Virus record (IMG/VR): IMGVR_UViG_3300017782_000094
Location: 1 to 33,538 of that record
Reading direction: 5' to 3' (one strand)
Length of the DNA stretch: 33,538 nucleotides
Origin: a virus
Shown piece by piece: positions 1 to 33,538 of this stretch. Numbering within the stretch: the first letter of the stretch is position 1; each line of letters opens with the position of its first letter. Under the pieces are notes generated by a model. The model was given only the letters and a program-made list of their open reading frames with translations, was not told the DNA's origin and searched no databases. The position numbers were made by a program, and so were the translations under genes.

Positions 1-1
1 A

Positions 2-940
2 GGTGATCGAACTGATATGCCCGATGATTTAGTGTACTTCATGGGCGCAGGAATTAAAACTGATAACCCAATAGATGGCGGCATTAAAGTAGTATGGGTT
101 GATGGTGATGTGGTAACCTTGTCTCAACAACCTGCAGGTAGCGGTTTAACATTAATACCTGATCGTGCAGATCTTGTGTATGGATTAGAGACAAAAGATG
201 TTATTATAAGCACTCTTGAAAAGAACCCTGTTCGTAACCGTGTTCAGGTTTATCCTACTAAAATGTCAACAGCAAATTTAGGCAGTAAACCAGTTCGATT
301 AAGAATGAAGCGTACACCTATATTCCAGACCTTAACACAATGTACAGGTACTTTACAATTAAATGCAGATTACACAGTAACACCTAATAATTTGCCTTTG
401 CCTGTGACCGGAGGAAGTAGTGGTTACATGGATAACGGAGAAGATGTATACGGATGGTTCCAAGGCGTTATAGGTGATGTTGATAAGGAAACTGTGTTTG
501 GCAGATTGTATAAGAAATTAAACGAATATTATTTTGAAGTGTTGCAATCGTTTGACTCTACAATTGTGTTAAACAATAATGGATATTTCTTAGCAGACAA
601 AAGATTTAATCGTGATTCAACCGCAACCGATGGAGCAGTAGAGACAACAACTGCTGAAACAAAACGATTGGTTCCTTTGGCAGATACATTAACATCTGTT
701 AATGCGGTTAATGACACTATCGTGCCTATTCCTAATACAGGATCAAATGTTGCGACATTGTATTTGCAACCCTCAGGAACAGAGCAAGTAGACCTTGATA
801 CATATTTTGATTATAATAAAGAATATTTATCTTACCCACTAACTGATCAAGCAGAAACATTATACTTTGCCGTTGACTTGGATGGCGCAGTAAAAGAAGA
901 TGCTGAAGTCGCAATAGGATTGACATGGGAAGAACAATAG
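2..940 (+). CDS. Large virion structural protein, C-terminal part (5' partial)
   Basis: This is the C-terminal 312 residues of a protein that probably begins before the window. The frame is open from base 2 and the first ATG (base 17) lies inside what reads as a small beta module (D-LVYFMGAGI, then VDGDVVTLSQ), so I treat it as partial. The rest (NRVQVYPTKMSTANLG, RLRMKRTPIFQ, YGWFQG, FGRLYKK, then FDYNKEYLSYPL near the end) resembles the C-terminus of a long baseplate or tail-associated structural protein of marine T4-like phages, recalled from family knowledge and not searched. The last 40 residues (LYFAVDLDG to GLTWEEQ) resemble the end of the next gene (LYFKATPV to LTCKEQ). The downstream ATG follows the stop directly, suggesting translational coupling. 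A base-17 start cannot be fully excluded, because AGGTGA at 1-6 could serve as a distant ribosome binding site. Confidence 0.72.
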   Translation, partial: GDRTDMPDDLVYFMGAGIKTDNPIDGGIKVVWVDGDVVTLSQQPAGSGLTLIPDRADLVYGLETKDVIISTLEKNPVRNRVQVYPTKMSTANLGSKPVRLRMKRTPIFQTLTQCTGTLQLNADYTVTPNNLPLPVTGGSSGYMDNGEDVYGWFQGVIGDVDKETVFGRLYKKLNEYYFEVLQSFDSTIVLNNNGYFLADKRFNRDSTATDGAVETTTAETKRLVPLADTLTSVNAVNDTIVPIPNTGSNVATLYLQPSGTEQVDLDTYFDYNKEYLSYPLTDQAETLYFAVDLDGAVKEDAEVAIGLTWEEQ

Positions 941-3900
941 ATGCCAAGACAGGTAAAGATCGGATTTGATAAGGTACCTGCACCTTTATCTAAATCGTTT
1001 CACCAATTAGTAGACATTAAGGGTACTCCGCTAACTGATGCGGCGGGGAACCCTCTTGTCACCGAAGAAAGAGCTAGAGACTTAGCATTCACAGTAGCAC
1101 AAAATTCTACTCCTGCAGTTGTCGGAAACAAAGGTTCAAGAGAAACCATACCTGTCGAAGAGGTGTTTGCTAATGAATCTGAGGTGAGTACAACACTTCT
1201 AGGTGTGAATCGTGCCGAAGAACAATTAAGTTTGTTCGCTGATGTGTCAACATATGGATTAGATAGAACTAATTGGAATTATTATACCGTTGGTCAAGGG
1301 AGACAACCAACTGGTTGGTATAATAGAAAACATCCTGTATTCAAGAAAAGAGGCTCCGCAGAATTTCACGAAGAGACTAACGAGCAAGCGCTTTATCTGT
1401 CAGCATTTCCTACTCAGTATCAATGGCCTGATCATCCTAATGGATTCAATGAAGAATTTACTCCAGATTCTACATTCGGCAAATATATAAGATTTATTGC
1501 ATTAGGTAGATGGTTGTATGAAATATGGAAAGATGTCAATCCTAAGTTTGCCGAAGACAATTTCTTAAATCATTGTTTACAAATTGTTAAAGCGGATAAA
1601 ACTGAATTTGTTATCGATAAATCTACCTGGAGTTTAACTGGTGATACAGGTAGTTGGAATAATGAAGGTGCGATGAAGAATATTCTTTATGGTGATATTA
1701 ACGGATTTACCGCTCAGAATGCATACGATCAAATTGAAAAATGGACATTATTTTATTTTAAAATAAGAAGTTCGACTGACATCTACCCTCCTTATGGTCC
1801 TATATATGATGTTGTAAACAACAGAAATGTAACTTACTTATTTAAAACTGAACAACCTCAAGGTCCTGATAAGCGCCCACCTTTTGTAGGTGAATATTTT
1901 AGGATTCAAGAATATGCAACACAAGATTTTACTCGCCCTGGTGGGAGTCCTAATAATTGGACTATTGGTGTATTAGAAAGCAAAAAAACCTTTAGGTATC
2001 AACCTGGTCGTGTTTCAGGTTTCACCTTTGGGTTGCGACTTAAAAATAATCCTAGAGAGCAATCTGATAAAATTGAATGGGGTTGTGCAAACGATACTGA
2101 TCAATACATGCTTCAAGTTACAGGTTCACAGTGGAATATTATAAGAAGGTCAACACAAAGAATACCTGACTCTGTTCTTGAAGATCCTAACGGAATGAAT
2201 TTAGTTCCTCCAGAAGATTTTAGAACTCCTCCAGAAGATTTAACTCCGGACCCAGTTACAGGTGAATTGAAGGAACCCGAACTGCCTCCAGGTCGTGATA
2301 AATCACAGCCTATGTATGAAGTCAGAGTCCCGAGAAGTAAATGGAACGGCGATGCGCTAGATGGTCAAGGACCATCAGGGTACATTGCAAATTTAGAAAA
2401 TGTGACAATGTACAAGATTGAATTTTCTTGGTATGGTGCTATTGGTGCGAAATTCTATGCGTATATTCCCGTAGGTAACGGTGAAGCACGATGGGTGCTG
2501 TTACATACGTGGGTGATTGAAAATAAATTAAGAACTCCTGCATTGCAAGCAGCGGATTTTAAATTTAGGTATGTTATATTCAACAATAACACATCTAATC
2601 TTACAGAACCCTCGTTTATTTACAAATACGGATCATCATATTATATTGATGGCGGAGATGAGGGCAACATAACATTAAGCGGAACAACAAGTGACAGCAG
2701 GGATTTCCAGCGATCAGTAACATTCGATAATCCTAGAGGTGCTGTAATAGGATTGCATACAAAAGCAACAATCAATAATTCTTTTGGGTACGATCCTTCA
2801 AGTCAAGGTCAAATAGGCGTAACAAATAATAAAAAGATATACCCATTAACGCTTGCTGGTATTGCTAGTACAGATGTGCGAATAGATATTATGAAAACTA
2901 TTGTTAGTCCTGATGGATTCCACGGCGTTAATTCTGTGAGTTTAGTTTCAGGTGACAGATTCGATAAGGATGTTAATCTTAGATTTGATGAGAGAAAAGA
3001 ATTTGTTTTTGTTGATAGTAATAACCCGGAAACAACTGTTGATGCCTTAACGCCATTAGATCGTGATGCACATGTAATAGGTAATGGTTTGGTCAATTTA
3101 TATGTTGGGTTGCAAGGTGGACAATGGCCTGCAATGACAAGAGATCGAGCGCACGTTCAAAAAAGACGTGGTGAATATATAATTCAGCGAAACAGTGAAA
3201 CAAAAGTTGGCGAGCGAGTGTTGATTAATTCTGTAGATCCTGAAACTGGAAGGTATCAATTTATTGAACTCGCTGACGGGTATGATGAAAACGTATTTCC
3301 TGCTAAATTAACTTCATTTAGAAGTGTTGTTGCATCAGATACACCTATTCAATCAAATAGATTTAAAATACACTTTTTAAACCCAAATAAACAAGATAAT
3401 AGATTTCCGTTACATAGCCACAGAGCAAGTTTTGCTTTCGGCGTTACACCTGATAAGCCATATGAATATACGGAGAACAATGGTCAAGGTGTTCCTATAG
3501 GATACTTGCAGTTCGGTGCTGCTGGAACAGGGATAAACAAGCGTGTGTATCCTAATGATCCTGCTGAAACGAGTCAGAATTACACAAGTCCTTTTGAGTC
3601 GGGCGACTACTTTGACATTGACAAAGAGTTGTTTGTTGATTGGGGAAATAATGGTCATTATACTGAAGTATCAACACTTGCTGATTATATCGAAGCTGAT
3701 AACGGCGAGGGTACAAGATTTGAACAGGATTATAGAATAAACAAGAATGAAGATATACCCTTCAAGAACAGATATGGTCGAGCAGGATGTATTGAGGGGA
3801 GCGTAACATCCGTTCCTTACGAGATTTCTGATATTTCTGATGATGTTAGTAACGCACCTCAAGGATCTCAGGCAGATTTCAAGGTCACATTTGCATCTAC

Positions 3901-4816
3901 TGCTTTCCCACCTATTGATGAAAAATCAATTGGTATTGCAGAGATGGGTATGAATAATGTTGCAACAGGATATGTTTTTGTGTCGATTCCGACTTCAGTT
4001 AATATACCTTCAGATCAAGGCGGCGGCACATCAACTATTGGGTATATTAGAAAAATAGATTCAAATCCGTCGATGAACGACTTTAAAAGGGTTGCGCCTA
4101 CTCCTGGAGAGGTTTCGAACCCTCCTGGATACAGTACGGGAACTCATTATTCTCAGATACAAGCGAAAATTGTAAGGCTTGAATCTGATAATAAAATAAG
4201 TAGTGCAGATCCGACTAAGGATTTTAACATAGCAACTGTAATGAGGTTTAATTGTCAACCATTATATTTATTTACAGCAATGCATGCTAATGCACGAATA
4301 AATAATATTATTGTTGAAGAATTTTCAGAGACAACAAGTTCAACACATGTTCCTAATTACATAGGTGTTGTCGGGCAAGGTGCTGCGCCAGGATTAGACA
4401 GTGCCGACAACTTTAAAGGATCAATTGAAACGCAGGAAATAAATAGTATATTTGAAACTTCGACAACTACGTTTAATTCAACAGGATTAGAATCATCTAA
4501 TATAGCATTAGTTAAAGATGTTCAGGTGACACCGAACAGAGCCCCTTCTAATTTTGTAAGCAACGATAGGTTATCAGGAATAAAGTTTGATACGCAAACA
4601 GATCTTCCTCTTTCGTTTGCATCGGAAAATTTATTCTCATTCTATATTGGAGCAAATGAAGCGGTGGAATTTGGGTTAGAAAATATATTTAATATTGACC
4701 GACAGTACCTGACTACTGGGTTGTATAACAATGAGGCGCTTTATTTTAAAGCAACTCCAGTTGCTCAAACTGATTCTTGTTCTGTTCAGATGACACTTAC
4801 ATGTAAGGAACAATAA
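941..4816 (+). CDS. Conserved large virion structural protein of marine T4-like phages
   Basis: A 1291-residue protein. The N-terminus (MPRQVKIGFDKVPAPLSKSF, then DIKGTPLTDAAGNPL) and the middle (FRYQPGRVSGFTFG near residue 350, VPRSKWNGDALDGQGPSGY near 465, MYKIEFSWYGAIGAKFYAY near 490, YKYGSSYYIDGGDEG near 565) match a large structural protein I know from cyanophage-like T4 relatives. There it is annotated only as a virion structural or baseplate-associated protein. No catalytic motif is visible; the composition is beta-rich and aromatic, as in baseplate and fibre proteins. The final residues (QYLTTGLYNNEALYF to LTCKEQ) resemble the end of the preceding gene, so both may end in the same assembly domain. 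The ATG directly follows the previous stop, and the stop overlaps the next ATG (TAATG), so these genes are probably translated together. A counterpart of T4 gp7 or gp10 is possible but not demonstrable by eye. Confidence 0.8.
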   Translation: MPRQVKIGFDKVPAPLSKSFHQLVDIKGTPLTDAAGNPLVTEERARDLAFTVAQNSTPAVVGNKGSRETIPVEEVFANESEVSTTLLGVNRAEEQLSLFADVSTYGLDRTNWNYYTVGQGRQPTGWYNRKHPVFKKRGSAEFHEETNEQALYLSAFPTQYQWPDHPNGFNEEFTPDSTFGKYIRFIALGRWLYEIWKDVNPKFAEDNFLNHCLQIVKADKTEFVIDKSTWSLTGDTGSWNNEGAMKNILYGDINGFTAQNAYDQIEKWTLFYFKIRSSTDIYPPYGPIYDVVNNRNVTYLFKTEQPQGPDKRPPFVGEYFRIQEYATQDFTRPGGSPNNWTIGVLESKKTFRYQPGRVSGFTFGLRLKNNPREQSDKIEWGCANDTDQYMLQVTGSQWNIIRRSTQRIPDSVLEDPNGMNLVPPEDFRTPPEDLTPDPVTGELKEPELPPGRDKSQPMYEVRVPRSKWNGDALDGQGPSGYIANLENVTMYKIEFSWYGAIGAKFYAYIPVGNGEARWVLLHTWVIENKLRTPALQAADFKFRYVIFNNNTSNLTEPSFIYKYGSSYYIDGGDEGNITLSGTTSDSRDFQRSVTFDNPRGAVIGLHTKATINNSFGYDPSSQGQIGVTNNKKIYPLTLAGIASTDVRIDIMKTIVSPDGFHGVNSVSLVSGDRFDKDVNLRFDERKEFVFVDSNNPETTVDALTPLDRDAHVIGNGLVNLYVGLQGGQWPAMTRDRAHVQKRRGEYIIQRNSETKVGERVLINSVDPETGRYQFIELADGYDENVFPAKLTSFRSVVASDTPIQSNRFKIHFLNPNKQDNRFPLHSHRASFAFGVTPDKPYEYTENNGQGVPIGYLQFGAAGTGINKRVYPNDPAETSQNYTSPFESGDYFDIDKELFVDWGNNGHYTEVSTLADYIEADNGEGTRFEQDYRINKNEDIPFKNRYGRAGCIEGSVTSVPYEISDISDDVSNAPQGSQADFKVTFASTAFPPIDEKSIGIAEMGMNNVATGYVFVSIPTSVNIPSDQGGGTSTIGYIRKIDSNPSMNDFKRVAPTPGEVSNPPGYSTGTHYSQIQAKIVRLESDNKISSADPTKDFNIATVMRFNCQPLYLFTAMHANARINNIIVEEFSETTSSTHVPNYIGVVGQGAAPGLDSADNFKGSIETQEINSIFETSTTTFNSTGLESSNIALVKDVQVTPNRAPSNFVSNDRLSGIKFDTQTDLPLSFASENLFSFYIGANEAVEFGLENIFNIDRQYLTTGLYNNEALYFKATPVAQTDSCSVQMTLTCKEQ

Positions 4817-7800
4817 TGTCAATTTTTATTGGATTAAATGTCGGCAACTACTTAAGTGACGTTGATAATCAACCTGAAGCACTAAGGAACCTCGGTTTAA
4901 ATAGATTAGATTTAAATCATATTCGTGGCGTACAGGCAGCGGGTATGACGAAAAAATCGCTTCATAATTTTTCAGGGTTAAATGTTGACCAAGAAAAAGT
5001 AAACTTTAGTAACTATATGAGTGCTCTTGTTGTCGCAGGCGAACTGAACAATCTCGGCGACATTAGCGTATCTGCTGATTATAATGTGCGAATAGATGAT
5101 CAACTTAGAGCAGGTGCGATTAAATATAACTATCTTGATTATTCCAGTGGCGTTACAAAGAAAAGCGCCGACATTTCAACAAGTCGTGTATCTTCATGGT
5201 CGCAGATTTTAGACGGTCCTGTAGTCAATGGTCAACCAACATATGGTCCCATTTTTTATGGAGCAGACACATTAGTATCAGGTGATGCAAATAATAATAA
5301 CGAATCAGTTATTGATCTAGAAAATATAGTATTCACAGGCGAACTTACACAAAAAAGATTTCCTGCTGAAATACCAACTCATAGGGTAGACATTGAAATA
5401 AACGGGGAAACAAGAAGTATGTTTACTATGAGAAATATACCTTTCAGGTTTGAAGGTGTATTTAATAGTGCGAATATACAATTAGAAGTTTCAAATATTG
5501 GTCTTGTTCAACCAACTATATTGTTCACTAAAACTACTTTACCTGAAGGTAGTTTGGGTCGTGAATTGGCGATAACTTCACCTGCTGGCGCCACTCAAAA
5601 CACTTATAACTACTCCGCTAGTGGTGCGATTGCTGATCACTTTATCGACATTTATTATAATCCAAATAGTGTTACTACTCTAGATTTTTATGCCGGAAAA
5701 CAAGACACTGGGTCAGGAGCTAACAAAACATTACGAATTAGAGAATTTCCTAATGTTGAAATGAAAAAGATAAATCATATTGATTTGCAGTATAATATTT
5801 TCAGCGAAATGCCTAATTTCTTTAAGATCTCTGCTGGTGAAGTGTCAGGTCATAATAACACTTTAAGATTCATAAATATGTCAGCGAACAATTTATTTGA
5901 ATCTGATTTATCGGGTAATCAACAGCTTAATGACTATGTTCCGTCTACCGTTACTACTCTAGGACTTAACTGTACATTTAGTGACGAAACTCCTATAGAT
6001 ATTAGGCAATTAAAAGTCGGTGGAGGTTCCGGTGGCGCAGTTGAACCATCTGCTCTGACCGCTTTTTATTTTGATGCGTACTCAGGTCGCAACTCAACAA
6101 CAAGAAGGATGTTGGGAACAACCACAAGTGGTAATAATGTAAGTCCTAAAGTAAACGGAAACACTATTACATCATACAACTGTAGACGACATCAATTTAA
6201 ATATTTGCCACATGATGTGACTCACAATTCATTTGATGGGTCAGGTAATTTCGAAACTACAAGTGTTCCGAATGAGTTAGAGAGTTTAGACCTTTACGGA
6301 AACTGGATGCTTGGTCAACTTGATTTAAATGGAAATGTTGTTCCGATTTCTGTACCTGACACAATTTCATCCATTTATGTAGGGTCAAATGATTTAGAAA
6401 CAATAAATGTTTCAGGCAAAACAAATTTAAAATCATATTATCATTTTTATAATAGAGGTTATGCAAATCCGCCGGCCGGCACAAATGGCGGAACCATTAA
6501 TGGATATTTTAGTGGGTGCGATTCATTAGAAAAACTTTCATTCTATGATTCTTATGTTGTCGGCGACATTGGAAGTTTGTTTACAGGTTTGCCTTCATTG
6601 CTTCACGTTAACTTTAATAATACACGATTGAACGGAAGATTCAATAGTGGCAGTTTTGCTGGTACAACAAATATAACAGAGTTTTATGCGAAAGATTGTA
6701 ATTTTGATAGTTCGGCAGGTGCGTTAAACTTTTGGGGTAACAATTTCGAGCAAGTTCAAGCAGAAGCGCCTCCTGGCGGATTAGGTGCTGCTTATGGTGG
6801 AGGATATTATGGCGGGACAATGATTGATTCTGCGCAAAATTCATATTACTTGATTGTTTCACCGAAATCAGCAGAAAACTTTATAGCGAGATATACAGGG
6901 ACAGGTTCAGGCACCCAAGGTCTTGCTCAACCTGGTGATGGTGCGGTAAATACACAACAAGAGTATCAGGGTGATTCTGAGTATGCGGCAGCAGCGTATG
7001 CTGATCAACTTAGTATTCAAGGCACTGACGGAATAACCTATAATGATTGGTATATACCGGCAAGAGATGAACTTGAAATGTTGTATCGTAACTTTAAACC
7101 TACGAATGATGTCAATGATACAACATCTCCAGCGGCAAACGGAAATTCAGTCCCATCATTTAATGGGTTATACGGCACGACAGTTCCAGGCAAAACTAAT
7201 AAATCATTATTCCAAGGTGGAACAGGTTCTCAGGCATTTGAATCAGATCGTAGTAATGATGGCAATCCTGGAATATTTGCAACACAATTGTTGTCAAATT
7301 CTAATTTTAACAATTCAACTCTTGACTTTAACCTTTATAGTGTGTATTCTGATGATGCAACGGTTAACTCTTCGCAAGTTATATTAGGCAATAAACTTGT
7401 TGTTAGTGCAGGAAGTAAAGGTCATGTTGAGCTGATCAAGCATTTCCTTAATCAGAGTCCTCGTACACCAGTTCCTCGAGGTACATATGATGTCGAGGTC
7501 AATTTCGATGAAGTTAAGAAAACAGAGATACCGGCAGGGCAATTTGATGCTAATGCTAATGTTGAATACGAGATCTTAAATTTGGGTTCAATTCCCGCAT
7601 TCAATAATCTTAATTATTCGGCATTTAACCAATCTACTAACACAATTACGATTGGCGCAGGTCACGGATTAGAAAACGGAACAATAGTAAAATTCAACCA
7701 AGACGATATTACAAAAGACGGATTCACGAATCTTGCTGATGATTCGGATTATAAAGTAATGAGTTCGAATAGTGCAGCCGGAACAATTCAACTGCAACAA

Positions 7801-9387
7801 ACAACAGGCGGCCCGGCAATTAATCTTGCGCAATCTGCGGCAATAACAGTTTCGTTAGCAATTACTGGAGCATCTGTAGGAACATATACTTTCACGGGAG
7901 GTGTTGCTGACAGGGCAACAAATGACGTAGGTACAACAAATGTTGATGTTACTCTTTATGAGGGTGACACACTTACAATTTCAAACTCTGAAAGTGCTGC
8001 GCATCCATTACAATACGAAAACAATGACGGTTCAGTATTCTTAACAGAGAGTGGTGGGTCAATTAGTTACTTATTTTCAACAGCAGGAACTTATAGATAC
8101 AGATGTCAAAATCATAGTAGTATGGTCGGCACGATAACGGTATTAGCAAGAAATGGAACATTTGATATTACGACTAATAGGATTGCTAACTGGAATGAAG
8201 CAGGCGCAAATATTGTTAGTGTCGGTTCAACATTTACTGCGACCGGTGAGGGTATAGGTATCTATGGCGGTACTGGTAACCCACGATACGGATCATCAAG
8301 TGATTTAGATAAAGTGTTCGTAATAGCGCAAGAGACATATACTGGACAAGTTCCCGATGGGCCTGATATGCTTGAAATAGAACAGGGGTTGACTTCAGTA
8401 ACATCTGTACAATCAGGAAGATTTGCTGTAGCAGATCACCCGCAACCAGGACTTGTTATCAAATTTATAATAAAATCTAATAATTGTGATTTTAAACTCA
8501 ATAGCGTATCTGTTCGAAACCAAACGGGTGTTTACTGGACATCAACAGAAGGTTCTTCGACCATAACCGGCATTGCTACAGGTATTGCTCAAAGTTTTGT
8601 AAATGGCGAGCAACTTGAAGCAACTAAAACCAGTATGTATAATGTGAGACCTGTCCGAAAGATTACTGTTGCTGCTGCTAATGCGACAGAAAGGCAAGGA
8701 ACATCTGATGTGTTTAAACCTTGTGGCGGATCACTTAAAAACTTTGAGTTAGAAGGTAAAGGTAAGACAGCACCTGCTTCAACCCCAAATATTAGAGGCA
8801 CATTCCCTAATGTGAATTGGTTAAGTGCAATCAGAACATTTAAGGTTGTGAAAACAGAACTTACAGGAACCCTTCCTATATTCAATGGAAGTAACGCATT
8901 ATCACAATTATATTTGAACGATAATAATTTAAGTGGGGCGTTCAGTATTCAAAATGATTCAGTTCAAGATATAAATTGTAGTAATAATGAATTCACAAGC
9001 GCATCTGTGATAATAATACCCAATGCATGGAATTTAAATCTTAGCAATAATAATATTACAAATACCTTCCCAGATTTGTCTGAATCCAGATTATTGTCGA
9101 ATATTAACTTTTCTAATAATGATTTAAAAGATTATCAAATAGGGTCAATTAGTAAATTATCACAGTTAAATAGTTTAAATCTTGCAAACAATGATATAAA
9201 TTTTGCAGGATTTAAACGTCTGTTAGAGGATTTGAAAGAGAATTATGAGGCAGCTGGCAGACCTGGCGTGTCTGTTTCTGTAGAAAGTAACCCGAAAATT
9301 ACACCAGCACGACTTAGCGCAGATTTGCAAGCAACAGATACTTTTGACTTTTTACGAAGCAAGGGTTGGTCAATATCACTTAGTTAG
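4816..9387 (+). CDS. Mosaic LRR / Lcl_C (DUF1566) / cupredoxin tail adhesin
   Basis: A 1523-residue modular protein. Residues 1-45 (FIGLNVGNYLSDVDNQPEAL, NLGLNRLDLNHIRG) form an N-terminal domain shared with two neighbours and are probably a docking adaptor. Residues about 310-640 hold irregular leucine-rich repeats (INHIDLQYN, LRFINMSANNL, LESLDLYGN, LHVNFNNTRLNG). Residues about 660-770 begin a DUF1566/Lcl_C-type domain (GGGYYGG, YYLIVSPK, DWYIPARDELEMLY at 744). It resumes at 1240 with YWTSTEG and ends with NVRPVRKI near 1276. The long insertion between contains a GHGLxxG beta module (935-1002) and an amicyanin-like cupredoxin with H1063, C1097, H1100 and M1103. Residues about 1300-1495 are regular plant-type LRRs (LYLNDNNLSG, LNLSNNNI, LNSLNLANNDI). 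Likely a receptor-binding fibre or adhesin on the virion. The start ATG overlaps the previous stop (TAATG). The fibre role is inferred from domains and location. Confidence 0.8.
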   Translation: MSIFIGLNVGNYLSDVDNQPEALRNLGLNRLDLNHIRGVQAAGMTKKSLHNFSGLNVDQEKVNFSNYMSALVVAGELNNLGDISVSADYNVRIDDQLRAGAIKYNYLDYSSGVTKKSADISTSRVSSWSQILDGPVVNGQPTYGPIFYGADTLVSGDANNNNESVIDLENIVFTGELTQKRFPAEIPTHRVDIEINGETRSMFTMRNIPFRFEGVFNSANIQLEVSNIGLVQPTILFTKTTLPEGSLGRELAITSPAGATQNTYNYSASGAIADHFIDIYYNPNSVTTLDFYAGKQDTGSGANKTLRIREFPNVEMKKINHIDLQYNIFSEMPNFFKISAGEVSGHNNTLRFINMSANNLFESDLSGNQQLNDYVPSTVTTLGLNCTFSDETPIDIRQLKVGGGSGGAVEPSALTAFYFDAYSGRNSTTRRMLGTTTSGNNVSPKVNGNTITSYNCRRHQFKYLPHDVTHNSFDGSGNFETTSVPNELESLDLYGNWMLGQLDLNGNVVPISVPDTISSIYVGSNDLETINVSGKTNLKSYYHFYNRGYANPPAGTNGGTINGYFSGCDSLEKLSFYDSYVVGDIGSLFTGLPSLLHVNFNNTRLNGRFNSGSFAGTTNITEFYAKDCNFDSSAGALNFWGNNFEQVQAEAPPGGLGAAYGGGYYGGTMIDSAQNSYYLIVSPKSAENFIARYTGTGSGTQGLAQPGDGAVNTQQEYQGDSEYAAAAYADQLSIQGTDGITYNDWYIPARDELEMLYRNFKPTNDVNDTTSPAANGNSVPSFNGLYGTTVPGKTNKSLFQGGTGSQAFESDRSNDGNPGIFATQLLSNSNFNNSTLDFNLYSVYSDDATVNSSQVILGNKLVVSAGSKGHVELIKHFLNQSPRTPVPRGTYDVEVNFDEVKKTEIPAGQFDANANVEYEILNLGSIPAFNNLNYSAFNQSTNTITIGAGHGLENGTIVKFNQDDITKDGFTNLADDSDYKVMSSNSAAGTIQLQQTTGGPAINLAQSAAITVSLAITGASVGTYTFTGGVADRATNDVGTTNVDVTLYEGDTLTISNSESAAHPLQYENNDGSVFLTESGGSISYLFSTAGTYRYRCQNHSSMVGTITVLARNGTFDITTNRIANWNEAGANIVSVGSTFTATGEGIGIYGGTGNPRYGSSSDLDKVFVIAQETYTGQVPDGPDMLEIEQGLTSVTSVQSGRFAVADHPQPGLVIKFIIKSNNCDFKLNSVSVRNQTGVYWTSTEGSSTITGIATGIAQSFVNGEQLEATKTSMYNVRPVRKITVAAANATERQGTSDVFKPCGGSLKNFELEGKGKTAPASTPNIRGTFPNVNWLSAIRTFKVVKTELTGTLPIFNGSNALSQLYLNDNNLSGAFSIQNDSVQDINCSNNEFTSASVIIIPNAWNLNLSNNNITNTFPDLSESRLLSNINFSNNDLKDYQIGSISKLSQLNSLNLANNDINFAGFKRLLEDLKENYEAAGRPGVSVSVESNPKITPARLSADLQATDTFDFLRSKGWSISLS
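7618..7821 (+). repeat. GHGLxxG beta module, copy 1 (in LRR adhesin)
   Basis: Residues 935-1002 of the adhesin: TITIGAGHGLENGTIVKF, then a short linker, DYKVMSSNSAAGTIQLQQT and GGPAI. The pattern of a G/A-H-G-h-x2-G strand, a Y-x-V strand and a closing F/I-x-L strand recurs in three other structural proteins of the window. Confidence 0.55.
7930..8148 (+). other. Cupredoxin (plastocyanin/amicyanin-like) domain inside the LRR adhesin
   Basis: Residues about 1039-1111 of the 1523-residue adhesin read as a cupredoxin: VDVTLYEGDTLTISN, then AAHPLQY with H1063, then a G-TYRYRC strand followed by C1097-Q-N-H1100-S-S-M1103-V-G-TITV. The C-x2-H-x2-M-x-G spacing is that of amicyanin (C-T-P-H-P-F-M-R-G), and an upstream histidine completes the usual His-Cys-His-Met type-1 copper set. 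Whether copper is bound in the particle is unknown; the fold could serve only as a beta-sandwich spacer, but all four ligands are kept. Confidence 0.75.
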
Positions 9388-9409
9388 GAATAAAATTTAA
9401 GGTAATTAC

Positions 9410-10594
9410 ATGGCATTAGGTTTTGCACAAGATAACAATTTGAGAGAGTCCCAGGACTCAAACTCTGCCGCAGGCATCCTTAATAATTTAGGCGGCACGG
9501 GTATTGCTGACGATATTAAACTTTTTGCGGGCAACTTGGGGACAGTACATGAATTAGATTACGGTGCTGATAACTACACCGCTAGTAAAGATGCGTTTCC
9601 GTCAAAGAGCGAGACCTTTTACACAACAGGTGATGCATCATTATTCGTTTACATTGTTATACCTATAACAACATTCGGGCGACAACCTTATTCGAATGAT
9701 ACAATACTGTACACCCTTTCTAACAATAATGAACAACAATATCATATAGTTAAAAACAGCAATGGAATTGACAGATTTCAACTATTTCCTTATAATGTGG
9801 GCACAGGAGTTGTCGGCGAATCACCTAGAAACTGGGGATTCTTCGATGATTTACAAACTAAAAAATTCTTCAGAACTGAACCTGTATTATTTTCAAATTT
9901 AGAAAATTTTTCAAAAGTTAGGGAAAAGTTGAATGACGGTACTGGTGGAATCGAGAATCCTTATTCTCGCAGACTTATTAATTCCGACTCGTCTTTAGAC
10001 AGTTTTGATGAGATTCCGGCAGCTGATAGAAACAAATCTTATGAATTAACTTTTTTGAAGTTTTTTAATGCAGCTGAGTTCACAAGTGAAATTGAGACAG
10101 CAGCAGATAATATGGTGTATAAAAAATCAAGAAATATGGTTTCTTTTACGCAAAATGATTTTACTAGAACGATTGAATTAGGTGGACCTTCGCATATTGT
10201 TAATGATTCAAATACACCATTAACAGACGAAGAAAATGTTCCCGGATTATATATCTTTGGCGGCGGTGTTGCAACTAGAGCATTTAGCGACAAAACAAAT
10301 CCTTGGGTTGAGAATGCAAGTCATACAATGTCTTACACAACTCCTAGTTCTGGTAGCATCACACGAAAAGTAATTAAAACTTCTGATTCTACGCAAAGCG
10401 CACGAGTTTTAAATCTTATATGGGATCAAAATCCTGTATTGATTGCAAGAGGCACAGGCAGTAATCAATCTGTTAGGACAATGTCTTCGATTCCTGTAGG
10501 GACTAACTGGACACATAAGGCTAAAGTTGAAATCAACGGAGAAGATTACTTCTTGTTGCTTACAAACGACCCGACCACTGTAGGCATAACTTAA
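9410..10594 (+). CDS. Virion structural protein with LSDV-type N-terminal adaptor, function unknown
   Basis: A 394-residue protein I do not recognise beyond its N-terminus. Residues 1-45 (GFAQDNNLRESQDSNSAAGI, LNNLGGTGIADDIKLFAGN) align by eye with the N-termini of the LRR adhesin and of the minus-strand gene: an (I/F)-x-L-x4-L-S/R-D start, a short P/N-x2-A-x-L-x-N-L helix, then a DL-x2-I-x-G segment. This suggests the same docking function. The rest is beta-rich and acidic, with no catalytic motif, signal peptide or membrane segment. AAGGT upstream (spacing about 7) supports the ATG. Its stop codon lies in the same four bases (TTAA) as the stop of the convergent minus-strand gene. Probably a small tail-associated or fibre-connecting protein. 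Confidence 0.7.
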   Translation: MALGFAQDNNLRESQDSNSAAGILNNLGGTGIADDIKLFAGNLGTVHELDYGADNYTASKDAFPSKSETFYTTGDASLFVYIVIPITTFGRQPYSNDTILYTLSNNNEQQYHIVKNSNGIDRFQLFPYNVGTGVVGESPRNWGFFDDLQTKKFFRTEPVLFSNLENFSKVREKLNDGTGGIENPYSRRLINSDSSLDSFDEIPAADRNKSYELTFLKFFNAAEFTSEIETAADNMVYKKSRNMVSFTQNDFTRTIELGGPSHIVNDSNTPLTDEENVPGLYIFGGGVATRAFSDKTNPWVENASHTMSYTTPSSGSITRKVIKTSDSTQSARVLNLIWDQNPVLIARGTGSNQSVRTMSSIPVGTNWTHKAKVEINGEDYFLLLTNDPTTVGIT

Positions 10595-13179
10595 GAATCA
10601 AATAATGCCCAATATTTTGTGCCGCCGGGAGTTTTAAGCAATAGCCCGCCATTAGCAGTATCATCATTGTCTGATGTTGATTCTGTTATCTCTGTCGATG
10701 TAGCATTGTTAAACTTCACACCCGTTATCGAGAAATCACCGCCTACTGATAATGCAGGGAATCCGGCACCTCCTGTGGTCGTTTCTAATCCTGTATCTGT
10801 ACCTGCAAATGGTGGTGCTGTATTCAAAGGCATCACACACAATTCTTTGTCGCTTGCTGTACCTACAGCACCTGACCCCGGATCATTGAGTGCAAATATA
10901 ACAGTTCTTGCTGCTGGAATTGTAGCATAAAGATTAGAAGTTAATGTCACAGTATTTGTTGAAGAATTAACGCCGCCGATTGCAACTTGTACTGAATTAC
11001 CAGCAGCCGCATCCGCTTGTACCCCATTAAAATATTGTACGTACATACCGTCACTGATTCCTTCAACATTTAATAATTTGAGTTGATTTTGACCAGAAGA
11101 GTTCACGCTTGTGCCGCCAGGATCTGCAACTTCTTTACCTATAACGCCAACACATTGTGCCGCTGTTGATAAGTCAGTTAGTCCCCTATGCGAAAAAATT
11201 ATACTATATGAATTTTCGTATATTGTTCTGTTTGTTGATGTTATCGGTATAGAACCTATCTCTAAGTCACCTGATGAAGGCGATTTGTTTAATGTAGTAA
11301 TTCTATCAAATACTACAGGTTCTGCTCCTGTTGCGGTAGTTGGACGCAAGTTCAACACCAAATCACCCACAATAACATCATCTATAAAGAAATCTGTATC
11401 AGATTTGTTTGCAGCACTGGTATCTTGATTGTTGTTGTTGCGCATCTTATTCAACTCAGAAACATATGACCCAGAATTTGCTGTCAATTCAACATTTTTC
11501 TGAGTATATATTCCTGCGACACCCACAGATTTGATCACATAATAAGCAAATGTCACGCCTAATGGATCTGAACCAGCATTGTACAACGTCATTATCGCAG
11601 AAATACTGTCTACCGCATTATTATATCTTTTGTAAGGGTCTACATACACATCTGCTCCGCCTGCATATACATTTACAGATGATATTTGCAAATAAAAATG
11701 ATCATTATCTCCTGCAGGCGGCGCACCAGAAAATAACAAATAATCTCCTGCTTTGAGTTTGAGACCTGTGTTATAGTCTGCCGTGAACACATTACCGCCT
11801 CGATATGTTAAAGAGACATCATCTATTACGCCAGCAGTATCGAATCTTGACACATCTTTCACCGCCGAATGCACGGGTTCATACCTAACATAAACAGGTT
11901 TCTCGTTTTCTATAGGATCATTAATATGCTTGTTTGTAGCATTTACAATATTTCTTGCAAAATGTTCATATGTATAATTTGGAGTCGCTTGATCTATTCC
12001 GCCTCGTTTTTCTTTATACCATAGTGTATACGGCGTGGATATATCGCCAACGCCTGCTCTATTGAGACCATATTCCATATCAAATCTAAACCCGAAAGGA
12101 CTATATCTAGAAAATGATTTTGGTGTCGCAAAACTGTCTGGTTTCGGATACCATGTGGTTATTCTTATTCTCTGCGTTTCACCGGGCATTACTCTTTCTG
12201 TCCATGAAGTTAGAGTTTCAGTTATCATGTCTGATCCAATATTCCAACTAAAATATAATGTTGTTCCTACCGATGCTACATCAGAAACAATATCTCCTGC
12301 ACCAGTTAAGGGTTCAAACCTCACGATCATTGCAGTACCTGTTACATCTGGATCATGGCTAGATACTTGGTGTGTCGGTGTCCCGCCAGAGGTAGTTGAT
12401 ATTTTTAACCCATTCCAGCCATATTTATTCCATGTTTCTATAGGAACAACAAACTGATTTGCGTTACCCGTATGCCCCGTTGAGGTTAATGGGATTTCTT
12501 CTGCGACTGCCTGTTTAACTGTCTCCCATGAAGAAGTATTTTCATTGTATTTCTCCATATGGAAAAATGAATTAATGCCAAGGCGAACATATCTATTATT
12601 AGAGTTTGATAACCACCCATCCCACATAATGCCGCCATATTGATTAGGAAATGATGGATGAAACCCGTTTGAGAACCCAAAAAGTCCGTCAATCCAATAA
12701 TCCTGTGATGTTATGTTGCCTTCATATGCAGTATCGAAAACATCGGTATGATCTATTGTGGCGGTAGGTGATAATTGTGCAGCATTTGATGTTAAAGCAT
12801 CTTCTGGAAAAATTGTTGCTATCGGACCCATTCCGCCTCTAGCATATGGAGGCGATCCCACAACAATTTGATCGTTTATCAATTGATCAATCATTCTTGT
12901 TCTTGGTTCAACATCAACAGGAACGCCAACTAATACATTATTATTTTCATCTAATGATAATGGAGTAAATGTTTTAACTAGTTGTGTTATTTCTGCTAAA
13001 TCTTGAGCCCAAACATCAGTTTGGTTTAATCCATTAATAACTTGCAGGTCGCCAGGAGAAAAGGGTTGATTTGGAACTAAGTCGTCCAGAATATTTGCTA
13101 AACCTGCGGAAGGATCCGGCACATCAGATAAACTTCTATCTGCTCGCAAACCAATTCTTATATATTTAGATACTGACAT
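10591..13179 (-). CDS. Large virion structural protein on the minus strand (LSDV adaptor, PA14-like region)
   Basis: An 862-residue protein and the only long minus-strand gene in the window. The N-terminus (YIRIGLRADRSLSDVPDPSA, then GLANILDDLV and PGDLQVINGL) is the clearest form of the adaptor shared with the two plus-strand genes before it. It matches the start of a structural protein family of cyanophage-like T4 relatives (RSLSDVPNPTTALNNLL, from memory). Residues about 150-300 (YEGNITSQDYWIDGLFGFSN, YGGIMWDGWLS, RYVRLGINSFFHMEKY) look like a PA14-type beta-sandwich, often carbohydrate-binding. The C-terminus (GGLLLKTPGGTKYWALFDS) is fibre-like. Start: GAGG on the minus strand at 13186-13189, 6 bases before the ATG. 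A late promoter motif lies at 13214-13221. The gene converges on the 9410-10594 gene and overlaps it by the TTAA that holds both stops. Confidence 0.82.
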   Translation of the reverse strand: MSVSKYIRIGLRADRSLSDVPDPSAGLANILDDLVPNQPFSPGDLQVINGLNQTDVWAQDLAEITQLVKTFTPLSLDENNNVLVGVPVDVEPRTRMIDQLINDQIVVGSPPYARGGMGPIATIFPEDALTSNAAQLSPTATIDHTDVFDTAYEGNITSQDYWIDGLFGFSNGFHPSFPNQYGGIMWDGWLSNSNNRYVRLGINSFFHMEKYNENTSSWETVKQAVAEEIPLTSTGHTGNANQFVVPIETWNKYGWNGLKISTTSGGTPTHQVSSHDPDVTGTAMIVRFEPLTGAGDIVSDVASVGTTLYFSWNIGSDMITETLTSWTERVMPGETQRIRITTWYPKPDSFATPKSFSRYSPFGFRFDMEYGLNRAGVGDISTPYTLWYKEKRGGIDQATPNYTYEHFARNIVNATNKHINDPIENEKPVYVRYEPVHSAVKDVSRFDTAGVIDDVSLTYRGGNVFTADYNTGLKLKAGDYLLFSGAPPAGDNDHFYLQISSVNVYAGGADVYVDPYKRYNNAVDSISAIMTLYNAGSDPLGVTFAYYVIKSVGVAGIYTQKNVELTANSGSYVSELNKMRNNNNQDTSAANKSDTDFFIDDVIVGDLVLNLRPTTATGAEPVVFDRITTLNKSPSSGDLEIGSIPITSTNRTIYENSYSIIFSHRGLTDLSTAAQCVGVIGKEVADPGGTSVNSSGQNQLKLLNVEGISDGMYVQYFNGVQADAAAGNSVQVAIGGVNSSTNTVTLTSNLYATIPAARTVIFALNDPGSGAVGTASDKELCVMPLNTAPPFAGTDTGLETTTGGAGFPALSVGGDFSITGVKFNNATSTEITESTSDNDDTANGGLLLKTPGGTKYWALFDS

Positions 13180-13213
13180 GTTTTTCCTCTAAGTTAGGGA
13201 CTTGTGTTTATAT

Positions 13214-13221
13214 TATTTATA
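13214..13221 (-). promoter_or_regulatory. T4-type late promoter TATAAATA for the minus-strand structural gene
   Basis: Read on the minus strand, bases 13221 to 13214 spell TATAAATA, the T4 late promoter consensus recognised by sigma factor gp55. Transcription would begin near 13208, giving a leader of about 29 bases before the ATG at 13179 with a GAGG ribosome binding site. It overlaps the plus-strand promoter within one 12-bp palindrome. Confidence 0.7.
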
Positions 13222-13225
13222 AATA
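13218..13225 (+). promoter_or_regulatory. T4-type late promoter TATAAATA for the rightward structural genes
   Basis: An exact TATAAATA in the 69-bp divergent gap. Transcription would start near 13231, about 20 bases before the ATG of the next gene, whose ribosome binding site (GGAG at 13242-13245) falls inside the leader. Four of the eight bases are shared with the opposing promoter. Confidence 0.72.
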
Positions 13226-13251
13226 CTAATTAACATTAATCGGAGAATATG

Positions 13252-13632
13252 ATGGCTAGTAAAGCAAATATAACAATAGATCAAGGCGCCGACTTTGATG
13301 CCACAATTGATTTATCTGATCCAGCTGGCAGGCCTGTGGATCTAACAGATTATACTGTTGCCTCGCAAATGCGCAAAAACTATGCATCATCAACAGCAAC
13401 AACAACCTTTCAAACCTCACACAATGGTGTGTCAGGTCAGATCACCTTAGTATTGCCTAAGGATGATTATACTACAGGTACCGAACCTAACACAGTAACA
13501 CATGCGGGTACAACTTCTCTCGAACCTGGTAGATATTTATATGATGTCGAGATTACATCACCCTCACCGCATAAAACAGATCGTGTAGTTCAAGGGACTG
13601 TAACAGTCACACCCGGAATAACAAGGATATAA
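13252..13632 (+). CDS. Small virion/tail structural protein, BppU_N-like beta domain
   Basis: A 126-residue beta-rich protein. ITIDQGADFDATIDLSDPAG, then VDLTDYTVASQMRKNY and near the end GRYLYDVEITS and VVQGTVTVTPGITR are characteristic of a small Ig-like family common in marine T4-like phages (often ITIDQGATF, LTGYT, QMRK, VTVTPEVTR). The pattern also resembles the N-terminal domain of BppU-type baseplate proteins. It probably adapts or decorates the tail-fibre assembly. Two consecutive ATGs occur (13249 and 13252). The second is preferred because GGAG at 13242-13245 is 6 bases from it but only 3 from the first. It is the first gene after the late promoter at 13218-13225 and ends one base before the next ATG. 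Confidence 0.82.
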   Translation: MASKANITIDQGADFDATIDLSDPAGRPVDLTDYTVASQMRKNYASSTATTTFQTSHNGVSGQITLVLPKDDYTTGTEPNTVTHAGTTSLEPGRYLYDVEITSPSPHKTDRVVQGTVTVTPGITRI

Positions 13633-13633
13633 A

Positions 13634-13867
13634 ATGGCGAATATAAAAGCTACCATAACACCAGCAAATAGATTGCTTGTTACGAATTATGCAGTCGGAG
13701 GGACTGCAGGCAGTATTCAGTTAAATAATTTATTCGATGTAGACGCATCAGCATTATCGAATGGCGCAGTTTTGGTGTACAAAGAAACTAGCCCAGGATT
13801 CGGTAAATGGACTGCCACAACACAATTAGACAACGAAGAAATCGTGCTTGAAGGAGGCACTTTCTAA
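13634..13867 (+). CDS. Small fibre-associated structural protein
   Basis: A 77-residue protein, MANIKATITPANRLLVTNYA, then LFDVDASALSNGAVLVYKET and a KWTATT segment. The pattern L-x-D-V-D-x-S-x-L-x-N-G-x-V-L-V-Y-x-KW is a common phage tail-fibre motif, here standing as a separate small protein. It starts one base after the previous stop, and its stop overlaps the next ATG (TAATG), so it is almost certainly translated with both neighbours. Probably a small connector or fibre-associated protein; the exact role is unknown. Confidence 0.75.
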   Translation: MANIKATITPANRLLVTNYAVGGTAGSIQLNNLFDVDASALSNGAVLVYKETSPGFGKWTATTQLDNEEIVLEGGTF

Positions 13868-15831
13868 TGAGTATCATTAAAGTAAAAAGATCACCAAGCA
13901 CGGGGCAACCAACACAAGGTTCTTTGAAACAAGGTGAATTAGCATATTCACTTTTAGATGATAACGATGGCGGTGGTAACACATTATATGTTGGTACGAC
14001 TGACGATCAAAATTCTGTCGCAGTCCCTGTTGGTGGTAAAAAGTTCACTGATATATTATCAGCGCCTCCAGGAACACCCACTGCGAATAAAGCAATTATT
14101 GCAACTACTGCAGGGGCACTCGGATCGCTTGTTTTAGGTGATGGAACGACCAATGCCACATTAACAAGCACAACGCTAGCGTTGACTGGTGCTGGTTTAA
14201 CCTTTAGTGGCGGAAATATTATATCAGACGGCAATGTAACAATCACAGGATTACCTTCACCAGATGTTAATTCACCTGATAATCAGGTTGCAACAAAAGG
14301 ATATGTGAATACTGTTGCATCTGGTTTTAACGTATCTGACTCCGAATCAACGCCGAACACTGGAGTAATTTCTGGAAATGATGTATTTACATTTGCGGGT
14401 AATCAGGGTGTAACAGTTGTATATGATGACGCTACCTCAAAAATAACTGTCGGATTGCAACAACAATTAAATGTTGATGATGATGTTGCATTTGGTTCTG
14501 TGACAGTCGGGTCGATAGGAGGAAGTGATAAAATATTCCTCGGTGATGATAATGGCGTGAGTGTTGTTAAACAAGTAACGCCTGCAATATACAAACAATT
14601 CGTATCTCTTAATGGTGGAACAGGAAACGTACTAACACGATCAATTAGTACAGGTATGGAGTTTAATATTGCTGCACACGGGTTCGAAAATAATACTGTT
14701 GTAACATATGAACCCGGTAGTGCAAATCAACCAATATCAGGTCTCACTGCAAGAACATATTTCATTGTAAATGCTACTGCAGGTACATTCCAGCTTTCAT
14801 TAACTGAAGGCGGAAATCCGATTAACAACGATTCTGGCACTCAAAATGATGGCGGGTCAATGACCGATGTGTTGTATTCAACGAATCCTGTCAATCTATT
14901 TTCTACGTCTGATTCGGTCACAATTGGATCAAGTGTAAATAGTACAGTTGGTATTGGAGATAATTTGACAGTTGGCGGAAATACTGTTATCGCAGGTAAC
15001 TTGACTGTTAGCGGTGAAACAACCACAGTTAATACATCTGTAATGCAAGTTGATGATCCTGTGTTAGAATTAGGTGAAGGAGCAGTCGCAGACGCATTTG
15101 ATCGTGGTATTAAATTTCATTATCATGACGGCACAACTGCTGATAAAACAGGTTTCATGGGTTATGATAAATCTGAAGGAAACTTCGCTTTACTTTTAGA
15201 TACATCAGAGGCAACCTCTCAAGCGTTTACAGGAACTACAGGAACCCTTGTTGCTAATCTTACTGGTAATGTTACTGGTAACGCAACAACTACAACGGGT
15301 TTTGACAGTTCTGTATTAACACAAAATGATATTGATGGTCAAGGCGGAACAGCGACAGTTGCTGGTCGTCAAATAACATTAAGTGGTGCAGTATCTAGTG
15401 GCGCATACGCTACTTCTGGAGATACAGATAGTGCATTCACTGCTGGTCCTATTACATGGGACGGTACAGGCAACCTAGAGATACCGACAAAATTAACACT
15501 TACTGTAGGAAGCCTGTTAGGAAATTATGTAGAAAGTGTTAATACAATTGCTCAGGATGCTAGTAATCCTGCAGGCAGTTCAATTCAAATTGGTTCATTG
15601 AATAATAACACTAACGGACAACAAGTAACAGTTGATGTTAGATCAGCAACAGTTCAAGCAGCCGCACCTGAAACAGATCCTGCGGCTGTAAATGATCTAG
15701 GCGCTTCTACACATACAGACAGCTGGAAAGATACACAGGGTGTTGCTTCGTTTAATAGCGCACAATTTTCTGTGGATTCTGGGTGGGTATCAATTCATAC
15801 TATAGATGGCGGGACTTACGGCACCCCATAA
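13867..15831 (+). CDS. Tail fibre-like structural protein
   Basis: A 654-residue fibre-type protein. Residues 1-55 (IIKVKRSPSTGQPTQGSLKQ, GELAYSLL, TLYVGTTDD) form an N-terminal domain frequent in cyanophage fibres and also present in the next gene. Residues about 120-140 (PSPDVNSPDNQVATKGYVN) are a typical fibre shaft motif. Residues about 260-319 hold a HGFxxN beta module. Residues about 360-400 (NLTVGGNTVIAGNLTVSGET, TTVNTSVMQVDDPVLELGEG) are a repetitive segment matched in the 20022 gene (TQTTVNSTTLEVTDLNIV). The composition is Thr/Gly/Asn/Val-rich, as expected for a trimeric beta-structured fibre. No S74-type chaperone motif is visible at the C-terminus. Overlaps the previous stop by one base (TAATG). 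A T4 gp12 or gp37-like role is possible, but which fibre it builds is unknown. Confidence 0.8.
   Translation: MSIIKVKRSPSTGQPTQGSLKQGELAYSLLDDNDGGGNTLYVGTTDDQNSVAVPVGGKKFTDILSAPPGTPTANKAIIATTAGALGSLVLGDGTTNATLTSTTLALTGAGLTFSGGNIISDGNVTITGLPSPDVNSPDNQVATKGYVNTVASGFNVSDSESTPNTGVISGNDVFTFAGNQGVTVVYDDATSKITVGLQQQLNVDDDVAFGSVTVGSIGGSDKIFLGDDNGVSVVKQVTPAIYKQFVSLNGGTGNVLTRSISTGMEFNIAAHGFENNTVVTYEPGSANQPISGLTARTYFIVNATAGTFQLSLTEGGNPINNDSGTQNDGGSMTDVLYSTNPVNLFSTSDSVTIGSSVNSTVGIGDNLTVGGNTVIAGNLTVSGETTTVNTSVMQVDDPVLELGEGAVADAFDRGIKFHYHDGTTADKTGFMGYDKSEGNFALLLDTSEATSQAFTGTTGTLVANLTGNVTGNATTTTGFDSSVLTQNDIDGQGGTATVAGRQITLSGAVSSGAYATSGDTDSAFTAGPITWDGTGNLEIPTKLTLTVGSLLGNYVESVNTIAQDASNPAGSSIQIGSLNNNTNGQQVTVDVRSATVQAAAPETDPAAVNDLGASTHTDSWKDTQGVASFNSAQFSVDSGWVSIHTIDGGTYGTP
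14644..14823 (+). repeat. GHGLxxG beta module, copy 2 (in fibre protein)
   Basis: Residues about 260-319: MEFNIAAHGFENNTVVTYEP, then PISGLTARTYFIVNA, GTFQLSLTEGGNPI. Same order of strands as the copies in the LRR adhesin and in the 20022 gene. Confidence 0.6.
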
Positions 15832-15834
15832 ATA
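15827..15834 (+). promoter_or_regulatory. Possible late promoter variant CATAAATA
   Basis: CATAAATA differs from the T4 late consensus TATAAATA at the first base. It overlaps the stop codon of the previous gene and lies 30 bases before the ATG at 15864, a spacing like that of the 28795-28802 promoter. The 32-bp gap also contains AAGG nine bases before the ATG. A one-base mismatch in AT-rich DNA is weak evidence. Confidence 0.35.
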
Positions 15835-15863
15835 TAATTGTACTATATACAAGGCGATCATAG

Positions 15864-18800
15864 ATGTCACAATATACAAAAATAATTCATAAGCAAAGTT
15901 CGACTGAGGGGCAACAACCTGTTGTCTCTAACGATGCTACTAATGAGTTAGATCTTGGCGAAATTGCAATCAACACGCATGACGGCAAGATGTTTATTCG
16001 TCAAGAAAAAGACGGCACCATTTCTATCAAAGAGGTGGGTAAACCAGATTCAGTTGACAATGTATTATACGTCTCTAAAAGTGGCGATGATACTAATGAC
16101 GGAAAAACAATAGGTAAATCTTTCTTAACTATTAAAGCAGCGCTTGATTCGCTAAATACTCAAGAACAGGCCTTCCCGGGTTCAACTCTTGGTACGACAA
16201 TCTTCGTTAAAAGTGGGAACTATGTAGAAAATAATGATACTCCTAGTGATCCTACCGAGGCAGAAAATAACCCTATGGGTGGTATGCTTGTTCCTAAGAA
16301 TGTTTCAATTGTTGGTGATAACTTAAGAACAACAAAGGTTTCCGGAACAACTCCTGGTAATGACCTTTTTTATGTTCAAAACGCATCATATATAACAAAC
16401 TTAACATTTGGGTTTTCAGGAAACTTTTTGCATGCTGACCCAAATAAACCTCGACCTCCTGCTTGCGTATCGTTTCCTCCTATTGCATTGCAACAAAGTG
16501 GCGTGCCTAATGCAATTTCAACTAGTCCTTATGTAGAAAATTGTACTGCATTTAATAGAAACGCAACAGGCATGCTGATTGATGGCAGTTTGACAACTGG
16601 GCTGAGATCAATGGTATCTGATTCATTCACACAGATTAATGCTGGGGGAACAGGTGTACATCTCCTTAATCGTGGATATGCTCAGTTAGTTTCAATCTTT
16701 ACTGTCTCGTGTGAACATGCTGTTTTGTGTGAATCAGGCGGACAATGTTCATTGACAAACTCAAATGCATCATTCGGAACATTTGGTTTAAAGGCAACTG
16801 GCGCATCTGAAACATTATATGCCGGTGCATTAACTTCACAATCAGTCGCATTTGACAGAGATTTTGAAATAAGCACAACAAAGCCGCCAAAATATGGCGA
16901 TGCATTCCTCGTTAATGATAAAGACAATCAACTTATTGCAAAATGTGGTCGTGATGTCAAATTAATATTAGATGCAATTGGACAAGATGCTGTATTACAA
17001 ACTAATTTTAACTCTATTTACGCAGGTATTTCATATAAGCGTGCAAATGCTTTGCCTGCTGATCAAGTTACACCTACATCAGATGCATTATTTGAAACAA
17101 AGCGCCTTGTTGGCTTATTGGATGATATTGCTGCCAATTCAACATTAAAAGCAACAGTTGATGGTAAATTTGATGTTGTTACAGGAATTATAAACAATCA
17201 AGCGCTTCCTGGTGATTACACAGAGCCAGGATCATCACATTCGGCGTACACAACTCCTAATCTTCATTTACCCAACACACTAAGCAGACATAATGCGTAT
17301 TTCTTTGCTGCTAGTAACATGGGCGGCCCAGGCGCACCAGGACCGACTTCTGGCGCATTGCTTTCAAATAGGCAGTTTATTCAAGAAGAAATAAATGCGT
17401 TTGTTTTGGCGAATAATCCCCCTGCTGGTTATGATCAAGATAAATGTAAAAGAGATGTTGGGTATATAGTTGATGCGGTGTGCTATGACTTGATGTATGG
17501 CGGAAACTCTGCAACTTTAAACGCTGCAAGAAGTTATTTCGTAGGTGCTGTAAGCGAATTGCCATCAAGTCAAGTAGCATCAACAGTTGCAGCGTATGCC
17601 CGTCTAGCAGATGTTGTAGATTCTGTGATTCAGATGCAATCAGTCACAACATCAGGAAGTTTATCAGTTACTCAATTAACAAACGGCAATACGAGCAATT
17701 CAGGACTATTGTCAGGGTATGTTGGTGATGAGGCTCATGCTCTCGTTGAGATAATTAAAGATATGATTGAAGACGGCGACCTTGAAGCGTTACCATCTTT
17801 ATCGTTACCTACATTCCCAACAATAGGTGATGGTGCAACTGCAAAAGCCGCTATAGAAGAAAATAAGCGTGAGTTAAGACAAGCAACAACAGATTGGGTA
17901 ATTATTAATACAGGAATCGATGATAATTTTTATTATTCAGTTGAGGGTGTTGAAGCATCTGTTGATTTTGTCGGAACCGATTACAAGGGTCTTGCTCCCG
18001 TGAATATCCCATCACCGACAAATATTTTAGGCGGAGCAACAAATTACATAATTATGGACAGGGTTGATGCAGATGGCAATCCTGCAGGTCCTGAGGCGGG
18101 CGGATTAGGACATGGGTTTGTTCAAGGTCAACCACTTAAATATACTTGCACAGGAACTCCTATACAGGGATTAGAAAACGGTCGTGTCTATTTTGCCCAC
18201 CCAGTCTCCGGACCAAACCTTGAAAGAGCGTGTAAATTACAATCTGTTCAGAGAAACTTTTGGGAATCCAATGGAGGAAGTGAGCAAAATATTGTAGATA
18301 TTGAAAATACAGGTTTTAATGGTGCTGATAATCACACATTCACTCCCGGGTTCTATTATAATAAAAACAAATGTCACCGTGATGTTGGTTTAATTATTGA
18401 TGCTGTTAGAGACGATATGTTGCTAGGTACAAACTTCAATTCTGTTTATACTGGTATTTCTTATCAACGTGCTAGTGCATACACAACTGTAACAAACACA
18501 GACCAGAAAGCGCCTACGTTAGCTGCTATGATAGATGTTAAAAATACATTATCACAACTACCTACTGTGAATGCGTCCGATACAGCATATCATAGAGTAA
18601 GAGCAGCAGTTGATGAAATTATCCACATTTTTGAAGATGGCACTGTAAGTGTAAGTGCACCGGGTGATGGTGTTGCAGACAAATTATTTTTACCTAACAC
18701 ATTAAACAAACCGGCTAGTATTGTGCAAGCAAAAGATGACTTGTTGGCAAATAAACTTGCTATACAAGATGCCGTGATTACACATGTAAATAACAATTTT

Positions 18801-19685
18801 TCTGTATCAGGCACATTTGAACCTAAATGTAGAAGAGATGTTGGCTACATAGTTGATGGGTTGGCGTACGATTTATTATACGATACGAATACCGCAGCAA
18901 TTAGAGCGGCAAAAAGTTATTTCGTAACAACATATAGCGCAAATGGAGCGGCGGCAGATGTTTCACAATTAGCAGCAGGGCAATCAGCAGCGACTATATC
19001 AGCGTATACTGAAATGAAAAGTGATAACGGGAATGGTATACTTGAAAGTCAATTAACAGAGACAGACTCTGTGACCAAAGCAGCAATAGTTGCAGATCTT
19101 GACACCTTGATGGATATTATTATCGACCATATAACCAATGGAACACCTGTGCCTGCGGTCGATGCACTTGACACAACAAACATTGCAACCAATTTAGTAA
19201 CAGCATCAACTCAAATAAATTCTCAAAAATCAACAATTCAATCTAATGTAGGAAATAATGTTGATATTTACAGAGTTCTTCCGCTTGAAGATATTAGAGA
19301 TGATTTTGTTCCTGATGGGAACGGCGATTTAAGATTCACAGTCGACTTCAGGAAAAGAAGTTTGATTGCGGCAAGTTCGATGACATTTGAATATGTGGGA
19401 ACGGGTACAGAAATACAAGGTGTCACAGATGGCGGTGCAAATACTGATGATTTATATAATAGGCCAAGAACAGACGATTTCCCAAAAACAGAAAATGAAG
19501 TTATACAAGATTCAACAACAAACTTAGGCGCAGTTTATTTCACATCAACAGATCACAAAGGTGATTTCAGGATTGGATCTGAAATGCGTATAAATAGAAC
19601 TGATGGAAGAATTGAAGGAGACACATTTAATAGATCATTGTTCTCTGTTATGACTCCTTACATACTAGCAATCGAAGGCAACTAG
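15864..19685 (+). CDS. Large fibre/adhesin with beta-helix-type region and A-B-A-B repeats
   Basis: A 1273-residue structural protein. Residues 1-60 form the KRS-type N-terminal domain (IIHKQSSTEG, LDLGEIAINTHDGKMFIRQ). Residues about 70-300 (LYVSKSGDDTNDGKTIGKSF, IKAALDSL, IFVKSGNYVEN, VSIVGDNLRTTKVSG, then short Asn/Ser-rich turns) have the DUF1565/pectate-lyase-like beta-helix pattern typical of phage tailspikes. Four CxRDVxxIxDA units begin at C361, C528, C837 and C989, in the order A-B-A-B. A GHGF module lies near 732-793. The C-terminal part (RFTVDFRKRSLIAASSMTFE, NLGAVYFTSTDHKGDFRIGS) is the conserved ending of this marine phage family. No catalytic site can be assigned, so it may bind or cleave surface polysaccharide. 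The ATG follows AAGG with nine-base spacing. Confidence 0.82.
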   Translation: MSQYTKIIHKQSSTEGQQPVVSNDATNELDLGEIAINTHDGKMFIRQEKDGTISIKEVGKPDSVDNVLYVSKSGDDTNDGKTIGKSFLTIKAALDSLNTQEQAFPGSTLGTTIFVKSGNYVENNDTPSDPTEAENNPMGGMLVPKNVSIVGDNLRTTKVSGTTPGNDLFYVQNASYITNLTFGFSGNFLHADPNKPRPPACVSFPPIALQQSGVPNAISTSPYVENCTAFNRNATGMLIDGSLTTGLRSMVSDSFTQINAGGTGVHLLNRGYAQLVSIFTVSCEHAVLCESGGQCSLTNSNASFGTFGLKATGASETLYAGALTSQSVAFDRDFEISTTKPPKYGDAFLVNDKDNQLIAKCGRDVKLILDAIGQDAVLQTNFNSIYAGISYKRANALPADQVTPTSDALFETKRLVGLLDDIAANSTLKATVDGKFDVVTGIINNQALPGDYTEPGSSHSAYTTPNLHLPNTLSRHNAYFFAASNMGGPGAPGPTSGALLSNRQFIQEEINAFVLANNPPAGYDQDKCKRDVGYIVDAVCYDLMYGGNSATLNAARSYFVGAVSELPSSQVASTVAAYARLADVVDSVIQMQSVTTSGSLSVTQLTNGNTSNSGLLSGYVGDEAHALVEIIKDMIEDGDLEALPSLSLPTFPTIGDGATAKAAIEENKRELRQATTDWVIINTGIDDNFYYSVEGVEASVDFVGTDYKGLAPVNIPSPTNILGGATNYIIMDRVDADGNPAGPEAGGLGHGFVQGQPLKYTCTGTPIQGLENGRVYFAHPVSGPNLERACKLQSVQRNFWESNGGSEQNIVDIENTGFNGADNHTFTPGFYYNKNKCHRDVGLIIDAVRDDMLLGTNFNSVYTGISYQRASAYTTVTNTDQKAPTLAAMIDVKNTLSQLPTVNASDTAYHRVRAAVDEIIHIFEDGTVSVSAPGDGVADKLFLPNTLNKPASIVQAKDDLLANKLAIQDAVITHVNNNFSVSGTFEPKCRRDVGYIVDGLAYDLLYDTNTAAIRAAKSYFVTTYSANGAAADVSQLAAGQSAATISAYTEMKSDNGNGILESQLTETDSVTKAAIVADLDTLMDIIIDHITNGTPVPAVDALDTTNIATNLVTASTQINSQKSTIQSNVGNNVDIYRVLPLEDIRDDFVPDGNGDLRFTVDFRKRSLIAASSMTFEYVGTGTEIQGVTDGGANTDDLYNRPRTDDFPKTENEVIQDSTTNLGAVYFTSTDHKGDFRIGSEMRINRTDGRIEGDTFNRSLFSVMTPYILAIEGN
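16944..17054 (+). repeat. Internal repeat unit A1 (CxRDVxxIxDA, IYAGISYKRA type)
   Basis: Residues 361-397 of the fibre: CGRDVKLILDAIGQDAVLQ, then TNFNSIYAGISYKRANAL. Pairs with unit A2 at 18372, which shares TNFNS(I/V)Y-x-GISY-x-RA. Confidence 0.8.
17445..17543 (+). repeat. Internal repeat unit B1 (CxRDVGYIVDA, AARSYFV type)
   Basis: Residues 528-560: CKRDVGYIVDAVCYDLMYGG, then NSATLNAARSYFV. Pairs with unit B2 at 18828. The first 11 residues are also shared with the A units. Confidence 0.8.
18058..18240 (+). repeat. GHGLxxG beta module, copy 4 (divergent, in beta-helix fibre)
   Basis: Residues about 732-793: LGHGFVQGQPLKYTCTG, then PIQGLENGRVYFAHPV and RACKL. It keeps the GHGF-x2-G, I-x-GL-x2-G-x-x-YF and closing strand order, with a longer insertion before the histidine. 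Confidence 0.5.
18372..18482 (+). repeat. Internal repeat unit A2
   Basis: Residues 837-873: CHRDVGLIIDAVRDDMLLG, then TNFNSVYTGISYQRASAY. Second copy of the A unit. Confidence 0.8.
18828..18926 (+). repeat. Internal repeat unit B2
   Basis: Residues 989-1021: CRRDVGYIVDGLAYDLLYDT, then NTAAIRAAKSYFV. Second copy of the B unit, 152 residues after A2 (A1 to B1 is 167). Confidence 0.8.
19589..19596 (+). promoter_or_regulatory. Possible internal late promoter TATAAATA
   Basis: An exact late consensus inside the end of the fibre gene, 92 bases before the ATG at 19688. It could give extra transcripts of the small virion gene and the fibre after it. In DNA this AT-rich a few such octamers are expected by chance, and this one encodes part of a conserved protein segment (RINRTDG), so confidence is low. 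Confidence 0.3.
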
Positions 19686-19687
19686 AA

Positions 19688-20029
19688 ATGGCACAATTAA
19701 ATACATTTAAATCAATACAATTTACATTTACGCAAACTAATGATGTAATTTATACTGCACCAGCAGGATATACTGCTATCGTTTTGAATGCGCAAACAGC
19801 GAATGTAAAAACAAGTCCTCCGGGTGATTGTTGGGTAACACTTCAACTCGAAAAAAGCAATGGGACGACAAAAACTCTTGTCAAACAGTTGATCATTCCT
19901 ACTAACGATGCAGCAAATCTCGCAACAGGTAAACTTGTTCTTGAGGCAGGAGATAAGTTAAAAGGAAGTGCAGAGTCTGTCGCTTCATTAGATTTAACAT
20001 TAAGTTTCTTGGAAACATTAAATGCGTAA
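19688..20029 (+). CDS. Small conserved virion structural protein
   Basis: A 113-residue protein of a family common in cyanophage-like T4 phages: MAQLNTFKSIQFTFTQTN, then IYTAPAGYTAIVLNAQTANV, LVKQLIIPTNDAANLATGKL, VLEAGDKLKGSA and a final LTLSFLETLNA. The family pattern is an N-terminal helix-strand, YTAP-x-GYT, IP-x-NDA, TGKLV, and L-x-LS-h-LE-x-LNA (known to me from marine phage genomes). It is short, beta-rich and without membrane segments, and is probably a fibre or tail accessory subunit. GAAGG lies about 9 bases before the start. The end overlaps the next gene's start by 8 bases, so translation is coupled to the following fibre. Confidence 0.82.
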   Translation: MAQLNTFKSIQFTFTQTNDVIYTAPAGYTAIVLNAQTANVKTSPPGDCWVTLQLEKSNGTTKTLVKQLIIPTNDAANLATGKLVLEAGDKLKGSAESVASLDLTLSFLETLNA

Positions 20030-22991
20030 GTTCGCTGGTAATTATTTATCGGGTCGAGTTCAAGTTAAAAAACCTGACGAGGTTACATCATCTCGTTACG
20101 ATTACTTAGGATTAGACGAAGCCGAACCAAATCTGGGTGCAACTCCTAGCGACTTTATTCAGACCTTCACATCTATTGCTGATAATAAAATTAACATCGC
20201 AGGTCATTCTTTATCCACAGGCGAAAAAGTTGTATATGATTTTGACGATGTTACAGGTAATACTAATACTGCTGTCACAAACCTAGAATCACGAGGAACA
20301 TATTACGTCAGATCGCATGATGCTGACAATTTTTTCCTGTGCGCAACTAAACCAGCAGCGTTAGATCCAGGCGGAACAATTATACAGTTACCTGATCAAC
20401 CCAATAATGCAGGACAGCATTACATAGGAAAGGAGACGGTCCTTACCAGTACGATTACAGGTGTAAGATCTCTTGTAGATTTGGGTGATGATTTTGAGTT
20501 AGAAAAAATATCAGGATCAACTAACTACAAATTAAAATTGTCAGACGGTGTTCAACAAGGCATTACGACAACAATTGAAACTAGTACTGCTTTACAATCA
20601 GTTTGTACAGTAGGTAATACAACAACCACTGCGATAGATATTCAAAATACTACCGATTCAACCAACTTGGGCAATGGCGCACTAATCGTTGATGGTGGGG
20701 CAAGTATAGCAAAAACATTACGACTAGATGACACGCAATCAATAGTATGGAATGTTGACTCTGGGAACAATGATCCATATACTCGAGATTCAGAAATAAC
20801 TTCAACATATGTTGATAATATTATCAATGGTAAATCTTCTATTGATTTTGTTGTTACTAATCGAGATCAGCTAAGTCAGACTTTACCGAATGATATACAA
20901 GCAACAGTATTATCATTAAAAGCAAATGTTAATGATGGAAGCGGCCAGCAACAAACTGAAATCCATTTAGGTAAAGCCGAAGATAACGAAACCTTTACTG
21001 GTGTAAACACGATTCCATCGAAAACAACAATTAGAACAAATCAAACATTAATGTTAGCGCCTGCTAGAGTGGGGGCGACTGCTAATACTGGTACTGTACA
21101 GATAGCAGGCAATCTTGAAGTATTGGGAACGCAAACAACAGTTAATTCGACAACACTTGAAGTTACTGATTTAAATATTGTTGCTGCAAAAGACGCAACA
21201 ACACCTGCAAATACTATTGGCGCAGGATTGACCTTAGGTTCTTATCCTATATCTCCTACTGCGACTTCATGGGTTGATCCTAACAATCTCGGAGGCCAAG
21301 CAGCAAATCCTTTACCTTCGATGGTTTGGGATGGGTCAGGCGCTAATGCTAGATTTTTGTTCAATAAGGGAATTGAAGCTTCTTCAGTTAAAGTAACCGG
21401 TGCCATTAATAGTAATGTCGGATACCTTAAATCCGATGGTACCGTAGATACAAACACTTTTGAAATACAAGGGCAAATCGTAAATTCAACTTATAGTCTT
21501 GATGCAAATACTGTTAATAGTAACGCTGCGGTGCAACTTACTGATAACGGCGGTAATACTGATATTGTCGAATATACAACTCAAGGCGGTTTGACAATTA
21601 CAGCAACTGCCGCAACTGCCGGAACCAATGCCATATTAGATTTCAATGCTTCAAGTGTTGCAGGAACAACTTATAGTTTAAAAAGTGCCACATCAAGCGT
21701 TTCTTCTAGTGTCGATCTGACCATTGCAAACCTTACAGGATCAACTAGCACAGATACTGTAACATTTATACCGACAGGAAATATATCGATAACTGCAACA
21801 GAATCTGCTTCAACTGAAGGTGATCAAATTACTATTGGCGATGTTATAAATCCTTCTTATTCGCACAATAACGCTAAAATAACAATTTCTCATCTTACAT
21901 CAGGTTCAGGTACGCAACTAGATGCGTTTGATGAAAATGACTTAGCATTAGAGGTTTCAAGTGCAACAGCGGGTTCTGTAGCAAAATTTTCTAGGACAAC
22001 ACAAGGTGATCATTCTAATGGCGGCGTATTGCTGTTAGAGGTTAATGATGATGCAACTAGTGCCAGAAATCCGTGGATTTCATTCATGAATGTCGGTACT
22101 GCTGTAAATGATGCAAACAATCCGTGTCAAGGTGAAATCACGACTAAATTTAGTGATAGTACAGAAAAGTCGGGTATACGAGTTTGGGGTCAAAGGAATA
22201 TTGATTTTGAAACATCCGCTTCAAGTAAACCGAACGGTATTGATTTAACCACAATAAGATGTTCTATAACAGATGATGGTTTGACTTTAAGGAATTCTTC
22301 TTCATTAATCATGGATGGGGGATCATATAAAACTACAATAGGATACACTACTCCTACTGCTGATAGAACAATTACATTCCCAGATTCAACAGGTACAGTC
22401 GCTATCGCTGAAGATATTATTGCAGGTGGGCCTATAGCAACTGTTGCATCAACAGCAAATGCGGATGAGTTTGTCGTGCTTGCTGCTACTGCTGTTAATT
22501 CTGCAGGCACAACACAAGATCCTAAAACACATTCAGGCATTGTATATAACCCGACAACAGGAAAATTGACCCTTGGAGGCACATTAGGTGGCGAATTAGT
22601 TGTTGAAAAAAATACATTCGGCAACGGAAATATTACATGTGAAGGCACTTTAACTGCTGTATCTAAATCATTCTTGATTGATCATCCTACAAAAGATAGC
22701 ATGAAATTGCAATATGCATGTATCGAGGGTCCTGAGAATGCTGTGTATGTTCGTGGTCGTTTAAAGGATGATAATATTATTAACCTACCTGACTATTGGG
22801 TCGGATTAGTCGATGAAAACACAATTACAGTAAATCTTACACCTATAGGACACTCACAAAATCTTTATGTTCAAGACATAGTTAATAATCAAATTATAAT
22901 CAACGACAATGAAAATATTAATTGTTTCTATACCATATTTGCAGAACGAAAAGATGTTGACAAATTGGTAGTTGAATATGAGGTCTTGTAA
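20022..22991 (+). CDS. Long tail fibre-like protein with conserved C-terminal head domain
   Basis: A 989-residue fibre. Near residues 48-116 there is a GHSLxxG beta module. Residues about 365-390 (VLGTQTTVNSTTLEVTDLNI) repeat the shaft motif of the 13867 gene. The middle is a long Ser/Thr/Asn/Gly-rich beta region. Residues about 768-785 (SYKTTIGYTTPTADRTITFP) are a motif frequent in marine phage fibres. The last 120 residues (KSFLIDHPTKDSMKLQYACI, EGPENAVYVRGRL, INLPDYWVGLV, ITVNLTPIG) form a very conserved C-terminal domain found in cyanophage fibres and some bacterial proteins. It sits where S74 chaperones often follow, but the S74 region itself is absent. Probably the distal fibre tip or trimerisation domain. 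Starts within the last 8 bases of the previous gene; its stop overlaps the next ATG (TAATG). Confidence 0.83.
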   Translation: MRKFAGNYLSGRVQVKKPDEVTSSRYDYLGLDEAEPNLGATPSDFIQTFTSIADNKINIAGHSLSTGEKVVYDFDDVTGNTNTAVTNLESRGTYYVRSHDADNFFLCATKPAALDPGGTIIQLPDQPNNAGQHYIGKETVLTSTITGVRSLVDLGDDFELEKISGSTNYKLKLSDGVQQGITTTIETSTALQSVCTVGNTTTTAIDIQNTTDSTNLGNGALIVDGGASIAKTLRLDDTQSIVWNVDSGNNDPYTRDSEITSTYVDNIINGKSSIDFVVTNRDQLSQTLPNDIQATVLSLKANVNDGSGQQQTEIHLGKAEDNETFTGVNTIPSKTTIRTNQTLMLAPARVGATANTGTVQIAGNLEVLGTQTTVNSTTLEVTDLNIVAAKDATTPANTIGAGLTLGSYPISPTATSWVDPNNLGGQAANPLPSMVWDGSGANARFLFNKGIEASSVKVTGAINSNVGYLKSDGTVDTNTFEIQGQIVNSTYSLDANTVNSNAAVQLTDNGGNTDIVEYTTQGGLTITATAATAGTNAILDFNASSVAGTTYSLKSATSSVSSSVDLTIANLTGSTSTDTVTFIPTGNISITATESASTEGDQITIGDVINPSYSHNNAKITISHLTSGSGTQLDAFDENDLALEVSSATAGSVAKFSRTTQGDHSNGGVLLLEVNDDATSARNPWISFMNVGTAVNDANNPCQGEITTKFSDSTEKSGIRVWGQRNIDFETSASSKPNGIDLTTIRCSITDDGLTLRNSSSLIMDGGSYKTTIGYTTPTADRTITFPDSTGTVAIAEDIIAGGPIATVASTANADEFVVLAATAVNSAGTTQDPKTHSGIVYNPTTGKLTLGGTLGGELVVEKNTFGNGNITCEGTLTAVSKSFLIDHPTKDSMKLQYACIEGPENAVYVRGRLKDDNIINLPDYWVGLVDENTITVNLTPIGHSQNLYVQDIVNNQIIINDNENINCFYTIFAERKDVDKLVVEYEVL
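20163..20370 (+). repeat. GHGLxxG beta module, copy 3 (in long fibre)
   Basis: Residues about 48-116: NKINIAGHSLSTGEKVVYDF, then NLESRGTYYVRSHDADNFFL and a CATKPAAL end. Same strand order as the other copies, with Ser in place of the second Gly of GHG. Confidence 0.55.
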
Positions 22992-25900
22992 TGGCAACAT
23001 CTCACAAAACGCATAATATCCCACAAAAAGAAAATTTAACTCTCTGGTATGATATGTCGAGCCCGGCGTGTATCAACCCAGAAGGTCTTTTTGAAGAAGA
23101 TCTTACTACATATCAAAAACGTAAAGATGCCTTTGGTAAACATATGGGTGTTTTAGTTGATCAAGGCGGCGGCAATAGTAATTATCTTAGAAATTCAAGT
23201 AGAGGCATATATCAATTTGGTTATAAAGATTTGTCCGGAAATGGGCATCACATGGCTTTGGCATACACCGGTAACCCTACAGAAGCACATGATACCAAAA
23301 CCAAAAGCTATTGGACGACCGATACGGGATACAATGGAGCAAGCCTGTGGACAAAACCTTATCAAAGAGTCATATTGCCACTTTTAGATAAAGGACAAGG
23401 TTGGCACTTTAATTTTGGCGACCATGTTAAAGAAGAGGGGCAATATAATAATATTTTTGGGGCATATACGGGTTCTAATGAAAGTGACGCCACTAGAGGA
23501 TTGATGTGGCCCGGGCAAAACTTTTTAAACGGCACATATACACCGGTAGGTCCGACAGTTACGGCAAGCAATTATGCACCTGATGCAAACGCCACTGACA
23601 GAGAGTATTTGAATGCAGCGAGAACAAACTTAACTATCCGCAAGGGAACTAATAACCCATTTAAAGATGAAGCACTAGATGGTCCCACTTTCGCTAGAAT
23701 AACCCACACCTCAAGGTATCCAAATAGTGTGTACAGTCAAACTGATTGGGAAGTTTTTATTGCGGGTGAGAACGTAAAGAGAATTACTCCAAATCCAAGT
23801 GACATGAACGATACTACCCTGCCGGTAACATCTTTAAAGCCTGGAATGATTGTTTCTCGTGATGACATAGGTGACTGGGAAGTGGGACCACCTATAATGG
23901 CTAGTGCATGTTTTTGGGACAAATCTGGGCACTACGAAGAAGAAAGTACTTACACTGTTGACGAAAACATTGATAACCATTTTGCAGTAACTCCTGGGAC
24001 AACATGGCACCCTTTAAGACCAATTAAAGGAAATAAAAGAGAAATAGAAATAGGAGTAAGTGCTAGTTCAAATATAAATAACCCGCTCGGCACGTTTAAG
24101 CGAAATGAACTAGGCATTGACGTTTTAGGTAGAGCAAAAACTCCTATCAGAAAAAGAGAAGGTTCTAGGGTTGCAAATCGAACTTACATATATCGTGACC
24201 TTACGGTAAAATTTGATGAGGATGCGCCAAACATTTCGGGTGGTGGATTGTCACCATATTATACTGCAGATGTGAATACTATCTATGTCAACTATGGCAC
24301 TGGAGCAAGTAATGCATGGAATTCGCAATACCAGGCATATGGTATTGAAGGAATTGATATACATCCCGAACTTGTTGCTGATTTAAGAGATAATGTTGGC
24401 GGCAATGCATCAAATGCAGGGAACTATAGCCCAACTAGTACCGATGGTTGTTCTTTATATCTTTATGATGAATATGGCCACGAAGTTCTTGAAGGTTTTT
24501 TTAAGCTGAACAAAGGCTCGGGTGGAACTTATCAATCTGTTTTTCAAGGTGACAGGGAATCATTTATACGTATGAGGCCTTGGTCGACACCAAGAAGTCT
24601 TTTACCAATCACCGCCAGCCATCAAAAAGGAACAGCAGAGTGGTATGGGTCTAGAAAATTCACTATGGTGATAGTAATTAAACCATATGCTATAAACATG
24701 GATGGTAACAATGGTCTGGATTGGACTGTGAGTCATTCTTCCCATTTTCCTGTTGTTGAATATGATAATTACGGCAAAAGTGATGTTCCTGGATTTTTTC
24801 CTGCTAGAAAAAATCAAGATGATATTGATCAGCTTCATCCATCATTACAGCATGGTGCGATATGTGACAGTTTATATTGGGACAGTTCAGCGCAACGCCG
24901 ATCTTACGCACTTACATGTAACTTGTGGGTAAGAATGCCTGAAAATCCTTACTCATATGAAGTCGCCGGTGACGCCGGCCAGCAGGGTGATGTATCATAT
25001 CGTCAAGTAACACCGCTGATTGATTTCGGCTGCTGGGGATTGTTTATAAAAAGTTCTGATGTGAATGGTAGTAAAAGACAGCTTGTTTTCAGAAATAGAA
25101 AGGGCGGCCAAAATAACATCAAGACGGTAAGCGGTGGGGCACTTGATGATTTTTTTGAACCTACTACAGGTAATTCTTATTTCACGGATTGGGTATCTGA
25201 ACACTTAGATCAACTTGTTACTCATAGACAATGGTTTCAAGTTTCAGTAACATTTAGTACTTCCGGTGCTGCGGTGAAGCTTTACATAAACGGTGAAGAA
25301 TTGTCGGGAGTTACTATAAATAATAACGGCGGCCCGTATTATCAATATATAGGACACAATGATGTAAATAGACCGGACGGTATCTATAACACTTCTTACA
25401 TTTACACAAAACACGGGTACTTAGGTCATACATCACATACGGGAAATAATTTCAGGACCACGCAGTGGGGTCAAGCAATTTATTACCGACATTATACTGA
25501 TGCAAGTCAGAAGGATAAAGGCGTATCAGCAGATATGGATTTTGGTGTAGTTCAAATTTGGAGAGCTAGTACTTTGAATGCATCTGAAATAAAGCAATTA
25601 TTTAACATATATGCTCGGAGATTCAACAGGTCCGAAATAGATGATTATGTTATAGATCCGCTTGATGATCTTTGTCGAAGAACCGCTTCGGGTGAAGGTG
25701 TGCCTGTACAAAAGGACATGAGACACCCTCCACACAATATAACGCAGCGAGTGTCATCATTCACCTCTTCAACATCTGTTAAAACTGTGCGGGATGCAAT
25801 AAACGCATGGGACCCTGATGCTCATTGGCAGGGATATGGTGCCACTTCGGGCCCGTCGAGCGCATATACATATGAATCAGTGCAAAGGTACGGTTGGAAT

Positions 25901-26752
25901 AACATTAGTTTTCAATGTTTTGCTGTTGCAGAGTTGGGTAAAGTATCTACTAATTTGCCTGCTACAACATCTAACAATATATACACTCCTGATGAACCCA
26001 TGCTTTTGTGGGATCAAGACTCAACGGACCCATCCCGTAACACAGCTTATTTCCGAGGGAGTCATTTTTGGGGGGACCCAGAATTAAATGGGGGTGCTTA
26101 TGATACTCCATATCCTTATATAGGAATCGCATGTTTTGACAAAACAGGTTATCTGGGCGCAACATTTATGTTATTTAAATGTGAAGACACACGTGGTGAA
26201 GATACAATCAGATATGATTCACAATTTAAATCATTTCGATCAAGTTATGCGGACAACGATTTTCTGTATAAGCTGTTCACTAGTACTGGCACAAACTTAA
26301 CCACTAGTACCACTTATCCCACAAGTAAGTCTAATTTATATCAAATTGAGGGGTATACTCATGATGTATCAGGATACTATGAGGTTAATGGTAAACCTAG
26401 TAGCATAGACAATCCTTATATTGTCAAAACAACATCTTCAGGTGAAAATTCAACTCAATCATGGAATTACACAATAAACTCTGGCAACATCAGTACATCG
26501 AATCCATTGTTCTATAGCAGTACTTATAGTGGACAAAGATCCTCACAGAACGGCGGAGTTTTTGGATGGAAGCCTGGAGAAAATGTGTATGGGTATAGAC
26601 CTTACGCTGTCAACGACATTTGGGGTATTGCTAACTGGACAGGAGATGATACAGATTCTGTTGCAAGTTGGGGTCCAAACAAAACATTCACGGCTGATGA
26701 TGAACCCAGATTTTATATATTTTATCAATGGGGAAAAAACAGAAAATGGTAG
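22991..26752 (+). CDS. Large adhesin with concanavalin/LamG-like lectin region
   Basis: A 1253-residue protein, first of three adjacent related genes. Near the N-terminus, NIPQKENLTLWYDMSSPA and then YKDLSGNGHHMAL (residue about 80) follow the GLVLxLDxxNP plus YDLSGNGxxGxL pattern that opens many phage LamG-type proteins. Residues about 635-880 (YALTCNLWVRMP, QWFQVSVTFSTSGAAVKLYI, NGEELSG, then VVQIWRASTLNASEIKQLFN) show the LamG/concanavalin signature: a strand with W, the INGE turn and the closing helix with ASEIKQLFN. The last 370 residues contain FGWKPGENVYGYRPYAVND and end in FYIFYQWGKNRKW; I cannot assign this part. Probably a carbohydrate-binding adhesin on the fibre or baseplate. Overlaps the previous stop by one base (TAATG) and the next start by 7 bases. 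Confidence 0.78.
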   Translation: MATSHKTHNIPQKENLTLWYDMSSPACINPEGLFEEDLTTYQKRKDAFGKHMGVLVDQGGGNSNYLRNSSRGIYQFGYKDLSGNGHHMALAYTGNPTEAHDTKTKSYWTTDTGYNGASLWTKPYQRVILPLLDKGQGWHFNFGDHVKEEGQYNNIFGAYTGSNESDATRGLMWPGQNFLNGTYTPVGPTVTASNYAPDANATDREYLNAARTNLTIRKGTNNPFKDEALDGPTFARITHTSRYPNSVYSQTDWEVFIAGENVKRITPNPSDMNDTTLPVTSLKPGMIVSRDDIGDWEVGPPIMASACFWDKSGHYEEESTYTVDENIDNHFAVTPGTTWHPLRPIKGNKREIEIGVSASSNINNPLGTFKRNELGIDVLGRAKTPIRKREGSRVANRTYIYRDLTVKFDEDAPNISGGGLSPYYTADVNTIYVNYGTGASNAWNSQYQAYGIEGIDIHPELVADLRDNVGGNASNAGNYSPTSTDGCSLYLYDEYGHEVLEGFFKLNKGSGGTYQSVFQGDRESFIRMRPWSTPRSLLPITASHQKGTAEWYGSRKFTMVIVIKPYAINMDGNNGLDWTVSHSSHFPVVEYDNYGKSDVPGFFPARKNQDDIDQLHPSLQHGAICDSLYWDSSAQRRSYALTCNLWVRMPENPYSYEVAGDAGQQGDVSYRQVTPLIDFGCWGLFIKSSDVNGSKRQLVFRNRKGGQNNIKTVSGGALDDFFEPTTGNSYFTDWVSEHLDQLVTHRQWFQVSVTFSTSGAAVKLYINGEELSGVTINNNGGPYYQYIGHNDVNRPDGIYNTSYIYTKHGYLGHTSHTGNNFRTTQWGQAIYYRHYTDASQKDKGVSADMDFGVVQIWRASTLNASEIKQLFNIYARRFNRSEIDDYVIDPLDDLCRRTASGEGVPVQKDMRHPPHNITQRVSSFTSSTSVKTVRDAINAWDPDAHWQGYGATSGPSSAYTYESVQRYGWNNISFQCFAVAELGKVSTNLPATTSNNIYTPDEPMLLWDQDSTDPSRNTAYFRGSHFWGDPELNGGAYDTPYPYIGIACFDKTGYLGATFMLFKCEDTRGEDTIRYDSQFKSFRSSYADNDFLYKLFTSTGTNLTTSTTYPTSKSNLYQIEGYTHDVSGYYEVNGKPSSIDNPYIVKTTSSGENSTQSWNYTINSGNISTSNPLFYSSTYSGQRSSQNGGVFGWKPGENVYGYRPYAVNDIWGIANWTGDDTDSVASWGPNKTFTADDEPRFYIFYQWGKNRKW

Positions 26753-27642
26753 ATCAATATATTCCGAACAAAGGAATGACCCTTTACATTGATCCCCTTG
26801 TGAGTTTGGGCAGTATTGACTTGATTCAAAATAAGGTTGACATTCGTAACTTAGTATCTCTTTTAACCATTAATGGCGGCAATCCTCAAAACACAATTCA
26901 GGGGTTTTCAACTGCAAACCCAAACGATCATTATGTGAATGTTGGTACAGGCACTGAAAACTTTTTCAGTGCAGGATATAATCAAACTTCAAATTCATTT
27001 GATAGTCAAACATCGTCCACTTATAACTTTCGGTTGCAATTTACTTCAGGCCTGTTTGGTAGTGCGTGTGAACCGGCATTCACACAAGCAAATCCATTTG
27101 GAACATTGATGATGTGGCTATATGTTAGTGATACAAATGTGAACGAATCTTTTTTAATAGGTTCGGGAAATAACTGTGCTTTCAGCATAGAAACAAATGC
27201 AGCAAACACACAATGGCGACTCAAAGGTGCAGGAGGTCTTGAAACTACTTCTGATAATTTGGGTCCGCAGTGGAGCAATTCAATTTATGATCAAAGATCA
27301 ACAAGATATTCTGACTACTACCCGTGTAATCAATGGCATTGCATTGTGTATACTATCTATCCTATAGCCAGATCAAGGTCAAATGAAATTAGAACATATT
27401 CAGCACAATTATTCGTTAATGATGAAATAGATTCATTCGTAGGTGCGTTCGAAGATGCGAATGATGCTAGCCCTCATGATAATGGCGTAGATTTTCAAAT
27501 TGTTGAAATGTTTGGATCAACAACTAATATTTTGCCGCACTTCAGAGGGCGGGTAGGACAAATTGCAGCATGGGATAAAAGACCTAGTGATAATGAAATT
27601 TCTAGTTTATATCACAAATTTAAACACAGATACGGAGTATAG
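26746..27642 (+). CDS. LamG-like adhesin paralogue, second in the array
   Basis: A 298-residue protein. I chose the ATG at 26746, which overlaps the previous stop (ATGGTAG), over the one at 26728, which would add MGKKQK. The 26746 start gives VDQYIPNKGMTLYIDPLVSL, which lines up with HNIPQKENLTLWYDMSSPA of the preceding gene. GGGG at 26730-26733 lies about 12 bases upstream, a loose spacing. Residues about 105-290 (GTLMMWLYVSDT, FLIGSGNNCAFSIET, QWHCIVYTIYP, AQLFVNDEIDSF, RGRVGQIAAWDKRPSDNEIS, SLYHKFKHRYG) show the LamG/concanavalin-like fold order, including the closing G-x-I-x2-W-x2-R-x-L/P-S-x-x-EI helix motif. Probably a smaller lectin-type adhesin working with its neighbours. Confidence 0.78.
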   Translation: MVDQYIPNKGMTLYIDPLVSLGSIDLIQNKVDIRNLVSLLTINGGNPQNTIQGFSTANPNDHYVNVGTGTENFFSAGYNQTSNSFDSQTSSTYNFRLQFTSGLFGSACEPAFTQANPFGTLMMWLYVSDTNVNESFLIGSGNNCAFSIETNAANTQWRLKGAGGLETTSDNLGPQWSNSIYDQRSTRYSDYYPCNQWHCIVYTIYPIARSRSNEIRTYSAQLFVNDEIDSFVGAFEDANDASPHDNGVDFQIVEMFGSTTNILPHFRGRVGQIAAWDKRPSDNEISSLYHKFKHRYGV

Positions 27643-27644
27643 AC

Positions 27645-28793
27645 ATGGCTGTAACTTCAGGTCCTAAACCTATAAATTCAAACATTTTTGATTACGTTAT
27701 AAGGTACTTCGATCCTAGAAACATTGTTTGTAATAAAAGAATACCGGGGGCATTAATGTCTCAACCTACTACCGGATCCAATGCTTATTATTTGTATGAT
27801 TTGTTCGATCAAGATTTAGTAAATCAAGTTGCTAATAGTAATTACGGCGTAACACCAAAGAAAACAGCTGTTGGGTGGGATCGTGATGGCACAGAACAAT
27901 ATCTTATAAATGAAAATGGATACTTATATTTTATGGGCCTTGATCAAGGAAACCCAGGCAAACCTTTTTCACACAATAGCGGTGTATTCTTTTTTTATTC
28001 TACTCATTTTAATGTAAATGGTAATTTTCCTCAAGATAATATAGAACTTGAGTTTCAAAAGAGTCAAGGTGCATCTTTTGTGATATGGTTCAATCCTCAT
28101 AATGCAGCTGCAAGTGACGCTGGAGCATCAGGTACAACAGGTAAGCCGTGGGTGCTAATGCAACGGCTTAATTCGCTTACAGGTCATCAAGATGATAATG
28201 GGTTACAATTAATTACTGAATCTTATGGGCCAGGAGCTTATACTACAGGTAATCGTCAAACAACTAATTATTCTTTGATGTTTAATGGGCATACAAGTGT
28301 CGCATCAAATAATACTGCGGTTCAACAAAGTCAAGTTGTTGGTGATACTTTTCCTATAAATGGAACTCCTGCAGCGACTAATATTGACGGGTATGAATTG
28401 ATACAGCCTGATAAATGGCATTGTTTGATTGTAACCGGTGCACCTTCAACTCTTGGTCAAACTGCGAATCAAACTCATAGTGTTAAATGGCGTATTTATT
28501 TGAACGGCGAAAGGTTAGATTTTCCGCCAGGTATAACAAGTCAGACAGACCCTTGGAGATATAGCGCACAGGATGGTTCGGCTGTTGGCAGTAATAACGG
28601 ATTACAAGTCCCATTTGATACTTTTGTGGTTAGGGGGTTAGGTGACCAAAATTCTGAAGCGAACAGAACATCTTTTCACGGCAAAATAGGAGTTCATGGG
28701 TTTTTTAACAAAAGGTTGACAGATCCTGAAGTAAAATCAGTATACGAGTCCCAAAGACCTTGGTACGCTTACAATGAAACGTATAATCTTTAA
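27645..28793 (+). CDS. LamG-like adhesin paralogue, third in the array
   Basis: A 382-residue protein. The N-terminus (NIFDYVIRYFDPRNIV) has the Y-x-DPRN opening of phage LamG-type proteins. Residues about 140-375 (ASFVIWFNPHN, KPWVLMQRLNS, DKWHCLIVTGAPS, VKWRIYLNGERLDF, FHGKIGVHGFFNKRLTDPEV, KSVYESQR) have the same order as the preceding gene: a W-containing strand, WHC(I/L)(V/I), the N-x-E turn and a closing GKIG-x3-(F/W)-x-KRL-x3-E helix. CGGAG about 8 bases before the ATG supports the start. Probably a lectin-like receptor-binding protein. A late promoter follows it directly, so this gene ends the fibre block. Confidence 0.78.
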   Translation: MAVTSGPKPINSNIFDYVIRYFDPRNIVCNKRIPGALMSQPTTGSNAYYLYDLFDQDLVNQVANSNYGVTPKKTAVGWDRDGTEQYLINENGYLYFMGLDQGNPGKPFSHNSGVFFFYSTHFNVNGNFPQDNIELEFQKSQGASFVIWFNPHNAAASDAGASGTTGKPWVLMQRLNSLTGHQDDNGLQLITESYGPGAYTTGNRQTTNYSLMFNGHTSVASNNTAVQQSQVVGDTFPINGTPAATNIDGYELIQPDKWHCLIVTGAPSTLGQTANQTHSVKWRIYLNGERLDFPPGITSQTDPWRYSAQDGSAVGSNNGLQVPFDTFVVRGLGDQNSEANRTSFHGKIGVHGFFNKRLTDPEVKSVYESQRPWYAYNETYNL

Positions 28794-28794
28794 A

Positions 28795-28802
28795 TATAAA
28801 TA
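28795..28802 (+). promoter_or_regulatory. T4-type late promoter TATAAATA before the neck/terminase block
   Basis: An exact TATAAATA in the 37-bp gap after the third LamG-like gene. Transcription would start near 28808, about 23 bases before the ATG at 28831. Its position at a block boundary supports it as the promoter for the small fibre-like gene and then genes 13, 14, 15, 16 and 17. Confidence 0.72.
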
Positions 28803-28830
28803 AATACATAAACCAATTTAAGAGTAAAAA

Positions 28831-29352
28831 ATGGCAAATTCTCATAAAGATATAGTTATAGCTCCCGCAACAGATTCGGTTAATGACCCAACGATTACCT
28901 TTACCGGATTTGATAACAATTCTCCTATAAGGATTCGTGTTCAACCTGATGGATCATTATCGTTTGAGGGAACCCAAGGGCAATTATTTGGCATTTCTGA
29001 TACAATGTCGGGAACATTATTCGCTGCTTCTGATATTTCAGGTATCGCAGGCATATCATTAGATTCACTTGGTTTAGTTCAATTGAATCCGGTATACGGA
29101 CGAACTGTTATAGGGCAAGATAGTGTGAGTTCTGTTGGTATAGGAGACAGTGATGATAAGGCCCAAATTAATGGAGATGTAACGATTTACGGTAAACTTA
29201 AAGTAGATTCCGGAATAGTTACTGCAGAAAATGCACCTTCAACTTCATCAGCGGCCGGCGATCAGCATGAAATAAGGGTTGATAATGATTATATTTACGT
29301 AAAAACTGCTACACAGTGGAAACGAGTTGCGCTAGACAGTAGTACATTCTAA
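28831..29352 (+). CDS. Small fibre-like virion structural protein
   Basis: A 173-residue protein. SVNDPTITFTGFDNNSPIRI, RVQPDGSLSFEGTQGQLFGI, SDTMSGTLFAASDISGIAGI and then SVGIGDSDDKAQINGDVTIY form a module repeated in many phage tail fibres (the PIRIRVLPDGSLSFEGSQGQLFSI type). The end (YIYVKTATQWKRVALDSS) is the usual short C-terminal closing motif of such fibres. Here the module stands alone, directly before gene 13, in the place T4 uses for wac (whisker fibritin). A neck or collar fibre function is therefore possible, but it shows no fibritin-like coiled coil. It is the first gene after the 28795-28802 late promoter; the upstream AAGAG is a weak ribosome binding site. Confidence 0.75.
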   Translation: MANSHKDIVIAPATDSVNDPTITFTGFDNNSPIRIRVQPDGSLSFEGTQGQLFGISDTMSGTLFAASDISGIAGISLDSLGLVQLNPVYGRTVIGQDSVSSVGIGDSDDKAQINGDVTIYGKLKVDSGIVTAENAPSTSSAAGDQHEIRVDNDYIYVKTATQWKRVALDSSTF

Positions 29353-29367
29353 TATTCGGAGATAATA

Positions 29368-30321
29368 ATGGCACAGCCAACAACTAAAAAAGAATTCAAA
29401 GAATGGTGTCTTAGGAAACTAGGTAAACCAGTCATTGAGATTAATGTTGACCAGGATCAAGTTGATGATCGTGTTGAAGAGGCATTGTCTTATTATTGGG
29501 ATTATCATTTCGATGGCGCAGAAAGAATTTATTACAAACACGAATTGAAAGGATCTTATCTTACTGTTGCTGATGCGACAGGTTTTGCTGTTAATGATAC
29601 TGTAACAGGCGCAACAAGTGGTGCTGAAGCAAAAATTATTTCAATCGAAGGTAATAATATTTACTACAAGATTTTGATTGATGCTGATGTACCGTTTCAA
29701 TCAAACGAAAATGTAACAAGCACAAGTCAAAGTACACCGACTAGTATTAGTTCAATATACAAAGGATTACATGAAGCGGGTTACATCACGATGCCTGAAA
29801 ACATTATTGGCGCAATCAATGTATTTGATTTAGGTTCTAATATTACTGCTGGTTCAGGCATGTTTAATGTTCAATATCAATTTGTTCTAAACAACTTGCA
29901 TGATATTGTCAACTATAACTTAACACATTTTTACATGTCAATGATGAATTTACAGTTCATGGAAGAATTGCTTGTAGGCATGACTCCTATGAGATATAAT
30001 CGACACGTAAACAAATTGTACCTTGACACAAAACATTCTCGATTAGACATCGGAACATTTGTTGCAATTGAAGCATATCAAATTGTTGATCCTGACGTAT
30101 ATCAAGATGTATGGAAAGATCGATGGTTACAAAATTATGCATCAGCGAAGATCAAGTATCAATGGGGTACAAACCTCACTAAATTTAATGGCATGACATT
30201 ACCCGGTAATGTGCAGTTTAACGGCGAACAAATTTTAAACGATGCTAGAGAGGAAATACAACGGTTGGAAGAGGACATGATTACGTCATACTCTTTGCCC
30301 GTTATGGACATGATAGGATAG
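29368..30321 (+). CDS. 13: Neck protein gp13 (with inserted beta domain)
   Basis: A 317-residue neck protein that, with gp14, closes the filled head and forms the tail-binding site. Conserved blocks: residues 8-60 (KEFKEWCLRKLGKPVIEINV, DQDQVDDRVEEAL, YHFDGAERIYYKHEL), then MFNVQYQFVLNNLHDIV, FMEELLVGMTPMRYNRH, DPDVYQDVWKDRWLQNY, KYQWGTNLTKFNGMTLPGNV and the C-terminal LEEDM region. Residues about 62-131 (SYLTVADATGFAVNDTVTGA to TSISSI) form an extra beta-rich segment. I do not expect it in the family; in cyanophage gp13 as I recall it, the strand after YLKHQ leads straight to the next helix. CGGAG lies 7 bases before the ATG, with gp14 starting 4 bases after the stop. T4 gp13 is about 309 residues. 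Confidence 0.92.
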   Translation: MAQPTTKKEFKEWCLRKLGKPVIEINVDQDQVDDRVEEALSYYWDYHFDGAERIYYKHELKGSYLTVADATGFAVNDTVTGATSGAEAKIISIEGNNIYYKILIDADVPFQSNENVTSTSQSTPTSISSIYKGLHEAGYITMPENIIGAINVFDLGSNITAGSGMFNVQYQFVLNNLHDIVNYNLTHFYMSMMNLQFMEELLVGMTPMRYNRHVNKLYLDTKHSRLDIGTFVAIEAYQIVDPDVYQDVWKDRWLQNYASAKIKYQWGTNLTKFNGMTLPGNVQFNGEQILNDAREEIQRLEEDMITSYSLPVMDMIG

Positions 30322-30325
30322 CGTC

Positions 30326-31312
30326 ATGGCTAAAAACTATTATTTCGAAAATTACGAAAACTCGATGGAGCAGTCTCTCATCGAGGACCTTGTTGTCGAG
30401 TCGATAAAAATTTTCGGAGTAGATTGTTTTTATATACCTAGAGTAAAATCTACTTTAAAAGCAACACCTCGTGAAGGTGCTGCATTAACATGTACGATTG
30501 ATAATGGTGCAGTTGATCAAGTTTTGTTTTTGAATGATCAACATGGGTACGGATATCTTGCAACACCAACAGTTACATTTAGCGATGCACCTGCAGGTGG
30601 TACAACAGCAACAGGAACCGCAACAATCATTCGTGGTGTTGTTACAACTATTACAATCGATAATCCGGGTAGCGGTTATGTGACTGTTCCAACAGTTACA
30701 ATTCAATCACCCGCAGACACAAATGTGGGTCAACCTGCTTTGATCGATAGCGGTTACGATGATTTGTTGAATGAAGATGATCTTCCTGTGTATAACACGG
30801 CGTTTGAAATCGAAATGTATGTTAAAAATGTTGATGGGTTTGAAGGTGAAGGCGATTTCTTATCTAAGTTTGGTTTACAAATTCGTGACTCGATGACATT
30901 GACTGTTGCGATGAGAACGTGGGAACAAGAAATAGGGCTTGTTGAAGATGTTGAGCGAGTTCGTCCATTTGAGGGTGATTTGATTTACTTCCCACTAAAC
31001 AATAAGATATTTAAGATCATGCATGTTGAACACGAAGCGATATTCTATCAAATGGGATCATTGCAGACATATGATCTCAAATGTGAATTGTTTGAATACA
31101 CCAATGAAAGATTTACAACAGGCATTGATACTGTTGATGATCTTTATGACAAGTATAAAACAGTTACAACAAATGAATTAACAGGCATTGATACGGCAAT
31201 TGATATTGTTACACAAGATGTTGGAGAAAATGCTGACAACTTTGTCATTGAAAACACGGCCGATAATATACTTGACTTCAGCGAAGGCAATCCATTTGGG
31301 GAGAATATTTAG
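30326..31312 (+). CDS. 14: Neck protein gp14 (with inserted GSGY repeat domain)
   Basis: A 328-residue neck protein, partner of gp13 in head completion. Conserved blocks: residues 10-40 (YENSMEQSLIEDLVVESIKI, FGVDCFYIPRV), then DLLNEDDLPVYNTAFEIEMY, VKNVDGFEGEGDFLSKFGLQ, IRDSMTL and FEGDLIYFPLNNKIFKI with the H-x-x-MGSLQTYDLKCELFEY region. T4 gp14 is about 256 residues. The excess is explained by residues 41-140, which hold two copies of a small beta unit: GYGYLATPTVTFSDAPAGGT, then GVVTTITIDNPGSGYVTVPT. This unit interrupts the usual YIPR-to-DxLxxED transition and is of a type that recurs as an insert in marine phage structural proteins. The ATG is 4 bases from the gp13 stop, with AGGA upstream. 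Confidence 0.92.
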   Translation: MAKNYYFENYENSMEQSLIEDLVVESIKIFGVDCFYIPRVKSTLKATPREGAALTCTIDNGAVDQVLFLNDQHGYGYLATPTVTFSDAPAGGTTATGTATIIRGVVTTITIDNPGSGYVTVPTVTIQSPADTNVGQPALIDSGYDDLLNEDDLPVYNTAFEIEMYVKNVDGFEGEGDFLSKFGLQIRDSMTLTVAMRTWEQEIGLVEDVERVRPFEGDLIYFPLNNKIFKIMHVEHEAIFYQMGSLQTYDLKCELFEYTNERFTTGIDTVDDLYDKYKTVTTNELTGIDTAIDIVTQDVGENADNFVIENTADNILDFSEGNPFGENI

Positions 31313-31314
31313 TA

Positions 31315-32310
31315 ATGTTCGGGAATAGATTCTATCATCAAACAACTCGTAGATATGTTGCATTATTCGGAACATTGTTTAACGATATTCAGATTTCACG
31401 TAAGGACAATTCAGGTCAAACTATTCAAACTATGAAAGTGCCTATTCATTACGCACCCATGGAAAAGATCCTTGCTCGCATAGAACAAGATCCTGGTTTG
31501 AATAATCCGACAGCGATGACGTTACCGAGAATGTCATTTGAAATCGTGAACATGAATTTTGCTCCAGAAAGAAAGTTGACATCACTGACGAAAAATAATA
31601 AAGTCATTCAAGATAACGGAAACGCAAAAATATCACAGTTTGTACCTGCGCCATATGATATTGAATTTCAACTAAATGTGATGACAAAAAATACAGAAGA
31701 TGGATTAAAGATAATAGAGCAAATCATGCCGTTTTTCAAACCTGATTTCACAGCGTCTGTCAAATTAATCGATGAAATGGATATGTATTTTGATGTACCT
31801 GTTATCATGAACAATATCACAATGAGTGATGAATATGAAGGGGATTTCACAACAAGGCGAGTGTTGAATTGGACATTGAGTTTTACTGTTAAAGGTTATT
31901 ATTTTGGTCCAGTATCTAACAAAACAGTTATTAGGTTTGTTGAAACAAGCACATATGAAGATTTGCCGTTTGTTGGTCAACCTGAATTGCAAACACAAAC
32001 TGTTCAGCCAGGTGTAAGAGTGAATACTGGGCAATTGACTCAGAACAACTCATATCGTATTATTGATTTAGGTTCAGGTACAACGCCACAATGGACAACT
32101 GTTGGTTGGATTGCAAACAGACCTGCGCCAACTGATCCTAATGGTTACGAGTTGCCTGATAAGGGTACAGGTGCATCACCAAAAGTAGGAGATGTATTTA
32201 CTGCCGCTACAAACGGTTCAGAAGTTACTGGCGGTGTTGCGACATTAACATATGACTATTGGGAAGAAAATGATTCTTGGAGTTCTATTGTAGTAATTGA
32301 TGAGGGATAA
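31315..32310 (+). CDS. 15: Tail completion / sheath stabiliser protein gp15 (with C-terminal insert)
   Basis: A 331-residue protein that caps the finished tail and connects it to the neck. Conserved blocks: MFGNRFYHQTTRRYVALFGT, LFNDIQI, VPIHYAPMEKILARIEQDP, ALTLPRMSFEI-type strand (here AMTLPRMSFEIVNMNFAPER), KFVPAPYDIEFQLNVMTKN-like region, and TTRRVLNWTLSFTVKGYYFG. T4 gp15 is about 272 residues. The extra length lies near the C-terminus at about residues 242-310 (NNSYRIIDLGSG, WTTVGW, PKVGDVFTAATNG), a small module of the YxIxxLGxTxWxxVG-x-VGxxFTAT type seen in many marine phage proteins. After it comes a normal-looking end (DYWEENDSWSSIVVIDEG). GGGGAG lies about 12 bases before the ATG. 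Confidence 0.9.
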   Translation: MFGNRFYHQTTRRYVALFGTLFNDIQISRKDNSGQTIQTMKVPIHYAPMEKILARIEQDPGLNNPTAMTLPRMSFEIVNMNFAPERKLTSLTKNNKVIQDNGNAKISQFVPAPYDIEFQLNVMTKNTEDGLKIIEQIMPFFKPDFTASVKLIDEMDMYFDVPVIMNNITMSDEYEGDFTTRRVLNWTLSFTVKGYYFGPVSNKTVIRFVETSTYEDLPFVGQPELQTQTVQPGVRVNTGQLTQNNSYRIIDLGSGTTPQWTTVGWIANRPAPTDPNGYELPDKGTGASPKVGDVFTAATNGSEVTGGVATLTYDYWEENDSWSSIVVIDEG

Positions 32311-32313
32311 AGT

Positions 32314-32718
32314 ATGAAGGAAATTAGTGACTCATTAGGAATGGTTCCTTTACCAGAAAATGAGGTTACAACATTAACTAAAGTTCCTGCGAGTGATTCT
32401 AAAGTTGAAAACGCTGATAAGGATTATGAATACGCAAGAGAAAACTTTTATAATGTAATCGAAAAAGGAACATATGCGCTTGAAGAGATGTTAGAAGTTG
32501 CGAAAGCATCAGAACATCCTCGTGCATACGAAGTCGTATCTACGATTATGAAAACTCTCGTTGATGCAAACAAAGATCTCGTGTCTATGTCGGACAAGAA
32601 AGTTAAAGATGCTACACCTGAAGAACAGGCACAGGGTACAGTCAACAACAATTTGTTTGTTGGTTCGACTAACGAATTACAGAAAGTGCTGAAGGATATT
32701 CGCAACGATGATGATTGA
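32314..32718 (+). CDS. 16: Terminase small subunit gp16
   Basis: A 134-residue small terminase subunit, which regulates the gp17 packaging motor and helps select DNA for packaging. The central helical core is characteristic: DYEYARENFYNVIEKGTYAL, EEMLEVAKASEHPRAYEVVS, TIMKTLVDANKDLVSM, followed by an acidic, low-complexity C-terminus (VLKDIRNDDD). T4 gp16 is longer (about 164 residues); cyanophage versions are nearer this length. It lies between gp15 and gp17 as in T4. GAGGG about 7 bases upstream supports the ATG, and the end overlaps the gp17 start by 11 bases. Confidence 0.92.
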   Translation: MKEISDSLGMVPLPENEVTTLTKVPASDSKVENADKDYEYARENFYNVIEKGTYALEEMLEVAKASEHPRAYEVVSTIMKTLVDANKDLVSMSDKKVKDATPEEQAQGTVNNNLFVGSTNELQKVLKDIRNDDD

Positions 32719-33538
32719 GCGAGGATATAACGGCAACATAAACCTGAAGCGAAAGGGAACTTCTATTGAGTTCACTCAGGAGATGGTTGGCGAATTTATC
32801 AAGTGCGCTCAAGATCCTACGTATTTTGCAGAAAAGTATATTAATATTGTACACGTTGACAAAGGGTTGATACCTATTAAACTGTACGATTATCAAAAAG
32901 AGATTGTTGAAAAGATAACAAACAATCGTAGAGTTGCAGTTGTAACTTCACGACAGGCAGGTAAAACAACAACTGCCGTTGCTGTGATCCTACATTATGT
33001 AATCTTTAACGAACACAAGACGTGCGCATTGCTTGCAAACAAAGGTGATGCTGCTCGTGAGATACTTGATAGAATTAAGATTGCATATGAAGCATTACCC
33101 AAGTGGTTGCAACAAGGTGTAATCGAATGGAACAAAGGTTCTGTTGAGTTTGAGAACGGATGCAAGATCATTGCAGGTGCAACATCATCAAGTGCGATTC
33201 GTGGTAAGTCGATTTCGTTCTTGTATATTGATGAAACAGCATTCGTAGAGAATTGGGATGAGTTCTTTGCATCAGTGTTTCCAACGATTTCATCTGGTGA
33301 GACAACAAAGATGTTATACACATCAACGCCAAATGGATTGAATCACTTTTACAAAACATGTGAAGGTGCAAAAGAAAACATCAATGGGTTTGAATATGTA
33401 GAAGTGCCTTGGCAACGTGTTCCTGGTCGGGATGACAAATGGAAAGCGGAAACACTTGCTGCGATGGACAATGATAAGCAAAAGTTTACACAAGAATTTG
33501 AATGTGGATTCTTAGGATCGTCAGGTACATTGATTGAG
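32708..33538 (+). CDS. 17: Terminase large subunit gp17, N-terminal part (3' partial)
   Basis: The first 277 codons of the packaging ATPase/nuclease; the frame is open to the window end. Residues 81-88 are SRQAGKTT, the Walker A motif of T4-type large terminases (T4 has SRQLGKTT). Residues 171-176 are FLYIDE, the Walker B motif with the catalytic glutamate. TSTPNG at 205-210 is the coupling motif. Residues 31-70 (CAQDPTYFAEKYINIVHVDK, LYDYQKEIVEKI) match the family's N-terminal region. The nuclease domain lies beyond the window. Two adjacent ATGs (32708, 32711) are possible starts; AGGA at 32693-32696 fits the first with a spacing of 11. It overlaps gp16 by 11 bases, so it is probably translationally coupled. 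Confidence 0.95.
   Translation, partial: MMIERGYNGNINLKRKGTSIEFTQEMVGEFIKCAQDPTYFAEKYINIVHVDKGLIPIKLYDYQKEIVEKITNNRRVAVVTSRQAGKTTTAVAVILHYVIFNEHKTCALLANKGDAAREILDRIKIAYEALPKWLQQGVIEWNKGSVEFENGCKIIAGATSSSAIRGKSISFLYIDETAFVENWDEFFASVFPTISSGETTKMLYTSTPNGLNHFYKTCEGAKENINGFEYVEVPWQRVPGRDDKWKAETLAAMDNDKQKFTQEFECGFLGSSGTLIE

What the first reader, a model, noticed from the sequence alone, without database searches (positions are those of the whole stretch)
7930..8148. Cupredoxin domain with an intact type-1 copper site inside a phage adhesin
Residues H1063, C1097, H1100 and M1103 reproduce the four ligands of blue copper proteins, with amicyanin-type C-x2-H-x2-M-x-G spacing and the surrounding Greek-key strand pattern. 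The domain lies within a 1523-residue LRR/Lcl adhesin and has no partner electron-transfer gene nearby. It could bind copper on the virion surface, stabilise the fibre, sense the host surface or cell redox state, or be a plain beta-sandwich. Ligand retention argues against a purely structural use.
Basis: partly seen in the sequence, partly recalled or inferred. Interest (0 to 1): 0.78.

Follow-up and report, generated by a model that had tools for sequence, protein, structure and literature searches.

The report
Copper-protein domain in phage tail fibre
A tail-fibre protein of a marine T4-like phage carries a small copper-protein (cupredoxin) domain with all four metal-holding residues in place; relatives in baseplate and tail proteins of many sequenced cyanobacterial T4-like phages keep those same residues almost without exception, so these virus particles probably carry a bound metal ion, most likely copper, whose role is unknown.

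Summary
The 1523-aa ORF at 4816-9387 (+) contains a complete cupredoxin domain (aa ~1011-1111, window 7846-8148). H1063, C1097, H1100 and M1103 align with cupredoxin copper ligands. AlphaFold2 gives a confident beta-sandwich (pLDDT 88). All 50 listed PDB structural matches are cupredoxins or cupredoxin-fold copper proteins. The domain sits inside a ~450-residue insertion that splits an Lcl_C domain.

It is not a singleton. The same domain ends the gp9-like baseplate/tail-fibre connector of many cyanomyoviruses: 336 phage records, 335 of them cyanophage or marine. It also occurs in tail spikes, fibres and subtilisin-like proteins. 138 of 139 distinct full-length domains keep His, Cys, His and Met. 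In a test that selected gp9 by its N-terminus only, 46 of 46 complete domains keep them, although loop spacing varies. Of the 138, 130 have a single Cys, which argues against a disulfide.

The conserved, metal-site-like ligand set is well supported. Copper itself, loading and function were not tested. Best explanation: a metal-loaded (most likely copper) display or attachment module of marine tail machines. Zinc filling, a redox or light switch, or a metal lure for host receptors are not excluded. I found no description of this in the open literature I searched.

The parts
4816..9387 (+). 1523-aa tail-fibre-like protein (LRR segments, split Lcl_C domain, cupredoxin domain)
   Evidence: Pfam Lcl_C and LRR_8, PHROG matches; lies upstream of T4-like gp13-gp14-gp15-gp16-gp17
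7846..8148 (+). cupredoxin domain, aa 1011-1111
   Evidence: PF00127 above cut-off when isolated, masked-ligand profile E 6.5e-17, AlphaFold2 pLDDT 88.3 / pTM 0.81 on aa 1008-1115, Foldseek: all 50 listed PDB matches cupredoxins or cupredoxin-fold copper proteins
8002..8004 (+). H1063, first histidine ligand, followed by Pro
   Evidence: aligns with the plastocyanin ligand His (profile alignment to 1b3i) and with the His of 9cck and 5fc9; HP motif in 137 of 138 intact relatives
8104..8106 (+). C1097, cysteine ligand, the only Cys of the domain
   Evidence: 130 of 138 intact relatives have exactly one Cys in the domain
8113..8115 (+). H1100, second histidine ligand
   Evidence: conserved in relatives
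8122..8124 (+). M1103, axial methionine ligand
   Evidence: conserved in relatives
6982..7149 (+). first part of an Lcl_C (DUF1566-type) domain, aa 723-778
   Evidence: Pfam PF07603 positions 25-78 of 117
8515..8658 (+). second part of the same Lcl_C domain, aa 1234-1281, beyond the insertion that carries the cupredoxin
   Evidence: PF07603 positions 73-117; pieces score 19.0 and 15.5 bits apart, 33.2 bits joined (cut-off 34.9)
9031..9198 (+). leucine-rich repeat stretch, aa 1406-1461
   Evidence: PF13855 LRR_8, E 0.01, below cut-off

Best explanation
This is a genuine cupredoxin domain, used as a modular display domain in the tail machinery of marine T4-like phages. Its H-C-H-M set forms a mononuclear metal site that is kept by selection and most likely holds copper (type-1-like). 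Proposed working: the virion protein is assembled in the host cytosol with the site empty or holding another metal. It takes up copper around lysis or in seawater. The filled site locks the two loops carrying His and Cys-His-Met into a rigid tip, which strengthens the domain and forms a surface for contact with the host or with a neighbouring tail protein. In the window protein the domain sits in a large insertion of an Lcl_C domain, probably on the host-facing part of the fibre. In many cyanomyoviruses the same domain caps the gp9-like baseplate/tail-fibre connector. Shown here: fold prediction, sequence homology, ligand conservation, virion-gene context, distribution. Inferred: metal identity, time of loading, rigid-tip contact function, host-facing location.
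For: Pfam Copper-bind above cut-off for the isolated domain. Profile search of the PDB finds plastocyanin, amicyanin, pseudoazurin, rusticyanin and CuNIR; in the printed plastocyanin alignment the four ligands align. AlphaFold2 pLDDT 88.3, pTM 0.81, with His just before one strand and Cys-His-Met at the end of a strand and in the last loop, as in cupredoxins. All 50 listed PDB matches are cupredoxins or cupredoxin-fold copper proteins; among viral models the best are cyanophage tail fibre, gp9 connector and S8-domain proteins. Ligands are among the most conserved columns in a profile built with those columns masked (45 sequences below 80% identity, mean pairwise identity 0.36). Selected by the gp9 N-terminus only: 46 of 46 complete domains keep all four ligands; they are 4 of 13 invariant columns among ~101 (chance about 2e-4, my arithmetic), and Cys-His and His-Met spacing varies (2 or 4, 2 or 3) while ligands stay. 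The one full-length loss (L040 copy 2, with a partial copy 3) loses Cys, His and Met together beside an intact copy, so the sequence can persist without the ligands. One Cys per domain in 130 of 138. Position in annotated baseplate, fibre and tail-spike genes.
Against: No metal measurement and no coordinates: ligand distances were not measured. TM-scores to solved cupredoxins are moderate (0.42-0.60 over the query, rmsd mostly 4-6 A). The residue after the first His is Pro, where amicyanin has Asn54, which tunes the site (PMC12723479), so this is not a copy of a known site. Bacterial cytosol holds almost no free copper (general knowledge), so loading is a real problem for the hypothesis. The contact function is not tested by anything here.
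Confidence: 0.5

Rival explanations
1. The site is a structural metal site that in the virion is filled with zinc (or another cytosolic metal) rather than copper; it stabilises the domain and has no redox role.
For: Virion proteins assemble in the cytosol. Cupredoxin sites readily take zinc: Zn-azurin arises as a by-product of expression in E. coli (PMC12071310). Ligand conservation is equally expected.
Against: Met is kept in 138 of 139 domains, yet Met121 does not coordinate zinc in Zn-azurin (PMC12071310); an axial Met conserved this strictly fits copper better.
Confidence: 0.17
2. Redox or light switch: Cu(I)/Cu(II) change, or light absorbed by the Cys-Cu(II) centre, alters the fibre or baseplate and gates adsorption.
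For: Amicyanin absorbs at 595 nm (PMC12723479). The domain is in the gp9-like connector of many cyanomyoviruses and absent by this search from enterobacterial T4-like phages. Adsorption of several marine cyanomyoviruses is light-dependent (PMC2984593).
Against: Also present in Pelagibacter, Methylophilales and lake Actinomycetia phages, whose hosts are not oxygenic phototrophs. No electron partner gene seen. The link to light is a coincidence of distribution only.
Confidence: 0.1
3. Metal lure: the bound copper is presented to a host metal-uptake receptor, as proposed for iron in tail fibres (Trojan-horse hypothesis).
For: Iron-binding HxH motifs in marine phage fibres and the hypothesis exist (PMC11705849). 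The domain is largely confined to aquatic, mostly marine phages.
Against: In a cupredoxin fold the metal is normally buried (general knowledge). No copper receptor of these hosts is known to me to serve as a phage receptor.
Confidence: 0.08
4. Plain beta-sandwich spacer; the ligand residues are leftovers of descent or hold the fold by packing.
For: Phage fibres use many Ig-like spacers (general knowledge); L040 shows the sequence can persist without Cys, His and Met.
Against: 138 of 139 domains keep all four ligands at a mean pairwise identity near 0.36, loop lengths vary around them, and loss is of all three C-terminal ligands at once.
Confidence: 0.07

Closest known systems
Amicyanin / Copper-bind family (Pfam PF00127; PDB 1aac, 2qdv)
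   Same: Cupredoxin fold; ligands His, Cys-x2-His-x2-Met (amicyanin H53, C92, H95, M98; PMC12723479); last strand and loop GTYRYRCQNHSSMVGTITV close to amicyanin GTYDYHCTPHPFMRGKVVV
   Different: Domain of a large virion protein, not a free periplasmic electron carrier; Pro instead of Asn after the first His; no methylamine dehydrogenase or cytochrome partner in the window; about 20-30% identity in structural alignments
Cupredoxin domains of multidomain copper enzymes (PDB 9cck, 2dv6, 6hbe)
   Same: Best sequence match (9cck C-terminal domain, E 3e-5) and best fold matches (2dv6, 6tfd); C-x2-H-x2-M loop in 9cck
   Different: No further copper or oxidase domains detected in the phage protein
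C-terminal domain of cyanomyovirus gp9-like baseplate wedge / tail-fibre connector (PHROG 677, C-terminal part)
   Same: Same domain by sequence (E 4e-5) with the same four ligands
   Different: There it ends a ~410-500 aa connector; in the window it is internal to a 1523-aa LRR/Lcl_C fibre; 22-31% identity
P-SSM2 tail spike and P-HM1/P-HM2/MED4-213 large ORF upstream of gp13
   Same: Same domain, ligands intact, up to about 40% identity; also among the best viral structural matches
   Different: Different parent proteins; two copies per protein
Phage-encoded plastocyanin PetE (PHROG 515)
   Same: Cupredoxin fold; weak match (E 0.004)
   Different: Stand-alone auxiliary metabolic protein of ~107 aa thought to serve photosynthesis (PMC2984593), not a virion part

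Membership tests
Cupredoxin superfamily | Greek-key beta-sandwich of about 7-8 strands | tested here: met
   AlphaFold2 pLDDT 88.3, nine strands; all 50 listed PDB matches cupredoxins or cupredoxin-fold copper proteins, E down to 8e-6
Cupredoxin superfamily | significant sequence match to the curated family | tested here: met
   PF00127 23.1 bits vs cut-off 21.2 for the isolated domain; 22.5 bits, over the cut-off, in a separate search; 18.2 bits, below cut-off, when the whole protein is scanned
Type-1 copper site | two His, one Cys, one Met at positions aligned with known ligands | tested here: met
   conserved in 138 of 139 relatives
Type-1 copper site | ligands within bonding distance of one point | tested here: inconclusive
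   only topology and alignment available; no coordinates returned
Type-1 copper site | bound copper with ~600 nm band / type-1 EPR | not testable with these tools
   needs purified protein
Amicyanin | C-x2-H-x2-M ligand loop | tested here: met
   window and 128 of 138 intact relatives; 4/2 or 2/3 spacing in the rest
Amicyanin | Asn after the first His ligand | tested here: not met
   Pro in the window; HP in 137 of 138 intact relatives (amicyanin Asn54 from PMC12723479)
Amicyanin | periplasmic electron carrier with methylamine dehydrogenase partner | tested here: not met
   part of a phage structural gene module, no such partner in the window
Lcl_C / DUF1566 domain | whole-domain profile match | tested here: inconclusive
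   two parts about 455 residues apart; joined score 33.2 vs cut-off 34.9
T4-like virion protein | gene in the tail/neck module | tested here: met
   gp13, gp14, gp15, gp16, gp17 homologues follow downstream on the same strand

The most novel reading that the evidence does not exclude
Marine T4-like phages as a group, including many cyanomyoviruses, carry redox-active type-1 copper centres in their baseplate and fibre proteins, and the state of the metal (redox state or light-driven reduction) gates adsorption, which would explain the light-dependent adsorption reported for several marine cyanomyoviruses.
Probability: 0.07. Interest if true: 0.93.

Novelty: new variant of a known kind. Interest (0 to 1): 0.62.

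Why it matters
If the site holds copper, the virions of a large share of cyanomyoviruses are copper proteins with perhaps many centres each. That would bear on how these phages attach, on why some adsorb only in light, and on trace-metal budgets of viruses in the sea, where the discussion I found concerns iron. It is testable with standard methods on cultured phages.

Tried and rejected
Close relatives of the whole 1523-aa protein in IMG/VR: none; in phages only a 38% match to the Lcl_C part in one Pseudomonas phage. Nucleotide relatives of window 9001-33538 in phages: none. Cellular relatives of the window domain: none with its own sequence; a P-HM1 query found a marine Bacteroidetes lipoprotein and contigs that look viral. 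Plasmids: none. Disulfide explanation of the Cys rejected: one Cys per domain in 130 of 138. Selection bias: the first seeds were picked with a motif pattern and some scans used a YYxCxxH stretch, so the ligand counts are partly biased; the gp9 test was designed to avoid this. A model of a whole gp9 was poor outside the C-terminal cupredoxin (pLDDT 57; C-terminal domain about 73-89 per block), so it says nothing on the baseplate part. Literature: no paper found linking cupredoxins to phage tails, open-licence papers only.

Full report
WHAT WAS CHECKED. The window is one IMG/VR virus record of exactly 33,538 bases. The ORF at 4816-9387 (+) gives 1523 aa. The isolated domain passes the Pfam cut-off for Copper-bind (PF00127, 23.1 vs 21.2 bits), though the full protein does not (18.2 bits). 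By sequence alone the PDB gives the C-terminal cupredoxin of a Nitrosopumilus copper oxidase (9cck, E 3e-5), then a cupredoxin from Nitrosopumilus (5fc9, E 0.002) and amicyanins (0.009-0.1). With a profile of 38 viral domains (A2) the matches are CuNIR, plastocyanin, amicyanin, pseudoazurin and rusticyanin; in the printed alignment to plastocyanin 1b3i the His, Cys, His and Met columns fall on the copper ligands. The motif does not arise in 20,000 shuffles of the protein and the domain is the only one in the window.

FOLD. AlphaFold2 on aa 1008-1115 with 38 sequences: mean pLDDT 88.3, pTM 0.81, nine strands. The first His (model residue 56) precedes a strand, the Cys (90) ends a strand, and His and Met (93, 96) lie in the loop before the last strand, as in cupredoxins. 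All 50 listed PDB matches are cupredoxins or cupredoxin-fold copper proteins, E from 8e-6, TM 0.42-0.60 over the query. In a library of viral models the best matches are cyanophage proteins, mostly at TM 0.7-0.79: P-SSM5, P-SSM2 'proximal tail fiber', MED4-213, S8/S53 proteins of ACG-2014e and 2014h, and gp9 connectors of S-H34 and S-RIM14.

RELATIVES AND LIGAND CONSERVATION. The domain recurs in cyanomyovirus virion proteins: gp9-like connectors of S-WAM1, syn9, P-TIM40, S-IOM18, S-B64, P-RSM6, P-RSM4, S-SZBM1; the P-SSM2 tail spike; the 5.5 kb ORF upstream of gp13 in P-HM1, P-HM2 and MED4-213; S-CAM4; a subtilisin-like protein of S-H9-1; a tail fibre of Sf-CH8. With the four ligand columns masked to X the profile finds the same set. 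Iterated over 132 loci it gave 105 distinct domains; His, Cys, His, Met were kept in 104, 103, 103 and 101, and in a set below 80% identity (45 rows, mean pairwise identity 0.36, minimum 0.14) the ligand columns rank with a few Gly, Pro and Tyr as the most conserved. Counting full-length domains with loop-length tolerance: 138 of 139 intact.

A LESS BIASED TEST. Early seeds had been picked with a motif pattern, so I selected gp9 by its N-terminal 386 residues, which exclude the cupredoxin. 52 ORFs were collected; 47 carry the domain and 46 of these are complete. All 46 keep His, Cys, His, Met. Spacing varies: C-x2-H-x2-M in 36, C-x4-H-x2-M in 9, C-x2-H-x3-M in 1. The 27 distinct domains share 13 invariant columns, and all four ligands are among them. 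Ligands that stay while the loop between them changes length are the mark of selection on the site. The sole full-length exception, a second copy in L040, has lost Cys, His and Met together beside an intact first copy; a partial third copy lacks them too. 130 of 138 intact domains have one Cys, so a disulfide is not the reason for its conservation.

WHERE IT OCCURS. The gp9-type domain matches 336 of 50,697 phage records: 335 cyanophage or marine-virus records and one lake Actinomycetia phage. By comparison, the window's gp15 matches 2,373 phage records including 622 Escherichia, 315 Klebsiella and 190 Salmonella phages, and no such phage is among the cupredoxin matches. A second subfamily extends to Methylophilales and Pelagibacter phages, and representatives (Melnitz, Mosig, DSL-LC01) keep the ligands. 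So it is aquatic, mostly marine, and not confined to phages of photosynthetic hosts. Outside viruses I found a marine Bacteroidetes lipoprotein with LRR-like repeats and a C-terminal copy, 57-58% identical to the P-HM1 domain.

ANATOMY OF THE WINDOW PROTEIN. Lcl_C matches aa 723-778 (positions 25-78) and aa 1234-1281 (positions 73-117). Apart they score 19.0 and 15.5 bits, joined 33.2 (cut-off 34.9). The cupredoxin thus lies within a ~450-residue insertion in an Lcl_C domain, and an LRR stretch follows. The genes downstream are T4-like gp13, gp14, gp15, gp16 and gp17. The host is unknown; gp15 is 34-50% identical to T4-like phages of several hosts.

HOW IT MOST LIKELY WORKS. Shown: homology, predicted fold, ligand retention, virion-gene context. 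Inferred: the site binds one metal ion, most likely copper; it is loaded after assembly; the loaded site rigidifies the tip of the domain that contacts the host or a neighbouring tail protein. The axial Met argues for copper over zinc, since in Zn-azurin Met121 no longer coordinates (PMC12071310), but zinc in cytosol-assembled particles is a real rival. Pro after the first His, in place of amicyanin's Asn54 (PMC12723479), marks a distinct variant; from memory, multicopper oxidases have His-Pro at their type-1 site, a resemblance I did not test. The light-dependent adsorption of several marine cyanomyoviruses (PMC2984593) makes a redox or light switch worth testing but nothing here supports it directly.

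NOVELTY. Cupredoxins are a known kind, and phage plastocyanin (petE) is known as a metabolic gene (PMC3037559). Cupredoxin domains as conserved parts of tail machines were not found in the open literature searched; subscription papers were not searchable, so prior mention cannot be excluded.

Noticed in passing
window 6982-8658: Lcl_C domain split by an insertion of about 450 residues that carries the cupredoxin and possible jelly-roll-like segments.
   Followed up: partly
L017 frame +0, ORF starting at codon 737 (661 aa); similar ORF in L009: The ORF after gp9, annotated baseplate wedge subunit, has a second HPMQ...YYYCKNHRYM motif followed by HSKILGMSYDGYPIYGPYGY, which resembles a YHYH domain; a second possible metal site in cyanophage baseplates.
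   Followed up: no
L188-L190 (marine Bacteroidetes genomes): Predicted lipoprotein with LRR-like repeats and a C-terminal cupredoxin domain 57-58% identical to the P-HM1 phage domain; possible cellular source or recipient of the module.
   Followed up: partly
L040, L187, L013 (S-H9-1): Cupredoxin domains fused to or annotated within subtilisin-like proteins in phage structural regions.
   Followed up: no
L040 ORF of 1040 aa, aa 193-490: Tandem cupredoxin copies, one intact and two that lost Cys, His and Met together.
   Followed up: yes
L187 (contig binned as Gammaproteobacteria): Contig looks viral (subtilisin-like ORF with two cupredoxins next to a repetitive fibre-like ORF); probably misbinned.
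   Followed up: no
window 10591-13179 (-): 862-aa ORF on the opposite strand with an N-terminus resembling that of the fibre at 4816-9387 by eye (not detected by blastp at E 1e-3) and no family match.
   Followed up: no
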